Below, piece after piece: positions 1 through 64,000 of a DNA stretch of 64,000 nucleotides. Below the pieces are notes generated by a model. It was not told the DNA's origin, searched no databases, and saw nothing but the letters and a program-made list of their open reading frames with translations. Every line of letters starts with the position of its first letter. Position 1 is the first letter of the stretch. Both the position numbers and the translations under genes were made by a program. This DNA comes from Erysipelotrichaceae bacterium (GTDB lineage Bacteria > Bacillota_I > Bacilli_A > Erysipelotrichales > Erysipelotrichaceae), in contig JAFULQ010000026.1 of assembly GCA_017473265.1 (NCBI GenBank), positions 62,001 through 126,000 of the forward strand, written 5' to 3'.

Positions 1-47
1 CGTTGTTCAGCATTTAATGTTTCAATGTTTTTACTATATTTAATCAA
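1..47 (-). CDS. start of a gene cut by the window edge (TTG start)
   Basis: Only the first 15 codons lie in the window. A full AGGAGG ribosome site at 55-60 (reading on the minus strand) stands 7 bases before a TTG codon at 45-47, just after the yqfD stop codon. The peptide begins MIKYSKNIETLNAEQ and has no motif I recognise. In Bacillus subtilis the gene after yqfD is phoH, so position makes a PhoH-family ATPase possible, but the few residues do not prove it. Confidence 0.5.
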   Translation of the reverse strand, partial: MIKYSKNIETLNAEQ

Positions 48-58
48 GCTTATACCTC

Positions 59-967
59 CTATGGTATCGTTATATCTTCTAACAAAGTGTAATGGACTTT
101 TAACAAAACTTTGTCTTCTTCTCTAGTATACTTCAAAATTGTTTCTTTCACAATTTTTTCATTACTAGTTATATATTGACTTACTTGATTACGACAATCA
201 AATAATAATTTAAAAAACAATACTCCATCATGCGTATTCTCATGAATTACACTGGACTCTATTGTATACCAAGTATATCCATACACCTTACCTTTTACAT
301 ATAAATCCTTTATCTGTCCATAAGAATCTAACATATACCCTTCTACTAAAGTACTTCCTTCATAGACAAAATCATGAATATTAACCACTTTATGACCATG
401 TTGTACATCAAATAAAGCAATTACAGCATCTTTTGTAGCATATAAAGGTTCTCTATACAATTCTGAGATTTCTACATGCTTTTTCTCACTAAAAGAAACA
501 TACAATTTACTTCCCTCTTTATAAGCTTCTAACCATGAAAGTTGTTGGTGATATTGCGTAAATAATTGCTGTTTTAGATCATTAACTTCTAAAGAAAAAT
601 ATGGCAAATCAAAATCCTCTATTTCACTAATTATATTTTGCTTTAATTTACCTTCATTACCAATTATTTCATATGAAAAAGTTGTATTTTGTAAAAGAAA
701 CCAAATACAACATACCATAACAATCTTCAGATAAAACATTATACTTTTACAATTTCGAAAAAACATACCCAACAAACCAGTTGTAAGAACATAACAAACA
801 GTATTTTCAGTAGATAGAAGATTACGATAAGCAAAAGAAGTATAAAAATAAATACCATCAACATATGTAATATCATACACATCTATAGAATAACGAGAAA
901 GAAATTCATTAAATGCATCTTCATCACCAATAAACTGATATAAATCATACCCTACACTTTTAAACAT
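59..967 (-). CDS. yqfD: sporulation protein YqfD
   Basis: Likely the conserved sporulation membrane protein YqfD, made in the mother cell; its biochemical role is unknown. It has 302 residues, with a hydrophobic stretch in two parts (about residues 57-71 and 76-92) that anchors a C-terminal domain of about 200 residues on the far side of the membrane. Residues 21-33 (EFLSRYSIDVYDI) resemble the FLN...I..WDI pattern near the N-terminus of the family. It is shorter than the roughly 400-residue Bacillus protein. The start overlaps the end of yqfC by 8 bases, and the order rpsU, yqfC, yqfD matches Bacillus. The call rests mainly on that order and on the membrane layout. Confidence 0.75.
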   Translation of the reverse strand: MFKSVGYDLYQFIGDEDAFNEFLSRYSIDVYDITYVDGIYFYTSFAYRNLLSTENTVCYVLTTGLLGMFFRNCKSIMFYLKIVMVCCIWFLLQNTTFSYEIIGNEGKLKQNIISEIEDFDLPYFSLEVNDLKQQLFTQYHQQLSWLEAYKEGSKLYVSFSEKKHVEISELYREPLYATKDAVIALFDVQHGHKVVNIHDFVYEGSTLVEGYMLDSYGQIKDLYVKGKVYGYTWYTIESSVIHENTHDGVLFFKLLFDCRNQVSQYITSNEKIVKETILKYTREEDKVLLKVHYTLLEDITIP

Positions 968-1157
968 ACTCTACCTCAATATGAGTGACAGATCCATATA
1001 ACAATGTTTCTGATATAGAATATTCTTTAATTCTCAGAGCTGTACCTATAATTGTATACATATGATTACGAGTTGAAAAAATCATTTTCTTTTCAGAAAT
1101 ATAAACAAATTGCACTTTCCCATCAAGTCGTAAATATTTTTCATCCAATACTAGCAT
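960..1157 (-). CDS. yqfC: YqfC/YabP-family sporulation protein
   Basis: A small protein of 65 residues built as a run of short beta strands, with the YabP/YqfC family pattern: L-x-L-D-G-K-V near residues 10-15, T-I-I-G-T-A-L near 35-41, and a hydrophobic end. In Bacillus, YqfC and YqfD are co-transcribed in the mother cell under sigma-E and are needed for normal sporulation. Here it directly precedes and overlaps yqfD, which supports the call. Bacillus YqfC is about 90 residues, so this copy is short. The ribosome site GAGGTG lies inside the loop of a perfect inverted repeat whose other arm holds the ATG (see 1154-1182). Confidence 0.72.
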   Translation of the reverse strand: MLVLDEKYLRLDGKVQFVYISEKKMIFSTRNHMYTIIGTALRIKEYSISETLLYGSVTHIEVEYV

Positions 1158-1182
1158 ACAATCACCTCATTGCATTGTATGC
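1154..1182 (-). promoter_or_regulatory. inverted repeat around ribosome site and start of yqfC, with CATACAAT box
   Basis: On the minus strand GCATACAAT (1174-1182) and ATTGTATGC (1154-1162) form a perfect 9-bp inverted repeat with an 11-base loop. The loop holds the ribosome site GAGGTG and the second arm holds the yqfC ATG. The first arm contains CATACAAT, which fits the -10 consensus CATACAnT of sigma-E promoters. I see no clear matching -35. Either a sporulation promoter with a very short leader, an RNA hairpin controlling translation, or both. Confidence 0.45.
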
Positions 1183-1209
1183 AAAAAAAAATAGAAGTTA
1201 CCTTCTATT
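1183..1209 (-). terminator. terminator after rpsU
   Basis: On the minus strand AATAGAAG-gtaa-CTTCTATT is followed by a run of T. The rpsU stop codon (1205-1207) lies in the first arm. It separates rpsU from yqfC. Confidence 0.85.
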
Positions 1210-1387
1210 TTTTCATTTTTCTAGCTTTTCTTGCGGCTTCTGATTTTAATTTACGAGCTACACCCGGTTTTACATAAAACTCTCTTTTGCGAGCCTCAGC
1301 AAGGGTTCCGTTGCGAGAAACTTGGCGCTTAAATCTACGTAAAGCATCATCAAGTGCTTCATTTTCTTTTACTACAACTCTTGGCAT
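1205..1387 (-). CDS. rpsU: 30S ribosomal protein S21
   Basis: Protein S21 of the small ribosomal subunit, which helps mRNA base-pairing at initiation. The start [20 protein letters not shown] and the basic C-terminus (ARKARKMKK) are typical, and the 60-residue length is normal. I take the ATG at 1385-1387 because GGGAGG lies 7 bases before it; the open frame extends 8 codons further but without a ribosome site. A strong promoter lies upstream at 1420-1447 and a terminator overlaps the stop codon, so it can be transcribed alone. Its place next to mtaB, rsmE and yqfC is the usual Firmicute neighbourhood. Confidence 0.96.
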
Positions 1388-1419
1388 TCCAAAACCTCCC
1401 TTCTGAAACAAGCATTAAC

Positions 1420-1447
1420 ATTATAGCAAATATTTATAAAAAATCAA
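1420..1447 (-). promoter_or_regulatory. sigma-A promoter of rpsU
   Basis: On the minus strand: -35 TTGATT (1442-1447), 16-base spacer, -10 TATAAT (1420-1425) preceded by TGC, which makes an extended -10 (TGnTATAAT). The rpsU ribosome site lies about 20 bases further on. Seen directly; assignment by consensus. Confidence 0.75.
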
Positions 1448-1459
1448 TACTATTTATTA

Positions 1460-2122
1460 TTAATAACTAGTTTTTACTGTTTTACCAGCAACTAATTGAC
1501 ATCCACCACTTGTACCAATACGAGTAGCACCCGCATTTAACATATTTTCGAAGTCTTCAGCAGTACGAACTCCACCTGCAGCCTTAACTTCACATACATC
1601 TTTAACAGTATCTTTCATCAATTTAACATCTTCAACTGTTGCTCCATTTGTAGAGAAACCTGTGGATGTTTTAACGAATGCTGCTTTTGCATTCATACTT
1701 AATTCACACGCTTTTACTTTTTCTTCATCTGTTAATAAACATGTTTCAATGATAACTTTTACACATTTACCACCAGCAGCTTCAACTACAGCACGAATAT
1801 CATCTTCTACTAATTGATAATTTTGAGATTTCATAGCCCCAATATTCATTACCATATCAATTTCATCCGCACCATTTTCGATAGCTTCTTTTGTTTCAAA
1901 TGCTTTAGTACCACTTGTTGTAGCACCCAATGGGAAACCTACAACTGTACAAACTTTAACATCAGTACCTTCTAAAGCTTCCTTACATGTTTTTACCCAT
2001 CCAGCATTTACACATACAGAGGCAAAATCAAATTCTTTAGCTTCTTCGCATAATTTTAAAATTTGTTCCTTTGTAGCATTTGCTTTCAAAAGTGTATGAT
2101 CAATATACTTACTCATTTTCAT
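1460..2122 (-). CDS. deoC: deoxyribose-phosphate aldolase
   Basis: Cleaves 2-deoxyribose 5-phosphate to glyceraldehyde 3-phosphate and acetaldehyde, the last step of deoxynucleoside use. The 220-residue TIM barrel has the Schiff-base lysine K151 in FVKTSTGF, the partner lysine K180 in EVKAAGGVR, and D89 in [11 protein letters not shown] place the start at 2120-2122 ([10 protein letters not shown]) because GAGGAG stands 7 bases before it; it overlaps the end of murE by 14 bases, so the two are co-translated. A pyrimidine-nucleoside phosphorylase (pdp, 14368) elsewhere in the window would feed the same pathway through deoxyribose 1-phosphate. No clear terminator follows. Confidence 0.95.
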
Positions 2123-3587
2123 AAACATTCTCCTCACTTTCTCCAAAATAGTATTTATGAATTGCATCTTTCGCTGCAATATGATCCCCCATCCATTCAG
2201 TTTTTCCAAACTCATAGGATAAATAATTTTCATCCCCTTTACCAAGGATTAAAATTGTATCATTAACATTTGCGACTTCAATTGCTTGACGAATCGCATC
2301 ATAACGACTTTCAATGAAGATACAAGCGGTATTTTCAATTCCTTTACGAATTTCATTCGCAATATCTTCTGCACTTTCATTACGAGGATCTTCCTCAGTT
2401 AAAATAATTAAATCACAATACTTATCTGATAATCTACCAAAATCAATACGTTTTTTCGCATCACGATTTCCAGCAGAACCAAATACCGTAATAATACGTT
2501 TATCCGGTGCAGTAATAGATTTAGCATACTCATAAATCTTAATAAATCCATCAGGTGTATGTGCATAATCGACAATTACTGTAAATGGTTGCCCTTCTAC
2601 AATACGTTCCATACGGCCCAATACTTGAGGTAAGTTATTTACACGAGATAAAATATCTTCAATCGATACACCATATTCATGTAATGCCGCAATAGCCGCA
2701 AGCAAGTTATAAACATTAAACTTCGCTACTAAGTTTGTTTCCACTGGATATTCTACATTGTCATATAACAACGTGAACTTCGTACAATTAACCATTAATT
2801 GAATATCTACTGCACGATATGTACATTCTTTTTCTACACCATATGTAACAACATTTGCTTTAGTAGCTTGAATGAAACGATCACTATATTCATCATCAAT
2901 ATTGATAATTGCAGTTTTATTTGGCTTTAATAAAGTAAATAATTTTTCTTTCGCTTCATAATAATTTTCCATTGTGCCATGTAAATCTAAATGATCATGC
3001 GTTAAATTTGTATAAATCGCATAATCAAAATCAATAGAATCACAACGATGCATATCCAATCCAGCACTACTAACTTCCATCGATACACTTTTCATACCTG
3101 CTTGATACATTTCATCCAATGTACGATGTAAAGGTACAATATCTGGAGTTGTAAGCATTGCATCCTTTTCAACATCACCATAGAAAATACCAATGGTACC
3201 AATATAACCACATGGTTCAAAATGATTTAACAAATTACGAATGACTGTAGTAATCGTACTTTTACCATTGGTACCAGTAACACCAAACATTGTCATTTTA
3301 TGTGTACAATCGCCATAGAAACGAGACGCAACAACATTTAATGTATCTAATACATTTACTACTCGTATGTAAATTAAATCTGCATCATAATCTTTAATAT
3401 CATCAGAATGTACAATAACAATCGCTCCATTGTCCTTTGCTTGTTGAATGAACTTATGGCCATCATTAACCATTCCTTTTACACAAAAGAATATTGAATT
3501 TTTACTTTTTACACGAGAATCTGCCATCAAACTTTCAATTTCAATTTCAGGCGCACCCTCAAATAATCGTGATAATAACATTCTCAA
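2109..3587 (-). CDS. murE: UDP-N-acetylmuramyl-tripeptide synthetase (MurE family)
   Basis: Mur ligase that adds the third residue to UDP-MurNAc-L-Ala-D-Glu in the cytoplasm. The 492 residues show the three Mur domains: N-terminal substrate domain (DSR at 23-25, DGH at 42-44), ATP domain with P-loop [10 protein letters not shown] (102-111), then THDHLDLHG at 196-204 and a C-terminal domain. Three motifs deviate: the P-loop has GKS instead of GKT, the usual SSH(A)L reads SSAGL (173-177), and the amino-acid motif DNPR reads EDPR (399-402). The retained Arg favours diaminopimelate over lysine, but this is uncertain. It follows mtaB without a gap and overlaps deoC. Confidence 0.88.
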
Positions 3588-4874
3588 TCACCCTTCTATT
3601 ACATTTCCCCATACTTCACCATCTAATAGATGTGTACACATAACGGAAACAATTTCATTTCTTCTATCAATTTCACTTTTTACTTTTACACTTACATATT
3701 CACTAGTGTGCCCCATTAGAATGCCATCTTGATAAGTCTCAAAATATACTTCCTTAACAGTACCTACTAGTCTTTGCTTATATGTATTGTACAATTGAAC
3801 AGAGCGTTTGGTCAAATATTTCACGCGATTCTTCTGAATTTGACCATTTACTTTCTCTTTCATTGTATGCGCAACTGTTCCTTCTTTACTTGAAAATGGG
3901 AATACATGTAAAAAAGAGAACTCCATCTTTTCTAAATTTACTAATCCTTGTTCAAATAATTCATCACTTTCATATGGGAATCCCACAATAATATCCGTAC
4001 TAATTGAAATATTTGGTAATTGTTCACGAATATATTGTAATCTAGAGATGAATTCTTCAACTGTATAAGGACGATTCATTTTTTCTAAAATTTCATTAGT
4101 AGAAGCTTGAACTGGAATATGGAAATGTCTTGCAATGCGTGGTTCTTCATGCATAAATGCAATCATTTCATCCGTAATTTCCGTAATTTCAATCGATGAA
4201 ATACGTAATCTTTGTAAACCTTCTACTTCTTTCATAAGACGCTTCATTAAATCGGTTAAATTATAGCCTTGATCTTGATAGCGTCCAGTATGAATACCCG
4301 TTAATACCAATTCTTTATGACCATCTTGAACAAGTGACTTCGCATTTTCAATAACTTCATCAATTGGTAAACAACGTTCTTTTCCTCTAGCATAAGGAAT
4401 AATGCAATAACTACAGAATTGGTTACAACCATCTTGAATTTTTAAATATGCACGAGTTTGTTGATAGCTCTTTAATGGCATAGAATCCATTGTATATTCA
4501 CGAGTATCTTCATACACAACTTTATGCATACGTGTAGCTAAGGCATCTAAAACTAATTCTGGTAATTGTTTTTTACCACTTGTCGCAATCACTAAGTCAA
4601 TATCATCCCATACATCTTGATTTTGACTAGTTTGTACATAACAGCCAACAGCGCATACAATCGCATCTGGATTCAATTTACGACATGCATGAATCTTTTG
4701 ACGACTTTTCGCACTGGCAACATTGGTTACTGCACAAGTATTAATAATATAAACATCCGCTTTTTCTTTATAAGAAACTTCTTCAAGTCCTTTTTGAAAC
4801 AATTGTTCACGATACCATTGTGATTCATACGAATTCACCTTACATCCTAATGTAACTAACGCAAATGTACTCAT
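3588..4874 (-). CDS. mtaB: tRNA t6A37 methylthiotransferase MtaB
   Basis: Radical-SAM enzyme that puts a methylthio group on t6A at position 37 of tRNAs reading ANN codons. The 428-residue protein has the N-terminal MTTase domain with three cluster cysteines (C11 in LGCKVNSYES, C47 in NTCAVT, C78), the radical-SAM CxxxCxxC at C150, C154 and C157, and a C-terminal TRAM-like end. The LGCKVNSYES start separates it from MiaB (TYGCQANERD), which is also in the window (27449). It sits between rsmE and murE with gaps of at most 2 bases, matching the rsmE-mtaB pair of Bacillus. Confidence 0.94.
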   Translation of the reverse strand: MSTFALVTLGCKVNSYESQWYREQLFQKGLEEVSYKEKADVYIINTCAVTNVASAKSRQKIHACRKLNPDAIVCAVGCYVQTSQNQDVWDDIDLVIATSGKKQLPELVLDALATRMHKVVYEDTREYTMDSMPLKSYQQTRAYLKIQDGCNQFCSYCIIPYARGKERCLPIDEVIENAKSLVQDGHKELVLTGIHTGRYQDQGYNLTDLMKRLMKEVEGLQRLRISSIEITEITDEMIAFMHEEPRIARHFHIPVQASTNEILEKMNRPYTVEEFISRLQYIREQLPNISISTDIIVGFPYESDELFEQGLVNLEKMEFSFLHVFPFSSKEGTVAHTMKEKVNGQIQKNRVKYLTKRSVQLYNTYKQRLVGTVKEVYFETYQDGILMGHTSEYVSVKVKSEIDRRNEIVSVMCTHLLDGEVWGNVIEG

Positions 4875-4876
4875 AA

Positions 4877-5590
4877 TTATTCCTCACTCATTGCATCAAT
4901 TACACTCAATGCATACAATCCTGCCGTTTCAGCACGTAAAATATTCTTACCCAATGAACATGGTTGAATACCCATTGATAACATCAAATCAATTTCCTTA
5001 GGATCAAAACCACCCTCAGGACCAATAATCACCATCACATCACATAAACCTTTTACATAATGCTTAATATGTTTTGATACATTTTCTTTCTCATACGCTA
5101 CTAAATTCACATCCACAAGATAATTCGGTAATTCTTTAATTGTAATTGGCGCTAATACTTCTGTGCATACTGTATGATGCGATTGTTCACAAGCCTCCAT
5201 CACAATTTTATTCCAACGAACTAATTTTTTATCTACTTTTTCATCATTACTTTTTACTACTGTACGACTTGTTTCTAAAGGAAGAATCTTTGTCGCACCC
5301 AATTCAGCAGCTTTTTGTAATACATATTCCCACTTATCTTTTTTAATTAATGCAGGAACTAAGATAATATTACGATGAATCCCATGTTCAATTTTCTCAA
5401 ACACTAAAGCCACTGGTTGTGATTGAATAAATTGAATCTTCGCCAAATACGCACAACCATCACAATCAACAATACGTACCACACTATCCGCTTTCATACG
5501 CAATACATGAGCAATATGATGTTGTTGTTCACTAGTAAATGCTACTAATTCATTCAAATTACACTTTTGTTCAACAAAATATTGTTGCAT
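4877..5590 (-). CDS. rsmE: 16S rRNA m3U1498 methyltransferase RsmE
   Basis: Methylates N3 of U1498 in 16S rRNA with SAM. The 237 residues comprise an N-terminal PUA-like domain (MQQYFVEQ...HHIAHVLRMK) and a C-terminal SPOUT/trefoil-knot domain with IIGPEGGFDPKEI and LGKNILRAETA, both hallmarks of the family. Length is normal. mtaB follows 2 bases later, the usual order in Firmicutes. Confidence 0.95.
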   Translation of the reverse strand: MQQYFVEQKCNLNELVAFTSEQQHHIAHVLRMKADSVVRIVDCDGCAYLAKIQFIQSQPVALVFEKIEHGIHRNIILVPALIKKDKWEYVLQKAAELGATKILPLETSRTVVKSNDEKVDKKLVRWNKIVMEACEQSHHTVCTEVLAPITIKELPNYLVDVNLVAYEKENVSKHIKHYVKGLCDVMVIIGPEGGFDPKEIDLMLSMGIQPCSLGKNILRAETAGLYALSVIDAMSEE

Positions 5591-5611
5591 AGACCCACCT
5601 ACTTTCTAACA

Positions 5612-5638
5612 TAGAAAACGTGTATAAGCATACACGTT
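5612..5638 (-). terminator. terminator after rluB
   Basis: On the minus strand AACGTGTAT-gctt-ATACACGTT is followed by TTCT. The 9-bp stem is strong but the T-tract short. The rluB stop codon overlaps the first arm. It separates rluB from rsmE. Confidence 0.65.
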
Positions 5639-6374
5639 AATCGACAATTAATTTACCACTTTCCGCTAAAGAGCGCAATTGTTTTACTTCAAAAGGTTTC
5701 AAACGACGATATTCCCCCATATTTAAGCCTTTATCTGTAATACATCCAAAACTCTTACGATGTAATAATGTCACTTCATGACCAAACACTTCCATCATAC
5801 GACGAATTTGACGGTTTCTACCTTCTTGAATTGTAATCTCAAAGAAAGTTTGTCCTTTTGTTGTATCTTTATTGGTAATCTTAATTTTACAAGGCAATGT
5901 TTGAACACCATCATCTAATACCACACCTTGTTCCAATTGTTTCAATTCTTCAATTTTTAAAATACCTTTAATAATAACATTATATGTTTTCTTAATATGA
6001 TAACGAGGATGAATCATCATATTTGTAAAATCACCATCATTCGTCATTAATAAAACACCACTTGATTCATAGTCCAAACGCCCTACTGGATAAATACGAT
6101 ATGGACAGTCAATCAATTCACCAACCGTTGCACGATCATGTTCATCACTATTTGTACAAATATATTTCTTAGGCTTATTCACAACATAATAAACCTTATC
6201 TTCTTTTTTAATACCTTTACCATCTACTTCAATGTATTGTTGCTTAGTCACTTTATAACCTAATTCAGTTATAACTTCACCATCAACTTTTACTTTTCCT
6301 TGCACAATTAATTCTTCGGCTTTTCTTCTGGAAGCAATACCTGCTTGTGCAATGACCTTTTGTAAACGTTCCAT
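5637..6374 (-). CDS. rluB: 23S rRNA pseudouridine synthase (RluB/RsuA family)
   Basis: Makes pseudouridine in 23S rRNA. The 245-residue protein has an S4 RNA-binding domain (MERLQKVIAQAGIASRRKAE, residues 1-20 and on) and the RsuA-type catalytic domain with the nucleophile D101 in PVGRLDYESSG and RNRQIRRM near the C-terminus. I use the ATG at 6372-6374 with GGAGAG 7 bases upstream rather than an in-frame ATG seven codons earlier. The adjacency of spmA, spmB and rluB is common in spore formers, and Bacillus has dacB-spmA-spmB-rluB (ypuL) in the same order. It is the last gene of the dacB operon here. Confidence 0.93.
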   Translation of the reverse strand: MERLQKVIAQAGIASRRKAEELIVQGKVKVDGEVITELGYKVTKQQYIEVDGKGIKKEDKVYYVVNKPKKYICTNSDEHDRATVGELIDCPYRIYPVGRLDYESSGVLLMTNDGDFTNMMIHPRYHIKKTYNVIIKGILKIEELKQLEQGVVLDDGVQTLPCKIKITNKDTTKGQTFFEITIQEGRNRQIRRMMEVFGHEVTLLHRKSFGCITDKGLNMGEYRRLKPFEVKQLRSLAESGKLIVD

Positions 6375-6400
6375 ATATTCACTCTCCAATCGCATTTATT

Positions 6401-6916
6401 TTAACATGTATAGAAAAATAACACTAGCAAAATCGCAAGACACATCCCAATTACATCAACAAAAAGCCCTATAGATAAAGCATTTTTCATATTTTTAACT
6501 TGAATACTTCCAAAATATAATGTCAAAACATATAATGTCGTATCTGTTGATGATTGAATCACACTAGCTAATACCCCTTCTATTGAATCTGGGCCAAAAG
6601 TATGAAAAATATCCATCACCAACGTTAAACTAGCAGAACCAGAAATTGGTCGAAAGAAAACAATTGGCCAAATAGAACTAGGGACACTGGGCACAAATCG
6701 CTTAACGATATTGCTTATATCCATTAATAAATGACTTTCTTTTAATAGGATTACCGCAAATAACATCGCCACCATTACTGGATATACTTCCATGAATACA
6801 ACTAATCCTTTTTTAACTCCTCTAATAAAACTTTGATAGGCATCTTGTTTATGATAACTTGAATACAAAAAGATTATAAATACAAAGCCTATAAGTAATT
6901 TATTTGTGATATCCAT
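6401..6916 (-). CDS. spmB: spore maturation protein SpmB
   Basis: Integral membrane protein of the nucleoside-recognition (Gate) family, needed with SpmA for full dehydration of the spore core. The 171 residues form about five hydrophobic segments; FFRPISGSASLTLVMDIF in the middle is typical of SpmB. Its start overlaps the end of spmA by 17 bases, indicating coupled translation. The exact transported compound is unknown for the family. Confidence 0.92.
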   Translation of the reverse strand: MDITNKLLIGFVFIIFLYSSYHKQDAYQSFIRGVKKGLVVFMEVYPVMVAMLFAVILLKESHLLMDISNIVKRFVPSVPSSIWPIVFFRPISGSASLTLVMDIFHTFGPDSIEGVLASVIQSSTDTTLYVLTLYFGSIQVKNMKNALSIGLFVDVIGMCLAILLVLFFYTC

Positions 6917-7478
6917 AGTTCACAATCCGATCGATAACTAATGCAATACAACAAGTAATGATTGTTACTATAATGGCATATGGCATAAATGATGATATAT
7001 CTTTAGAAACAAATTGAGCACGCAAACTAAGTATTGTAGTATTAAACAAAGTAACGCCTGCAGTATTCAATACTAAAAAAGTAACCATGGAACGAGTAGC
7101 TGTATCCGGATTTTTATTAGTCTTTTGCATTTCTTTCATAGCCAATAAACCACTAGGCGTTGCACAAGAACCTAATCCCAACATATTCATCAAGACATTC
7201 GCAACAATATAACTTTTCGCTTGATCTTGATTAGTTAAATCGGGAAATAAGCGATTTATAATAGGCGCAATCACCTTTTGTAATTTATCTAACAAACCAT
7301 TATCCATTACTACTTCTAAGATACCACTAAAAAAAGCTAAATTCGCTACCAATGGAATTACATAATCGAGTGTAGATTTCCCTATAGATGGCAATACATT
7401 ATTTAAAGAAACCAATGTACCATTAAACATAGAATATAGAATACTCAAAATGATTAAATTTAGCCACAAACGATTCAT
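6900..7478 (-). CDS. spmA: spore maturation protein SpmA
   Basis: Membrane partner of SpmB in the spore, with the Gate/nucleoside-recognition fold. The 192 residues have several hydrophobic segments, and the central stretch NVLMNMLGLGSCATPSGLLA corresponds to the conserved NALGLGNAATPLG motif of SpmA. The order dacB-spmA-spmB is the same as in Bacillus subtilis, and the start overlaps the end of dacB by 4 bases. Confidence 0.93.
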   Translation of the reverse strand: MNRLWLNLIILSILYSMFNGTLVSLNNVLPSIGKSTLDYVIPLVANLAFFSGILEVVMDNGLLDKLQKVIAPIINRLFPDLTNQDQAKSYIVANVLMNMLGLGSCATPSGLLAMKEMQKTNKNPDTATRSMVTFLVLNTAGVTLFNTTILSLRAQFVSKDISSFMPYAIIVTIITCCIALVIDRIVNYGYHK

Positions 7479-8437
7479 AGATAATCATAATACATACAAT
7501 TAGTACGTACATCACTTTGCCATTTCACAACTAGTTGTTTATTATCTTCATCCATAAACATCAATACGTGTCCATTTTGAAATTCTTCTTTTGTGCCATG
7601 AATCACAAAAGGTTGATCAATGACTACCAATTTTCCAGCAATCTTACTCACTTGTTCACGTATTAAGGTATACGCTTGAATTTCATTATAAAAATCAACG
7701 TATTGTCTTTGATGAAAATAGGCTTCTTCTCCCATTTCAAAGGATACAACAATACAGGTAATGTCATCTTTTCTAGCTGCTGAAACTAATGTATGTTGTG
7801 CTAATAAGGTATACCCTGTTTTTCCAGCAATCGTATACGGAAAGTTCCACAATAGTTTATTATGATTCACATATTGTTGATGCAATTGGTTGGTAAAATA
7901 CTTTGTTTGTGTAATTTGTAAAAAGATATCATTTTGTAAACAATATCTCATTAATAATGCTTGATCATATACTGTAGAAAGATTGCCTCCATCTTGATCA
8001 TCTAATCCACTAGGATTACGATATACTGTATTCTTCATTTGTAGTTCACTAGCTTTTTCATTCATCCAGATTATAAATTGATTGGTATCATTACCACCAA
8101 CATGATACGCAATCGCATTAGCCGCATCATTACCACTTTCCAACAACAAGCCATACAATAAATCAATCAAATTTACTACTTGATTTTGTTGTAAGTAAAT
8201 CATACTGCCATAACTATTACGAATTTCTTCTTTAACAATCCAACTATCTGTTAACTCCCCTTTTTCAATCGCGACAATTGCTGTCATTACTTTAGAAACA
8301 GATGCGATGCTTTGAACAACATCTTGATTTCTAGAACGATAAACCGTTAAATCTTCCCCATCCATGACAATATAACTATCAGCATATACATTAGTTATTG
8401 ATAAAAATAAGAAACATAGAATCATACATAGTTTCAT
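7475..8437 (-). CDS. dacB: D-alanyl-D-alanine carboxypeptidase DacB (spore cortex)
   Basis: Penicillin-binding protein 5* that trims the terminal D-Ala of cortex peptidoglycan in the outer forespore membrane space. It has a signal peptide (residues 1-19, ending NVYA-D) and the S11 peptidase motifs SxxK (S46-V-S-K49), SGN (101-103) and KTG (206-208). Length is 320 residues. I choose the ATG at 8435-8437 with GGAGGG just upstream; the open frame runs 47 codons further up, but that stretch crosses the scpB terminator. It begins the dacB-spmA-spmB-rluB operon and is preceded by a sporulation-like CATATAGTA box (8456-8464). Confidence 0.93.
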   Translation of the reverse strand: MKLCMILCFLFLSITNVYADSYIVMDGEDLTVYRSRNQDVVQSIASVSKVMTAIVAIEKGELTDSWIVKEEIRNSYGSMIYLQQNQVVNLIDLLYGLLLESGNDAANAIAYHVGGNDTNQFIIWMNEKASELQMKNTVYRNPSGLDDQDGGNLSTVYDQALLMRYCLQNDIFLQITQTKYFTNQLHQQYVNHNKLLWNFPYTIAGKTGYTLLAQHTLVSAARKDDITCIVVSFEMGEEAYFHQRQYVDFYNEIQAYTLIREQVSKIAGKLVVIDQPFVIHGTKEEFQNGHVLMFMDEDNKQLVVKWQSDVRTNCMYYDYL

Positions 8438-8455
8438 ATAGCACCCTCCTTTGTT

Positions 8456-8464
8456 TACTATATG
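8456..8464 (-). promoter_or_regulatory. possible sporulation -10 box of dacB operon
   Basis: CATATAGTA on the minus strand fits the CATAnnnTA -10 of sigma-K and nearly the CATACAnT of sigma-E. It ends about 6 bases before the AGGAGG of dacB and lies directly after the scpB terminator, where a new transcript must begin. No convincing -35 is visible. Confidence 0.4.
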
Positions 8465-8497
8465 AACAAAAGAAAAGATAGAGTACAATACTCTATC
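8465..8497 (-). terminator. terminator after scpB
   Basis: On the minus strand GATAGAGTA-ttg-TACTCTATC is followed by TTTTCTTTT. The perfect 9-bp stem contains the scpB stop codon TAG (8493-8495). Confidence 0.9.
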
Positions 8498-9041
8498 CGA
8501 ATAAATTCTCTGATTCTTCCTCTTTGGCGAAATCTGGTAATTCTGGTAATTCTTCCAAACTTTGTAATTGAAAGGCATCCATAAATGCTTCTGTTACTCC
8601 ATATAAGAATGGTCGACCAGGCGCATCGGTTCTACCTACTTCTTTAATTAAATTACGAGCTAACAATTTACGAATCATCATATCACATCCAACTCCACGA
8701 ATTTCTTCAATTTCCGCACGAGTAATTGGTTGTTTATAAGCTATGATAGCTAATGTTTCTAAAGCAGCTGGAGAAAAACCTTTATTAGCAGTAGATTCAA
8801 ATAATCGTTGTGCATATTCATGAACATCTGCTTTAGATACCATTTTATAACATCCACCATAACATACAATTTCAACTCCACGTGTATCATCTTGTACATA
8901 AGAAGAAATCATAGCATCCAATGTAGATTGAATCACTTCCTCATCCATTTCTAACGTTTCTACTAAACGTTCTAAACGAACCCCTTCATCTCCTACTATA
9001 AACAAAATACCCTCTAAAATCGCTTGTAAATTACTTTCCAT
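8493..9041 (-). CDS. scpB: segregation and condensation protein B
   Basis: Winged-helix subunit of the Smc-ScpAB condensin that compacts and separates chromosomes. The 182-residue protein has two winged-helix domains; ALETLAIIAYKQPITRAEIEEIRGV is the family hallmark, followed by GRPFLYGVTEAFMDAF. I use the ATG at 9039-9041, which has GAGGTG upstream and overlaps the end of scpA by 11 bases. It is the last gene of the scpA-scpB pair and its stop is inside a terminator. Confidence 0.96.
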   Translation of the reverse strand: MESNLQAILEGILFIVGDEGVRLERLVETLEMDEEVIQSTLDAMISSYVQDDTRGVEIVCYGGCYKMVSKADVHEYAQRLFESTANKGFSPAALETLAIIAYKQPITRAEIEEIRGVGCDMMIRKLLARNLIKEVGRTDAPGRPFLYGVTEAFMDAFQLQSLEELPELPDFAKEEESENLFG

Positions 9042-9771
9042 AGCGTACACCTCGCTTCAAATAAATCTCATCATCAACCACTTCACAATCAAAGAAGCCT
9101 TGACGCAATAAATCCAATACAGACAAAAACGTAACAATCACAACATGTAAATCTTCTTCTTTACACAATTCAAACATTGAAAATACACTAGGCAATTCCA
9201 ATACTTTCGCTTTAATTTGAATCGTACGCTCTTCTACAGATAATTCTTTTCTAGCAACCTTCATCTGCAACGGTTGCATAATCTTATAACGACGAATAAT
9301 ATGATTCATCGCCTTAATCAAATCTACAGGATTCCCTTGTGTATCCACAAAAGACTCTTTAGACTCCTTCATCCATTGATACGTAATCTCAGATTGTGGT
9401 TTATCATAATGCAATAAACGTTCATTTGCCATTACATTAAATTGCTCACTAACTTCCTTATAACGTTGATATTCCAATAAACGTTTAACCAATTGATCTT
9501 TTGTATCTTCTTCATAGTTATCCTCTAATTCAGAAGTATCTCTTGGTAATAATTTCTTACTCTTATACTCAATTAAAGACGCAAATTCACTCAAATATTC
9601 ACTCGCAATTTCCAAGTGCATATTTTCCATAGAATTAATATATGCAATATACTGATCCGCCAAAATATCCAAATTCAAGTCAAAAAGATCTAACTTCTTC
9701 TCCTTAATTAAGTGAAGCATTAGATCCAATGGTCCTTCAAATTGTTGAATCGAAACAGTAAAACTTTCCAT
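9031..9771 (-). CDS. scpA: segregation and condensation protein A
   Basis: Kleisin subunit that bridges the Smc dimer. The 246 residues begin MESFTVSIQQFEGPLDLMLHLI, with the conserved FEGPLDLLL(H)LI motif, then DLNLDILADQYIAYI, and end in a small winged helix. The start at 9769-9771 has GAGGTG four bases upstream; a TTG four codons earlier lies in that ribosome site and is rejected. It is co-transcribed with scpB. Confidence 0.96.
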   Translation of the reverse strand: MESFTVSIQQFEGPLDLMLHLIKEKKLDLFDLNLDILADQYIAYINSMENMHLEIASEYLSEFASLIEYKSKKLLPRDTSELEDNYEEDTKDQLVKRLLEYQRYKEVSEQFNVMANERLLHYDKPQSEITYQWMKESKESFVDTQGNPVDLIKAMNHIIRRYKIMQPLQMKVARKELSVEERTIQIKAKVLELPSVFSMFELCKEEDLHVVIVTFLSVLDLLRQGFFDCEVVDDEIYLKRGVRYGK

Positions 9772-9793
9772 AAAACACCTCAATCGTCTATGT

Positions 9794-9802
9794 ATTATAA
9801 CA
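9794..9802 (-). promoter_or_regulatory. extended -10 promoter of scpA
   Basis: On the minus strand TGTTATAAT fits the extended -10 TGnTATAAT and stands about 17 bases before the scpA ribosome site. The -35 region is weak (TTTCTA at 17 bases). Confidence 0.5.
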
Positions 9803-9830
9803 AAGATTATCTCATTTAGAAAGATAAGAT

Positions 9831-10181
9831 TTACGATTTTGGTCTAAAGATGAAAGCACAAATAGTCCCCAATACAATCGCAAGCGCTAATCCACTAGCT
9901 ACACGATCAAATATACCAGTAAAAATACCCAACACTCCAATTTCATTAGCCTTCATTAAACTCGCATGCACTAAAGAATGTCCAAAGCTAGTAATTGGTA
10001 ATAACGCTCCTGCTTGCGCATAAGCAATTAATGTATCATAAAAATGAAACGAATCCAAAAATACCCCCAATATAACAAATAAACTCGTAATATGTCCTGG
10101 TGTTAATTTCGTATATTCATAAATAATCTGACCAATTAAACAAAACGTTCCACAACACAAAAATGCATATAGAAATGTCAT
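9831..10181 (-). CDS. spoVAE: stage V sporulation protein AE
   Basis: Membrane part of the SpoVA channel for dipicolinic acid in the inner spore membrane. The 116-residue protein is highly hydrophobic, with TPGHITSLFVILGVFLDSF and ITSFGHSLVHASL typical of SpoVAE. The start at 10179-10181 overlaps the spoVAD stop in an ATGA, so translation is coupled. A longer upstream frame is only the out-of-frame extension into spoVAD. It ends the spoVA cluster. Confidence 0.93.
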   Translation of the reverse strand: MTFLYAFLCCGTFCLIGQIIYEYTKLTPGHITSLFVILGVFLDSFHFYDTLIAYAQAGALLPITSFGHSLVHASLMKANEIGVLGIFTGIFDRVASGLALAIVLGTICAFIFRPKS

Positions 10182-11167
10182 ATACACTTCTCCAAAAGAA
10201 TTGCATGTGCAATACATGGAATACTTTCTTTTTGTTGAATCATAATTGGATTTAATAAAGCACCAGTCGCAACAACCAATACTCTTTGATATTTTCCTTC
10301 CAACATACTCGGCATAATATACGCATTTAGTGTACACATACTACAAGCACATCCACTACCACCCGCAAATACCTTTTGATTATCAATATCATAAATAATC
10401 GTGCCACAATCTTCTAATTTACTAGCAATATCTTGATAATCTACTTCTAACATTTGAATTAATAATGCTTTACCAATACTTGATAAATCCCCAGTAAATA
10501 TATGATCCACATCCTGATAGGTAATAGCTCCATCCGCAAAAAATTGCACAATCGTACGATAACAAGCCATAACCATTGCACTACCCATATCATTCGCATC
10601 TGTTTCTAATGCGTCATACACTTCACCAAACATCCCACAAACGATTTGAATAGTTTGTTTATCATTACATAAAGAAATACATCCAGCACCCGTAACTGTA
10701 CTTGTGACCGTATCTTTCTTTTGAATTCCATATTCATTGGGAAATCGAAATTGCTTTTCTGCATTCGCATAATGACTAGAAGTAAACACCAAAGCACGTT
10801 GATTGTTTTGATTGTTTAAATACAGACTTGCTAAATTTATAGCCAAGGTACTATTTGAACAAGCCGCATAACAACCAATAAAAGGTATTTGCAATTGACG
10901 AACAAAATACGAAGACACTCCCAATTGATTCATCAAATCCCCACCAACACATATATCAAATCGCTTATCTTTTACTTTACTCAATAAACAATCATACGCA
11001 TCTTCAAGTAAAGAAATCTCCGCATGCTCATAATTATCACAACCATTATATAAATCAGATACGCATAGATCAAAACCATCTTTTAATGGACCTTCAGATT
11101 CTATAGGACCCACAACTGTACTATATTGTTCAATATAGACATTATGATAAAAAATAATTTTATTCAT
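10178..11167 (-). CDS. spoVAD: stage V sporulation protein AD
   Basis: Thiolase-fold, soluble SpoVA subunit that binds dipicolinic acid. The 329 residues include VGPIESEGPLKDGFD, IPFIGCYAACSNSTLAIN, and near the end GGSGCACSMC, all matching the family. The start overlaps spoVAC by 4 bases (ATGA) and the end overlaps spoVAE by 4, so the three genes form one tightly coupled unit directly after sigF. Confidence 0.95.
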   Translation of the reverse strand: MNKIIFYHNVYIEQYSTVVGPIESEGPLKDGFDLCVSDLYNGCDNYEHAEISLLEDAYDCLLSKVKDKRFDICVGGDLMNQLGVSSYFVRQLQIPFIGCYAACSNSTLAINLASLYLNNQNNQRALVFTSSHYANAEKQFRFPNEYGIQKKDTVTSTVTGAGCISLCNDKQTIQIVCGMFGEVYDALETDANDMGSAMVMACYRTIVQFFADGAITYQDVDHIFTGDLSSIGKALLIQMLEVDYQDIASKLEDCGTIIYDIDNQKVFAGGSGCACSMCTLNAYIMPSMLEGKYQRVLVVATGALLNPIMIQQKESIPCIAHAILLEKCI

Positions 11168-11601
11168 ACAAACAACCAAAACCTAACTAATGCAACCAAT
11201 ATGGCACTGGTAATACCATAAGTAATAACCGAACCCGCAAGTTTAAACATATTCGAACCAATACCAAAGATTGGCCCTTCACTTCTACCTTCCATTGCAC
11301 TAGAAACAACTGCATTCGCAAAACCAGTAATTGGAATAAAAGTACCCGCTCCACAAATTTGTCCAATTTTATCAAATATTCCTAGTCCTGTAAGCAATGC
11401 TGCCAATCCAATCATAGTCATAATCATTAACGTTTGACTCGTTTCAAGATTCATTTTCATTATATCCAAATACAAATACAAAAAGCCTTGACCAATACCT
11501 CCAATTATGCCACCACTTATAAATGCAATAATACAATTCTTGATTTTATGATTGGGAAATGGATATTGCTGTTTCACTTTTTCAAAAAACTCTATATTCA
11601 T
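11164..11601 (-). CDS. spoVAC: stage V sporulation protein AC
   Basis: Membrane SpoVA subunit, in Bacillus described as a mechanosensitive channel for dipicolinic acid release. The 145 residues have four or so hydrophobic segments with GGIIGGIGQGFLYLY and GTFIPITGFANAVVSSAMEGRSEGPIFGIGSNMF, the classic SpoVAC signature. I use the ATG at 11599-11601, 7 bases after AGGAGG; an ATG two codons earlier is too close to the ribosome site. spoVAA and spoVAB are absent, as in many non-Bacillus spore formers. Confidence 0.95.
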   Translation of the reverse strand: MNIEFFEKVKQQYPFPNHKIKNCIIAFISGGIIGGIGQGFLYLYLDIMKMNLETSQTLMIMTMIGLAALLTGLGIFDKIGQICGAGTFIPITGFANAVVSSAMEGRSEGPIFGIGSNMFKLAGSVITYGITSAILVALVRFWLFV

Positions 11602-11619
11602 AACCATACCTCCTAAAAC

Positions 11620-11626
11620 TAGTATG
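11620..11626 (-). promoter_or_regulatory. possible sigma-G/F -10 box of spoVA operon
   Basis: CATACTA on the minus strand matches the -10 consensus of sigma-G promoters, which drive spoVA in Bacillus. It stands only 5 bases before the AGGAGG of spoVAC. The -35 is weak. It lies in the 41-base gap between sigF and spoVAC, allowing forespore expression separate from spoIIA. Confidence 0.5.
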
Positions 11627-11642
11627 GTTACTTCTTAAACAA

Positions 11643-12356
11643 TTAAAGCAAAGATTCTTTTAACTTCAACAAGATTTTCTTTTCTAATCGAGAGACTTGT
11701 ACTTGTGAAATTCCCATAAGATCTGCTATAGACTGTTGATTCATTGATAAATGATAACGATAATATAACAATTTTCTTTCAACCTCATCCAATTTTTCAA
11801 TTTCATCTAATAAACTAATATTGGAAATGAGATCTACATCTTTGAATTCAATTTTATCCTCTAGTCTTACTGTAGAACCATCTTTTAACGAATACGGTTC
11901 ATCCAAAGATACTAAATGTTGATTCGCTTCAAGTGCCATAATAATATCAGCTTCATCCATCTGTAAAGTCTTAACCATTTCTTGAATACTCGGTTCCTTT
12001 TGATATTCTTGTATATAACTTTCTTTATACTTCACAATTAATAAATACCGTTCCTTTATCGAACGAGATACTCGTAAATCTCCATCCTCCCTAAAAAACT
12101 TTTTAATTTCACCTAAAATCATTGGAACTGCATAGGTAGAAAACATCACTTGATATTCACTATTAAAATTCATAATTGCTTTCATTAAACCAATACAGCC
12201 TATTTGATATAAATCTTCTGGATCATGTTTGGTATATTTAAAACGATGAACCAATGACCATACCAATCCTGTATTTTGTAAAAAACACTGTTCTAAAGCT
12301 TCTTCATCCTGTTTTTGACATCGCTCTATTAACAATAAAAAATCATTGGATATCAT
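11643..12356 (-). CDS. sigF: RNA polymerase sigma-F factor
   Basis: Sigma factor of the early forespore, held by SpoIIAB. The 237 residues have region 2 (DPEDLYQIGCIGLMKAI, FSTYAVPMILGEIKKFF, RVSRSIKE), region 3 and region 4 with the helix-turn-helix MNQQSIADLMGISQVQVSRLEKK. Position after spoIIAB identifies it as sigF, not the similar sigG. Start: ATG at 12354-12356, overlapping spoIIAB by 14 bases; no strong ribosome site is seen, so translation is probably coupled to spoIIAB. Confidence 0.94.
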   Translation of the reverse strand: MISNDFLLLIERCQKQDEEALEQCFLQNTGLVWSLVHRFKYTKHDPEDLYQIGCIGLMKAIMNFNSEYQVMFSTYAVPMILGEIKKFFREDGDLRVSRSIKERYLLIVKYKESYIQEYQKEPSIQEMVKTLQMDEADIIMALEANQHLVSLDEPYSLKDGSTVRLEDKIEFKDVDLISNISLLDEIEKLDEVERKLLYYRYHLSMNQQSIADLMGISQVQVSRLEKKILLKLKESLL

Positions 12357-12765
12357 GTAAATAGCGAACAAGCGTTACCGTTGTACCCTCATTAAGTGCT
12401 GATTCCACCTTCATCATATCACTGAAGGTTTCCATAATCGTAAATCCCATTCCTGAATGTTCTTGATCAGATTTTGTTGTCACAAAAGATGCTCTTTTAT
12501 TTTCAATATCACTCATGCCAATACCTTCATCTTGAATAACTATCTCAACTCTTCTATTATCCGTCGTTATATGTACTGTAATATTACCCTTTTCTTGTGG
12601 ATACGCATGCACAATGGCATTCACAACTGCTTCTGCACATATCGTTTTAATTTCCATTATTTCATCATTTGTAGGATTTAATGGTAATAAAAAGGCCACT
12701 AAAGCAGTACGTATGACTAGTTCATTCTCAACTAAAGCTATTGTTTTCATTTGTAATTGGTTCAT
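12343..12765 (-). CDS. spoIIAB: anti-sigma-F factor SpoIIAB (kinase)
   Basis: GHKL-fold serine kinase that binds sigma-F and phosphorylates SpoIIAA. The 140 residues contain the N box (EAVVNAIVHAY), G1 (DEGIGM) and G2 (HSGMGFTIME) ATP-binding motifs. It overlaps spoIIAA by 4 bases (ATGA) and sigF by 14. The partner-switch trio is intact, so compartment control of sigma-F should work as in Bacillus. Confidence 0.96.
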   Translation of the reverse strand: MNQLQMKTIALVENELVIRTALVAFLLPLNPTNDEIMEIKTICAEAVVNAIVHAYPQEKGNITVHITTDNRRVEIVIQDEGIGMSDIENKRASFVTTKSDQEHSGMGFTIMETFSDMMKVESALNEGTTVTLVRYLHDIQ

Positions 12766-13085
12766 AGTACATTCCCCTTTGATAGTTGTTCTTGTTTGAT
12801 AATGCTAAAAACACCTGATAATTTAAAAATTTTACGCACATTATCTGGTACATCTACTAATCGTAATTCTCCTCCATACGCATTCACTTGCTTATATCTA
12901 GCCAAAACAAATCCTAATCCTGTACTATCCACAAAAGTTACATTTTTCATATGTAAACGTACAATTTGGGGTTTTGTTAAATCGATATCATATTTACACA
13001 ACTCTTTTATTTGCTGTATATGATAATTATCCAATTCCCCACTCAAAATGTAACTAACCGCATTTTTATCGCGAACAATTTTCAT
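12762..13085 (-). CDS. spoIIAA: anti-sigma-F factor antagonist SpoIIAA
   Basis: STAS-domain protein that frees sigma-F from SpoIIAB when unphosphorylated. The 107 residues carry FVDSTGLGF, with the phosphorylated serine at S54. It is the first gene of the spoIIA operon; GGAGATGGAG precedes the ATG. A terminator after dacF lies 75 bases upstream, so unlike in Bacillus the late dacF read-through into spoIIA is likely limited. A degenerate sigma-H site may lie at 13117-13140 (see rejected items). Confidence 0.96.
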   Translation of the reverse strand: MKIVRDKNAVSYILSGELDNYHIQQIKELCKYDIDLTKPQIVRLHMKNVTFVDSTGLGFVLARYKQVNAYGGELRLVDVPDNVRKIFKLSGVFSIIKQEQLSKGNVL

Positions 13086-13147
13086 ACTCCATCTCCTTTT
13101 TCGCTATTGTAAATGAATTAAAGATAGAAATGTAAATCCTCGACAAG

Positions 13148-13181
13148 AAAAGACAAAAAAAGTTTCTAAAATAGAAACTTT
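13148..13181 (-). terminator. terminator after dacF
   Basis: On the minus strand AAAGTTTCTA-ttt-TAGAAACTTT is followed by a run of T. The dacF stop codon TAG (13166-13168) is in the stem. It separates dacF from spoIIAA. Confidence 0.88.
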
Positions 13182-14296
13182 GTAAAACAATCCATAATGA
13201 CATCAATATAATCCAAAGTATATACTTCTACATTTGAATACAACAGTGACTCCTGCACCAAACCATTCTCAAAGATTATTTTCAATTTCGCAATTGGTGT
13301 ATTTATATCTATAGGTGCTTGAACAACCATAGGTACAATTTCAATTGTATGTTCAACATTTACTTTTTTATCATGTACAAGATAAATATCCTCTTTACTA
13401 ATCATATCTACCTTTTTAGGTTTCCCATTTGAGATAGACATTAAATCAAAGACAGTTGCACTTGGATATAGTAACGTTTGTGTATAATTCGCAAAACCAT
13501 AATCCAACATTGCTTTAATATCCTTATTTCGTTGATCTTTTGTAGATTCTTTCATAACTACTGCAATTAACCGCATACCATCTCTTTTAGCTGTAGCCGT
13601 TAAACAATATCCCGCCGTCTGTGTAAACCCTGTTTTTAAGCCATCCATACCCTCATAACTACGAATCAACTTATTGGTATTCACTAACCAAAATGGATTG
13701 GTATCCTCACGTAAATACGTTTCATACATGGATGTATACTGCGTAACTGCTTCATTAGAAATTCGTAATACTTCTTTCGCAATCATTGCCATATCATAGG
13801 CACATGAGTAATGATTTTCAATATCCAATCCTGTCGCATTCGAAAAATGGGTATTCACTAATCCAAGTTCAGTCACCTTTTGATTCATCTTTTCAACAAA
13901 CAAAGATTCACTACCACTAATAAACTCTCCAACCGCAACCATCGCATCATTAGCACTACTTACACATATTGCAGTAAATAATTCTTCTAAAGACATCACT
14001 TCATTTTCTTCTAAATAAATTTGAGAACCACCCATACTACTAGCATGAGCACTTACACTGATTCGATCGTCCCAATCAAATTGACCTGCATGAATACCCT
14101 CATAAATCAATAACATCCCCATCATCTTCGTCATAGATGCTGGATGTAAATGTTTATACGCATCTTTCTCATACATAATTTGACCAGAATACGCATCCAT
14201 CAAAATTGCACTATCTCCAAATTCCACTAATTCAACATTATGAAAAATAGGAGAAACTTGTAAACACAATAACATTGATAAAATCCATTTAAACAT
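13166..14296 (-). CDS. dacF: D-alanyl-D-alanine carboxypeptidase DacF
   Basis: Low-molecular-weight penicillin-binding protein acting on the germ-cell-wall/cortex peptidoglycan. It has a signal peptide (about residues 1-19) and the S11 motifs SMTK (S54-K57), SAN (114-116) and KTG (221-223), with a C-terminal PBP5-type beta domain. The 376-residue length is normal. Position directly before spoIIAA-AB-sigF is as in Bacillus, where dacF is made in the forespore. The start codon lies in an arm of an inverted repeat (14293-14321). Confidence 0.93.
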   Translation of the reverse strand: MFKWILSMLLCLQVSPIFHNVELVEFGDSAILMDAYSGQIMYEKDAYKHLHPASMTKMMGMLLIYEGIHAGQFDWDDRISVSAHASSMGGSQIYLEENEVMSLEELFTAICVSSANDAMVAVGEFISGSESLFVEKMNQKVTELGLVNTHFSNATGLDIENHYSCAYDMAMIAKEVLRISNEAVTQYTSMYETYLREDTNPFWLVNTNKLIRSYEGMDGLKTGFTQTAGYCLTATAKRDGMRLIAVVMKESTKDQRNKDIKAMLDYGFANYTQTLLYPSATVFDLMSISNGKPKKVDMISKEDIYLVHDKKVNVEHTIEIVPMVVQAPIDINTPIAKLKIIFENGLVQESLLYSNVEVYTLDYIDVIMDCFTKFLF

Positions 14297-14321
14297 ACAA
14301 ACACCTCAATGTATTGTATGT
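14293..14321 (-). promoter_or_regulatory. inverted repeat around ribosome site and start of dacF, with CATACAAT box
   Basis: On the minus strand ACATACAA (14314-14321) pairs with TTGTATGT (14293-14300), an 8-bp perfect repeat whose 13-base loop holds GAGGTG and whose second arm holds the dacF ATG. The first arm and next base read CATACAAT, a sigma-E-like -10. The layout is the same as at yqfC (1154-1182). Confidence 0.45.
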
Positions 14322-14340
14322 ATAAACAAATAGTATAGAA

Positions 14341-14369
14341 CAAAAAAATCTTGGATTTCTCCAAGATTT
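14341..14369 (-). terminator. terminator after pdp
   Basis: On the minus strand AAATCTTGG-agaaat-CCAAGATTT is followed by TTTT. The pdp stop codon overlaps its first arm. It ends the thyA-folA-plsC-pdp unit. Confidence 0.9.
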
Positions 14370-15669
14370 ATTGTAAAACCTCATAAATTAATGGTTCAGG
14401 TGTACATGGTTCATCATCAACAATGAATGTATCATAGAAGTCTTGAATCCATTCTTCAGATAATGGCACATCAGTATGAACATACGCAATAACATCACCT
14501 TCATTAACTGGATTAGATACTTTCTTATTTAAGACAATACCCACCGCAAAGTTAATTGCATCTTCTTTTGTTGCTCTACCAGCCCCTAGTTTCATAGCTA
14601 AAGTACCCACTCTTAAAGCTTTAACTTGTGCTAAGTAACCAGATTTCTTCGCATTCATTTCTACAACATATTTTGCTTGAGGTAATAATTCAGGATGTTC
14701 AATTTGTTCTACATTACCACCTTGTGCTTTAACTAATAATTTTAATTGATTTAAAGCACTACCATCTTTAATTACATCTAATAACATTTGACGAGCTTTA
14801 TCTTTATCATCACAAACTTTAGCTTGTTGTAAGATAATAGAACCAGCTGTTAAACACAATTCTGTAAAATCTGCAGGACCTTCACCCTTCAATGTCGCAA
14901 TTGCTTCTTTAACTTCTAACGCATTACCAATCGCAAAACCTAAAGGTTGATTCATATCTGTAATCATAGCACGAGTATCACGACCACAATCCTTACCAAT
15001 TTGAATCATCGTTTTCGCTAATTCAATCGCTTCTTCAGGTGTTTGCATAAATGCACCATCACCATATTTAACATCCAACAAGATTGTATCCGCACCACTT
15101 GCTAGTTTTTTAGACATAATACTAGAAGAAATTAATGGTACAGATTGTACAGTACCTGTTACATCACGTAATGCATATAATTTCTTATCTGCAGGAACCA
15201 ATTGTGCTGTTTGACCAATAATCGCAATATTAATGTCATTTACTTGTTTTACAAATTCTTCATCATCTAAATAAATATCAAATCCATCAATAGATTCTAA
15301 CTTATCCAATGTACCACCAGTATGACCCAATCCACGACCACTCATCTTAGCGACTTTAACACCACAAGCAGATACCATAGGTAATAGAGCTAAAGATGTT
15401 TTATCACCAACACCACCAGTAGAATGCTTATCCACTTTAATGCCTGCAATAGCTTCAAGATTCATTACATCTCCACTATTCATCATTGCTAATGTTAAAT
15501 CAGAAATCTCGCGAGATTCCATACCATTTAATACAATAGCCATACATAAAGCACTTACTTGATAATCAGGAATTTCTTCATTTACATATCCATCAATCCA
15601 AAATTGAATTTCTTCTTTTGTAAGAGATTTTCCTTCTCTTTTCTTATTGATGATATCCACAAAACGCAT
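14368..15669 (-). CDS. pdp: pyrimidine-nucleoside phosphorylase
   Basis: Splits uridine, thymidine and deoxyuridine with phosphate into base and (deoxy)ribose 1-phosphate. The 433 residues show the thymidine-phosphorylase signature MSGRGLGHTGGTLDKLE, the phosphate site KVDKHSTGGVGDK, and the C-terminal PYNP domain. It follows plsC with a one-base gap in an operon with thyA and folA. The product deoxyribose 1-phosphate, after isomerisation, would feed DeoC (1460). I cannot tell thymidine-only from broad specificity by eye. Confidence 0.94.
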   Translation of the reverse strand: MRFVDIINKKREGKSLTKEEIQFWIDGYVNEEIPDYQVSALCMAIVLNGMESREISDLTLAMMNSGDVMNLEAIAGIKVDKHSTGGVGDKTSLALLPMVSACGVKVAKMSGRGLGHTGGTLDKLESIDGFDIYLDDEEFVKQVNDINIAIIGQTAQLVPADKKLYALRDVTGTVQSVPLISSSIMSKKLASGADTILLDVKYGDGAFMQTPEEAIELAKTMIQIGKDCGRDTRAMITDMNQPLGFAIGNALEVKEAIATLKGEGPADFTELCLTAGSIILQQAKVCDDKDKARQMLLDVIKDGSALNQLKLLVKAQGGNVEQIEHPELLPQAKYVVEMNAKKSGYLAQVKALRVGTLAMKLGAGRATKEDAINFAVGIVLNKKVSNPVNEGDVIAYVHTDVPLSEEWIQDFYDTFIVDDEPCTPEPLIYEVLQ

Positions 15670-15670
15670 A

Positions 15671-16360
15671 TTATAGCCCCCTATCTAAATTTTCTTGAAT
15701 CATAGCTGTCACTTTTTCAGCTAATTCTGTAGTAGACATTTCTTTATATTCATCATAACGCATAGGATCCATATAAATCGCTTTCGCATTCATATTTTGC
15801 TTCCCTTTAACATCAATAACAAATGTATTCACTAATGTAACAGGAACAATCGTAGCTTGTGCATTAAATGCTGGTTTAAATGCTCCTGGTTTCATTTCAC
15901 CCATTGTCATAGACTTAGAACGAGTTCCTTCTGGGAAAATACAAACATTACGTCCATTTTTTAAACATGCAGTCGCATCTTTTACCATTTGTAAAGCACT
16001 ACGCATATTGCTACGATCCAACATAATCGCTTCAATATTTTTAAACCAAGGTCCTAAAACAGGAATTTTCCCATTTTCAATTTTACTAACTGCAGTAGAT
16101 GGAACAGGTAAAGTAGCCACAATAATGAATGGGTCTAAACTTCCTTGATGATTTACCACAAAATAAAGTGTTTCATCTGTAGGAACTTTTTCTAACCCTT
16201 CTACTTTTAACTTAATACCAGATAGACGTACAACTAATTTAGACCAATGCTTCAATAAATTAAAACGAGTCGCAAATGCTTCTTTTCTTGATTGAATGGC
16301 TGTCAACCAAATAGCAGGAATATAGATAGCAATCTTAATCCACATTAACGCCTTCTTCAT
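15671..16360 (-). CDS. plsC: 1-acyl-sn-glycerol-3-phosphate acyltransferase
   Basis: Makes phosphatidic acid from lysophosphatidic acid at the membrane. The 229 residues have one N-terminal hydrophobic segment, the HX4D motif in VVNHQGSLDPF and the FPEGTRS substrate motif, plus a P-containing block VPVTLVNT. It overlaps folA by 4 bases. PlsX (30646) in the same window acts earlier in the same pathway. Confidence 0.93.
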   Translation of the reverse strand: MKKALMWIKIAIYIPAIWLTAIQSRKEAFATRFNLLKHWSKLVVRLSGIKLKVEGLEKVPTDETLYFVVNHQGSLDPFIIVATLPVPSTAVSKIENGKIPVLGPWFKNIEAIMLDRSNMRSALQMVKDATACLKNGRNVCIFPEGTRSKSMTMGEMKPGAFKPAFNAQATIVPVTLVNTFVIDVKGKQNMNAKAIYMDPMRYDEYKEMSTTELAEKVTAMIQENLDRGL

Positions 16361-16839
16361 TTCACATCTTCCTTTCTAATATACTCACAATATACAAATT
16401 CTTCAAATTCAACTTCTTTTACTTTTTCAAATTGATTCCAATCAAATTCTGGGAACCAAGCATCTACAGTATACTCTTTTTTTACATGAGAAATACATAA
16501 ACGATTCACATAAGGCAAAGATTGCTTATAGATACTAGACCCCCCACAAACAAACACCTCTTCATCAGAATGCTCGTAACGCTTTAATAAATCAATTAAA
16601 TCATATTCTACAGATACATTTTCAATATCTAACGTAAATTCTTTATTGGTAGTCACAACAATTGTATGACGATTTGGTAAAGCTTTAGGTAATCCCATAA
16701 ATGTTGTTTGACCCATAATAATTTTATGATTTACTGTTGCTTGTTTAAACAATTGCAAATCTTCTTTAATACGCCATGGTAAAAATCCATTTAAGCCTAT
16801 GCCTTGTTTAGGATCCATAGCTACAATTAAGGATAACAC
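16357..16839 (-). CDS. folA: dihydrofolate reductase
   Basis: Reduces dihydrofolate to tetrahydrofolate with NADPH. The 160-residue protein has IVAMDPKQGIGLNGFLPWRIKEDL (substrate loop with W and the acidic D), IIMGQTTFMGLP and VCGGSSIYKQSLP, the normal DHFR motifs. It shares one base with thyA upstream and four with plsC downstream. The thyA-folA pair is common because ThyA produces dihydrofolate. Confidence 0.95.
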   Translation of the reverse strand: MLSLIVAMDPKQGIGLNGFLPWRIKEDLQLFKQATVNHKIIMGQTTFMGLPKALPNRHTIVVTTNKEFTLDIENVSVEYDLIDLLKRYEHSDEEVFVCGGSSIYKQSLPYVNRLCISHVKKEYTVDAWFPEFDWNQFEKVKEVEFEEFVYCEYIRKEDVK

Positions 16840-17711
16840 TATACAGACACCTTCCCAACTATTTTTTCATGTGGATCATATCCCACTAATTCCATATCTT
16901 CATATTTAAAATCACAAATATCTGTTACATCACGTTTCCATACCAATTTAGGTAAAGGTCTAGGCTCTCTAGCAATTTGCGTATGAATTTGTTCCATATG
17001 GTCATTATAAATATGTACATCACCAAAGGTATGTACCATTTCATAAGCCTCATAACCACATACTTTCGCTACCATTTCTAACAATAATGCATAAGACGCA
17101 ATATTAAAAGGCACACCTAAAAATACATCTGCACTTCTTTGATACAATTGCAAAGATAAACGTTTTTTATCACTTGAAACATAAAATTGCATAAATGCAT
17201 GACATGGAGGTAAAGCCATTTCATCCACTTGTGCAGGATTCCATGCACAAATCATATGTCTACGACTAAATGGATTGTTCTTTAAACCATCAATCAATTC
17301 CATTAATTGATCCTTACCAAAGAAATCTCTCCATTGTTTACCATATACAGGACCTAATTCCCCACATTTATTCGCAAATTCTTCATCTTGCTTAATCTTT
17401 TCAATAAATTCAGCCATAGTTTCCCCTTGGTAATCACTAGACTTTTGATATTTTACATAAGGCCATTCATTCCAAATACGTACTCCATTTAAAACTAATG
17501 GACGAATATTCGTACAACCTGAAATAAACCATAATAATTCAATAGCTACACTTTTAAAATGCACTTTTTTAGTTGTTAATAAAGGAAAACCTTTAGTTAA
17601 ATCATAACGTGTTTGATATCCAAAACAAGAAATCGTACCAGTACCTGTACGATCTGCTCTAGCTTGACCATTATTTAAAATATGATGACATAAATCTAAA
17701 TATTCTTTCAT
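16839..17711 (-). CDS. thyA: thymidylate synthase
   Basis: Methylates dUMP to dTMP with methylene-tetrahydrofolate. The 290 residues have the catalytic cysteine C170 in ALPPCHAFMQFYV, RRHMICAWNP, and QLYQRSADVFLGVPFNIASYALL. The long insert (residues 86-118) is of the Lactobacillus type. GAGG lies 8 bases before the ATG. It is first in the thyA-folA-plsC-pdp unit. Confidence 0.97.
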   Translation of the reverse strand: MKEYLDLCHHILNNGQARADRTGTGTISCFGYQTRYDLTKGFPLLTTKKVHFKSVAIELLWFISGCTNIRPLVLNGVRIWNEWPYVKYQKSSDYQGETMAEFIEKIKQDEEFANKCGELGPVYGKQWRDFFGKDQLMELIDGLKNNPFSRRHMICAWNPAQVDEMALPPCHAFMQFYVSSDKKRLSLQLYQRSADVFLGVPFNIASYALLLEMVAKVCGYEAYEMVHTFGDVHIYNDHMEQIHTQIAREPRPLPKLVWKRDVTDICDFKYEDMELVGYDPHEKIVGKVSV

Positions 17712-17742
17712 ACAAAAACCTCACTTATATATTAAGATTATA

Positions 17743-17768
17743 TAAAAAAAGTAGATGAAAATCTACTT
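17743..17768 (-). terminator. terminator after the SSB-like gene
   Basis: On the minus strand AAGTAGAT-tttc-ATCTACTT is followed by TTTTT. The stop codon of the SSB-like gene (17763-17765) lies in the first arm. Confidence 0.88.
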
Positions 17769-18071
17769 CTTGTTTGCAGATATAAAAGAGATATGTTCTG
17801 CAATTAACTTTATATCCTTTGCATCAACACTTGCACATTGAAATCTACCTTTGACAGCCACAATAGAACCAACTGTACACAGTTCTTTCATTTGTTCCGC
17901 AATCCCTTTCCAAGGACATACTTTTACATAATCAAACACATAACTTCCATCACTTTCAGTAAATGGACGTTCTACTTGTAAAATAAATGATATTTCTCTA
18001 CTACCTTTTTTATCTTTTTTCTCAATTGGCATACTATAAACTTTACCAATTACAACCACATGATTTAACAT
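17763..18071 (-). CDS. SSB-like OB-fold protein, short
   Basis: A 102-residue protein with the single-strand-DNA-binding OB pattern: MLNHVVVIGKVYS at the start, EISFILQVERPF, FDYVKVCPWKGIAEQM and VAVKGRFQ. It ends ISANKK and lacks the acidic DDDIPF-type tail that full SSB uses to recruit partners, so it is probably a second SSB-like protein and not the replicative SSB. I use the ATG at 18069-18071, five bases after GGAGGG. It stands alone between terminators. It could also act in competence or as a PriB-like factor; the target is unknown. Confidence 0.8.
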   Translation of the reverse strand: MLNHVVVIGKVYSMPIEKKDKKGSREISFILQVERPFTESDGSYVFDYVKVCPWKGIAEQMKELCTVGSIVAVKGRFQCASVDAKDIKLIAEHISFISANKK

Positions 18072-18156
18072 TTCATCCCTCCAGTACGGTAAGCATACTG
18101 AAAAAGATATAAGCAATCAAATCATTTAACTACACATATATTGATATTTATATACA

Positions 18157-18184
18157 AAAAAAGTAGACAATAAATGCCTACTTT
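18157..18184 (-). terminator. terminator after ymfH
   Basis: On the minus strand AAAGTAG and CTACTTT form a 7-bp stem around an 11-base loop, followed by TTTT. The ymfH stop codon (18183-18185) overlaps it. Confidence 0.75.
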
Positions 18185-19466
18185 ATTCATTTTTATTATA
18201 AATTTCAGTTACACAATAATTCGATAAATCCAAACACTTCCAAGCTTGTAAAATATCATCTAATGTAATTGATTCAATAATTTCTAATATGTCATACATA
18301 TTCATATCCAAAAATGCATTACGAATATAATTGATACCAATGCTTTCTTGATTATCAAATATGCGAACATACATACCATAATAACGACGCTTAATTTGTT
18401 CTAAAATATCCTCATTCATAAATGTTTCATTCATAATCTCTAATTGTCTTTGAATAAATAATTGCAATTCATCCTTTTCCATTTCTGCATAGAACAATAA
18501 GAACGCATAATCCTTACCAAAATCAATTTCATAACCAAAGAAATCATTAATAATTCCTTCATCCAACCATCTTTGATAATCATCATTTAAATTCGAAAAA
18601 TAACTTTCTAACAAGAAACGAATTGCCCATTCTGCTTTTACTCTATCTTTTGTAGAACCATCATATGGTTGTAATTTATAAGCAATAGAACTTTTAGGAC
18701 ATGTTACATCCATTGGTAAAGCAAAGTCTTTACGACAAACTTCTTTTGGCTCTTTAAAATCTTTTGTAAATACATCCATTGGCTTTGTAAATGCTTTTTG
18801 ACTTTGATTATCTTTCACCATATCCATCACTTCTTGTGGATCTAATGAAGTAATCGCAATAAAAAGCATTTGTTTTGGATGATAATGAATGGCATGACAA
18901 TTTCTTAAATCTTCTACTGTTGTACTAGATACTGTTTCAGCAATACCACCAATATCCATATTTAATGGATGATAATGATACATAGACTTAAATGATTCAA
19001 ACAACAAACGAGTATCTGGCATTTGCATATACATATTCAATTCTTGAATAATAATACCCTTTTCTTTTTCAACTGATTCTTCACTAATGTGTAAATCTTG
19101 TACAAAGTCTAATAATAAATTCACTTCTTCTTTTACATCTTTACTTGTTGTAGAAAAGTAATACACTGTCTCATTATATGATGTAAACGCATTTACATTA
19201 GCTCCTAATTTAGAGAATTGTTCCATTACATCGCCTTGTTCACTTTCAAACATTTTGTGCTCTAAAAAATGGGCAATTCCACTTGGAAAAGTAATAGCAT
19301 TACCCTCTTTATCTACTTCTTCAAAGTGTAATGATCCATAAGGTGTCGCAAATAGAAAATGCGAATTTTGAAAATTCGGTTTATGCCAAACAACGACTTG
19401 TAAACCATTGCTCAACGTTTTTTCATAAAATGTTTCATCATAACGTTCATTATAACTCTTCCTCAT
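18183..19466 (-). CDS. ymfH: M16 family peptidase YmfH-like (active subunit)
   Basis: Zinc peptidase of the M16/insulinase family. The 427 residues hold the inverted zinc motif HxxEH in GIAHFLEHKMFES (about residues 65-69) and the downstream glutamate region, followed by the second M16 domain. The upstream neighbour ymfF lacks this motif, so the two probably form a heterodimer with one active site, as in mitochondrial processing peptidase. The genes overlap by 17 bases. Same order as ymfF-ymfH of Bacillus; in Enterococcus and others the pair processes peptide pheromones, which is only a possibility here. Confidence 0.92.
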   Translation of the reverse strand: MRKSYNERYDETFYEKTLSNGLQVVVWHKPNFQNSHFLFATPYGSLHFEEVDKEGNAITFPSGIAHFLEHKMFESEQGDVMEQFSKLGANVNAFTSYNETVYYFSTTSKDVKEEVNLLLDFVQDLHISEESVEKEKGIIIQELNMYMQMPDTRLLFESFKSMYHYHPLNMDIGGIAETVSSTTVEDLRNCHAIHYHPKQMLFIAITSLDPQEVMDMVKDNQSQKAFTKPMDVFTKDFKEPKEVCRKDFALPMDVTCPKSSIAYKLQPYDGSTKDRVKAEWAIRFLLESYFSNLNDDYQRWLDEGIINDFFGYEIDFGKDYAFLLFYAEMEKDELQLFIQRQLEIMNETFMNEDILEQIKRRYYGMYVRIFDNQESIGINYIRNAFLDMNMYDILEIIESITLDDILQAWKCLDLSNYCVTEIYNKNE

Positions 19467-20700
19467 TCACATTCTCCTGTTCTAATACAAATGTATATTG
19501 TAACTGTAATTGATTGGCTACGCGAACCAAATCATCACTAGAAACTTGATCAATACCTGCAATAAAATCAGTTAAAGATTGATTTTTATGTAATAAGCGA
19601 TTTTGATATCCTAACCCAATCAAACTTGATACACTATCTTCAATCGTTAATAAACCATTCTTCAACATTTCTTTCGTTGTTACTACTAATTCATCAGTAA
19701 ACTCATGCTTTTGTAGACGTTGTAATTGCTCTTGAATTAAAGATAAAACTAAATCTACCTTATCAACATCAATACCCGTTTGCACAACCAAAGCTCCATC
19801 ATACGCAATAATGGAAGAATATATAGAATAACATAAACTTCGTTTTTCACGAACTTCTTGGAATAAATAAGAAGTTGGGAAAGCACCAAACATACCATTT
19901 AGAACACGTAATGTCCAATAATCTTCATCTTGAATCGTAATACCTGTACGATACAATATTGATAAAATCGATTGTTGAATATCCTTTTTCTCACTAGACA
20001 TCTTATACTCTTGTAATTGAATTTTGTAAAAACTATCAAATTCTTGATGACTAGTAAAATGAAAATATTCATTACATAATGCAATTACTTCTTCTTCATT
20101 TACATCACCAATCACAAAGATATCAATTTGATTCTTATATAATAAACCAGTATATTCATTTTTAACATCTTCTAAAGTTACTTTTTCAATTACATCCAAA
20201 TCACCCGCCGCATGAATACTTAATGTATCCCCTTTAGCTCCTTCTTCCAATAACTTTTTAGAAGCATAAGAAGATGGTGTATCCAACAAACGTTCAAACT
20301 TCTCTTTTAAAATACGTTTTGCCTCTTGAAAAGTCGTTTCATTTAATAATGGTTTTTCAAGAACTTCATATAACAATTCAAATTGTTCTTTTAATAACGA
20401 TTGTTTTGTATAACGTTCATTTAATACTTGAGACTTAATTTCTAATACATGACCCTTACCATATCCTGTAACTTTATAATACAAATTCGCACCATATAAA
20501 TAATCTAACTGCTTTTGCAATTTTAACTTTGTATCATATGTACTTGTACGATCCACTAACATCATTCCTAAAAGCGAACGTAAAGTAGGACACACTTTAG
20601 TAAATGGTGTTAAAAAACGTACCGAAACAGTAACATCTTTAAATTTATTTGTATTTTCAATATGCAAACAAACACCATGATTTAATTGTATTTTACGCAT
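19450..20700 (-). CDS. ymfF: M16 family peptidase-like protein YmfF (no zinc motif)
   Basis: A 416-residue M16-fold protein. Where YmfH has HFLEH this one reads RSLLGMMLVD, so zinc cannot be bound and it should be the structural partner. The second domain carries FGAFPTSYLFQEVREKRSLCYSIYS, the conserved R/Y region of the M16 family, which could complete the active site of YmfH. Start: ATG at 20698-20700 with GGAGG nine bases upstream; an earlier in-frame start lacks a ribosome site. Confidence 0.9.
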   Translation of the reverse strand: MRKIQLNHGVCLHIENTNKFKDVTVSVRFLTPFTKVCPTLRSLLGMMLVDRTSTYDTKLKLQKQLDYLYGANLYYKVTGYGKGHVLEIKSQVLNERYTKQSLLKEQFELLYEVLEKPLLNETTFQEAKRILKEKFERLLDTPSSYASKKLLEEGAKGDTLSIHAAGDLDVIEKVTLEDVKNEYTGLLYKNQIDIFVIGDVNEEEVIALCNEYFHFTSHQEFDSFYKIQLQEYKMSSEKKDIQQSILSILYRTGITIQDEDYWTLRVLNGMFGAFPTSYLFQEVREKRSLCYSIYSSIIAYDGALVVQTGIDVDKVDLVLSLIQEQLQRLQKHEFTDELVVTTKEMLKNGLLTIEDSVSSLIGLGYQNRLLHKNQSLTDFIAGIDQVSSDDLVRVANQLQLQYTFVLEQENVNEEEL

Positions 20701-20777
20701 ATATCTAACCTCCAATATCATTAGTATAACCAACAAACACGTTTTAAAGCATTATATACTGATTCTACATCTTTTGC

Positions 20778-20802
20778 AAAAAAAACGGGTTATAAAACCC
20801 GT
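20778..20802 (-). terminator. terminator after SIS-isomerase gene
   Basis: On the minus strand ACGGGTT-ttat-AACCCGT is followed by TTTTTTT. It ends the nanE operon. Confidence 0.93.
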
Positions 20803-20806
20803 CTTA

Positions 20807-21559
20807 TTATAAGTTACGAATACGACTATGATATTTATCAACAATATAGCCATTATGACTATTTACACGATCCGCAAAGTTTGCTTTTAAACTACCATTC
20901 AAATATACATCTGGTTGAATACCACGTTTTACTAATAATTCAACCGCATACGCAAACATAGAATTTTGAATAAATAGGAATGGAATAGATGAAGTAGATC
21001 CAACTGGAATATCAAATCCTTCAATTTCCATCGCACTATCACCAATTTCAGAACAGTTAGAAATAACTACATCACCAAAATCTTTTAATTTCTTACCTGT
21101 ACTATGTTTTGGTTTTAAATATTCAGAATACGCAACATTAGTCATAACAATTGTTGGAATTCCTCTTTCTTGACAAGTTCTAGCAACATCAATCGCAACT
21201 GCTTTATTACCTGAGTTAGAAATACAAATCATAATATCAGGTGTTTGCACTTTATGATAATCCACGATCATTTGACCATAGCCTTCTAAACTTTCTACAT
21301 TACCAGCTTTTGTAATTTCAGACATACCACTTACACTAGGTTCCAAAATAGCATGTACATTCCCTAAAGTAGCTGCACGCCAGAATACATCTTCAGAAAT
21401 TAAATGTGAATGTCCACATCCAAAGATACGAACAATACCACCCTTTTCATAACAATCCGCAATTAATTCTGCACCTTTTTTAATATTTTCAACTTGTGTA
21501 TCTCTTACTTTTTGTACAATTTCAAGTTCCTTTACAAAATAACGTTCCCAAGCTTCCAT
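20807..21559 (-). CDS. SIS-domain sugar isomerase-like protein (UPF0309 type)
   Basis: A 250-residue protein with a phosphosugar-binding SIS domain: RIFGCGHSHLISEDVFWRA and ISNSGNKAVAIDVA (sugar-phosphate loops), then GSTSSIPFLFIQNSMF. Members of this UPF0309-like group bind phosphosugars, but their reaction is not established. It follows nanE after 3 bases and the pair shares a promoter and terminator, so its substrate is likely an amino-sugar phosphate such as N-acetylglucosamine 6-phosphate or MurNAc 6-phosphate. That is inference from context. Confidence 0.85.
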   Translation of the reverse strand: MEAWERYFVKELEIVQKVRDTQVENIKKGAELIADCYEKGGIVRIFGCGHSHLISEDVFWRAATLGNVHAILEPSVSGMSEITKAGNVESLEGYGQMIVDYHKVQTPDIMICISNSGNKAVAIDVARTCQERGIPTIVMTNVAYSEYLKPKHSTGKKLKDFGDVVISNCSEIGDSAMEIEGFDIPVGSTSSIPFLFIQNSMFAYAVELLVKRGIQPDVYLNGSLKANFADRVNSHNGYIVDKYHSRIRNL

Positions 21560-21562
21560 TTT

Positions 21563-22294
21563 CTATTTCTCCTTTGACTGTTCAGCATCATACAATAATG
21601 ATTGTACAATTTTCTTTGGCGATGTAATTGAAGTACCTACAACAATTGTTGTTGCACCAGCTTCAAAACCTTTTACTAAATGTTCGCCTTTACTATAACG
21701 ACCTTCTGCCACGATATGTTCAACACCATTTGCTTTTAATTCTCTAATGATGTCATAATCTGGCTCTGGAGTAGGAATAGTTCCAAATACGATAGGATTT
21801 TTACTATATGGTGTATAACCTGATAATGTTGTACCAACCATATCTGCACCATAACTATAGGCTTTAACACCTTCTTCAGCAGTAGAAATATCCGCAATAA
21901 CAACTAAATTAGGATATTTCGCTTTGATTTGATGAATAAATTCTTCTAATGTTAAATCATCATAACGTGGACGCATTGTACCATCAATCGCAACCGCATC
22001 AGCTCCATCTTTAACCAACATATCTACTTCCTTCATTGTTGGTGTAATACGGAAATCATATGGAATTTCTGGATGTGCAACTTTATGAATTCCAATAACA
22101 GGTACATCCACCATTTCACGAATGGCCTTTAAATTAGCCCAGTTAGTACGAATAGCACTTGCGCCTCCAGCAACACAAGAATTCGCTACATAAGCCATTG
22201 CTGTTGGATTAGCCATCTCAGGATTAATATCACCTGGATAATCATTACCAGCATAACAAGAAACTATAATACCGCCTTTAAGTTTTTCTATCAT
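21563..22294 (-). CDS. nanE: N-acetylmannosamine-6-phosphate 2-epimerase
   Basis: Converts ManNAc 6-phosphate to GlcNAc 6-phosphate in sialic acid and ManNAc use. The 243-residue TIM barrel has GGIIVSCYAGNDYPGD, VAIDGTMRPR and HIVAEGRYSKGEHLVKGFEAGATTIVVGTSIT, all typical of NanE. No nanA, nanK or transporter is nearby, so the pathway is incomplete in this window. Upstream lies a sigma-A-like promoter whose -35 is inside a perfect 8-bp palindrome (22333-22352), suggesting repression. The pair interrupts the otherwise Bacillus-like spoIIIE to ymfF order. Confidence 0.92.
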   Translation of the reverse strand: MIEKLKGGIIVSCYAGNDYPGDINPEMANPTAMAYVANSCVAGGASAIRTNWANLKAIREMVDVPVIGIHKVAHPEIPYDFRITPTMKEVDMLVKDGADAVAIDGTMRPRYDDLTLEEFIHQIKAKYPNLVVIADISTAEEGVKAYSYGADMVGTTLSGYTPYSKNPIVFGTIPTPEPDYDIIRELKANGVEHIVAEGRYSKGEHLVKGFEAGATTIVVGTSITSPKKIVQSLLYDAEQSKEK

Positions 22295-22317
22295 AAGAAA
22301 ACCTCCTCTTATACTTA

Positions 22318-22352
22318 ATTATATACGCCCACCAACTTGATATGTCAAGTTG
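22318..22352 (-). promoter_or_regulatory. nanE promoter with palindromic operator
   Basis: On the minus strand: consensus -35 TTGACA (22343-22348), then -10 TATATA at 17 bases (22320-22325) or TATAAT at 19 (22318-22323). The -35 sits inside the perfect inverted repeat CAACTTGA-cata-TCAAGTTG (22333-22352). No T-tract follows, so this is not a terminator. A repressor bound there would block polymerase. Confidence 0.65.
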
Positions 22353-22354
22353 TA

Positions 22355-22392
22355 ATATAAAAATGGAAAAGATTAATTACTAACCTTTTCCA
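22355..22392 (-). terminator. terminator after the BMP lipoprotein gene
   Basis: On the minus strand TGGAAAAG and CTTTTCCA form an 8-bp stem with a 13-base loop, followed by TTTTTAT. The stop codon of the lipoprotein gene lies in the loop. Confidence 0.75.
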
Positions 22393-23458
22393 CTTTCACA
22401 TTCTTTAATTCTAATTTATCCCAAGTAATGGAATCATCATCCAATAACACCAAATCATTTGTACTAATACGATCACGGAATCCCATATACAAACGCTCTG
22501 AAGATAATTTCAAATAGTTCATATCATAATCAATGGATTGTACCCCATCATAGATACCAAACATCATATTAGTTTCAGCATTATTCGTTTTATCTAAATA
22601 ATTTAAAGCCGCTTTTAATAATGATGAATAATCAATACGAATGGTAATTACATCATTTTCACTAGCTCTATCATTCGCAACATATGCAACATATTCAAAA
22701 CCAGAACGATATGTATAATCCTCAATCACTTCATACAATGTATTTCCTAAATAAAAGAATACATCAACTTTTGTTTGGAAAGCTAAAGCAACATCTGTTT
22801 GAATATCTTCAAACTTTACATTTTCAAAATCATAAATATAGAAATTAACTGCTTTTTTAGAAATCTTTTCTTTATTATTTACAACTTCAACAACTTCAAT
22901 TGTCTCACAAGCATCTTCCAACCCTTGTAAAATACCACTAATATATCGTTCTTCTACTTTATTAGAGAAATTAGAAGAATAACCAAAGCTATCATAATCC
23001 TCATTTGCTAACATATATCCCGCAATATAACCTGTTTCATACGGATTAAAACTTGCAGAATACACATTTTTAACATCTCCTAATACTGTTTCATCAATAT
23101 ATGTATCTAACACAATAAACTTACATTCAGGATAATTTGCATGCACTTCTAATAAAACAGTAAAAAAATCATAAGGAATTACAAATGTATTCGCACCTGT
23201 TTTAATTGCTAAATCAATAGTGTTAATAAAAGTATCTCTTTTTACATCACGTAATTGATACGCTGTATATTGTTTAGATGCACTAACTGTATAATCTTCT
23301 AGTGCACGAGTAATTGCTTCTAAATAACCCGGTCCATCGTCATTATTGTAATAGCCAATATACGCAATTTCACCTTCAGGCTTTTTAGTAACTTGTTCAC
23401 ACCCACACAAAGATAAACACATAAATGCACAGCATAATAATAGGAATATTTTCTTCAT
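22373..23458 (-). CDS. BMP-family substrate-binding lipoprotein (Med/PnrA-like)
   Basis: A 361-residue lipoprotein: signal peptide with lipobox ending in C20 (LCGC), then a periplasmic-binding fold of the basic membrane protein type with EIAYIGYYNNDDGPGYLEAI, YETGYIAGYMLA and a later YVANDRA. The family usually binds nucleosides for an ABC importer, but no transporter genes are adjacent; it follows ftsK after 8 bases. Bacillus Med, a BMP protein that affects competence, is another regulatory member, so a non-transport role is possible. AGGAGG precedes the ATG. Confidence 0.82.
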   Translation of the reverse strand: MKKIFLLLCCAFMCLSLCGCEQVTKKPEGEIAYIGYYNNDDGPGYLEAITRALEDYTVSASKQYTAYQLRDVKRDTFINTIDLAIKTGANTFVIPYDFFTVLLEVHANYPECKFIVLDTYIDETVLGDVKNVYSASFNPYETGYIAGYMLANEDYDSFGYSSNFSNKVEERYISGILQGLEDACETIEVVEVVNNKEKISKKAVNFYIYDFENVKFEDIQTDVALAFQTKVDVFFYLGNTLYEVIEDYTYRSGFEYVAYVANDRASENDVITIRIDYSSLLKAALNYLDKTNNAETNMMFGIYDGVQSIDYDMNYLKLSSERLYMGFRDRISTNDLVLLDDDSITWDKLELKNVKVEKVSN

Positions 23459-23466
23459 AGATCCTC

Positions 23467-25701
23467 CTATTCTTCAAGTGATTTCACAAACACTTCACGA
23501 GGCTTACTTCCTTGAGCAGGACCAATAACCCCTTCTTGTTGTAACATATCAATAATTTTAGCAGCACGGTTATAACCAAAACCAAATCTTCTTTGCAATA
23601 AAGAAGTACTAGCTTTCTGTTCCATAACTACAAACTTTACAACTTCATCATACATTGGATCTTGAGGAGTATTTCTAAAGCCACTATTTTCAGATGGCTC
23701 ATCTAAGATGACAAAGGCATCATCAAAGAATGGTTTTGCTTGTTCAGATACATAATTAGTAATACGTTCTACCTCTTGATCAGAAACATATACCCCTTGA
23801 ACACGGATAGGACTAGATTCACCCATTGGTACATATAACATATCTCCATAACCTAATAAACGTTCTGCACCAACTTGATCTAAAATTGTACGAGAATCGA
23901 TTCCACTTGATACTGCAAACGCAATACGAGAAGGTACGTTATTTTTAATAGTACCAGTAATAACATCCGTACTTGGACGTTGTGTCGCAACAACTAAATG
24001 AATACCTGCAGCACGTGCCAATTGCGTAATACGTTGAATATATCCTTCCACTTCTTTACCAGCTACATTCATTAAATCCGCTAATTCATCAATAATAACT
24101 ACAATATATGGCATCGCCTTTAAATTTGCTTCAGGATGCTTTTTCACATAGTCATTATATTCACTAATTTTACGAACTCCTAATTTAGAGAATGTATCAT
24201 AACGTTGATCCATACGAGTACAAATAATTTCTAAAGCTCTAGCCGCTTCTTTACTATCTGAAATAACCGGACCAATTAAATGAGGTACCTTATGATACAT
24301 TGTAAATTCAACCTTCTTAGGGTCAATTAATAACATCTTCAATTCCGCAGGAGTTGTACGTAATAATAATGAACAAATAATAGAGTTCATACATACAGAT
24401 TTACCACTACCTGTAGAACCAGCAATTAATAAGTGTGGCATACGATCCAATTCACAATACACAGGATTTCCTAATAAATCCTTACCTAAAACCACTAATA
24501 GTTTTTTATCTTTTTTATCTGCAGGAATCAAATCACATAACTCTCGCATTTTAACCATCGTGTTTTCAACATTAGGGATTTCAACACCAACACCATTTCT
24601 ACCAGGAATAGGTGCTTCAATACGAATATTCTTCGCCGCTAATTCCATTTTAATATTGTCTTGTAAATTTAAAATCTTATTTACTTTAACACCAACATCT
24701 GGCTTAATAACAAACTTTGTTACTGCAGGACCAATAATTGTTTCCACTAAAGTTGTAGGAATTGAGAACTGCGCTAAAATATCAACCAATTGTTTACCTT
24801 TAGTCTTCGCAGCTAATTCATTATTACGACTCTTCGTTTGTACTGCACGATCCAACATTTTCGCAAGAGTTGGTAATTTATAATCCGAATAATCATCATA
24901 ACGTTGTGTTTGAGGCAATGGCGCTTTTTCATCTGTTGTTTCCTCTTTTTTAACTTCAACAACAGGCTCTTCCACCTTTACTTCTTCCTCAACAAACACT
25001 TCTTCCTCTTCATCTTCTTCAATAACAAAAGCTCCTTGTTGAGGCACTTTAGAGGTAATATTAATAAATTCAATTTCTGGTTCCTCATAATCCTCTTCTT
25101 CAACAACAACCTTTCTTGCAGGCTTCTTAGCCTTTTTATTTTTAGGCTGATGAAAAAGAGATTGGATACGACCCTTCAAATCAGAAAAATACTTACGATC
25201 AATTAATAATAAGATTGCTAATACAAATAAAGCAACAATCACTACCCAAGTACCTGTAACATCCACCAAACTTGAAGTTACAAAATACAAACAAGCACCA
25301 AATAAACCACCTTGAAGTAGTGCTTCTTGTCCTTTTAACACAAGAATTCCATTATTCCAAAACATTTGAAAAGCTTCTTTACCAATTACTTTACTTTCAG
25401 GAATGGCAGTCCATAATAATAAGGCAACTAAGATAAAACTAATACCCAAATACATTCTTGATTTTAATTCTGGTAATTGTTTTCTAAAAATAATGTACAC
25501 TCCAGCAAGTAAGATCAATGCAAAAACTACTGCATAATACGTACCGAACAAAAAGGTCATTACATTAGCTAACAATGCACCAAGAAAACCACTTTTCATA
25601 ATACCAATCAAAGATACAGTAATCATAATAATGGCATAGATATATAAGAAGATTTCTTGTTCAAGAGATTCTGTTTTTTTCTTCTTTCTGTGTTTTGCCA
25701 T
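23467..25701 (-). CDS. ftsK: DNA translocase FtsK/SpoIIIE
   Basis: Hexameric DNA pump that clears the septum; in spore formers it also moves the forespore chromosome. The 744 residues consist of four membrane segments (about 18-36, 41-72, 83-100, 131-166), an acidic linker (200-256, many E and D), the motor with P-loop GSTGSGKSV (428-436) and VVIIDELADLM, and a C-terminal gamma winged helix that reads KOPS-like DNA sites. No second FtsK is in the window, so it may serve both division and sporulation. Position after rnj matches Bacillus spoIIIE. Confidence 0.95.
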   Translation of the reverse strand: MAKHRKKKKTESLEQEIFLYIYAIIMITVSLIGIMKSGFLGALLANVMTFLFGTYYAVVFALILLAGVYIIFRKQLPELKSRMYLGISFILVALLLWTAIPESKVIGKEAFQMFWNNGILVLKGQEALLQGGLFGACLYFVTSSLVDVTGTWVVIVALFVLAILLLIDRKYFSDLKGRIQSLFHQPKNKKAKKPARKVVVEEEDYEEPEIEFINITSKVPQQGAFVIEEDEEEEVFVEEEVKVEEPVVEVKKEETTDEKAPLPQTQRYDDYSDYKLPTLAKMLDRAVQTKSRNNELAAKTKGKQLVDILAQFSIPTTLVETIIGPAVTKFVIKPDVGVKVNKILNLQDNIKMELAAKNIRIEAPIPGRNGVGVEIPNVENTMVKMRELCDLIPADKKDKKLLVVLGKDLLGNPVYCELDRMPHLLIAGSTGSGKSVCMNSIICSLLLRTTPAELKMLLIDPKKVEFTMYHKVPHLIGPVISDSKEAARALEIICTRMDQRYDTFSKLGVRKISEYNDYVKKHPEANLKAMPYIVVIIDELADLMNVAGKEVEGYIQRITQLARAAGIHLVVATQRPSTDVITGTIKNNVPSRIAFAVSSGIDSRTILDQVGAERLLGYGDMLYVPMGESSPIRVQGVYVSDQEVERITNYVSEQAKPFFDDAFVILDEPSENSGFRNTPQDPMYDEVVKFVVMEQKASTSLLQRRFGFGYNRAAKIIDMLQQEGVIGPAQGSKPREVFVKSLEE

Positions 25702-25712
25702 AAAAATCCTTT

Positions 25713-27380
25713 CTATTCTTCAACTACATTAATTTCAATAATTGCAGGTAAAATCATTGGACGTTTACCTGTTTCCTTTAATACATACTTTTGAATACGT
25801 TCTCTTGCTTCCATACGCGTACTCATATTATCATAAATACCATTTTTAACATTTTCAGTAATTGTATTCATCATAATATCCGCAATATTTTTAACAATAT
25901 AATCCGCATCCTTTAAATAGAATACCCCACGAGATTGTACATCTGGTCCTCCAATAATTTCTTTCGTTTGGAAATTACATACAATACCAACCACAATAAC
26001 CCCATCAGTACTCAATGTTTCACGATCTCTCAATACATATCCAGTAACATCTAAGTTATCATCACCGTCAATTAAAACTTCTTCTAAATTGATTTCTTGA
26101 TAACAAGACTTTAAATTTCCATCATCAAATAAAGCAACTTGACCATTATCTAAGATAACAATCTTATCCGGTGTCAATCCCATCATCGTCGCAATATTCG
26201 CATTAGAAATCAACTGACGATATTCACCCTTAATTGGAATGTAATATTTAGGTCTAAATAAATACATCATCATCTTTAAATCTTCACCAGAAGCATGCAT
26301 ACTTAATACCTTCTTAGAATTTAAAGTAATGATATTTACATCTTCTTTATACAATTCATTTTCCATAATTCCAGCTTCAATTTCAGTACCTGGAACAATT
26401 GGAGAGGCAATAATAATCGTATCATTTTCACGCAATTCAACTTTACTATCTTCTTTCATCGCAATACGATTCATTGTTCTAAACACTTTATGACCATTAC
26501 CTGTAATTAAAATGATAATATCATCTAAATCATTTCTAAATGAACTACTTGGCAATTCTACTCCCATAGGAATACGATAATAACCCAAACGTTCATTTAA
26601 ACGAATTAATTCTTTTAAACCATCATCATAGATATAAATCTTCTTATTCAAGCGACAAGCCACTTCAACAATTTCCATAAAACGATAGAAATTTTGATGA
26701 TATGCCGTAATAATTATACGACCAGGCGCATCTTCCATAGGTGTAGAAATATAATCTTTAATACGATGACTAGGAGAAGTATGACCTTTACGATCCGCAT
26801 AACAAGACTCTGTTAATAAGCATAATACACCCTTTTTACCAATTTCAGCTAAATCTGAAATATTACACATAAAAGACTCTTCACGAATATCATAATCAAT
26901 AATAAACTCACCTAAATACACAACATAACCTTGTGGAGTATCAATCGCAACCCCAAAAGCATCCGCAATAGAGTGCGTAACACCAAATGAACGAACTTTA
27001 ATGTTACCAATTTTGAATTCACCAGAACGTTTTACACGATGAATTTTTAGATTGCGCAATCCTTCCTTATGCGCCATATTCGAAATTAATTCTGCAGTTA
27101 AAGGCGTTGTATATACAGGAATATTAATTTGTTTTAATAAGTATGGTAAAGCAGCCATGACATCATCATGTGCATGCGTAATAATAATACCTTTTACTCG
27201 ATCTTGGTTTTCAATCAAATATGAAAAATCAGGAATAATAACTTCTACACCCAATTGATCCGCATCAGGATACTTCAAACCTGCTTCAATCACAATAATA
27301 GAATTATCAACTTCTACTACAAAAAGATTTTTACCAGATTCATCTAAACCACCAAGTGCAAATACTTTAACTTGACTCAT
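25713..27380 (-). CDS. rnj: RNase J-family protein with degenerate active site (J2-like)
   Basis: A 555-residue beta-lactamase/beta-CASP protein of the RNase J family, which degrades and matures mRNA in Firmicutes. The fold is complete to the C-terminal domain, but metal ligands are missing: the HxHxDH motif reads H69-A-H71-D-D73-V74, the later aspartate is E158 in VVYLGEF, and the final histidine is K384 in PIKGEYR. H136 (VTHSIADAF) remains. It is therefore probably a weak or inactive partner of a separate RNase J1, as RNase J2 is in some Firmicutes. Position before spoIIIE matches rnjB of Bacillus. It has its own promoter (27409-27437). Confidence 0.88.
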   Translation of the reverse strand: MSQVKVFALGGLDESGKNLFVVEVDNSIIVIEAGLKYPDADQLGVEVIIPDFSYLIENQDRVKGIIITHAHDDVMAALPYLLKQINIPVYTTPLTAELISNMAHKEGLRNLKIHRVKRSGEFKIGNIKVRSFGVTHSIADAFGVAIDTPQGYVVYLGEFIIDYDIREESFMCNISDLAEIGKKGVLCLLTESCYADRKGHTSPSHRIKDYISTPMEDAPGRIIITAYHQNFYRFMEIVEVACRLNKKIYIYDDGLKELIRLNERLGYYRIPMGVELPSSSFRNDLDDIIILITGNGHKVFRTMNRIAMKEDSKVELRENDTIIIASPIVPGTEIEAGIMENELYKEDVNIITLNSKKVLSMHASGEDLKMMMYLFRPKYYIPIKGEYRQLISNANIATMMGLTPDKIVILDNGQVALFDDGNLKSCYQEINLEEVLIDGDDNLDVTGYVLRDRETLSTDGVIVVGIVCNFQTKEIIGGPDVQSRGVFYLKDADYIVKNIADIMMNTITENVKNGIYDNMSTRMEARERIQKYVLKETGKRPMILPAIIEINVVEE

Positions 27381-27408
27381 ATTATAAAAACCTCCTTTTT
27401 ATTTATTT

Positions 27409-27437
27409 AGTATACCACAAAAATAAAGACCTGTCAT
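27409..27437 (-). promoter_or_regulatory. promoter of the rnj-ftsK-BMP unit
   Basis: On the minus strand: -35 ATGACA (27432-27437), 17-base spacer, -10 TATACT (27409-27414) preceded by TGG (extended -10). The -35 overlaps the miaB terminator hairpin. The rnj ribosome site AAGGAGG follows about 16 bases later. Confidence 0.68.
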
Positions 27438-27450
27438 ATAGATAGGTCTT
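27417..27450 (-). terminator. terminator after miaB
   Basis: On the minus strand AAGACCT and AGGTCTT form the stem around an 11-base loop that can pair further, followed by TATTTTT. The miaB stop codon overlaps the first arm. Confidence 0.8.
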
Positions 27451-28882
27451 ACACTTGTTTTCCAGTTAACGTCCAACTCTTAGCTTCAATAATTTCAACT
27501 TCGATAATATCTCCAACTTGTACACTCTTATCACAAGTAAAGTTAACTAATTTTTGTGACTCTGTATATCCACTGTATACTTCAGAGTTCTTCTTAGAAG
27601 GACCATCGACTAAAACTTTTTCGATTCTACCGACGTATTTTTGATTATTTTGATTTGCATAGAAAGCGACTTTTTCAATAAGTCTCTTTAGACGAACTTC
27701 CTTCACTTCATACGGTGTAGTATCAACCATACGAGCAGCAGGAGTACCCTCTCTAGGAGAATAAATAAAGGTAAATGCCGCATCATATTGACACTCATCT
27801 ACAATCTTCAATGTATCCTCAAATTGTTCATCTGTTTCATTAGGGAAACCTACAATAATATCTGTAGTAAATGCACAATGAGGAATTGCAGTTTTAATAC
27901 GATTGAATAAATCTTTATATTCTTCAATTGTATAACGTCTACCCATTAATTTTAATACTTGCGTATTACCAGATTGTACTGGTAAATGAATATAAGGCAT
28001 AATATTTGGATATTTCGCAATCACATCAATCATTTCTTGTGTAAAATCCCAAGGATGACTTGTTACAAAACGAATACGAGGAATACCCGTTTTCGCAACA
28101 GACTCTAATAAATCCGCAAAACCATTTTCATATCCTAAATCTTTACCATAGGCATTAACATTTTGTCCTAATAATGTCACTTCTTTATAATTAGATGCTA
28201 CTAATTCATCAATTTCCTTCATAACATCTTCTTTTAAACGACTTCTTTCCTTACCACGAGTATAAGGAACAATACAATATGTACAAAACTTATCACATCC
28301 ATACATAATATTTACCCATGCTTTATGTAATCCAAAACGACGAACAGGTAAGTTTTCAATAACTTCACCTTCTTTAGAATATACTTCAATCATTCGTTCT
28401 TTAGTCTTCATTGTGTCATATAATAGTTGAGGTAAACGATAAATATTATGTGTACCAAACACTAAATCCACTTGTTTATACACTTTAATAATTTTTTCAA
28501 CCATCGCTTCTTCTTGCGCCATACAACCACAAATACCTAAAATCAAATCCGGATTTGTACGTTTTAAATGCTTAATATGACCAACTTCACCAAATACTTT
28601 ATCTTCCGCATTCTCACGAACTGCACAAGTATTTAAAATGATAACATCCGCATTCACCATATCTAATGTTTGCGTATATCCTAACTCTTCAAAAATACCT
28701 GCCATTGTTTCTCCATCACGTTCATTTGCTTGACAGCCATACGTACGAATAAAATAATTTTTACCCTTACCCATTTCTTTACAGCATTCTGGTATATCAA
28801 AAAGTGAATGTTCAATATTCACTGGTGTTTTCGTTCTTTTTTGTGCCTCTTTTAAATTCGGCAACTTCCATTGTTTATTCAT
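27449..28882 (-). CDS. miaB: tRNA-i6A37 methylthiotransferase MiaB
   Basis: Radical-SAM enzyme adding methylthio to i6A37 of tRNAs that read UNN codons. The 477 residues begin with an N-terminal extension typical of Firmicutes, then TYGCQANERDGE and NTCAVRENAE (cluster cysteines), the radical-SAM CDKFCTYCIVPYTRG, and a C-terminal TRAM domain. The ATG at 28880-28882 has AGGAG seven bases upstream. Together with mtaB (3588) the window carries both tRNA methylthiotransferases. Confidence 0.95.
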   Translation of the reverse strand: MNKQWKLPNLKEAQKRTKTPVNIEHSLFDIPECCKEMGKGKNYFIRTYGCQANERDGETMAGIFEELGYTQTLDMVNADVIILNTCAVRENAEDKVFGEVGHIKHLKRTNPDLILGICGCMAQEEAMVEKIIKVYKQVDLVFGTHNIYRLPQLLYDTMKTKERMIEVYSKEGEVIENLPVRRFGLHKAWVNIMYGCDKFCTYCIVPYTRGKERSRLKEDVMKEIDELVASNYKEVTLLGQNVNAYGKDLGYENGFADLLESVAKTGIPRIRFVTSHPWDFTQEMIDVIAKYPNIMPYIHLPVQSGNTQVLKLMGRRYTIEEYKDLFNRIKTAIPHCAFTTDIIVGFPNETDEQFEDTLKIVDECQYDAAFTFIYSPREGTPAARMVDTTPYEVKEVRLKRLIEKVAFYANQNNQKYVGRIEKVLVDGPSKKNSEVYSGYTESQKLVNFTCDKSVQVGDIIEVEIIEAKSWTLTGKQV

Positions 28883-28904
28883 AGAAAAAACTCCTTTCAT
28901 ATTG

Positions 28905-28931
28905 CATAAAAAACCAAGCTAATGCTTGGTT
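28905..28931 (-). terminator. terminator after ferredoxin gene
   Basis: On the minus strand AACCAAGC-atta-GCTTGGTT is followed by TTTT. It separates the ferredoxin gene from miaB. Confidence 0.92.
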
Positions 28932-28939
28932 CTTTAAAA

Positions 28940-29107
28940 TTATTGAGAAATAGCTTCAACTGGGCAAGTACCAACGCAAGCACCACAATCGATACATGTA
29001 GCTTCGTCACATACAGCTGTGTCTTCTAAAGTTAAAGCTCCAACTGGGCAACCACCTACGCAAGCACCACATCCAATACAAACTTCTTTATTAATTGTTA
29101 CTGGCAT
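28940..29107 (-). CDS. 2[4Fe-4S] ferredoxin
   Basis: A 55-residue clostridial-type ferredoxin carrying low-potential electrons. It has two cluster motifs of the CxxCxxCxxxCP form, CIGCGACVGGCP and CIDCGACVGTCP, related by internal duplication. The ATG at 29105-29107 lies six bases after GGAGAG; the longer upstream frame has no coding features. It is a single-gene unit with its own promoter (29136-29163) and terminator. Suggests an anaerobe. Confidence 0.97.
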   Translation of the reverse strand: MPVTINKEVCIGCGACVGGCPVGALTLEDTAVCDEATCIDCGACVGTCPVEAISQ

Positions 29108-29135
29108 GTTCATCTCTCCTTTTTTCTCTACGTGT

Positions 29136-29163
29136 ATTATATCATATTTTAACTTACTTTCAA
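29136..29163 (-). promoter_or_regulatory. sigma-A promoter of ferredoxin gene
   Basis: On the minus strand: -35 TTGAAA (29158-29163), 16-base spacer, -10 TATAAT (29136-29141). The ribosome site follows about 18 bases later. Confidence 0.75.
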
Positions 29164-29179
29164 TACTTGACAAAAAATA

Positions 29180-29203
29180 ACAAAAAAAGCGATATCCATC
29201 GCC
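29180..29203 (-). terminator. terminator after rpmF
   Basis: On the minus strand GCGAT-ggat-ATCGC is followed by TTTTTTT. The stem is short but GC-rich for this genome. Confidence 0.85.
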
Positions 29204-29216
29204 TTTATTTGTTATC

Positions 29217-29363
29217 TTACTTTTGACCGCATTCACAAACGTGGTGAGGTAATTTATATTCACCACATGATGGACATTTCACCAATGTTGGTGCTGCCAA
29301 CTTGAAATGTGTTCTACGTTTTGCTTTTCTAGTTTTTGAATTGCGTCTTTGTTGAACTGCCAT
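29217..29363 (-). CDS. rpmF: 50S ribosomal protein L32
   Basis: Large-subunit protein L32, 48 residues, missed by simple length cut-offs. My translation starts [20 protein letters not shown] and continues with [20 protein letters not shown] and HVCECGQK. The zinc ribbon has C30-x2-C33 as usual, but the second pair is C43-x-C45, one residue shorter than the CxxC of Bacillus. AGGAGG stands seven bases before the ATG. It follows yceD after 11 bases, the usual yceD-rpmF pair, and shares its promoter. Confidence 0.96.
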
Positions 29364-29374
29364 ACGTACACCTC

Positions 29375-29887
29375 CTAATCCTGTTGTGGTTTAAATTCTT
29401 TGAGTTTAGCGAGTCGAGGATCCATCGCTGGTTTCTCCTCTTTGCGATAGTCCTCTTCTTTCATTACTTCCCAACCATCGCCCTTTGGATAAGTAATGTT
29501 ACCCGGTTTAACTACTTTCAATGGAATTTCCATATAAATTAATTGGAAAACCACAGGAAGTAATTCAACCACATCCCCTTTCGCTTCATGAACATCAATA
29601 TCTTCATCCTTATAGAAAGAGAAGATTTCACTAGATGTCGTTTGAAAAGGTAAGGTTACATCTTCAAATGTAATATCACATGGAACAACCATTTCACCAC
29701 TAATATCTAAATCGATGTAAAGACGTTGAGCGGTATCATCATAATGACCAGATCCAATTACTTTTACATTTGGTAACTCTTTAATACGAGAGTTTTTCTC
29801 AAACGTGCTTTTGTCAAATGAGAACTCTTCTTCAAAGTTCAAATACCCATTTGGTAAACGTATCAAATCAATTTTTGACCATCTCAA
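29375..29887 (-). CDS. yceD: YceD family protein (DUF177)
   Basis: A 170-residue protein of the YceD/DUF177 family, linked to 23S rRNA accumulation in bacteria and plants. Recognisable parts are [37 protein letters not shown] and the C-terminal PRLAKLKEF that precedes rpmF in most bacteria. I place the start at a TTG codon (29885-29887) because GAGGTG lies six bases upstream; the first ATG in the frame is 13 codons earlier, inside the leader just after the promoter and without a ribosome site. Confidence 0.9.
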
Positions 29888-29915
29888 AAGAATCACCTCA
29901 TTAACAAGCGTACCT

Positions 29916-29944
29916 ATTATACGCAATTTTTCTTATAAAGTCAA
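29916..29944 (-). promoter_or_regulatory. sigma-A promoter of yceD-rpmF
   Basis: On the minus strand: -35 TTGACT (29939-29944), exactly 17 bases, -10 TATAAT (29916-29921). One of the best promoter matches in the window. Confidence 0.82.
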
Positions 29945-29965
29945 TAAAATCATGCTTACAAAAGA

Positions 29966-30646
29966 TTATTTTACCATTTTATCAAAAGCATCTTTTGCAG
30001 CCATTTGTTCTGCTTTCTTTTTACTACGTCCTTCACCTTTTCCAAGGACAACATCATCCAATTTTACAACCACTTCAAATAATGGATTGTTGCTAGGACC
30101 AAAGGTATGAATCAATTCATATGTAACATTTTTACGCGAATCTGATTGTACAAATTCTTGTAATTGGGTTTTGTAATCAATAACACCTGTAATTTCTGGA
30201 TGTTCAATAATTGGCGCAATTACTTGGTTTAATATCGTATCTACCGCATCCATACCTGCATCAAAGTATACAGCACCTAATAACGCTTCAAAACTATTTG
30301 CAATAATTGAATCACGATTGCGACCACCAGATTTTTCTTCCCCAATTCCTAATTTTAAGAATTGTGGTAATCCTAATGAACGTGCATAACTTGCAAGAGA
30401 CTTTTCACAAACCAATTGTGCACGAGTTGTTGTCATTTTTCCTTCATGTAATGGAGGATCCAAACGGAACAAACGATTTGATACCCATATTTGTAATACT
30501 GCATCACCTAAAAACTCCAAACGTTCATTATCATGTTTTTCTTTTTTATGTTCATTTAAATAAGATGTATGAATAAAAGCTTCTTGATATAAAGATTCAT
30601 CTTTATATTGAATTCCTTGTTCAGTAAGCCAATCTAGAATCGTCAT
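29966..30646 (-). CDS. rnc: ribonuclease III
   Basis: Cleaves double-stranded RNA, including rRNA precursors. The 226 residues have the catalytic signature NERLEFLGDAVLQ, a second acidic cluster EALLGAVYFDAG, and a C-terminal double-stranded RNA-binding domain ending GRSKKKAEQMAAKDAF. It shares one base with plsX upstream. recG-plsX-rnc is a reduced form of the Bacillus recG-fapR-plsX-fabD-fabG-acpP-rnc order; the fab and acpP genes are missing here. Confidence 0.97.
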   Translation of the reverse strand: MTILDWLTEQGIQYKDESLYQEAFIHTSYLNEHKKEKHDNERLEFLGDAVLQIWVSNRLFRLDPPLHEGKMTTTRAQLVCEKSLASYARSLGLPQFLKLGIGEEKSGGRNRDSIIANSFEALLGAVYFDAGMDAVDTILNQVIAPIIEHPEITGVIDYKTQLQEFVQSDSRKNVTYELIHTFGPSNNPLFEVVVKLDDVVLGKGEGRSKKKAEQMAAKDAFDKMVK

Positions 30647-31620
30647 TACTTTAACTCCTCTTGAATCTTAGCTAATACCTTTGTATCTACAAATGTATAT
30701 AGTTGGCGAATCGCATTATACAATGCAAAAGCATCGCTAGATCCATGTCCCTTAACTACAGCACCATTAACACCACTAATTAATGCTCCACCATATTGTT
30801 TAGGATCTAATTCAGCTTTCATCGCTTTTAAAGCTTTCTTAGATAACAAAGCACCAATTTTGCTAATGGTACTAGACATCATCTTTTCTTTTAAAGAACC
30901 AGTCATAAATGCTGAACAACCTTCAATTGTTTTTAATAAAACATTTCCTGTAAATCCATCACATACAACAATATCTGCTTCTGAACATAAAACTTCTTTA
31001 CCTTCTACATTACCAATAAAGTGAATCACTTCATTGGCTTCAAGTAATTTATACGTTTCTTTACGTAAGTCATCACCCTTTTTCGCTTCACTACCGATGT
31101 TCAATAATCCTACTTTAGGATCCGCAATCTTACGAACCCCTTTCGCATAAGCACTACCTAACACTGCAAATTGATTTAATTGTTGAGGAGTATTAACTGC
31201 ATTCGCACCAATATCCAATAAAATCACTCCACGTTTTGTACTTGTTGGCAATACTGTAATAATGGCAGGACGATCCACATGTTCCATAGTTCCTAAAATT
31301 AAAGTTGCACTAGACAGTAAAGCACCTGTAGAAGCACAAGATACCACACCATCTACTACTCCATTTTTTAAATCTTCCATTGCACGAACCATAGAAGAAT
31401 CTTTCTTACGACGAACTGCTAACGCACCATCCGTCATTTCCATTACTTGAGTTGTTTTCACTACATGAATACGTTCTTTGCCTTCTAAAGATTGTAATTC
31501 ATCCGCATTACCATAAACATACAATTCAACATCAAAATCTTTTACAAATTGTAAGCTTGCTTCAATCGCAATAGAACTCCCTTTATCAGAACCCATTGCA
31601 TCAATTGCTAATTTAATCAT
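30646..31620 (-). CDS. plsX: phosphate acyltransferase PlsX
   Basis: Makes acyl-phosphate from acyl-ACP, the first step of phospholipid synthesis with PlsY. The 324 residues have IAIDAMGSDKG at the start, SCASTGALLSSATLILG, VILLDIGANA and the glycine-rich EALISG-like YGGALISGVNGAVVKGHGSSD. It lies between recG and rnc. PlsC (15671) completes phosphatidate synthesis. Confidence 0.96.
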   Translation of the reverse strand: MIKLAIDAMGSDKGSSIAIEASLQFVKDFDVELYVYGNADELQSLEGKERIHVVKTTQVMEMTDGALAVRRKKDSSMVRAMEDLKNGVVDGVVSCASTGALLSSATLILGTMEHVDRPAIITVLPTSTKRGVILLDIGANAVNTPQQLNQFAVLGSAYAKGVRKIADPKVGLLNIGSEAKKGDDLRKETYKLLEANEVIHFIGNVEGKEVLCSEADIVVCDGFTGNVLLKTIEGCSAFMTGSLKEKMMSSTISKIGALLSKKALKAMKAELDPKQYGGALISGVNGAVVKGHGSSDAFALYNAIRQLYTFVDTKVLAKIQEELK

Positions 31621-31655
31621 AACGACACCTCAATTCTGTTTAATCATAACACACT

Positions 31656-33659
31656 TTAATCAAAGTAGTTGCTATATTTTTTGCTATTTTCAATTAAATA
31701 TTTTTGAATACTTGGATAGAGTTCTATATGATTCAATATATGCACTGCATCCTCTTTACTTTGAATTAAAATGCGATGATCATCAATAATATTCCCTAAT
31801 ACAAAAGAAGGAATACCACTTTGGCGATAACCCAATAAATCACCAGGACCTCTTAATTTTAAATCATATTGTGAAATATCAAACCCATTACTATACTTCA
31901 CCAAGACATTCAACCGTTCTAGACTACTCTGTTCTTTACTATTTGTCAACAAATAACAATATCCCTGTTGACTTGAACGCCCAACACGACCTCTTAATTG
32001 ATGCAATTGACTCAGTCCAAAACGATGCGCATCATATATAATCATCACATTCGCATCTTTAACATCCACACCAACTTCGACAACCGTAGTCGTAACTAAT
32101 ACATGAAACTCTTTATTTAAGAATTGATTCATAATCTCATCTTTTTCTTCACTCTTCAACTTACCATGAACCAATCCAACTTTATATTTACCTTCCCATG
32201 CTTTTGATAAATTCGCATGTAATTCTACCACATTACGTGCATCAAACTCTTCATTTTTCTCAATTGCGGCACAAACAATATATACTTGATTGCCTTCATC
32301 CATCAATTGTTCCAATTCATCTTTAAAACTACGCAAACTATTCTCTTTAACTAATTTAGTAATAATTTCCTTTTTACCTTTAGGAACTTCTAAAATGGTA
32401 GATACATCCATATCACCATACAATGCAGTAGCTAAGGTACGAGGAATTGGAGTTGCAGACATCATTAAAACATCTACCTTATCACCTTTAGATGCTAGAT
32501 TTTGTCTTTGTTGCACACCAAAACGTTGTTGTTCATCGGTCACAATCATTCCTAGTTTTTTAAATACAACATTTTGTTGGAATAATGCATGTGTTCCTAC
32601 TAAAATATCAATTTCTCCATTAGCTAATTTAGTATATACATCATTTTTCTCTTTTGCACTCAATGAAGAATATAAAACACCAATACGCACACCAGTCGCA
32701 TCAAACAATTTATGCAAATTCTTCGCATGTTGTTTAGCTAGAATTTCTGTAGGTGCCATAAACGCAGCTTGATATCCTGCCAATACATTGGCATACATCC
32801 CAAGCATCGCAACCATTGTTTTACCACAACCAACATCACCTTGTACCATACGATACATCACAACTTCGCTAGATAAGTCAGCTAAAATATCTTGTATAGC
32901 TTTCTTTTGATCATTTGTTAAAGTAAATGGCAAAGCATCACACAACTGCCAAATTTTACTTTCATCAAATTGTTTTGCACTTCCAATTTGTACAGATTGA
33001 TTACTCTTTCTTCTAGCTTGCATCACAATTTGAAAACGCAAAAACTCTTCATACTTCATAGTACGAATAGCTTGTTGCACTTCTTGCATATACTTAGGAA
33101 AATGTAACAAGTACAATGCCATTTTTCGTGTCATTAATTTGTACTTATCAATAAACTCACTTGGCACAAAATCATCAATTTCATCACGATTTAGCATCCA
33201 ACTTTGCTTTACTAAATCCATATAATACTTTTGTGTTAAACCGTCTTTCAAATGATACACTGGGTGAATTCCTAATTGTTGTTCTAATGGCACTTCATTC
33301 ATTTGTATTGCAGTAACTCTTTGTTTACCTTCATATTTTCCAAAAATAGTTACTGTATTACCAATAGGAATACTTTTTAACCAAGGACGATTAAATAAAG
33401 AGATTTCATAGACATCATAATCCGTTACCACTGAAAAACGTGTCACACTTTTATTTCTTTGATAACGAACCGTTTTTAAACTAGAGGCAATCTTCCCTTC
33501 AAACACCACTTTATCGTCTTTTTGCCACAATTCAAAAGGCTTGGTTTCCACCGTTTCATAACGAAAAGGATAATTCATCAGAATATCCATTCCATCATAT
33601 ATTTGCATACTATTTAGTATTTCTTTTTTCTTCGGTGTTAACCTTGGTGTTTGAATCAT
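31656..33659 (-). CDS. recG: ATP-dependent DNA helicase RecG
   Basis: Helicase that reverses stalled replication forks and branch-migrates Holliday junctions. The 667 residues carry an N-terminal wedge/OB domain, Walker A MVQGDVGCGKTMVA, DEQQ box (VTDEQQRFGVQQR), MMSATPIPRTLA and the C-terminal HQLRGRVGRSSQQG. Start ATG at 33657-33659, just one base after the phosphatase stop, with GGGG upstream. Confidence 0.97.
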   Translation of the reverse strand: MIQTPRLTPKKKEILNSMQIYDGMDILMNYPFRYETVETKPFELWQKDDKVVFEGKIASSLKTVRYQRNKSVTRFSVVTDYDVYEISLFNRPWLKSIPIGNTVTIFGKYEGKQRVTAIQMNEVPLEQQLGIHPVYHLKDGLTQKYYMDLVKQSWMLNRDEIDDFVPSEFIDKYKLMTRKMALYLLHFPKYMQEVQQAIRTMKYEEFLRFQIVMQARRKSNQSVQIGSAKQFDESKIWQLCDALPFTLTNDQKKAIQDILADLSSEVVMYRMVQGDVGCGKTMVAMLGMYANVLAGYQAAFMAPTEILAKQHAKNLHKLFDATGVRIGVLYSSLSAKEKNDVYTKLANGEIDILVGTHALFQQNVVFKKLGMIVTDEQQRFGVQQRQNLASKGDKVDVLMMSATPIPRTLATALYGDMDVSTILEVPKGKKEIITKLVKENSLRSFKDELEQLMDEGNQVYIVCAAIEKNEEFDARNVVELHANLSKAWEGKYKVGLVHGKLKSEEKDEIMNQFLNKEFHVLVTTTVVEVGVDVKDANVMIIYDAHRFGLSQLHQLRGRVGRSSQQGYCYLLTNSKEQSSLERLNVLVKYSNGFDISQYDLKLRGPGDLLGYRQSGIPSFVLGNIIDDHRILIQSKEDAVHILNHIELYPSIQKYLIENSKKYSNYFD

Positions 33660-33660
33660 C

Positions 33661-34122
33661 TTATAGCCCCTTTTCAACTAAATAATCATACCATACTTGA
33701 CATCCAAGCAAAACTTGCTCATATGTCAAATCAAAATTACCAGAATACCAAGGATCTGCAATATCACCAGGATGTTCTGTTTTATCTAATAACAAATACA
33801 TTTTATCATGATATTTACTTGGTATCATACGCTTCATATTGTACATATTCCAATCATCCATACCAATTAAATAGTCATAATATTCTGCATCTTTCACTGT
33901 CAATTGTCTTGCATACTTACCTGCACAAGAAATGCCAACTTCAGCAAGTTTACTACGTGTACCATAGTGAACAGCATTACCGATTTCTTCTCTACTGGTT
34001 GCACAACTTGCAATCTCAAAACAATCTTCTAATCCATTCTTTTTAACAATATCTTTCATTACAAACTCAGCCATAGGACTTCTACAAATATTCCCATGAC
34101 AAACAAATAATACTTTTACCAT
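33661..34122 (-). CDS. low-molecular-weight protein-tyrosine-phosphatase
   Basis: A 153-residue phosphatase with the P-loop VCHGNICRSPMAE (C8 nucleophile, R14) and the general acid in DIADPWYSGNF. These enzymes remove phosphate from tyrosine or arginine residues. It is placed just before recG. Partner kinases are not in the window, so its substrate is unknown. Confidence 0.93.
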   Translation of the reverse strand: MVKVLFVCHGNICRSPMAEFVMKDIVKKNGLEDCFEIASCATSREEIGNAVHYGTRSKLAEVGISCAGKYARQLTVKDAEYYDYLIGMDDWNMYNMKRMIPSKYHDKMYLLLDKTEHPGDIADPWYSGNFDLTYEQVLLGCQVWYDYLVEKGL

Positions 34123-34125
34123 AGA

Positions 34126-34905
34126 TTATTCCCCAAACATGGATTGTAATTGTAATCCAATTTCAAATCCTTTTCGATAAAAATCAACGACATCCATAGC
34201 CACATAATCGTTTTGATAAACCAATTCCATAGTGATAGGACCATCATAATGGCATGCATGTAATTTATCAATTAACCATTTCCAATCCAGTGTACCCTCA
34301 AATGGTAACAAATGTGCATCCTTATCCCCGTGATTATCATGTAGATGCACCGCAAAAATCTTATCTACAAATTTTTCAAAAGGAAATTCATCTTTAAAAT
34401 GTGCATGCATATGGCCAACATCCAAACATATGCCAACACCAGGAATATGATCAACTATATATTCTAAATACCCTTTAATCTTCGTATTTTCAAAAGCAAT
34501 TTTAACACCTAATTCTTTAGCATAATTAACAATTTCAATTAGCCTATTTAAACCAATCTCATTAGGTCCTGGCGCCTCAGATTTACTTGTTAGATGCATA
34601 ATAACTAAATCAATACCATTTTCTTTACATACAAGAATATCCTTTTTATAACGCTCAACTAGTTGGATACCCTCTTCATTATCTAGCCAAATGTTATTAA
34701 TTCCTTGATATCCTAAGTGTACAAAAATAACATTCAAACCTAATTTTCGACAATAATCCAATTGTTCTTGTTGAGTAAATTTCCATTCTTTATTATACCA
34801 TTGAAGAAATACATGTTTAAAACCTGCATTTTTAACAGCATCGATTGTATGCATAGGTGTCACACTTTCATTATCATTACTAATAACTACAGCAAGTTCA
34901 TTCAT
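34126..34905 (-). CDS. sugar phosphate isomerase/epimerase-like TIM barrel
   Basis: A 259-residue protein of the xylose-isomerase-like/AP-endonuclease-2 TIM barrel family. Metal-site motifs include IVMHLTSKSEAPG, KIAFENTKIKG (glutamate), GICLDVGHMHAH and FAVHLHDNHGDKDAHLLPFEGTLDW; a terminal TMELVYQ supplies the last glutamate. The substrate cannot be told from sequence. It is in a run of closely packed genes with an MBL hydrolase and a HEPN-like protein. Confidence 0.85.
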   Translation of the reverse strand: MNELAVVISNDNESVTPMHTIDAVKNAGFKHVFLQWYNKEWKFTQQEQLDYCRKLGLNVIFVHLGYQGINNIWLDNEEGIQLVERYKKDILVCKENGIDLVIMHLTSKSEAPGPNEIGLNRLIEIVNYAKELGVKIAFENTKIKGYLEYIVDHIPGVGICLDVGHMHAHFKDEFPFEKFVDKIFAVHLHDNHGDKDAHLLPFEGTLDWKWLIDKLHACHYDGPITMELVYQNDYVAMDVVDFYRKGFEIGLQLQSMFGE

Positions 34906-34908
34906 AAG

Positions 34909-35487
34909 CTACCTCTTAAATAATTTATCAAACCACGTTTTTTCTTCGACTACTTCTAATACAGGAGTAAAATATAAAGAAAAATCATAGACATTTTGAT
35001 ATTTTTCATAATACGATCTACCAGCCTTGCACATACGTAAACAAAATTGTTCAATATCAATTCGAATTTCATTATCTTTAGAGTCAAAATGACAAACAGA
35101 AGTTCCACAATTTACACCTAAATGAAATTTAACTTCTTCCTCTTCATTTTGAAATCCTTTATTCTGATGCAAATATTCACAACGTAATTGCCAACATCTT
35201 TGACCACAAATATAAGGCTTATCATCAATCATAAAATAAGAGGATGCATATTCATCAAACCAACGCATATATTGCGCTCCTACATCTCTCGATGTTCTTT
35301 TTTTATAATCATATTTAATACGACCATCGCGATAACGCTTAACTAAATCAGGATACGCGATTCCTCCACAAATATCAGGAATAGTTAATGCCAACGCTAA
35401 AGCCGATTGCCAACGTTTATCTTTAATATTCATTTCTATTTCATCTATACGACTCATAAATGTAAAACTAGCATCCATAAAATCCAT
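34909..35487 (-). CDS. uncharacterised protein with RX4H motif (possible HEPN fold)
   Basis: I do not recognise a named family. The 192 residues are mainly predicted helix, with conserved-looking ALALTIPDICGG (residues 31-42), RYMRWFDEYAS-like core at 71-82 and CWQLRCEYLHQ at 98-108. The last contains R102-x4-H107, the spacing of HEPN ribonuclease motifs, which makes a HEPN-type RNA-binding or RNase fold conceivable. GAGGTG lies five bases before the ATG. It sits between the MBL hydrolase and the TIM-barrel gene with gaps under 10 bases. No antitoxin partner is evident. Confidence 0.6.
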   Translation of the reverse strand: MDFMDASFTFMSRIDEIEMNIKDKRWQSALALALTIPDICGGIAYPDLVKRYRDGRIKYDYKKRTSRDVGAQYMRWFDEYASSYFMIDDKPYICGQRCWQLRCEYLHQNKGFQNEEEEVKFHLGVNCGTSVCHFDSKDNEIRIDIEQFCLRMCKAGRSYYEKYQNVYDFSLYFTPVLEVVEEKTWFDKLFKR

Positions 35488-35496
35488 AAAAACACC

Positions 35497-36291
35497 TCAC
35501 CATTCTATTTGCAATCCTACCCCTACTTCATGTACAGGTAAAGATTTCATCATTTCTGCTTTCACCTTTAAAGATACACAGTGACATGGATAAAGTTCTG
35601 CTATTTGATTTTCTTTAAAATAAGCAATAGTATTCATACTTTGTTCATTTAAATCAAACATATGAAATCCACCAATTACACCAAGAATTCGTGTATCATT
35701 ACATACCTTTTTCGCATATTCTACAATATTACAAATCCCACTGTGTGAACATCCAGTAATTACATATAACCCTTCACGTGTTTTATATACCAATGCAGAA
35801 TCATCATATACATAATCATCTACTTTTTGATTATCCATAATTTGATAACCAATCGGTTCTTTATTTTCAAAAGAAGTCACTCTAGGAATTTCACCTAAAT
35901 ATACTAATTCCGAATTTATCCAATATGGTTCTTTAGTAAAATTACAATTCCATTTTTGTTCAAATTCAGATTTCGAATACGGAGCGCCAATATACGCTTC
36001 GTTTTTATACTTAGGTATGCAAATATCTGGATGAGTCAATATCGTAGTTTTAACACCCTCTAGATGAATCAATCCTAATGTATGATCATTATGACCATGG
36101 GATAATACGACATAATCTAATGTAGTTAAATCAATCCCCATCTTTTTGGCATTCTCTTTAAAAATATGAGAATACCCAGTATCAAATAATACTTTTTGAT
36201 TCTGTGATTCAATATAAAAACTAACTCCTGGTTCACCTAAATAATATTGATCAATATAGGTATTATTATCAACAAGTACGGTTAGTTTCAT
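35497..36291 (-). CDS. MBL-fold metal hydrolase (COG1237 type)
   Basis: A 264-residue metallo-beta-lactamase-fold protein with the complete metal motif LSHGHNDHTLG (H65, H67, D69, H70), VITGCSHSGICNIVEYA and GGFHMFD, matching the COG1237 group that includes the archaeal ribofuranosylaminobenzene phosphate synthase-like proteins. The bacterial members have no agreed reaction. The end CHCVSLKVKAEMM is usual for the group. In the accessory run 33661-39030. Confidence 0.88.
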   Translation of the reverse strand: MKLTVLVDNNTYIDQYYLGEPGVSFYIESQNQKVLFDTGYSHIFKENAKKMGIDLTTLDYVVLSHGHNDHTLGLIHLEGVKTTILTHPDICIPKYKNEAYIGAPYSKSEFEQKWNCNFTKEPYWINSELVYLGEIPRVTSFENKEPIGYQIMDNQKVDDYVYDDSALVYKTREGLYVITGCSHSGICNIVEYAKKVCNDTRILGVIGGFHMFDLNEQSMNTIAYFKENQIAELYPCHCVSLKVKAEMMKSLPVHEVGVGLQIEW

Positions 36292-36303
36292 ATGTTTATC
36301 CTC

Positions 36304-36876
36304 CTATAAATTACGATAGTTTTGTTCTTTTACTTTATGGTAGTTATCTAAATAAGCAAAAATATCTTCCATATCCTCTAATACAACAAACAAATCACGA
36401 TTTGATGGACTCATAAAATACTTTTCAATAGCTTCTTCAAGCATTTTTAATAAAGTATTGTAATAACCATTAATATTATATACCACAATTGGTTTATCAA
36501 ATTGACCTAATTGTTTTAATGTGAATGCTTCAAAGAACTCTTCAAATGTTCCTACTCCACCTGGAGTAATTACAAAAGCATCCGCATGTTCTTCTAATAA
36601 AAACTTACGTTCTCTCATAGACTCCGTATAAATGGTTTCTGTGCACTCTTTAAATAAAACACCATCTACTTTCGCAAAAAAGGTTGGTGCAATACCCAAA
36701 ATTTCACCTTTTTCAGCATATACCCCTCTAGCTGCAGCACCCATTAAACCACTAGCACCACCACCAAATACTAAACTATGCCCTCTTTTAGCCATTTCTT
36801 TTCCAAATACTTCCACTGTTTCAATATAAATATTATCAATCTTATTGCTGGCAGCACCATAAACTGCAATTTTCAT
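36304..36876 (-). CDS. LOG family protein (possible cytokinin riboside phosphoribohydrolase)
   Basis: A 190-residue Rossmann protein with GGGASGLMGAAARG and the PGGVGTFEEFFEAFT motif of the LOG family, which hydrolyses nucleoside 5'-monophosphates to base and ribose 5-phosphate. The first codon is taken as ATG 36874-36876, seven bases after GAGGA; a TTG two codons before is too close. Bacterial members probably act as nucleotide hydrolases in salvage. Confidence 0.9.
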   Translation of the reverse strand: MKIAVYGAASNKIDNIYIETVEVFGKEMAKRGHSLVFGGGASGLMGAAARGVYAEKGEILGIAPTFFAKVDGVLFKECTETIYTESMRERKFLLEEHADAFVITPGGVGTFEEFFEAFTLKQLGQFDKPIVVYNINGYYNTLLKMLEEAIEKYFMSPSNRDLFVVLEDMEDIFAYLDNYHKVKEQNYRNL

Positions 36877-36887
36877 TTTCAATTCCT

Positions 36888-37658
36888 CTACTTTCCAAAT
36901 TCATATATATGATACATAGAACTCGCTGTTTTCCCAGCATATAGTGTCTTAAACAACCATTGATCTTTAGATGGTAATTGCTCAATATATGCTGTTGGAG
37001 TCATTTCTAATTCTTGTATATATTGTAATTGTTCATTTTCCAAATATTTTGGATTATCTAAACCATAGACTGTATGAACACCAACATCATTGATTGGATT
37101 TTTATACTTTGAAGCTTTAGCCGCAAACTCACTATACACATCCACTAAAATTTGAACTTTTTCAAAACAATTTGTTAATTCTTTAAATAATTGTTTGCAC
37201 TCATCATTGGTTAGATACATACTGATACCTTCCATCACTACAAGTGCTTTACTACAGTTAATATTGTTTAACCATGAAGTATCTCTAACATCACTAGCTA
37301 CCATATGATAGGTATTACTTTCCAAAAAGTATTTCTTTCTTTCAAGAACTACCTCTTCAAAATCAACATCGTACCATTGACACTTTGCATTCACTCTATA
37401 TGCGCGACTATCTAAACCACATCCTAAATGTAATACTACAGTATCTTCATTAACATGTCTTTTTACCCATTCATCAAAAACTTTAGCACGCATTGCCATG
37501 TAATAAGCTAACCATTTGGATTTTGATTTCCCTTTCAATGGAATTTGACATTGTTTCCAAATTTCAACTGCTTTATCATCCTTTAATAAAACCTGATTTT
37601 CAGTTACATAAGCTTTTCCATATAATGGAATATATAACGTTTGATTTACATTATTCAT
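36888..37658 (-). CDS. leucine carboxyl methyltransferase-like SAM methyltransferase
   Basis: A 256-residue methyltransferase of the LCM/PPM-like (Tcmp) family. SAM-binding motifs are VVLHLGCGLDSRAYRV, WYDVDFEEVVLERKKYF and ALVVMEGISMYLT. The family methylates carboxyl groups of small molecules or proteins; the target here is not known. It overlaps the upstream FAD oxidoreductase gene by 8 bases. Confidence 0.88.
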   Translation of the reverse strand: MNNVNQTLYIPLYGKAYVTENQVLLKDDKAVEIWKQCQIPLKGKSKSKWLAYYMAMRAKVFDEWVKRHVNEDTVVLHLGCGLDSRAYRVNAKCQWYDVDFEEVVLERKKYFLESNTYHMVASDVRDTSWLNNINCSKALVVMEGISMYLTNDECKQLFKELTNCFEKVQILVDVYSEFAAKASKYKNPINDVGVHTVYGLDNPKYLENEQLQYIQELEMTPTAYIEQLPSKDQWLFKTLYAGKTASSMYHIYEFGK

Positions 37659-39030
37659 TTATAACCTCTTTTGCTATTTTTCTAGCAACATACACACCAC
37701 TAGCACTCGCATGACTTAAAGAATGCGTCACACCAGAACAATCTCCAATAACAAATAAACCTTTATGTTTAGTCTCTAAATTATTATCAATATCTACTTG
37801 CATATTATAAAATTTCACTTCAACTCCATACAATAAAGTATCATCACTAGCAGTTCCTGGAGCCACTTTATCTAAAGCATAAATCATTTCAATAATATCA
37901 TCTAACTGACGTTTAGGAATAACTAAAGCCAAATCACCTGGAGTTGCTTTTAATGTTGGAGTTAAAAAAGATCCATCAATACGATGTTGATTGGAACGTT
38001 GGCCACGAATTAAGTCACCAAATCGTTGTACAATAACTCCACCACCCAACATATTTGACAATTTCGCAATACTTTCCCCATACTCATTAGAACTCTTAAA
38101 AGGTTCTGTAAACTTATTGGAAACCAATAAAGCAAAATTGGTATTTGTTGTATATTTAGAAGGATCATTATATGAATGACCATTTACCGTTACAATACCA
38201 TTCGTATTTTCACTTACTACGACACCCTTAGGATTCATACAGAACGTTCGCACTTTATCTTGATATTTTTTTGTACGATACACAATTTTACTTTCATATA
38301 ATTCATCAGTTAAATGTGAAAACACATCACTAGGAATTTCTACACGTACACCAATATCCACACGATTGGATTTAGTAGGAATATCTAAAGATTCACAAAT
38401 ATTTTGCATCCATTTAGATCCACTTCTTCCCGTAGACACAATACAATATGTACTAGTATAAGATTTATCCTTACTTACAATTTCATAACCACCCTCAATT
38501 TTATGAATGGTATCTACTTTTGTATTGAAATAGAAATCTACATGTTCGTGCAAACGATTATATAGATTTTCCAAAACAATATAATTAACATCCGTACCCA
38601 AATGACGAACTTGCGCATCCAATAAATGCAAATCATTTTGTAAACACAATTTCTTTAAATGAGAGTTTGCTGTAGAATACAACTTTGTATCCTTTCCACC
38701 ATACTCACAATTAATCGCATCTACATATTGCATTAAAGCAATCGCTTCATCTTTTCCAACATATTCATATAAATTACCACCAAATTGGTTCGTAATATTA
38801 TATTTTCCATCACTAAAAGCTCCAGCTCCCCCAAAACCATTCATAATTCCACATGTTTGGCAATGGATACAACTTTTAATTTTCTTACCATCAATCGGAC
38901 ATTTACGCTTATCTAATGCATTTCCAATTTCAAAAACAGCAATTTTTAAACGATTATTAAGTTTTAATAATTCATAACTAGCAAATATACCACCTGGACC
39001 TGCTCCAATAATAATTACATCATAATTCAT
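37651..39030 (-). CDS. FAD-dependent oxidoreductase with cysteine cluster
   Basis: A 459-residue protein with the FAD dinucleotide fold VIIIGAGPGGIFASYEL at the N-terminus and a second flavin motif GLFVIGDCSG at the end (ALSHAS-type tail). Residues C44, C54, C57 and C60 form a Cx9CxxCxxC pattern after the FAD site and could bind iron-sulfur or zinc. It belongs to the broad NAD(P)/FAD-dependent dehydrogenase group often annotated as uncharacterised. Start ATG at 39028-39030 with GAGGTG upstream. First gene of the accessory run leading to recG. Confidence 0.85.
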   Translation of the reverse strand: MNYDVIIIGAGPGGIFASYELLKLNNRLKIAVFEIGNALDKRKCPIDGKKIKSCIHCQTCGIMNGFGGAGAFSDGKYNITNQFGGNLYEYVGKDEAIALMQYVDAINCEYGGKDTKLYSTANSHLKKLCLQNDLHLLDAQVRHLGTDVNYIVLENLYNRLHEHVDFYFNTKVDTIHKIEGGYEIVSKDKSYTSTYCIVSTGRSGSKWMQNICESLDIPTKSNRVDIGVRVEIPSDVFSHLTDELYESKIVYRTKKYQDKVRTFCMNPKGVVVSENTNGIVTVNGHSYNDPSKYTTNTNFALLVSNKFTEPFKSSNEYGESIAKLSNMLGGGVIVQRFGDLIRGQRSNQHRIDGSFLTPTLKATPGDLALVIPKRQLDDIIEMIYALDKVAPGTASDDTLLYGVEVKFYNMQVDIDNNLETKHKGLFVIGDCSGVTHSLSHASASGVYVARKIAKEVINE

Positions 39031-39074
39031 ATTGTAAAACACCTCATCAATACTTATAGTTTATCATATTCCAA

Positions 39075-39099
39075 AGAAAAAGACTCATTAAGAGTCTTT
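39075..39099 (-). terminator. terminator after the ABC ATPase gene
   Basis: On the minus strand AAAGACTC-ttaat-GAGTCTTT is followed by TTCTTT. The stop codon of the ATPase overlaps the first arm. Confidence 0.85.
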
Positions 39100-39895
39100 A
39101 TTTTGATAGCATCATACGGTCATTTGCAAATTCTTCACCACTTGCTTGTTCAAATTTAATTAACAAATCTTCAACCGTTAAATTTTTCTTTTCTTCACCT
39201 TGTACATCATAGATAATTCTACCTTCATGCATCATAATTAAACGATTACCAATGGCAATGGCATCACGCATATTATGGGTAACCATCAAGGCTGTTAAAT
39301 GTTGTTCTTCAACAATTTCTTTTGTTAACTCAAGTACTGCTTTTGCCGTTTTAGGATCTAATGCTGCTGTATGTTCATCTAGAAGTAACAATTTCGGTTT
39401 CTTTAATGTAGCCATCAACAAAGTTAAAGCTTGTCTTTGACCACCACTTAATAAGCCAACCTTATCACTCATACGATTTTCTAAATTCAATCCTAAGCGA
39501 TGTAAAGCCTTCTGCAAATCTTCCTTCTCATCTTTACGAACACCCCAACCAAGGCCTCTTTTTTGCCCTCTACGATTAGCAAATGCTAAATTTTCTTGAA
39601 TCTCCATATCCGCAGCAGTACCCATCATTGGATCTTGGAAAACACGACCAATTGTACGAGCACGTTTATATTCAGGTTGCAAAGATAAATTTTCATTATC
39701 CAAAACAATAGTACCACTATCAATTGGATATACTCCCGCAATCATATTTAACATCGTACTTTTACCAGCACCATTACCACCAATAATAGTAACAAAATCA
39801 CCTTCATTTAATGTCAAAGTAATATCCTTTAACGCTTTTTTCTCATTAATCGTATTTGGATTAAATGTTTTACTCACATGTTTAATTTCTAACAT
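39098..39895 (-). CDS. ABC transporter ATP-binding protein (TrpXYZ-like)
   Basis: ATPase of an importer in the inner membrane. The 265 residues have Walker A IIGGNGAGKSTMLN, signature LLSGGQRQALTLL, Walker B LLLLDEHTAALDP and the switch histidine VTHNM. The three genes 39098-41811 are in the order binding protein, permease, ATPase. The cognate family imports tryptophan or tyrosine in some Firmicutes. ATG 39893-39895 is chosen, three codons into the open frame. Confidence 0.92.
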   Translation of the reverse strand: MLEIKHVSKTFNPNTINEKKALKDITLTLNEGDFVTIIGGNGAGKSTMLNMIAGVYPIDSGTIVLDNENLSLQPEYKRARTIGRVFQDPMMGTAADMEIQENLAFANRRGQKRGLGWGVRKDEKEDLQKALHRLGLNLENRMSDKVGLLSGGQRQALTLLMATLKKPKLLLLDEHTAALDPKTAKAVLELTKEIVEEQHLTALMVTHNMRDAIAIGNRLIMMHEGRIIYDVQGEEKKNLTVEDLLIKFEQASGEEFANDRMMLSK

Positions 39896-39904
39896 CGAAA
39901 ACAC

Positions 39905-40822
39905 CTACCCTTCAATATGCGCCTTATAACGAGCATTTTGATTACGCTTTTCCAACATAACAGGAACCGTTAAAGCAATCGCAACTAATACAGCCGTTAA
40001 TAATTTTAAATCATCTGTACTCAATCCCATTTGTAAAACCATAGCCACAACCACACGATACAAAATAGAACCCACAACAATCGTAGATAAACGAACCATA
40101 AAATTACGACGCTTACCACAAACGACTTCACCAATAATAATAGAAGCCAAACCAATAACAATGGCACCAGTACCCTGTTTAACATCCGCATAACCTTGAG
40201 ATTGCGTAACTAAAGCACCACTTAAAGCAACTAAACCATTGGCAATCATAAAACCTAACATCTTGGTAGTTTTGGTATTTACACCTAAAGACTCTACCAT
40301 ACGTTCATTATTACCCGTTGCACGTATAGCTGAACCAATTTCCGTACCATAAAACCAATACATACAAGCAACTAGCAATACAATTAATACAACACCAATT
40401 ATAATTGCGACATATTGCGAAGGTAAATTTAATAATTCTTTTCCCTTAGAAAACAAAGTATCTACTTTCAATAATGGAGTGTTACTTCTACCCATAATTC
40501 GTAAATTAATAGAATACAATCCCAACTGTGTTAAAATACCAGCCAAAATAGCAGGAATTTCGCAACGAGTATGTAAAAAACCAGTAATCGCACCAGCAAG
40601 TAATCCAGCCACCAATGCAACAAGCAAAGACACAAATGGATTTAAACCATTCACTAAACAAACAGCAGCTACACAACCACCTGTTGCGAAAGAGCCATCC
40701 ACCGTCAAATCTGAAATATTTAAAATACGATATGTAGTATACACACCTAAAGCCATCACTCCCCAAAGAATCCCCTGACTGATTGCTCCAGGAATAGCCG
40801 TCAACAAACTAGAAATATCCAT
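39905..40822 (-). CDS. ABC transporter permease (TrpXYZ-like)
   Basis: A 305-residue membrane protein with eight or more hydrophobic segments of the branched-chain-type permease family (BPD_transp_2). It begins AIPGAISQGILWGVMALGVYTTYRILNISDLTVDGSFATGG, a stretch typical of permeases paired with ABC_sub_bind proteins, and carries GLASIIIGEVVCG near residue 225. It lies two bases after the binding-protein gene. Confidence 0.92.
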   Translation of the reverse strand: MDISSLLTAIPGAISQGILWGVMALGVYTTYRILNISDLTVDGSFATGGCVAAVCLVNGLNPFVSLLVALVAGLLAGAITGFLHTRCEIPAILAGILTQLGLYSINLRIMGRSNTPLLKVDTLFSKGKELLNLPSQYVAIIIGVVLIVLLVACMYWFYGTEIGSAIRATGNNERMVESLGVNTKTTKMLGFMIANGLVALSGALVTQSQGYADVKQGTGAIVIGLASIIIGEVVCGKRRNFMVRLSTIVVGSILYRVVVAMVLQMGLSTDDLKLLTAVLVAIALTVPVMLEKRNQNARYKAHIEG

Positions 40823-40824
40823 AA

Positions 40825-41811
40825 TTATTCATTTATTAAAGTCGCATTAGACATTACACTATCAGGAATCGTAATACCTAATTCACGTACAGTTTCCATA
40901 TTAATTGTTAATGTACAATCTTCTGCAGGTAAATAACCAATTGGCATATTCGCAGGATCACTTTCACCATTTAAAATTGCCACAGCCATTTCACCAGCTT
41001 TATATCCTAAATTAAAGTAAGATAATCCATAAGTAGCCACACCACCATTTGAACACATACCTTCTTCACCAACAATTGTAGGAATCTTATTTTCATTCGC
41101 AATCATTGCTACTGTAGCCATACCTTCAGCTAACAAATTATCTGTAGGAATATAAATCGCATCCACTTTACCAACTAAAGATTCAACAACAGATTGTATT
41201 TGATTCAATTCAGAAATACTAACTTCTTTAGCAGTCATACCATGTTTACTAATTGCAGTCTTTGCCATTTCCGCTTGAATAATAGAGTTATCTTCAGCAC
41301 CATTAAACAATACCGCAACAGTCTTCGCATTTGGTAAAATATCTTTTAATAATTCAATTTGTGCTTCAACAGGCGTTAAATCACTAGTACCAGTAACATT
41401 CCCACCAGGTAAAGCATTAGATTCAACCAATCCAGAATGTTCGGGATCAGTTACCGCTGTTAAAACCACAGGAATTGTATCTGTCGCATTTGCACAAGCT
41501 TGTGCCGCATTTGTCGCAATAGCTAACATTAAATCTACTTTATCATTTACAAACTTAGTCGCAATTGTTTCACAATTACTAACTTCACCTTGCGCATTTT
41601 TATAATCCACTTTTAAATTTGTATCTACTACAAAACCACCATCTTCTAAAGCTTTCATAAACCCTTCATATGATTGGTCTAAAGCAGGATGTTCAGCCAA
41701 TTGAATTACGCCAATTTTAGTCATTCCATCATCCGTATTTGAACCTTCACCACATCCGAATAAAGAAAATAATACAAATACACATATACATAAATTAAAT
41801 AGTTTCTTCAT
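40825..41811 (-). CDS. ABC transporter substrate-binding lipoprotein (TrpX-like)
   Basis: A 328-residue lipoprotein: signal peptide with lipobox ending at C20 (LFGCGEG), then KIGVIQLAEHPALDQSYEGFMKALED and IATNAAQACANATDTIPVVLTAVTDP, hallmarks of the ABC_sub_bind family to which the tryptophan-binding TrpX of streptococci belongs. GGAGGTG precedes the ATG. No T-box is present in the 140-base leader, unlike some trp transport genes, so control may be at a promoter dyad (41836-41850). Substrate, Trp/Tyr or another, is unproven. Confidence 0.9.
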   Translation of the reverse strand: MKKLFNLCICVFVLFSLFGCGEGSNTDDGMTKIGVIQLAEHPALDQSYEGFMKALEDGGFVVDTNLKVDYKNAQGEVSNCETIATKFVNDKVDLMLAIATNAAQACANATDTIPVVLTAVTDPEHSGLVESNALPGGNVTGTSDLTPVEAQIELLKDILPNAKTVAVLFNGAEDNSIIQAEMAKTAISKHGMTAKEVSISELNQIQSVVESLVGKVDAIYIPTDNLLAEGMATVAMIANENKIPTIVGEEGMCSNGGVATYGLSYFNLGYKAGEMAVAILNGESDPANMPIGYLPAEDCTLTINMETVRELGITIPDSVMSNATLINE

Positions 41812-41835
41812 AAAAACACCTCCATGAAAATCTTG

Positions 41836-41872
41836 TTACATTCAGTGTAAACTCTTTCATTTTAAGAATCAA
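41836..41872 (-). promoter_or_regulatory. promoter of ABC importer with dyad
   Basis: On the minus strand: -35 TTGATT (41867-41872), 17-base spacer, -10 TACACT (41844-41849). The -10 overlaps TTACA-ctgaa-TGTAA (41836-41850), a 5-bp inverted repeat that could be an operator. Confidence 0.45.
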
Positions 41873-41941
41873 TATTTTTCATCTATTTATACCATTGATG
41901 TTTATTATGATTATCATAGAAATTATTGATAGATAAATCTA

Positions 41942-41969
41942 ATAAAAAAATCTAGTCTTCACTAGATTT
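41942..41969 (-). terminator. terminator after CPBP protease gene
   Basis: On the minus strand AAATCTAGT-gaag-ACTAGATTT is followed by TTTT. The stop codon lies in the first arm. Ends the run from the ABC-F gene. Confidence 0.9.
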
Positions 41970-42662
41970 TCGAATATATTCCGCATACAAAATAGAGACA
42001 ACAAACAACACTAGAGATACACCAATTTGCACCTCGAAAGTATTCATTATATCTGTATTAGCAAAAACGCTTAATGCATTCATGACACCATGAGCTAAAA
42101 TACAGGCAATCAAACTCTTAGACTTATAAAATAGCATAACAGCTAAATACCCAAATGCCATTGCATACCCTACTTGGCAAACACTCGCTAAAACTTCAGC
42201 ACCACTTCCATTAAACAAATTTATGATATGTCCAATACCAAAAGTGACACTGGATACAATAATTGCCATTTTCAAGTTATCTTTACTCATTGCCTTAAAC
42301 AAGAACCCACGAAAAATCATTTCTTCTAAAAAGCCAACACAAAGCATACTGCATACATAATAGATACTTTCAGTTACTGTATATTGCAATTTAACACCAA
42401 ACCATAAATTACAAGATACCATCAACAATAATGGAAGATAATACAACAATTTCTTACTAGATATTTTAGATTTACATAATCCATATTCTGCTACTAAACG
42501 TTGAGTATATAACCATCCAAACAAAAATAAACTTAATACCAATTGAAATATTAACGTATACAATTTTGTAGAAAATCCATCAAAAATACTTGAACCTACG
42601 ATATATACAACAATCCACAAAATCGCAAACAATATTTCATTTTTCCTATATAATTTTGTCAC
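41952..42662 (-). CDS. CPBP family intramembrane glutamic endopeptidase
   Basis: A 236-residue membrane protein with about seven hydrophobic segments and the CPBP (CAAX-like, Abi) motifs: GFLEEMIFRGFLFKAM (EExxxR) and FGIGHIINLF, with a third HG motif ILAHGVMNAL. Family members cleave prenylated or other peptides in the membrane or protect against bacteriocins. Its substrate is not evident from neighbours. Confidence 0.9.
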   Translation of the reverse strand: MTKLYRKNEILFAILWIVVYIVGSSIFDGFSTKLYTLIFQLVLSLFLFGWLYTQRLVAEYGLCKSKISSKKLLYYLPLLLMVSCNLWFGVKLQYTVTESIYYVCSMLCVGFLEEMIFRGFLFKAMSKDNLKMAIIVSSVTFGIGHIINLFNGSGAEVLASVCQVGYAMAFGYLAVMLFYKSKSLIACILAHGVMNALSVFANTDIMNTFEVQIGVSLVLFVVSILYAEYIRKSSED

Positions 42663-42671
42663 ATTTTTCTC

Positions 42672-43424
42672 CTAAAGAATGTTTAGTTCTTTAAATAATA
42701 CATCTAATTCTTTTTCCCAACTAGCTTCATTATGATAACCACCAAGCATACAATGCACATAACACGTTGCACCTTTTGCTTGTAGTGCATTTGCACAAGA
42801 TAAATTAAAATTTGTCATACGCACAAAATAATCTTTATCATTTGCCTCATATTCACCAAAACTGAAATAGAATGAAGAATTCGATAAATCCTTAACACTA
42901 TGTATATCTCTCATTAATGCACTATAGCCAAATCCAAAGGCAGTAGATACACAAACACTCTTAGAATACACATCAGAATGCATACTACCACCATAAACTG
43001 CCATAAGACCACCCATAGAGCTTCCACCAACATATGTATGTTCTGCATCAGTTAAGGTAGGATATGTCGTATCAATATACGGTTTTAAATCCTCAATCAT
43101 CCATTGAAAAAACTCTTGGCCGCTAGCTTCCACTTTTCCCCAATGTCCTCTTTCAAAAGAATACGGAGAAAATTCACTCATACGATTATGTCCTTCATGA
43201 GAACATTCAATACCCACAACAATCACTTGCGCCTCACAAGCATCTAAATAGTCTTTAATGCCCCAGCTTTTACCATATGTCGCATCCGTATCATAGAACA
43301 AATTATGCCCATCAAACATATACAATACTGGAAATTGTTCTTGTTTTTTTACATCAGGAACATAAATATGTAACATACGTTCACAGTTTAAATACGGAAT
43401 TTGCACCATTTCTTTAATAATCAT
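42672..43424 (-). CDS. alpha/beta hydrolase, putative esterase
   Basis: A 250-residue enzyme of the esterase-D/IroE-like family: PVLYMFDGHNLFYDTDATYG, nucleophile elbow VGGSSMGGLMAVYGG (Ser in GSSMGG), FSFGEYEA near the acid and GGYHNEASWEKEL with the final histidine. Length is normal. No secretion signal, so it acts in the cytoplasm. In an operon with a phosphoesterase and a flavoprotein; role unknown. Confidence 0.88.
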   Translation of the reverse strand: MIIKEMVQIPYLNCERMLHIYVPDVKKQEQFPVLYMFDGHNLFYDTDATYGKSWGIKDYLDACEAQVIVVGIECSHEGHNRMSEFSPYSFERGHWGKVEASGQEFFQWMIEDLKPYIDTTYPTLTDAEHTYVGGSSMGGLMAVYGGSMHSDVYSKSVCVSTAFGFGYSALMRDIHSVKDLSNSSFYFSFGEYEANDKDYFVRMTNFNLSCANALQAKGATCYVHCMLGGYHNEASWEKELDVLFKELNIL

Positions 43425-43429
43425 ATAAG

Positions 43430-44134
43430 TTACCCCTCAATTCCATAAAAGATTCTCTGAATTGTCTTTTGTGCAGGACAACTCACATCTTCCATGTACT
43501 TTATCACTTCTTCAACAGCATATGGAACAACAAGATCCGCATACGATATACTACCATCTACTATCGTAAGAATACCACCTCTAGCAATATTCTTATCTTT
43601 ACCAGGACACCCTAAAGAACCCACATTGATAAACCAGCGATTATGATCATGTAATACACTACCTTGATGTACATGTCCATAAATTACGACTTGACTATCT
43701 ACATCCTTAAACAATGGTTCCAATTGTACAAATGTTGGTTGTTGAATCATTGGTAAATACTCTTTATCATATGCATAATGCAATAATGATATCGTTATAC
43801 CATCTATTTCAAAATCCAATCGTTTAGGTAGTGCTGCTATAAACTGTTCTGAAACGCTTGATAATTGTGCATGTTCCCACTTATGAAATTCACGCTCTTC
43901 TTCACGCATAGAATCATAATTTTTATTCAAAAAGTATAATTCATGATTTCCTAAAACACATTTCAAATTTGGAATTTGCATCATGCGTTGTACAATTTCT
44001 TCAGTATATGGTCCAATACCAATCATATCCCCTGCACAACATATAGCATCTACCTGCTCAATTTCAAAAGCCTGTAACATAGCATCTAGGGCTACTAGAT
44101 TGCTATGTACATCTGTAATAATTCCTAATCTCAT
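43430..44134 (-). CDS. metallophosphoesterase (YfcE/MJ0936-like)
   Basis: A 234-residue calcineurin-like phosphodiesterase: IITDVHSNLVALDAML (DxH), CAGDMIGIGPY (GD), VLGNHELYFL (GNHE), SLLHYAYD and IYGHVHQGSV (GHxH), all metal motifs present. Fold members hydrolyse phosphodiesters or cyclic nucleotides. It overlaps the FMN reductase gene by 4 bases. Confidence 0.9.
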   Translation of the reverse strand: MRLGIITDVHSNLVALDAMLQAFEIEQVDAICCAGDMIGIGPYTEEIVQRMMQIPNLKCVLGNHELYFLNKNYDSMREEEREFHKWEHAQLSSVSEQFIAALPKRLDFEIDGITISLLHYAYDKEYLPMIQQPTFVQLEPLFKDVDSQVVIYGHVHQGSVLHDHNRWFINVGSLGCPGKDKNIARGGILTIVDGSISYADLVVPYAVEEVIKYMEDVSCPAQKTIQRIFYGIEG

Positions 44135-44754
44135 ACTTTACGAATAAAGTTAGTCGCAATTTTAGCTTCTCTTTCTGGTAATCCATAAGCTTCTTTACCT
44201 AAAGCAATACTCTTCATTAAGAACGTCATATTTTTTGCTAAATTACGCATAACTTGTAAGCCTTCACCATCTTCTAAAGCCTCACCTTGTTTAGCACCAT
44301 GTACACTATTCCAATAATTACTACTAGCCACAGGCATACCACTAATTGTAAAATACTTATTCAAAACATCAAATGTTGCTGAACAACCACCACGTCTTGC
44401 GACTGCAATGCTTGCTCCAACCATCATACGTTTATCCAAACGAGAACTGTAGAATAAACGATCTAAAAAAGCAAGTAATGTACCATTTGGACTTGCATAA
44501 TACACTGGAGAAGCCACCACTAATCCATCACATGTTTCTAATTTCTTATTTACTTCATCTACAATATCATTGAATACACAATGACCATTTTTATAACAGA
44601 AACCACAACCAATACATCCACGAATGTCTTGTTGACCAATTTGAATCACTTCTGTTTCAACATTCTCTTCTTTAAATACTTTTACCATTTCATCTAAAGC
44701 AATTGCTGTATTTCCATTCACTCTAGGACTTCCATTAATTAATAATACTTTCAT
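44131..44754 (-). CDS. flavodoxin-like NAD(P)H-dependent FMN oxidoreductase
   Basis: A 207-residue flavoprotein: LLINGSPRVNGNTAIALDE at the start, DIRGCIGCGFCYKNGHCVFND (cysteine-rich, typical of this group) and ASPVYYASPNGTLLAFLDRLF binding FMN. The family reduces quinones, iron or nitroaromatics. ATG 44752-44754 has AAGGAG upstream; the longer frame overlaps the small membrane protein and is rejected. Confidence 0.9.
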   Translation of the reverse strand: MKVLLINGSPRVNGNTAIALDEMVKVFKEENVETEVIQIGQQDIRGCIGCGFCYKNGHCVFNDIVDEVNKKLETCDGLVVASPVYYASPNGTLLAFLDRLFYSSRLDKRMMVGASIAVARRGGCSATFDVLNKYFTISGMPVASSNYWNSVHGAKQGEALEDGEGLQVMRNLAKNMTFLMKSIALGKEAYGLPEREAKIATNFIRKV

Positions 44755-44759
44755 TTGTT

Positions 44760-44945
44760 TTATCTCCTTTTCATCCCTACTACTATACAAATAATAGCTA
44801 TTATATACGTTGGCCAATATAAGAAAGAATACATCACTAACCAATCAAAATATTGCCAACTTTCATTCCAAATTTTATAAATCCCTAACACCAAAGGTAA
44901 TAATAGTAAACTAATACCTATACTAAATATAATTTTTTTAATCAT
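44760..44945 (-). CDS. small membrane protein
   Basis: A 61-residue protein made almost only of two hydrophobic segments (IIFSIGISLLLLPLVLGIY and a second ending YWPTYIIAIICIVVG) and a basic end. I do not recognise it. It starts ATG within the overlap with the HD gene (ATGATTAA), so translation would be coupled; a GTG three codons earlier is also possible. The ribosome site is weak, so expression is not certain. Confidence 0.5.
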   Translation of the reverse strand: MIKKIIFSIGISLLLLPLVLGIYKIWNESWQYFDWLVMYSFLYWPTYIIAIICIVVGMKRR

Positions 44946-45507
44946 ACTTTTCACTTGCTATTTTATCTAATGTATCTTTTAAAATTTCTTTACGTAATGC
45001 AGTTAAATATTCAGAAAACTCCACTTTATCAAAGGCATATGTCTTATTTAATTCATACTCCAATGGAATCCAGGTAGAAATATCAGATTCATTATGTTGA
45101 ATTAATGCTTCTAAAGAATCCATTGCTTTATAAATCTTAGCTTCCACTGTTTTTCTTTCTTCCATTTCTTTATACAACATTAACATCTCTTCATTATATG
45201 GCGCAGGAAGTGTTTTAACCCATGCATACAACACATTTTCTTCAACTTTTTCATCCGTACTTGTTTTCTCAAATGTTGGAATATCACCCGTAAAAGCTTC
45301 CCCTAAATCATGAATCAAACACATTTGAATCACTTTATTCATATCTGCTTCTGGAAATACATCCTTCAAAAAAAATGCCATTAAAGAAATACGCCAACTA
45401 TGTTCAGCAACACTTTCATGTCTTCCATTGCTAGTATAACAATGTCTTGTCGCATCTTTTAAACGTTCCGCGACTTTCATAATTTCTAAAAATTTTCTAG
45501 GATTCAT
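44938..45507 (-). CDS. HD-domain hydrolase (YfbR/HDDC2-like)
   Basis: A 189-residue phosphohydrolase of the HD family: RHESVAEHSWRISLMAFFL, CLIHDLGEAFTGDI (the HD pair) and AMDSLEALIQHNE. Similar proteins act as 5'-deoxynucleotidases or in pathogenesis-related PPHD groups. GAGGTGAAAGG precedes the ATG. It follows the ABC-F gene in an operon. Confidence 0.9.
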   Translation of the reverse strand: MNPRKFLEIMKVAERLKDATRHCYTSNGRHESVAEHSWRISLMAFFLKDVFPEADMNKVIQMCLIHDLGEAFTGDIPTFEKTSTDEKVEENVLYAWVKTLPAPYNEEMLMLYKEMEERKTVEAKIYKAMDSLEALIQHNESDISTWIPLEYELNKTYAFDKVEFSEYLTALRKEILKDTLDKIASEKYD

Positions 45508-45534
45508 CCTTTCACCTCCACAAAGAATAAACTA

Positions 45535-47289
45535 CTACCTACTATTTTTAATAGCCTCTTCAATTTCTAACAATTCCATCCAACGTTCGTTCTTTTGTTC
45601 TAATAACACTTCCAGTTCACTACGCTGATTAGATAAAATACTAATTTCATTAAAATCACTAATAGTATTCATCTTAACATCAATATCTGCAATTTGCTGT
45701 TCAAGATCCATAATCACACTTTCCATGGATTCTAATTCTTTTTTATCTTTGCTAGATAAATATGGTTTATTCTCTCTTTGTTGTTTCTTATATTCACTAT
45801 AAGACACTTTTTCTTTCACAACAACCTCTTTTTGTTTTTGTTCAAAATAATCGCTATATCCACCAATATATTGTTGAATACCACCATTTTCAAAAGCAAA
45901 TAACGTATCACAACAACGATCCAAGAAATAACGATCATGAGAAACCGTGATCACAATTCCATTAAACGAATCCAAATAATCTTCTAAAATTTGTAATGTT
46001 TGAATATCTAAATCATTGGTTGGTTCATCTAACAACAAGACATTTGGTGCACTCATCAAAACCTTCAACAAATACAAACGTCTTTTTTCACCACCACTTA
46101 ATAAACCTACTTTAGAATATTGAAGCCTAGCATCAAACAAGAAGCGTTCTAGCATCATTTTAGCACTCATTGTACCATCCAAAGTTTTTAAATCATTACT
46201 CACTTCCATGATGACATCACGAACCACCATCGTATCATCCAAATCATCAGTGCCTTGTTTAAAATACCCAATACGTACCGTTTCACCAAGTTCTACTTTT
46301 CCTTCACTTGGTTCTAACTCCTTAGCCAACAAATTCAACAAGGTACTTTTCCCACAACCATTATCACCAACAATCCCAATACGATCATTACGCTTAACCG
46401 TATACGTAAAATTTGCAAATAACCACTTATCATTAATCCAATATCCAAGATTTTCAATATTCATAATCTTCTTTCCTAAACGAGAAGACAAACGAATCAT
46501 ATCTACATTGGATACTTGTTGAATATCTTCAATACTACTCAATTTTTCAAAACGTTCGATACGTTCTTTACTTTTTGTACTTCTAGCTTGTGCATTACTA
46601 CGAATCCATTCCAACTCCTTACGCAAGAATGCATGACGCTTACGCTCATTTGCTAAACTTTGTTCTTCACGCATCGTTTTTAATGATAAAAATTCAGAAT
46701 AATTGGCTTGATACTCATAGATTTTACTACGATCAATTTCAATAATCTTCGTCGCAATTCTCTCTAGGAAATAACGATCATGAGTAACCATAACCATAGC
46801 TTTAGAATATTTCATTAAATACTTTTCTAACCATTCGATCATATCATTATCCATATGGTTCGTTGGTTCATCCAACAATAACAAGTCACATGGTTTTAAT
46901 AGTGCAATAGCTAAAGCTACACGCTTTCTTTGACCACCACTCAATGTACCAATGGTTTTATTCAATTCTTCTACTTTTAAACGACTTAAAATTGCTTTCA
47001 TTTCAAACTCTTCAAAGTCACCACAACGCTCTTTTACCACTTCAAAAATCGTTTTATGTTCATCAAAATCATCGTCTTGTGCTAAATACGATAAACGCAA
47101 GCCATTCTTTTTAATAATCTTTCCAACATAGTTTTCTTTATCTGCTAATATCTTTAAAAAAGTACTTTTACCAGTACCATTCACACCAACTAATGCTATT
47201 TTATCTGTATCCTCAATAGAAAAAGACACTTTATCTAAAATACATTTTTCATTATGAAATTTAGTTAGTTCATTTGTACTCATTAACAT
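45535..47289 (-). CDS. ABC-F family ATPase
   Basis: A 584-residue soluble protein with two ABC domains and no membrane segments: Walker A LVGVNGTGKSTFLK and IVGDNGCGKSTLLN, signatures LSGGQRKRVALA and LSGGEKRRLYLL, and a C-terminal coiled coil. ABC-F proteins bind the ribosome to set translation under stress or to protect it from antibiotics. It is closest in layout to Uup/YdiF-type housekeeping members; resistance roles cannot be judged. Start ATG at 47287-47289 with GTGGTGAT upstream. Confidence 0.92.
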   Translation of the reverse strand: MLMSTNELTKFHNEKCILDKVSFSIEDTDKIALVGVNGTGKSTFLKILADKENYVGKIIKKNGLRLSYLAQDDDFDEHKTIFEVVKERCGDFEEFEMKAILSRLKVEELNKTIGTLSGGQRKRVALAIALLKPCDLLLLDEPTNHMDNDMIEWLEKYLMKYSKAMVMVTHDRYFLERIATKIIEIDRSKIYEYQANYSEFLSLKTMREEQSLANERKRHAFLRKELEWIRSNAQARSTKSKERIERFEKLSSIEDIQQVSNVDMIRLSSRLGKKIMNIENLGYWINDKWLFANFTYTVKRNDRIGIVGDNGCGKSTLLNLLAKELEPSEGKVELGETVRIGYFKQGTDDLDDTMVVRDVIMEVSNDLKTLDGTMSAKMMLERFLFDARLQYSKVGLLSGGEKRRLYLLKVLMSAPNVLLLDEPTNDLDIQTLQILEDYLDSFNGIVITVSHDRYFLDRCCDTLFAFENGGIQQYIGGYSDYFEQKQKEVVVKEKVSYSEYKKQQRENKPYLSSKDKKELESMESVIMDLEQQIADIDVKMNTISDFNEISILSNQRSELEVLLEQKNERWMELLEIEEAIKNSR

Positions 47290-47302
47290 TTTTATCACCA
47301 CA

Positions 47303-47352
47303 TAAAAAATGATAGCAAATTCTCATTGTTTTCTCAATGAGAACTCGCTATC
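47303..47352 (-). terminator. terminator after amidohydrolase gene
   Basis: On the minus strand an 18-bp stem with two mismatches, GATAGC...CAATGAGAA...TTGCTATC, closes on a six-base loop and is followed by ATTTTTTAT. It is the largest terminator hairpin in the window. Confidence 0.92.
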
Positions 47353-47356
47353 ACCA

Positions 47357-48946
47357 TTATTTTTGATATACACATTTACCAGCTACATACGTTTCTAATA
47401 CTTGAATATCTTGAATTGTACTTACTTCTACTGTAAATGGATTCTTATCTAATATCACAAAATCCGCTAAATACTCCTTTTGTATTTTACCTTTTATTTT
47501 TTCATCAAAACTTGCATATGCACTTTGTGTTGTATAACTATCCAATGCTTCTTTCACACTAAATGCTTGTTCAAGTAAATATGGTTCAACACTACCTTTA
47601 CGATCGGTACGTGTAATTGCACATTGCATACCCGCTAAAGCATTTGGCATTTCTACTGGACAATCCGTTCCATTGGAAACCGTTAATCCCATATCCATCA
47701 AACTCTTCCAACTATACGAAGTACTCGCCAATTCTTTGCCCACACATTCCTCAACAATATGAATATCATAATCCAAGAAAATTGTTTGTGCATACGTATG
47801 TAATTTCAATTTTGCCATACGTTCTAATTGATCTTTACGAGAAATTTGCATATGCACAATACCATGACGATGATTGTCTCTAGGATATAACATCAAGGCT
47901 TTTTCATAAGCATCAAGAATCACATCTAAACAAGCATCACCAATCGCATGCACCGCTATTTGCATACTCATCTTATGAGCATAAACAATCATATCTTCCA
48001 TCATCTTTGCATCAAAACACAACATACCTTGTGTAGTAGGATCACTAGCATAAGGAATCGATAAATACGCCGTTCTAGCACCTAATGAGCCATCACCCAA
48101 AATTTTAAGAGGCCCAATTCGATAGAAAGCATCTCCATTACCAGTCATATGTCCACTTTCAACGAATTTTTGTAAATCCTCTAAAGATTCAAAATTCGCT
48201 TGTTGATAAACACGCACTGATAAATTACCTTCTTTTTTAACTTCTTCATATGCTTCATTAACCGTTTTATAACCAACACTTCTAAACATACAATAATCAT
48301 CACTTTGCGAACTCGTTACACCATAACTATTTAACTTCTTGCATGCTTCAACAATCATTTTCTTCAAATCATCTTTTGTTGGACTAGGCACAAAATGATA
48401 TACTTGTTCCATTGTATCATCATAGAAAATACCTTTTTGAATGTCTTCATCACAAGTTTCTAAATCAATACCCATCACTTCTAACGCTTTTGTATTAGTC
48501 ACCAAACAATGTCCACATACACGAGTTAAATACATAGGATACTCAGTAGTAATGGTATCTAAATCAAAACGAGTTGGCATACGCTTTTCATCACTAAAAT
48601 AATCTTGATTCCAACCTCTACCCTTAATCCAACTACCTTCAGAAAAGTTGTGTTCTTGAATAAAAGTACGCATATACTCACACATTTCTTTTAAAGAATG
48701 CGTATGTTCATCTAATTTTCCATTCAATAAATAATTACCATAATTTAATATATGCATATGGCTATCATTAAAGCCACTACACACAAATTTACCTTGTAAA
48801 TCTACAACTACGTCCTCATCATTTTTACACGCTAAAACCTCTTCATTTGAACCAACAAACGAAAATAAGCCATTTTCAACAACAAATGCTTGTTGTAATT
48901 CTTGATCACTAGTATACACTTGTCCATTTAGATATATAGTCTTCAT
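47357..48946 (-). CDS. amidohydrolase family protein (YtcJ-like)
   Basis: A 529-residue metal-dependent amidohydrolase: start with composite beta domain, metal motif FNDSHMHILNYG, QIAVHAIGDACLDVILDAYE, HGIVHMQISRKDQLERM and VSNGTDCPVEMPN (catalytic aspartate). YtcJ-like proteins are uncharacterised; the group hydrolyses amides or N-acyl compounds. A large terminator follows. Its promoter overlaps, back to back, that of the HAD gene on the plus strand. Confidence 0.9.
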   Translation of the reverse strand: MKTIYLNGQVYTSDQELQQAFVVENGLFSFVGSNEEVLACKNDEDVVVDLQGKFVCSGFNDSHMHILNYGNYLLNGKLDEHTHSLKEMCEYMRTFIQEHNFSEGSWIKGRGWNQDYFSDEKRMPTRFDLDTITTEYPMYLTRVCGHCLVTNTKALEVMGIDLETCDEDIQKGIFYDDTMEQVYHFVPSPTKDDLKKMIVEACKKLNSYGVTSSQSDDYCMFRSVGYKTVNEAYEEVKKEGNLSVRVYQQANFESLEDLQKFVESGHMTGNGDAFYRIGPLKILGDGSLGARTAYLSIPYASDPTTQGMLCFDAKMMEDMIVYAHKMSMQIAVHAIGDACLDVILDAYEKALMLYPRDNHRHGIVHMQISRKDQLERMAKLKLHTYAQTIFLDYDIHIVEECVGKELASTSYSWKSLMDMGLTVSNGTDCPVEMPNALAGMQCAITRTDRKGSVEPYLLEQAFSVKEALDSYTTQSAYASFDEKIKGKIQKEYLADFVILDKNPFTVEVSTIQDIQVLETYVAGKCVYQK

Positions 48947-48968
48947 AATTTGTACCTCAGATGTTTTT

Positions 48969-48996
48969 ATTTTATCATGAAAGATTTGTTAGACAA
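48969..48996 (-). promoter_or_regulatory. promoter of the amidohydrolase gene
   Basis: On the minus strand: -35 TTGTCT (48991-48996), 16-base spacer, -10 TAAAAT (48969-48974). Confidence 0.5.
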
Positions 48997-49014
48997 CACA
49001 ATTCTTGTTATAAT
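48986..49014 (+). promoter_or_regulatory. sigma-A promoter of the HAD gene
   Basis: On the plus strand: -35 TTGTTA (48986-48991), 17-base spacer, -10 TATAAT (49009-49014). It shares base 48991 with the opposing -35 of the amidohydrolase promoter. Confidence 0.75.
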
Positions 49015-49037
49015 GACTACATTAGCGAGGTAAATAT

Positions 49038-49748
49038 ATGAACACAATCTTTTTTGATTTAGACGGAACTCTACTACCAATGGACCTAGATGAATTCATC
49101 CAAAAATACTTTGGATATATCGTAGAAACTATGTATAAAAATGGTAGAGATGGAAAAATGATTCTAAATGCCATTTTAAAAGGTGTAGAAAATATTATTA
49201 AAAATGATGGTACAATGACCAATGAAAAAAAATTCTGGCAAACTTTTACTGCAATAACCAATATTCCTCAAGAAGACATCGAACCAGAATTCAATAAATT
49301 CTATGAAGAAGTATTTGATATAATTGACACCGGTGCTCAAAGCCAAAACATGATTGAAGCTGTAAAAGTATTAAAACAAAAAGGATACACTCTATACTTA
49401 ACAACTTCTCCACTATTCCCTGCTATCGCAACCCAAAAACGCATGAAATGGGCAGGATTAGATAAAGAAGACTTTGAACTAGTTACAACTTATGAAAATA
49501 GTAGTTATTGCAAACCAAATCCAGCCTACTACCAAGAAGTGATTACAAAGCACAATTTAGACCCTAAAAACATCTTAATGGTAGGAAATGATGTGAAAGA
49601 AGATGGAGCTATTCAACAATTAGGTGTAGATTTATATTTAGTAGATGATTTCTTATTAAATAAATACAATTTAGAAATTAACTGCAAATATAGAAGTAAT
49701 TCGGAACAATTCTTAAACTATGTAAAACAATTACCAGAAAGCAAATAG
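49038..49748 (+). CDS. HAD family hydrolase
   Basis: A 236-residue HAD phosphatase with motif I FFDLDGTLLP (residues 5-14), motif II LTTSP, and motif III/IV CKPNPAYY then MVGNDVKEDG. The C1-type cap inserts between motif I and II. Substrate unknown. One of only two genes on the plus strand. GAGG precedes the ATG. Confidence 0.92.
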   Translation: MNTIFFDLDGTLLPMDLDEFIQKYFGYIVETMYKNGRDGKMILNAILKGVENIIKNDGTMTNEKKFWQTFTAITNIPQEDIEPEFNKFYEEVFDIIDTGAQSQNMIEAVKVLKQKGYTLYLTTSPLFPAIATQKRMKWAGLDKEDFELVTTYENSSYCKPNPAYYQEVITKHNLDPKNILMVGNDVKEDGAIQQLGVDLYLVDDFLLNKYNLEINCKYRSNSEQFLNYVKQLPESK

Positions 49749-49769
49749 GAACACATGTTCCTATTTTTT
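49744..49769 (+). terminator. terminator of the HAD gene
   Basis: AATAGGAACA and TGTTCCTATT around the stop codon TAG (49746-49748), followed by TTTT. It lies just before the opposing terminator of the next gene. Confidence 0.85.
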
Positions 49770-49771
49770 CA

Positions 49772-49800
49772 TTAAAAAGAAGATTATTTACAATCTTCTC
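49772..49800 (-). terminator. terminator after RimJ/RimL-type acetyltransferase gene
   Basis: On the minus strand AGAAGATT-gtaaat-AATCTTCT is followed by TTT. The stop codon (49784-49786) is within. Ends the nine-gene run that begins at 55253. Confidence 0.85.
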
Positions 49801-50317
49801 TAAATAATTCCATCATGATAATATCATGAGATTCACCTTTGTGATAACGAGCTTTATGCCATCTACCACACTCTTTAAAACCTAACTTCTTATAAACTTC
49901 TAAAGCATGTGTATTATAACTAAATACTTCAATATGAATTGCATGATATCTTTGGGTATTAAATATAAAATCAATGACTAGCTGCATAGCTTCTTTGCCA
50001 TATCCCATATGACGATACTCTTTCGCAAGATAAATACCTAAAGTAATATATTGTTGATGAGAATCCGCATTAAACAAAGACACATGTCCCATAAATGTAT
50101 CTGTTTCTTTATGAACAATTGAAAACAAATATGGCCCTTCATTCCATTTTGTTAATAACGCTTCCACCTTTTCTTCACCCATCAAACTATCATAGAAACC
50201 ATTAAAATGAGCAATATCTTCATCTTCATTCATCCACTTTGTCATTATTTCTACTTCATTTTTTAAATCCATTGGTGATAAATATACTTGTTTACCAACT
50301 AATTTCTTATAATACAT
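49784..50317 (-). CDS. GNAT N-acetyltransferase (RimJ/RimL-like)
   Basis: A 177-residue acetyltransferase with YLAKEYRHMGYGKEAMQLVIDFIF (acetyl-CoA loop) and HIEVFSYNTHALEVYKKLGFKECG. This subgroup acetylates N-termini of ribosomal proteins or small amines such as aminoglycosides or spermidine; the target here is unknown. Last gene of a tightly spaced run of nine. Confidence 0.9.
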   Translation of the reverse strand: MYYKKLVGKQVYLSPMDLKNEVEIMTKWMNEDEDIAHFNGFYDSLMGEEKVEALLTKWNEGPYLFSIVHKETDTFMGHVSLFNADSHQQYITLGIYLAKEYRHMGYGKEAMQLVIDFIFNTQRYHAIHIEVFSYNTHALEVYKKLGFKECGRWHKARYHKGESHDIIMMELFREDCK

Positions 50318-50328
50318 ACCCTAACCTC

Positions 50329-50694
50329 CTAGATTAATTTATTCCCACATTTTGGACAATACTCAAAATCTTCTTTTGTCATATATCCACAATGCATACA
50401 ACATTTTTCTTCTCTACCTTTTTTAAATGCTAAATCAGAAACTTCTAATCTTGTAATTTCCTTACGTTCAATTTTAGCACCCAATTCTTTATCCAATTCA
50501 CAAGTACTACCACAACATGTCATTTGTGCATAATAGCGCTTATTCCATTTAAATAGAGGAATAAAGAATAACATAAAATAAGAATATACCATTATAATTT
50601 GTACAGTAGAAAATGTAGAACAATTACCACATTGCATGACTTGTTCAAAATCTAATATCTTTTCTTTTTGTCCACTTCCCATAATTATAAACAT
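50329..50694 (-). CDS. zinc-ribbon membrane-associated protein
   Basis: A 121-residue protein with MFIIMGSGQKEK at the start, CGNC at 22-25, a hydrophobic stretch (34-48) followed by KWNKRYYAQMTCCGSTCEL, and a zinc ribbon CCMHCGY...CPKCG at the C-terminus. Similar uncharacterised zinc-ribbon proteins occur in many Firmicutes. I keep the first ATG (50692-50694) because GAGG in the end of the preceding gene is well spaced. Function unknown. Confidence 0.8.
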   Translation of the reverse strand: MFIIMGSGQKEKILDFEQVMQCGNCSTFSTVQIIMVYSYFMLFFIPLFKWNKRYYAQMTCCGSTCELDKELGAKIERKEITRLEVSDLAFKKGREEKCCMHCGYMTKEDFEYCPKCGNKLI

Positions 50695-50697
50695 ATA

Positions 50698-51513
50698 TTA
50701 CATCCTCTTAGCATTTTCTAATAGCCATTTCGCAACTGCATCTTCATAATTATAACCAATCACATCTGTCGCAATTTCTTTTAGTTCTTCTACTGCATTA
50801 CTTACTGCATATGCTTCATCCGCCATTTTAAACATATCATAATCATTCATTGCATCACCAAAAACAACAACTTTATCACAATGATACATTTCTTTTAGTT
50901 GTAACACTGCATTGGCTTTCGATGCATTTTTAGGCATAATTTCAAACCAAGTTTCTTTAGAATAAATGTCTTCATAACATACACAATGATAGATATCCTT
51001 GTATTTCTCATACAAAGGCATTAATTTATCCATTTCATCAACACATGTAATATAAAACAATTTTCCATAAGATAACTCTTCTAAAGCTTCTACCGGCATT
51101 AAGCGATCATCACCTTCACGACTTTGAATATACGCATCCAAACCACGAGTATTGTATTTTTCGACATAAGCCATCTTTTCTTCATTATTACGATAACTAT
51201 AAGTAACTGGATATACTTCATGTGCTAATAAATCATCAATAACTGTATAAATAGAATCATCAAAATAATTACCCACAAGAACTTCACCTGTAACATTATC
51301 TTTAATAAAGGTTCCATTATATACAATGACTGGTATTTTTGCTTGTATACCTTCCGCTACTTTTTTTGATGTATTAAATGAACGTGCTGTCGCATATGAA
51401 AATAAAATACCATCATTAGTTAATTGATTAATAACATCATTGGTAAAAGCAGAAGTTGTAATTTCTTTATTTAATAAGGTTCCATCTAAATCTGATACAT
51501 ATAAAGTCTTCAT
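50698..51513 (-). CDS. Cof-type HAD phosphatase
   Basis: A 271-residue HAD-IIB (Cof) phosphatase: YVSDLDGTLLNKE (motif I), YATARS (II), K198-type region, and VVFGDAMNDYDMFKMADEAYAVSNA (IV). Typical substrates are sugar phosphates or flavin/pyridoxal phosphates. Its start shares one base with the stop of the GNAT gene before it. Confidence 0.92.
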   Translation of the reverse strand: MKTLYVSDLDGTLLNKEITTSAFTNDVINQLTNDGILFSYATARSFNTSKKVAEGIQAKIPVIVYNGTFIKDNVTGEVLVGNYFDDSIYTVIDDLLAHEVYPVTYSYRNNEEKMAYVEKYNTRGLDAYIQSREGDDRLMPVEALEELSYGKLFYITCVDEMDKLMPLYEKYKDIYHCVCYEDIYSKETWFEIMPKNASKANAVLQLKEMYHCDKVVVFGDAMNDYDMFKMADEAYAVSNAVEELKEIATDVIGYNYEDAVAKWLLENAKRM

Positions 51514-52067
51514 TATTCCACCAATTTATAAATCCTTTCAAATACTTCATCTCCACTATATTTGCGCATCATATGCTCATATTCTGTATACGTTACTGTT
51601 CCTCTATAGGACAACATTTCATAGACTACCCCATATTCTTCGGTTTTAAAACCACATTCTTTGTAGCCATTATTTACATAAAATTGTTTACGTTTCATGG
51701 TTTCTATTACATGCATATCTACTTCTTCAATATTCAAAATCAAGCGTTGTGAAGTAAATATATTCGCTACATCACGTAAGATTTGACTACCATAACCTTG
51801 ACCTTGTAATGACTTTTCAACTGCTAGATACCACAAAAATACGATATCCGCATCATACACCGTACACAACATACCTACAAAAACATCTGTATCAAAAATT
51901 GCATACATATCCGAAATATCATTTTTTGATTGTTCTAATAAAATCTCAAATGGCACTTGTTCATCTAGTGGAAAAGATGCTTCATACAAAGTTTGAACTT
52001 TATGTATCAAATCATTAGAATCATGAATATCCAAAAATAGCAATTTACGATTATCTATTGATTTCAT
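51513..52067 (-). CDS. GNAT N-acetyltransferase
   Basis: A 184-residue GNAT protein: LWYLAVEKSLQGQGYGSQILRDVA (acetyl-CoA loop Q/RxxGxG/A) and RKQFYVNNGYKECGF. The start is uncertain: ATG 52065-52067 (MKSIDNRKLLFLD) is the most natural but lies inside the end of tatD with no good ribosome site; a GTG two codons earlier and an ATG five codons earlier also fit. Target unknown. Confidence 0.8.
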   Translation of the reverse strand: MKSIDNRKLLFLDIHDSNDLIHKVQTLYEASFPLDEQVPFEILLEQSKNDISDMYAIFDTDVFVGMLCTVYDADIVFLWYLAVEKSLQGQGYGSQILRDVANIFTSQRLILNIEEVDMHVIETMKRKQFYVNNGYKECGFKTEEYGVVYEMLSYRGTVTYTEYEHMMRKYSGDEVFERIYKLVE

Positions 52068-52815
52068 ACACACGCAATGCATTCTCCGTTGCTTTTTCAA
52101 TAACAAAATCTTCACTTACACCACGCAATTTCGCAATAATCGAAACCACATTCATTGCATGATACGCTTCACAACGTTCATCTTTCATCTCAAAAGGAGC
52201 CGCGTACGGACAATCTGTCTCAATTAATAAACGATCCCATGGAGTTTCCATTAAACAAGCTATTGGTGCCGCATTCCAATCAGGATATGATAAATCATTG
52301 TTATAACTAACATACATACCAATCGCTAATGCTCTTTTTAAGATATCCACTGGACCAGAATAGCGATGTAATACACCTTTTGGTTGATACTCTTCTAAAA
52401 TTTCAATCACATCTTCATGCGCATCACGATCATGGATAATAACTGGCATATTCAATTCTTTAGCTAACTCTAATTGTTCTTTGAAAATACGCTTTTGTAA
52501 GTCTTTCGGTTCATCCCAAAAATAATCCAAACCCATTTCACCAATCGCAACAATCTTAGGATGTTGAATCTTGGCTTTCAAAATATCCATATAATGATCT
52601 GGTGTTTCTAACACCCAATGCGGATGAATACCCAAACTACCATAAGCAAAATCATATTTCTCACAAATATCTAATATCGTATCAAACACATCCACATCAC
52701 TACAGCAATTTAAAATATACCCAATATTGGTGTTCTTTAAATGCTCTAAACGTTCATAACGATCTTTATCAAATTGAGCATCCTCATAATGCACATGACT
52801 ATCAAACAACTTCAT
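52051..52815 (-). CDS. TatD family metal-dependent hydrolase
   Basis: A 254-residue TIM-barrel hydrolase: FDSHVHYEDAQFD (HxH), IGEMGLDYFWDEP (Glu), VIIHDRDAHEDVI, LHRYSG and LIETDCPYAAP (Asp). The TatD family includes 3'-5' exonucleases and D-tyrosyl-tRNA or peptide hydrolases, the cytoplasmic role is not settled. This is a divergent member, not the rsmA-linked tatD. One base separates it from the peptidase gene. Confidence 0.88.
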   Translation of the reverse strand: MKLFDSHVHYEDAQFDKDRYERLEHLKNTNIGYILNCCSDVDVFDTILDICEKYDFAYGSLGIHPHWVLETPDHYMDILKAKIQHPKIVAIGEMGLDYFWDEPKDLQKRIFKEQLELAKELNMPVIIHDRDAHEDVIEILEEYQPKGVLHRYSGPVDILKRALAIGMYVSYNNDLSYPDWNAAPIACLMETPWDRLLIETDCPYAAPFEMKDERCEAYHAMNVVSIIAKLRGVSEDFVIEKATENALRVYEINR

Positions 52816-52816
52816 A

Positions 52817-53818
52817 TTATTTCCCCTTCACTACCGTATGAACATGTGTAGGTCCAAAACTTTGTGCTGACTTATATCCATACTTTTCTTCCGTTTCTAA
52901 TACCGCAACATTCACCGCTTTAGCCATAACATGTGAAGCTAATGTACCAACAACATCTGCACAACTCTTCACTTTACCAACCGATACAGCATAAATAGAA
53001 TCCCCATCCATTGATGTATTCACAGGACGAATGGTACGTGCTAAGCCATTACTAGCCATTGCGGCTACTTTATTCATTTCAGCCTTATCTAAATTTGCAT
53101 TGGTAATAATCGCACCAATAGTTGTATTAAAAGAGAACGCAGAAGCTAATTGTAATAGTTTAACTGCTTCTTCTTCACTAGAAAGCATTCCATCTTTTTT
53201 ACGATTCAATAAACCAGCTAATTGTTTATGACTATCCATTTCATACACATCACCAATGGCATTCACAACCACAATAGCACCAACTTGTAAACTACCTACT
53301 TGTAAAGCATAGGTTCCCAAACCAGATTTCATACTACTATCATTGCCATGCAACTTACCAACCGTAGCACCCATACCAGCACCAACATTTCCATGACGAA
53401 CAAGATTCTTTTCACTATCAACACAAGCATCATAGCCCATCTTTTTATCCGGTCTAACTTTTCCATCTACACAAGATAAATCAAAAATACAGCTAGACAC
53501 AACAATTGGTACAATAGCATCACCTACTTTGACACCTTTACCTTTTTCTTCTAAATATTGCATAACTCCACTAGAAGCATCCAAACCAAAAGCACTACCA
53601 CCACTTAAACAAACCGCATGAACCCCATCATTACTCATCATAGGATTCAATAAATTCGTTTCTCTACTAGCTGGTCCGCCACCTCTAACATCTACACCAC
53701 ATATACCCTTTTTATCACATACGATGACTGTACAACCTGTCGCATGCTCTTCATCATGTGCATGTCCAATCTTAACACCTTTAATATCAGAAATTGGTAT
53801 TTCTTTCCACTTTGCCAT
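52817..53818 (-). CDS. P1 family (DmpA/NylC-like) peptidase
   Basis: A 333-residue N-terminal-nucleophile hydrolase that cuts itself into two chains. Typical parts are GHAHDEEHATGCTVIVCD, GVDVRGGGPASRETNLL, LSGGSAFGLDASSG and the autocleavage site N231-T232 in FNTTIGAIITNANL, giving a C-terminal chain starting with the catalytic threonine. The family contains aminopeptidases and amide hydrolases. GGAGG stands seven bases before the ATG. Confidence 0.92.
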   Translation of the reverse strand: MAKWKEIPISDIKGVKIGHAHDEEHATGCTVIVCDKKGICGVDVRGGGPASRETNLLNPMMSNDGVHAVCLSGGSAFGLDASSGVMQYLEEKGKGVKVGDAIVPIVVSSCIFDLSCVDGKVRPDKKMGYDACVDSEKNLVRHGNVGAGMGATVGKLHGNDSSMKSGLGTYALQVGSLQVGAIVVVNAIGDVYEMDSHKQLAGLLNRKKDGMLSSEEEAVKLLQLASAFSFNTTIGAIITNANLDKAEMNKVAAMASNGLARTIRPVNTSMDGDSIYAVSVGKVKSCADVVGTLASHVMAKAVNVAVLETEEKYGYKSAQSFGPTHVHTVVKGK

Positions 53819-53820
53819 AG

Positions 53821-54381
53821 TTATACCTCCACATCTTGTATATTCAATACGCATGACATATTCTCATTATGCGCATTAATCATTTTTTCCATCCAAATCA
53901 TATGATACCAACGATTAAACTTATAGCCACAATTATGAAATTGTCCTACTAAAGTAAAGCCATATTTTTTATGAAATTGCATACTTTGATTTTGTAAATA
54001 TGCATCCTCAATATCTGTATAAGTAATACAAGCACACATATTCGTAAATCCCATCAACTTTAAAATTTCTTCTAACCGTTGATATAATTTTGTACCAATC
54101 CCTTTACCTTTACAATCCTGTTTAAGATAAATTGTAACCTCCACTGTCCAATCATACGCTGCACGAGCCTTAAACGTATTCGCATAGGCATATCCTACAA
54201 TTTCATTATCAATCTCACAAACTAAATATGGATACTTCTTTTGAATACTTTCCAAACGCTTTTCAAATTCTAAAACACTAGGTGTTTCATATTCAAAGGT
54301 AACTGCTGTATTTTCTACATATGGACGATAAATTTCAACTAATGCACTTGCATCTTCTTTTTTAGCCAAACGAATGAACAT
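53821..54381 (-). CDS. GNAT acetyltransferase, phosphinothricin/MnaT-like
   Basis: A 186-residue GNAT with IRLAKKEDASALVEIYRPYVENTAVTFEYETPS, VGYAYANTFKARAAYDWTVEVTIYL and GKGIGTKLYQRLEEIL, the pattern of phosphinothricin and methionine-sulfone acetyltransferases. Natural substrates are L-amino acid analogues. Spacing to its neighbours is 1-2 bases. Confidence 0.88.
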   Translation of the reverse strand: MFIRLAKKEDASALVEIYRPYVENTAVTFEYETPSVLEFEKRLESIQKKYPYLVCEIDNEIVGYAYANTFKARAAYDWTVEVTIYLKQDCKGKGIGTKLYQRLEEILKLMGFTNMCACITYTDIEDAYLQNQSMQFHKKYGFTLVGQFHNCGYKFNRWYHMIWMEKMINAHNENMSCVLNIQDVEV

Positions 54382-54382
54382 A

Positions 54383-54790
54383 CTAAACCTCTTTAATCAT
54401 CTTCACATGTGGACAATACTCATCATAATACACATCACCCACACGTGTATAACCTAAATTCTCATAAAATGACTGTACTCTTTGTTGAGCAGATAATTCA
54501 ATATGTTTACCATTTATGCTTTGAATCTCTTCTTCCAAACTAGCAATTACTAATTTCCCCAATCCTTGATTACGATATGGTTTTAAGACTGCAACCCTAC
54601 CAATAACATAAGAATCACCACTAGGATAAAAACGACCTGTAGCCATCGCTTGATCATCATATATCACAACAAATGTACTAATCGCATCAAGATCATCAAA
54701 TTCATTCTCAAAGCCCTGTTCTTTCATAAACACCTCTTCTCGAATATGTTTAACATCCTCTTGTAAATGATTATATACGACCACTTTCAT
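54383..54790 (-). CDS. GNAT acetyltransferase, ElaA-like
   Basis: A 135-residue GNAT of ElaA type: IREEVFMKEQGFENEFDDLD, ATGRFYPSGDSYVIGRVAVLKPYRNQGLGKLVI and QQRVQSFYENLGY. GGGAG stands before the ATG at 54788-54790, and the start overlaps the Ogt gene by 20 bases. Target unknown. Confidence 0.88.
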   Translation of the reverse strand: MKVVVYNHLQEDVKHIREEVFMKEQGFENEFDDLDAISTFVVIYDDQAMATGRFYPSGDSYVIGRVAVLKPYRNQGLGKLVIASLEEEIQSINGKHIELSAQQRVQSFYENLGYTRVGDVYYDEYCPHVKMIKEV

Positions 54791-55253
54791 AATACACTCC
54801 CTCATGTTCTAATAAAAATACTTTATTTTCTATACCACCACTAAAACCACCGAGATTGTTATATCCCACAACTCTATGACATGGAATAATAATACCTATT
54901 GGATTCTTACCTATTGCTGTACCTACTGCTTGGCATGACATGGTAGCACTGATTTTTCGTGCAATATCTTTATAAGTAACTACTTTTCCATAAGGGATTT
55001 CTAATAATAAATTCCACACTTGCTTTTGAAAAGCTGTGCCTTCTAAACGAATTGATAACGAATGTGCATTCATTGGATCTCCTAAAAAATAGGAATCCAA
55101 CCATTTCTTTGCATCAACAAACACTTCTAAATCATCACATGTTTGCATATACTCTTTTATACGATTTGGAAAATATAGTCCACATAAACTAGAACCATCA
55201 CTAACTAATAGTAACGTTCCTATTATAGAATCATATTTAGTTTGATAGTACAT
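54771..55253 (-). CDS. ogt: methylated-DNA--protein-cysteine methyltransferase
   Basis: Suicide repair protein that moves methyl groups from O6-methylguanine to its own cysteine. The 160 residues include WNLLEIPYGKVVTYKDIARKI (helix-turn-helix) and the acceptor motif IIPCHRVVGYNNLGGFSGG. Head of the nine-gene run ending at 49784. Confidence 0.94.
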   Translation of the reverse strand: MYYQTKYDSIIGTLLLVSDGSSLCGLYFPNRIKEYMQTCDDLEVFVDAKKWLDSYFLGDPMNAHSLSIRLEGTAFQKQVWNLLLEIPYGKVVTYKDIARKISATMSCQAVGTAIGKNPIGIIIPCHRVVGYNNLGGFSGGIENKVFLLEHEGVYYESGRI

Positions 55254-55281
55254 ATATACACCTTCTTATGTATTATTCTAA

Positions 55282-55306
55282 CAAAAAAGTGTAACAACAG
55301 TTACAC
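55282..55306 (-). terminator. terminator after membrane protein gene
   Basis: On the minus strand GTGTAAC-tgtt-GTTACAC is followed by TTTTTT. The stop codon (55301-55303) overlaps the first arm. Confidence 0.9.
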
Positions 55307-55831
55307 ATTTTCAAAGATTACTTCAACTTTTTTCTTCTTTTTAAATTTCTTACTTACATACAAAATAATTACAAAATAGATAATTAGAAATACTCCCAAT
55401 AAGGCTTCTTCTAAAATACGATCCGCATCTTGAATATCAATATAGATTAAACCAGAACCAATACCCATACCTAATAAAGATGCCCATGGTTTATTCTTCA
55501 ACAATAACCAACCAATCAAAACCAATAAAACAAATCCTAAAATGAACATGACAGGATACTTCATCCATCCACCAAACAAGCCCAAAAAAGCCCATATAGC
55601 CGAAGGAACAAACGATACAATCCGTTTAATTATTGCTCTACGTTTGATACGAGATTGTTCACTAGAATCCACAAAATCATCCGTAAAATCTTCTACAATT
55701 ACTTCTTCCACCACTGGCACTACTTGTTGTGTTTGCGTAAACAAATCTTGTTCTTCTTGCATCGTATTTGGCATATACAAATTCCATGCACACATAAGTA
55801 CAGCAGCTAACTTTTTAAAGCCCTTTTTCAT
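55301..55831 (-). CDS. membrane protein of unknown function
   Basis: A 176-residue protein with an N-terminal signal-like segment, an acidic stretch (VVEEVIVEDFTDDFVD), a basic stretch RIKRRAIIKR and three hydrophobic segments (about residues 75-110 and 142-160), ending KKFKKKKK. I do not recognise a family. The start is uncertain between ATG 55829-55831 and one two codons earlier; the ribosome site is weak. It stands between the GNAT genes with its own terminator. Confidence 0.65.
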   Translation of the reverse strand: MKKGFKKLAAVLMCAWNLYMPNTMQEEQDLFTQTQQVVPVVEEVIVEDFTDDFVDSSEQSRIKRRAIIKRIVSFVPSAIWAFLGLFGGWMKYPVMFILGFVLLVLIGWLLLKNKPWASLLGMGIGSGLIYIDIQDADRILEEALLGVFLIIYFVIILYVSKKFKKKKKVEVIFENV

Positions 55832-55887
55832 ATCCATCACACTCTTTAATTCTTACAATTCCTATATATACCACTTTTTAAAATTAA

Positions 55888-56331
55888 TCAATAGGTATGT
55901 ATATACATTCGACTTGTTCCACCACTATCTTCTATTACATCACAATAATATTGCCATCCATAACGTTCATAAAAAGAAGTATGATCTGTAAGCAAATACA
56001 AAGTATCAATACCTTTATCATGCATTTGGCCACAAACATGATTTAACAATTTCCCTGCAATCCCTTGATTACGCATATCTTCTTCTACATAAACTGCACA
56101 TACATTCGGTGTTAAATCCTTACGCATATGAAAATCATTAGCAATAACACCCAATCCACCAACTATTCTTTCATTATCAAGCATTACATACCATTGTGGA
56201 ACACTATTTCCAAGTAAACATTCCTTCATACTTTCTTGATACGCTTCTAATGGAATACCCCACTTTTTTGAAAACCATACAGCCATTTCATCTAATAATT
56301 CTGGATAATCATATACACTTACAATTCGCAT
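55888..56331 (-). CDS. GNAT N-acetyltransferase
   Basis: A 147-residue GNAT: VCAVYVEEDMRNQGIAGKLLNHVCG (acetyl-CoA loop) and FYERYGWQYYCDV. The N-terminal half with LLDEMAVWFSKKWGIP is common in uncharacterised GNATs of Firmicutes. GAGGGA lies before the ATG. It overlaps the next acetyltransferase by 13 bases. Confidence 0.88.
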   Translation of the reverse strand: MRIVSVYDYPELLDEMAVWFSKKWGIPLEAYQESMKECLLGNSVPQWYVMLDNERIVGGLGVIANDFHMRKDLTPNVCAVYVEEDMRNQGIAGKLLNHVCGQMHDKGIDTLYLLTDHTSFYERYGWQYYCDVIEDSGGTSRMYIHTY

Positions 56332-56768
56332 AATTCCCTCTTTAATTTCACTAAATATTCAATCGTATCTTCTTCAAACTTCTTCTCATCACTAACAATA
56401 AATCTATGTCGTTTATAAAAACGAATGGCATTCTCATTCTTTTCTAATGCCCATAAATATTGAATTTGATGTTTATCAATAGCGTATTCCACTAATTGAG
56501 AACCAATCCCTTCATTTTGAAAAAAACTATCTACATACAAAGTAACTAATTCTTTCCCATCAATTTCCATAACACCTTTAATCACACCATCGTCATAAAC
56601 ATAAAAATGATAATAACTATCCAACAATTCACTAGCGATATTCATAACATTTAATTCTTTAAATGCATATTGCACATCCTGAAAAATCGGAAAGAAATTC
56701 AATCTTTTATTAAAAACTAATATTTCCGCAATTCTACCAACATCTTCTATCCTTGCTTTTCTAATCAT
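56319..56768 (-). CDS. GNAT N-acetyltransferase
   Basis: A 149-residue GNAT starting MIRKARIEDVGRIAEIL, with VTLYVDSFFQNEGIGSQLVEYAI (acetyl-CoA loop) and ENAIRFYKRHRF. ATG 56766-56768 has GGGGAG five bases upstream. It overlaps its neighbours on both sides, so the three genes 55888-57243 are one unit. Substrate unknown. Confidence 0.9.
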   Translation of the reverse strand: MIRKARIEDVGRIAEILVFNKRLNFFPIFQDVQYAFKELNVMNIASELLDSYYHFYVYDDGVIKGVMEIDGKELVTLYVDSFFQNEGIGSQLVEYAIDKHQIQYLWALEKNENAIRFYKRHRFIVSDEKKFEEDTIEYLVKLKRELCEL

Positions 56769-57243
56769 GTGTACTCCCCTTTGCGAAAGCTTGTAATGTA
56801 TCTCCACTTAAACGATACACACTCCAACCATTCATAACTCTAGCACCCAAGCTTTTATAGAAATCAATACTTGGCGTATTCCAATCCAAACAAGACCACT
56901 CCAAACGTCCTAAATCTTCTTCCACACAAATTTGTGCTAATTTCTTTAATAAGCCTTTGCCATATCCTTTACCACGATACTTTTCTAACACAAACAAGTC
57001 TTCTAAATAAATACCTGCTTTGCCTAAAAAGGTAGAAAAATTATAGAAATATAAAGCAAATCCTACTTCTTGATTATTCTCTAATACAAAAAGCACTCTA
57101 GCTACTTTCTTAACAAATAACCAATCATAAAGCAACTGTTCATTAGCTACCACTTCATCTAACATCTTTTCATAAATAGCTAACTGCTTAATAAAAGATA
57201 AAATTAATGTTACATCTTTTTCATTTGCATAACGAAATTTCAT
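56761..57243 (-). CDS. GNAT N-acetyltransferase (diamine acetyltransferase-like)
   Basis: A 160-residue GNAT starting MKFRYANEKDVTLILSFIKQLAIYEKMLDEVVANEQLL. The middle IYLEDLFVLEKYRGKGYGKGLLKKLA and LEWSCLDWNTPSIDFYKSLGA match the spermidine/thialysine (SSAT-like) acetyltransferase group. Those enzymes modify polyamines or lysine analogues, so that is a reasonable guess. The ribosome site (GGTGAT) is weak. Head of the three-GNAT unit. Confidence 0.88.
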   Translation of the reverse strand: MKFRYANEKDVTLILSFIKQLAIYEKMLDEVVANEQLLYDWLFVKKVARVLFVLENNQEVGFALYFYNFSTFLGKAGIYLEDLFVLEKYRGKGYGKGLLKKLAQICVEEDLGRLEWSCLDWNTPSIDFYKSLGARVMNGWSVYRLSGDTLQAFAKGSTHD

Positions 57244-57271
57244 ACTATCACCAGGTATAGAATACCACGAT

Positions 57272-57303
57272 AAAAGAAAAAAACGAAGTCTTGGACTTCG
57301 TTT
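57272..57303 (-). terminator. terminator after the second phosphofructokinase gene
   Basis: On the minus strand AAACGAAGTC-caa-GACTTCGTTT is followed by TTTT. The stop codon overlaps the first arm. It lies within the start of the longer GNAT frame but before the chosen GNAT start. Confidence 0.92.
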
Positions 57304-58963
57304 ACTCTTCATGTTCTAATTGTAAAGTCATTGTCGTACAATCACACAATGCACTAGGACCAAAATACTGAATAGCTCCAGGATACCTATAACAAGTTTC
57401 CACTGCCCACTTATCTCTATTCGCTAAAAATAATTGATATGGTTTGGCTTGCATATCTAAATACGCTTTACAAATAACCGGTTTTTCTTCTCCATGACGA
57501 TGTTCCATATTCATCATCTTCGTAATTGGCATACCACCAGCTACCCACTCTTCTACTGGTTTTGCTAAATTAGATATCTTAGATAAATATCCAGTATAAC
57601 CGTATTGAATTAACATAAAGGCATTATATCCCAATGAATAACAATAATTCGTATCAAAATTAGACGGAAATGCACAACGACCTTCATATCCTAAATAATG
57701 ATGTAATGGATTAAATTTACCAACATACGTGCCAGCTTCTTTACGCTTTTGTAATTCAATACCAACAAAAGAAGAAATCAATTTCTCCGTCTCAATAAAT
57801 GCAATTTGCACATTACCATGCGGATCTCTTTCTAAACACAATTGTTGTTGAATGGATTGAGGCATTAATGTAAATACCGCTTTAGACGCATTCGATAATC
57901 CACCATAAATATAATCATATTTACTAGACCAATTAGGTAATGCATTAAATACATCAATTTTCTTACCAGCAAGCAAATCATTGATTTCTTGGACCAAAAT
58001 ACCAATATCAGGAATGGCTTCAATTAAGCCCTCAGGAATCACAACCATGCCAAAATTCATACCCAAAGCTGCACGCTTTTCAATCGAATCCGCAATCACA
58101 TTACAAACATCAAATAATGATAATTTCTTTTCTATAACTTCTTCCGTAATAACTGTCACATTCGGATGCGTTTGTAAAGCAATTTCTAACACTACAAATG
58201 AAGCACTACGCCCCATTACTTTCGCAAAATGCCAGTACTTCTTAGCAGAATTCGCATCGCGTTCAATATTGCCTACAATTTCAGAATACGTTTTCGTCGC
58301 TGTATCATGACCAAAAGAAATCTCAATATCTTCATTCTTCAAATCACCATCAATCGTCTTAGGACAACCAATGACTTGAATACCACAATTATGCTCCACA
58401 AAATATTCTGCTAATACTGCCGCATTGGTATTGGAATCGTCACCACCAATAATGACGATGGCCGTAATATCATGTTTCTTACAAACGGTAGCCACAATTT
58501 CAAATTGCTCTTCCGATTCCAATTTTGTACGACCCGAACCAATCATATCAAAACCACCAGTGTTACGATATGCATCAATGTAAGCATCATCAAAGATAAT
58601 ATAATCATCATTTAATAACCCACTTGGTCCACCTTTAAAACCATACAATACATTTTCAGAATTCGTTTGTTTTAAAGCATCATACAATCCACAAATCACA
58701 TTATGTCCACCAGGAGCATTACCACCAGATAAAATAACTCCTATTACATGTTTCCTATTTTCAGAAGTATTCTTACCTAATTGAAAAGTAATTTCCTTTT
58801 TACCATAGGTATTGGGAAACAAAGATTGGATTTTATCTTGATCCGCAACACTTTGCGTAACGTTTCCTTCGTTTACACAAATATGTGCAACCCCACCTCT
58901 TAACATCGTAGGAAGCTTTGGTTTATATGCATAACGAATCTTTTGTAGTGATGAAATATTCAT
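57302..58963 (-). CDS. pfp: diphosphate--fructose-6-phosphate phosphotransferase, copy 2
   Basis: Reversible glycolytic enzyme using PPi in place of ATP. The 553 residues have the PPi-type nucleotide site [10 protein letters not shown] (171-180, D176 where ATP enzymes have G), [10 protein letters not shown] (201-210), and MGRSASFVVLE. By hand count it is about 80% identical to the neighbouring copy over the first 210 residues, so it is a tandem duplicate; all visible active-site motifs are kept. A terminator lies between the two. Ribosome site AGGAGA before ATG 58961-58963. Confidence 0.93.
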   Translation of the reverse strand: MNISSLQKIRYAYKPKLPTMLRGGVAHICVNEGNVTQSVADQDKIQSLFPNTYGKKEITFQLGKNTSENRKHVIGVILSGGNAPGGHNVICGLYDALKQTNSENVLYGFKGGPSGLLNDDYIIFDDAYIDAYRNTGGFDMIGSGRTKLESEEQFEIVATVCKKHDITAIVIIGGDDSNTNAAVLAEYFVEHNCGIQVIGCPKTIDGDLKNEDIEISFGHDTATKTYSEIVGNIERDANSAKKYWHFAKVMGRSASFVVLEIALQTHPNVTVITEEVIEKKLSLFDVCNVIADSIEKRAALGMNFGMVVIPEGLIEAIPDIGILVQEINDLLAGKKIDVFNALPNWSSKYDYIYGGLSNASKAVFTLMPQSIQQQLCLERDPHGNVQIAFIETEKLISSFVGIELQKRKEAGTYVGKFNPLHHYLGYEGRCAFPSNFDTNYCYSLGYNAFMLIQYGYTGYLSKISNLAKPVEEWVAGGMPITKMMNMEHRHGEEKPVICKAYLDMQAKPYQLFLANRDKWAVETCYRYPGAIQYFGPSALCDCTTMTLQLEHEE

Positions 58964-58975
58964 AGCTATTCTCCT

Positions 58976-59010
58976 TTGTAAAAAAGTCCAATGAAAATTC
59001 ATTGGACTTT
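58976..59010 (-). terminator. terminator between the two phosphofructokinase genes
   Basis: On the minus strand AAAGTCCAATGAA and TTCATTGGACTTT form a 13-bp stem with a very small loop, followed by TTT. Copy 1 is thus ended before copy 2, which may depend on read-through or its own weak promoter. Confidence 0.85.
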
Positions 59011-59019
59011 ATGTAAATA

Positions 59020-60681
59020 CTACTTAGCTTGTTCTAATGCAAGAGTAACTGTTGTAATATCGCAAACTTCAGCTGGTCCATAGTATTGAATAGCACCTGG
59101 ATATACATAAGCAGTTTCAACAGCCCAAGTTTCTCTTCTTTCTTCGAAGTATTTGAATGGAGCACCATCAAGTTCAACTAATGCTTTCTTGATTACTGGT
59201 TTATCTTCACCATGACGACGTTCAATGTTCATCATCTTAGTAATTGGCATACCACCAGCTACCCATTCAGTAGCAGGTTTAGAAAGGTTAGAAATCTTAG
59301 ATAAGTAACCATTATAACCATATTGGATTAACATAAATGCGTTATATCCTAAAGAATAACAGTAGTCAGCATCAAAGTTAGATGGGAACGCACAACGTCC
59401 TTCATAACCTAAGAAGTGATGTAATGGGTTGAATTTACCTGTATATGTTCCAGCAGCTTTTCTTTCAGCTAATTTAGCAGCAACTAATGCTGAGAATAAT
59501 TTTTCAGATTCAATTAATGAAACTTGTACGTTACCATGAGGGTCACGTTCTAAGAATAATTGTTGTTGAATTGATTGAGGTAAAATAGCAAATACTGCCA
59601 TAGATTCAACTGTTAAACCTTTTTCAATAAATGCATATTTATCTTCCCAAGTTGGTAATGCATTGAATGCATCAGCTTTAGCACCAGCTAATAATTCATT
59701 GATTTCATGAATTAATACAGAGAATTCAGGAACGAATTCAACTACACCTTCAGGAATAATAGCTACACCAAAGTTCATACCATTACTAGCACGATTCGCT
59801 ACAGAATCAGCGATATAATCAGCTAATTGAGATAATGACATCTTCTTAGCAGCAACTTCTTCAGAAATTAAACATACGTTTGGTTGAGTTTTTAAAGCAC
59901 ATTCTAAAGCAACGTGAGAAGCACTACGTCCCATTACTTTAACAAAGTGCCAGTATTTCTTAGCAGAGTTAGCATCTCTTTCAATGTTACCGATAATTTC
60001 AGCATAAGTTTTTGTTGCTGTATCGAAACCAAATGAACATTCGATATCTTCATTCTTTAAGTCACCATCAATAGTTTTTGGACATCCGATAACTTGTACA
60101 CCTGTATTGTTAGCCGCAAAATATTCAGCTAATACAGCCGCATTAGTATTAGAGTCATCACCACCGATAATAACGATAGCTGTAATACCATGTTTTTTAC
60201 AAACTTCCGCAACTACTGCGAATTGTTCAGTTGTTTCTAATTTTGTTCTACCAGAACCGATGATATCAAATCCACCTGTATTTCTATAAGCGTTGATATA
60301 TTCATCATCAAAAATTAAGTAGTCATCGTTAATTAAACCGATAGGACCATTTTTGAAACCATATAATACGTTTTCAGGATTTGTTGCTTTTAATGCATCA
60401 TATAATCCACAAATAACGTTATGTCCACCAGGAGCTTGTCCACCAGAAAGAATAACACCTACAACTTGTTTTTTAGCTTCAGATGTATTTTCTCCGTTTT
60501 GGAAAGTAATTTCCTTTTTACCATAAGTATTTGGGAATAAAGCTTTAACTTTTTCTTGATCCGCTACAGAATGAGTTTCTTCTCCTTCTTTTACACAAAT
60601 GTTAGCGATACCGCCTCTTAACATTGTAGGTAATTTTGGAGCGTATTCATAACGAGCAGTTTGTAATGATGAAATTTTCAT
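59020..60681 (-). CDS. pfp: diphosphate--fructose-6-phosphate phosphotransferase, copy 1
   Basis: PPi-dependent phosphofructokinase of the long (beta-subunit-like) type, 553 residues. Motifs: [12 protein letters not shown] (78-89), [10 protein letters not shown] (171-180), [10 protein letters not shown] (201-210), [11 protein letters not shown] and the C-terminal long domain with [23 protein letters not shown]. It has a good promoter (60716-60744) and GGAGAT before the ATG, so it is probably the main expressed copy. Confidence 0.95.
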
Positions 60682-60715
60682 AATCTATCTCCTTTTCATA
60701 TTTACATACACTTAA

Positions 60716-60744
60716 ATTTTAAGATATTTACAACAAAATGTAAA
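60716..60744 (-). promoter_or_regulatory. sigma-A promoter of phosphofructokinase copy 1
   Basis: On the minus strand: -35 TTTACA (60739-60744), 17-base spacer, -10 TAAAAT (60716-60721). It is in the 162-base gap between divergent genes. Confidence 0.65.
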
Positions 60745-60843
60745 CCATTTTACGTTCTTATAATTGAAATATTTCTATCATAAACAACTGTATCATTTCT
60801 TAAATTATGATATAGTTTTAGTATTAGAATTCGAGGTGTCTTT

Positions 60844-61617
60844 ATGAACAAAAAATACTTTTTCTTTGATATTGATGGCACATTAACCGAACGTGTTTCT
60901 AGAAAAATTGTTCCATCCGCTCAACAAGCCTTAAATGAACTACAAGAAAACGGTCATTTTGTCGCAATCGCAACAGGAAGAGCCCATTATAAAGCTAGAG
61001 CCTTTATGGAAGAAGTTGGTTTACACAATATGGTGTGTTGTGGAGGCGCTGCATTAGTATTCAATGATGAACTAATTGTAAATACCCCTTTAGAACTAGA
61101 TAAAGCCATTGCCATTTGTAATCAAGCTGAACAATTAGGATATGGAATATTATTACAATTAACTGACTCCATTGATGTTTATGCGAAAAATGATTTATTT
61201 ATCCAACAAGTAGGAGAACGAAAAGAACCAACTAATTATATCTTCGATTCTTCATTAGATTATAATTCGCTAACAAACATCTTTAAAATCTATATATCTA
61301 TTCCAAAAGAAGATGAAGAAAAATTAACTTTAAAAGACACATTAGGAAATCTACGTTTCGTTGAAGACTATTTAATGTTTCAATACGATGCGAAAAATAT
61401 AGGAATTGAAAACATGATGAACCACCTTCAAGCCAACATCGAAAACGTAGTTGTATTTGGAGACGACTATAACGACTTAATCATGTTTGATGAAAGATGG
61501 ACATCCATTGCTATGGGAAATGGTTGTGATGCACTAAAAGAAAAGGCAACATATGTAACAGATACAAATATTAATGATGGCATTTATAAAGCTTGTAAAA
61601 AATTTAATTGGGTTTAA
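60844..61617 (+). CDS. Cof-type HAD phosphatase
   Basis: A 257-residue HAD-IIB phosphatase: FFDIDGTLTERV (motif I), IATGRAHY (II), and VVFGDDYNDLIMFDERWTSIAMGNG (IV). It is divergent from the phosphofructokinase pair, and sugar phosphates would be plausible substrates, though unproven. GAGGTG stands six bases before the ATG. Second of only two plus-strand genes. Confidence 0.93.
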   Translation: MNKKYFFFDIDGTLTERVSRKIVPSAQQALNELQENGHFVAIATGRAHYKARAFMEEVGLHNMVCCGGAALVFNDELIVNTPLELDKAIAICNQAEQLGYGILLQLTDSIDVYAKNDLFIQQVGERKEPTNYIFDSSLDYNSLTNIFKIYISIPKEDEEKLTLKDTLGNLRFVEDYLMFQYDAKNIGIENMMNHLQANIENVVVFGDDYNDLIMFDERWTSIAMGNGCDALKEKATYVTDTNINDGIYKACKKFNWV

Positions 61618-61650
61618 AAAAGGCACATTCTATTGAATGTGTCTTTAATT
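61615..61650. terminator. bidirectional terminator
   Basis: GGCACATTC-tatt-GAATGTGTC has a run of A before and T after on the plus strand, so it can end both the Cof gene (+) and the XRE gene (-). The XRE stop codon touches the stem. Confidence 0.85.
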
Positions 61651-62232
61651 TAAAAAGAAATGTAGAAATAAACCGATAAGAATACATATGATAACGGCAA
61701 AAAGAGCACTTCCTACAACTAATAATATCCGTTGATACGGACGTTTCCCTATTTCTCTTTGTCTTTGGATTTCATCTAACTTTTTACCTTCATAAAATGC
61801 TACAATTTCTTTGTACGTATAAATATCATGTTCTTTTTTAAATTTTTCAATTTTTAGTGCATAATACATTGCACCCAAATAAAAACTTATCCAAATAAAC
61901 CACGCCTTGTTGCCAAGCCATATAAACAATGGCGCAACAGAAACAAGAGTAACAATAAGTAATATCGTATACATCTTTTCATAACGCTTCATTTTCATTA
62001 CATCTTCTTTTTGAATAACTTCTTTCATCTTGTAAATATCTCCTTTGACTAGTTCATCAATAGAGATTCGAAAGATTTCACTTAGTAAGACCAAACTATG
62101 AATATCTGGATAACTCTTATCATTTTCCCAATTAGAAATAGTTTGACGAGAAACATAGATACGATCTGCCAATTCTTCTTGTGACATAGCTATTTGGTTT
62201 CTGTAAAACTTAATTTGTTTTCCAAGTTCCAT
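61645..62232 (-). CDS. XRE-family regulator with C-terminal membrane domain
   Basis: A 195-residue regulator: HTH_3 domain at residues 1-62 (LGKQIKFYRNQIAMSQEELADRIYVSRQTISNWENDKSYPD), then a linker and hydrophobic segments at about 85-125 and 170-194. The layout is that of membrane-tethered XRE proteins. AGGAGTGG precedes the ATG. Direct repeats in the upstream gap (62294-62323) could be its operator. Its signal and targets are unknown. Confidence 0.9.
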   Translation of the reverse strand: MELGKQIKFYRNQIAMSQEELADRIYVSRQTISNWENDKSYPDIHSLVLLSEIFRISIDELVKGDIYKMKEVIQKEDVMKMKRYEKMYTILLIVTLVSVAPLFIWLGNKAWFIWISFYLGAMYYALKIEKFKKEHDIYTYKEIVAFYEGKKLDEIQRQREIGKRPYQRILLVVGSALFAVIICILIGLFLHFFLN

Positions 62233-62293
62233 CTTTTTCCACTCCTTGTACATTCATACTAATCAAAGACACCATTATTCGCTATCAAAGGTC

Positions 62294-62335
62294 TTTTACA
62301 TGTCAAATTTTTACATTGTCAAAACTATTTGACAA
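62294..62335. repeat. direct and inverted repeats upstream of the XRE gene
   Basis: On the plus strand TTTTACATGTCAAA (62294-62307) and TTTTACATTGTCAAA (62309-62323) are near-identical direct repeats about 15 bases apart. The second is part of the perfect 8-bp inverted repeat TTGTCAAA-acta-TTTGACAA (62316-62335), which overlaps the stop codon of the hydrolase gene. No long T-tract follows. A likely binding site for a regulator. Confidence 0.5.
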
Positions 62336-63113
62336 AGAAATCATATACAATTCGATTAAAATCCTTAGCTTCTTCATATGCCGCATGACCTAAATTTTCA
62401 TACATATGCAATTTACACCCTAATTTATTAGCCAATTGTATAGAAGCTTCTCCAGTAACAATTTTATCTTGTTTACCACCTATAACGAGTATAGGACATT
62501 GAATTTTATCTAATAACTCATATGCATTACAAGTTAAACAAGACTTTGCCAAAATGATAAATCGTTTAGCATCCTTCGGCTTTTGCAATAATGCTAACAA
62601 AGGGAAAAATGGTCGATAACGTTTTACATAAGCATCTGAATACATTTTCTCTGCCATATCCACAATAAATTCCTTCATAGAATCTGTTTGAACCATCTGT
62701 ATCCAACGGTGAATCACCGATTCTACTGTATCATTATTTTCTGATAACGTTACAGCCAACACCATTTTATTCACCAAATCTGGACGTTCAATAGCTAAAT
62801 ATTGAGCAATCATACCACCTTGAGATACACCTAAGACATCTGCATTTTTAATACCCAAAGCATCCATTGCATCAGCAACATCTAATGCAAAATCTCTAAT
62901 AGTTATCCCTTCAAATACATCAGGTCTACGATCAAACACATATACAGTATATTCTTTAGAAAATATACGATACATAAAGGCTAACGGATAAGATGACCCT
63001 TTAATTCCACGAGTATTAAGTCCTTGAATCATTATTAAATTTTTCTTACCTCTACCAAAAGTAATATAATCTATATTGCGATCTTGTAGCTGCAACACTC
63101 GTTCTTTTACCAT
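62325..63113 (-). CDS. alpha/beta hydrolase
   Basis: A 262-residue hydrolase with nucleophile elbow VLGVSQGGMIAQYLAIERPDLV (Ser in GVSQGG), an acid in VIGGKQDKIVTG and the histidine in YENLGHAAYEEA, a full catalytic triad. No signal peptide. GGAGG stands seven bases before ATG 63111-63113. The substrate cannot be told. A second, different alpha/beta hydrolase follows on the same strand. Confidence 0.9.
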   Translation of the reverse strand: MVKERVLQLQDRNIDYITFGRGKKNLIMIQGLNTRGIKGSSYPLAFMYRIFSKEYTVYVFDRRPDVFEGITIRDFALDVADAMDALGIKNADVLGVSQGGMIAQYLAIERPDLVNKMVLAVTLSENNDTVESVIHRWIQMVQTDSMKEFIVDMAEKMYSDAYVKRYRPFFPLLALLQKPKDAKRFIILAKSCLTCNAYELLDKIQCPILVIGGKQDKIVTGEASIQLANKLGCKLHMYENLGHAAYEEAKDFNRIVYDFFVK

Positions 63114-63308
63114 ATACAATCCTCCACAACTGATTCTTCAGTAATTTTAAATATGTCAACACCATAGACTAAATATTAATCTATTTTGTTTTCAATTGGT
63201 AATATTGTTTTTATTATCTAGTAACAAAGTATCTTCTAAACAATATTCCATACGACTTGTAATATTTTTTTATTATCAAAAACTTTAGAATATACTTTTC
63301 AAAAATAA
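63114..63308. other. AT-rich gap between the two hydrolase genes
   Basis: These 195 bases hold no reading frame or RNA gene I can support. A TTGACA occurs near 63155 on the minus strand, but no good -10 follows at the right distance, so I call no promoter. No terminator with a T-tract is clear for the upstream gene. Confidence 0.4.
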
Positions 63309-64000
63309 TTATAACAATCCCCCTTCTTGGAAATTATCAATTAACTTACAATATTCTTTAGCATAATTCAAAGAAAACTCACCATGATACAATCCTTTTT
63401 TAGTAATGAACACACCATTTTCTAATTGATTATATAACTTTTCTGCTGACTGCTTCATCATAAGAGGCTCTTTATCACCAACAACAATATAGACATTCGC
63501 TTTCGTATTTACGATTGATGGTTTACTATCATACAACATATTTGCACGCATAAAAGCAATCATATTTTCTTTTGTAATCAAACAAGTATCTCGATAATAA
63601 ACATCAAACAATTCATCTTTAATTCGTAGATACCTATGTTGTAACTTCGCAAACCATACTTGTTTAATTAGACCATAACTCATAGCAAGCATCGGTTTTA
63701 TCCATTTAGCCATCCATTTACTCGGTTTTAATAATGCACTTTCAACTATCGCATACTCACAAATATCTGGTTTATTAGCTAACATTTCTACAACAATCTG
63801 TGCTCCTAAAGAAACTCCAGCTAATACATGAACTTTTTGCTTACATTCTTTATCAATGTATGTAATCAATTTACTCGCAAAATGTTCAATACTGCAAAAA
63901 TCATCATCACTACCAGCATGCCCATCAATAATTGGTAATATCACATGATAGTTTTTAGCTAGTATTTCCGCAACTTCTTGGTAATTCCACCAAGATAATC
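63309..64000 (-). CDS. alpha/beta hydrolase, cut by the window edge
   Basis: At least 230 codons lie in the window, and the frame runs open to base 64000, so the N-terminus is outside. The visible part starts LSWWNYQEVAEILAKNYHVI and continues into LPIIDGHAGSDDDF, with the nucleophile elbow GVSLGAQIVVEM, the acid in VVGDKEPLMM and the histidine in KGLYHGEF. A GTG inside the frame near 63944 is not the real start. Family as for the neighbour, substrate unknown. Confidence 0.85.
   Translation of the reverse strand, partial: LSWWNYQEVAEILAKNYHVILPIIDGHAGSDDDFCSIEHFASKLITYIDKECKQKVHVLAGVSLGAQIVVEMLANKPDICEYAIVESALLKPSKWMAKWIKPMLAMSYGLIKQVWFAKLQHRYLRIKDELFDVYYRDTCLITKENMIAFMRANMLYDSKPSIVNTKANVYIVVGDKEPLMMKQSAEKLYNQLENGVFITKKGLYHGEFSLNYAKEYCKLIDNFQEGGLL

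Follow-up and report, generated by a model that had tools for sequence, protein, structure and literature searches.

A ribonuclease J2 gene with a partly lost metal site in an Erysipelotrichaceae bacterium

Introduction

RNase J1 degrades RNA, and its customary partner RNase J2 has little activity or none. In RNase J1, His79 and His390 serve a single metal and Asp164 bridges both, whereas RNase J2 from Staphylococcus epidermidis carries four changes (D78H, H79A, D164E and H389Q) and yet has one Mn bound, with the Glu at the Asp164 position taking part in its binding (PMC7864078). The ligands of the second metal are not conserved in J2s (PMC5383250). Reports on what J2 does vary between species. 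RNase J2 from Enterococcus faecalis was reported to be an active ribonuclease that requires His69 and His71 for full activity, which is lost in the H69A and H71A mutants (PMC5383250), and that from Streptococcus mutans is potent in vitro and binds J1 most strongly (PMC6759994). In Staphylococcus aureus growth is that of the wild type in a J2 active-site mutant but not in a deletion strain, and the authors proposed that the active site is provided by J1, with J2 being mainly structural (PMC3937233). Our search of the open-access literature found no paper on a J2 from Erysipelotrichia and none in which J2 is called a pseudoenzyme.

Residues at the metal site

The gene rnjB lies on the minus strand at 25713..27380 of the window, the whole 64,000-nucleotide stretch of DNA that was analysed, and encodes an RNase J2 of 555 amino acids plus a stop codon, an annotation that draws on TIGR00649, Pfam domains, the best PDB match and the tree described below. 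The protein comprises a metallo-β-lactamase domain (PF00753/PF12706, Lactamase_B), a β-CASP domain (PF22505, RNase_J_b_CASP) and an RNase J C-terminal domain (PF07521; PF17770, RNase_J_C). It scores 442 bits against the RNase J family model TIGR00649 over positions 1-546 (cut-off 400), and 457 bits against the NCBIfam RnjA model NF047419, below the cut-off of 820 for RnjA.

Alignment with the J1s of Bacillus subtilis and S. epidermidis equates residues H69, H71, D73, V74, H136, E158 and K384 of the window protein with the J1 ligands H74, H76, D78, H79, H142, D164 and H390. The HxHxDH motif at codons 69-74 (27159..27176, minus strand) is thus H-A-H-D-D-V, Val standing in for the final His; codon 136 (26973..26975, minus strand) retains His, codon 158 (26907..26909, minus strand) encodes Glu in place of Asp, and codon 384 (AAG, 26231-26229, minus strand) is read directly as Lys in place of His. 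These residues had all been named in the original prediction, and translation and alignment bear them out. Since all 76 intact RNase J proteins in the alignment read HHDHHDH at the seven positions, the three substitutions (H79V, D164E and H390K in J1 numbering) are real departures and not the result of misalignment, and in the alignment of the window protein with RNase J no alternative residue restoring a ligand was seen.

The lost ligands are those that serve only the second metal, at the H79 and H390 positions; the first site retains its ligands. The same holds for S. epidermidis J2 (PDB entries 6k6w and 8yyf-8yyk), which resembles the window protein in its domains and fold, in the loss of H79 and H390 and in the change of D164 to Glu, and whose five Mn ligands all have counterparts in the window protein (H69, H71, D73, H136 and E158); it differs in having His at the D78 position, Ala at H79 and Gln at H390, where the window protein has Asp, Val and Lys. 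The early description of the metal site as dismantled is therefore overstated: the two second-metal ligands are gone, but the five first-metal counterparts remain. E. faecalis J2 has H69, H71 and D73 at identical positions and likewise does not conserve the second-metal ligands, but is reported to be active in vitro.

A second family-specific change is found in the β-CASP domain, where residues 293-299 of the window protein are TGNGHKV and intact RNase J proteins have TGSQGEP with an invariant Gln. This Gln is replaced by Gly in all 83 close relatives of the window protein and is retained in S. epidermidis J2.

Assignment to RNase J2

The closest solved sequence is that of S. epidermidis RNase J2 (E value of 8.5e-102), but B. 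subtilis J1 scores almost as high (6.6e-101), so the sequence search alone leaves the choice between J1 and J2 unsettled. In a tree of 61 rows, from which the seven ligand columns had been removed, J1s and J2s are split by a single branch (SH-aLRT 99), with the window protein and S. epidermidis J2 on the J2 side. A FastTree analysis of 218 rows agrees with this tree: it gathers all 142 sequences that carry a changed site into a single group with no intact sequence inside it, which may be called a J2 clade on the assumption that the root, not inferred here, lies on the J1 side.

The AlphaFold model of the window protein (mean pLDDT 89.5, pTM 0.76) superposes on the S. epidermidis J2 structure with an r.m.s.d. 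of 2.1 Å over 438 columns and a TM-score of 0.93 by target length. Its top structural match is the integrative model of B. subtilis RNase J2 (RnjB) in complex with J1 (PDB entry 9a5v), with which it shares the fold. Full-length matches to J1 and to J2-J1 have large r.m.s.d. values of 8-9 Å, which may be read as a different placement of the C-terminal domain across the low-confidence linker 440-450 of the model. The tree, the nearest solved structure and the gene order identify the window gene as RNase J2, bearing out the original prediction of a J2-type partner, and the genome also encodes an intact J1.

RNase J1 in the same genome

Exactly two RNase J genes above the cut-off are present in the genome. 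The second, intact rnj that the original prediction advised looking for is P0002 (G000:C14:64879-66639), a J1 with the motifs HGHEDH, IHSIPD, GDF and HGEYK and all seven ligands, which is 28% identical to the window protein. P0002 and B. subtilis J1 (PDB entry 3zq4) share family and domain order with the window J2 and differ from it in retaining every ligand; P0002, moreover, adjoins the peptide deformylase gene (def), whereas the window gene sits by ftsK.

J1 accompanies J2 in nearly every J2-bearing genome. In one genome that apparently lacks it (G173), the J1 gene is split across two contig ends. J2 was also found without J1 in three incomplete genomes (82-88% complete) of genus code g124 (G204, G231 and G254); the genes that neighbour J1 in G164, namely def, an ftsW/rodA-type gene and a close pfkA homologue, are missing from them too, so that a missing segment is likelier than a real loss of J1. 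The absence is probably an assembly gap, real loss being the less likely case. Two further records (G163 and G193) gave no candidates even for ftsK and look unreadable.

Ligand loss among J2 relatives

The state of the window protein at the seven positions, HHDVHEK, is the commonest one (38 of 83) among the J2s that are more than 45% identical to it. None of these 83 close relatives has His at position 79, where 71 have Val; the H390 position is Lys in 69 and His in 11, and Glu replaces D164 in 82, as in S. epidermidis J2. Because the positions of H71, D73 and E158 are near-invariant in this set, part of the metal site is still constrained. His362 of the phosphate pocket is invariant. The His at position 136 has been lost in 31 of the 83, on top of the other changes. 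The original prediction that the protein has lost more ligands than usual thus does not hold: the window protein has three changes against four in S. epidermidis J2, shows the most frequent pattern of its family and keeps an H136 that many relatives lack.

Gln replaces H136 in 24 of the 83 relatives (Holdemania and its relatives, e.g. L005-L008 and L046-L048), so that in this part of the family erosion has reached the first metal site as well. A number of J2s (L010, L012, L017-L019 and L021, and L011, L014, L033, L130 and L054) have His at the position of residue 384, where their relatives have Lys. H79 and D164 are still changed in these proteins, and the Lys may have reverted to His on at least two branches.

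Across the J2 clade the erosion of the metal site is graded, from the loss of one ligand to the loss of all seven: among the 142 changed J2s, six ligands are kept in 15, five in 19, four in 59, three in 32, two in two, one in 11 and none in four. The H390 position is changed in nearly all of them, and in several outer J2s (L066, L165 and L170) its replacement by Ile is the sole change. At the other extreme, Mollicutes-like J2s from genomes that read TGA as sense (L225-L240) retain no more than two of the seven ligands, and in some cases none, with states such as NAYNSDK and DKESGNQ; these proteins are full length, are encoded beside an intact J1 and show a stronger loss of the metal site than the window protein.

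Selection and gene neighbourhood

Comparison of rnjB with its 87%-identical relative L003 gave a dN of 0.082 and a dS of 1.16 (saturated for more distant relatives), and the resulting dN/dS of ~0.07 indicates that the gene is under purifying selection. Over 16 matched genomes J1 and J2 share the same domain conservation profile, with J2 evolving ~1.5 times faster. A conservation of the C-terminal domain of J2 that might have been taken as evidence for a scaffold was seen with entropies from unmatched sets and disappeared with matched genomes.

The gene downstream of rnjB, at a distance of 11 bp, is ftsK/spoIIIE (23467..25701, minus strand). In 65 of 70 J2 loci it is the next gene downstream, in the orientation of the J2 gene, and miaB lies upstream in 41 of 63; rnjB is also near spoIIIE/ftsK in B. 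subtilis. In the gap between miaB and rnjB, the scan and the sequence point to a terminator-like stem (27426..27450), followed on the minus strand by TATTTTT, and TATACT, a −10-like hexamer, immediately precedes the rnjB start. Both fit the original proposal that rnjB leads an operon with ftsK, a reading that is suggestive only, because shuffled sequences yield promoter-like matches at least as often as this region does.

Function of the window protein

The missing ligands are the normal state of RNase J2, which makes the finding an ordinary one. Very probably, rnjB encodes an ordinary RNase J2 that binds at most one metal, has little or no intrinsic 5′-3′ exonuclease activity and acts through its pairing with J1. 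By analogy with S. epidermidis J2, the single metal would be held by the five retained first-site residues. The protein itself might keep a weak nuclease activity, and in a heteromer the catalytic site would be that of J1, in line with the proposal for S. aureus. This partnership is favoured by the mainly structural role proposed for S. aureus J2, while weak activity is left possible by the active E. faecalis and S. mutans proteins; given the activity of the former and the in vitro potency of the latter, the role should not be taken as purely structural.

The same five residues might instead hold a catalytic metal in a one-metal ribonuclease with its own activity, as reported for the J2s from S. 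epidermidis and E. faecalis, a reading that we regard as possible, if somewhat unlikely. The presence of counterparts to every single-metal ligand, the near-invariance of H71, D73 and E158, the invariant phosphate-pocket His362 and the loss of activity in the E. faecalis H69A and H71A mutants (PMC5383250) all favour it, but the relatives that have lost H136 have an identical gene order, so an incomplete site is tolerated, and the S. aureus active-site mutant has no phenotype (PMC3937233). A more speculative proposal, which we consider improbable, is that in Erysipelotrichaceae J2s the conserved Lys at the H390 position makes up for the charge of the missing second metal, so that one metal and a lysine together form a site with a separate function, and that the graded loss records the stepwise conversion of an enzyme into a structural partner.

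An RNA-binding scaffold, the alternative offered in the original prediction and taken here as metal-free and acting without J1, would fit the three changed ligands and the retention of Ser360 and His362 in the phosphate pocket; it is very doubtful, however, as the first metal site is complete and J1 occurs in nearly every J2 genome, the apparent absences that were followed up being contig breaks or missing segments. Decay into a pseudogene, which the loss of conserved catalytic residues might suggest, is refuted by the full-length frame without stops and the low dN/dS, and the HHDVHEK pattern is shared with many relatives, so the early view of a complete, non-decaying gene is upheld.

On its own the window gene adds little beyond a correct rnjB annotation for an uncultured gut bacterium. 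The 142 J2s, in which the number of retained ligands runs from six down to zero, form a more useful series, from which one could learn which losses make the protein inactive and whether it still binds J1 once the metal site has gone.

A distinct protein with a metallo-β-lactamase fold, unrelated to the rnjB finding, is encoded at 35497-36291 of the window (minus strand) and has an intact-looking HGHNDH motif.
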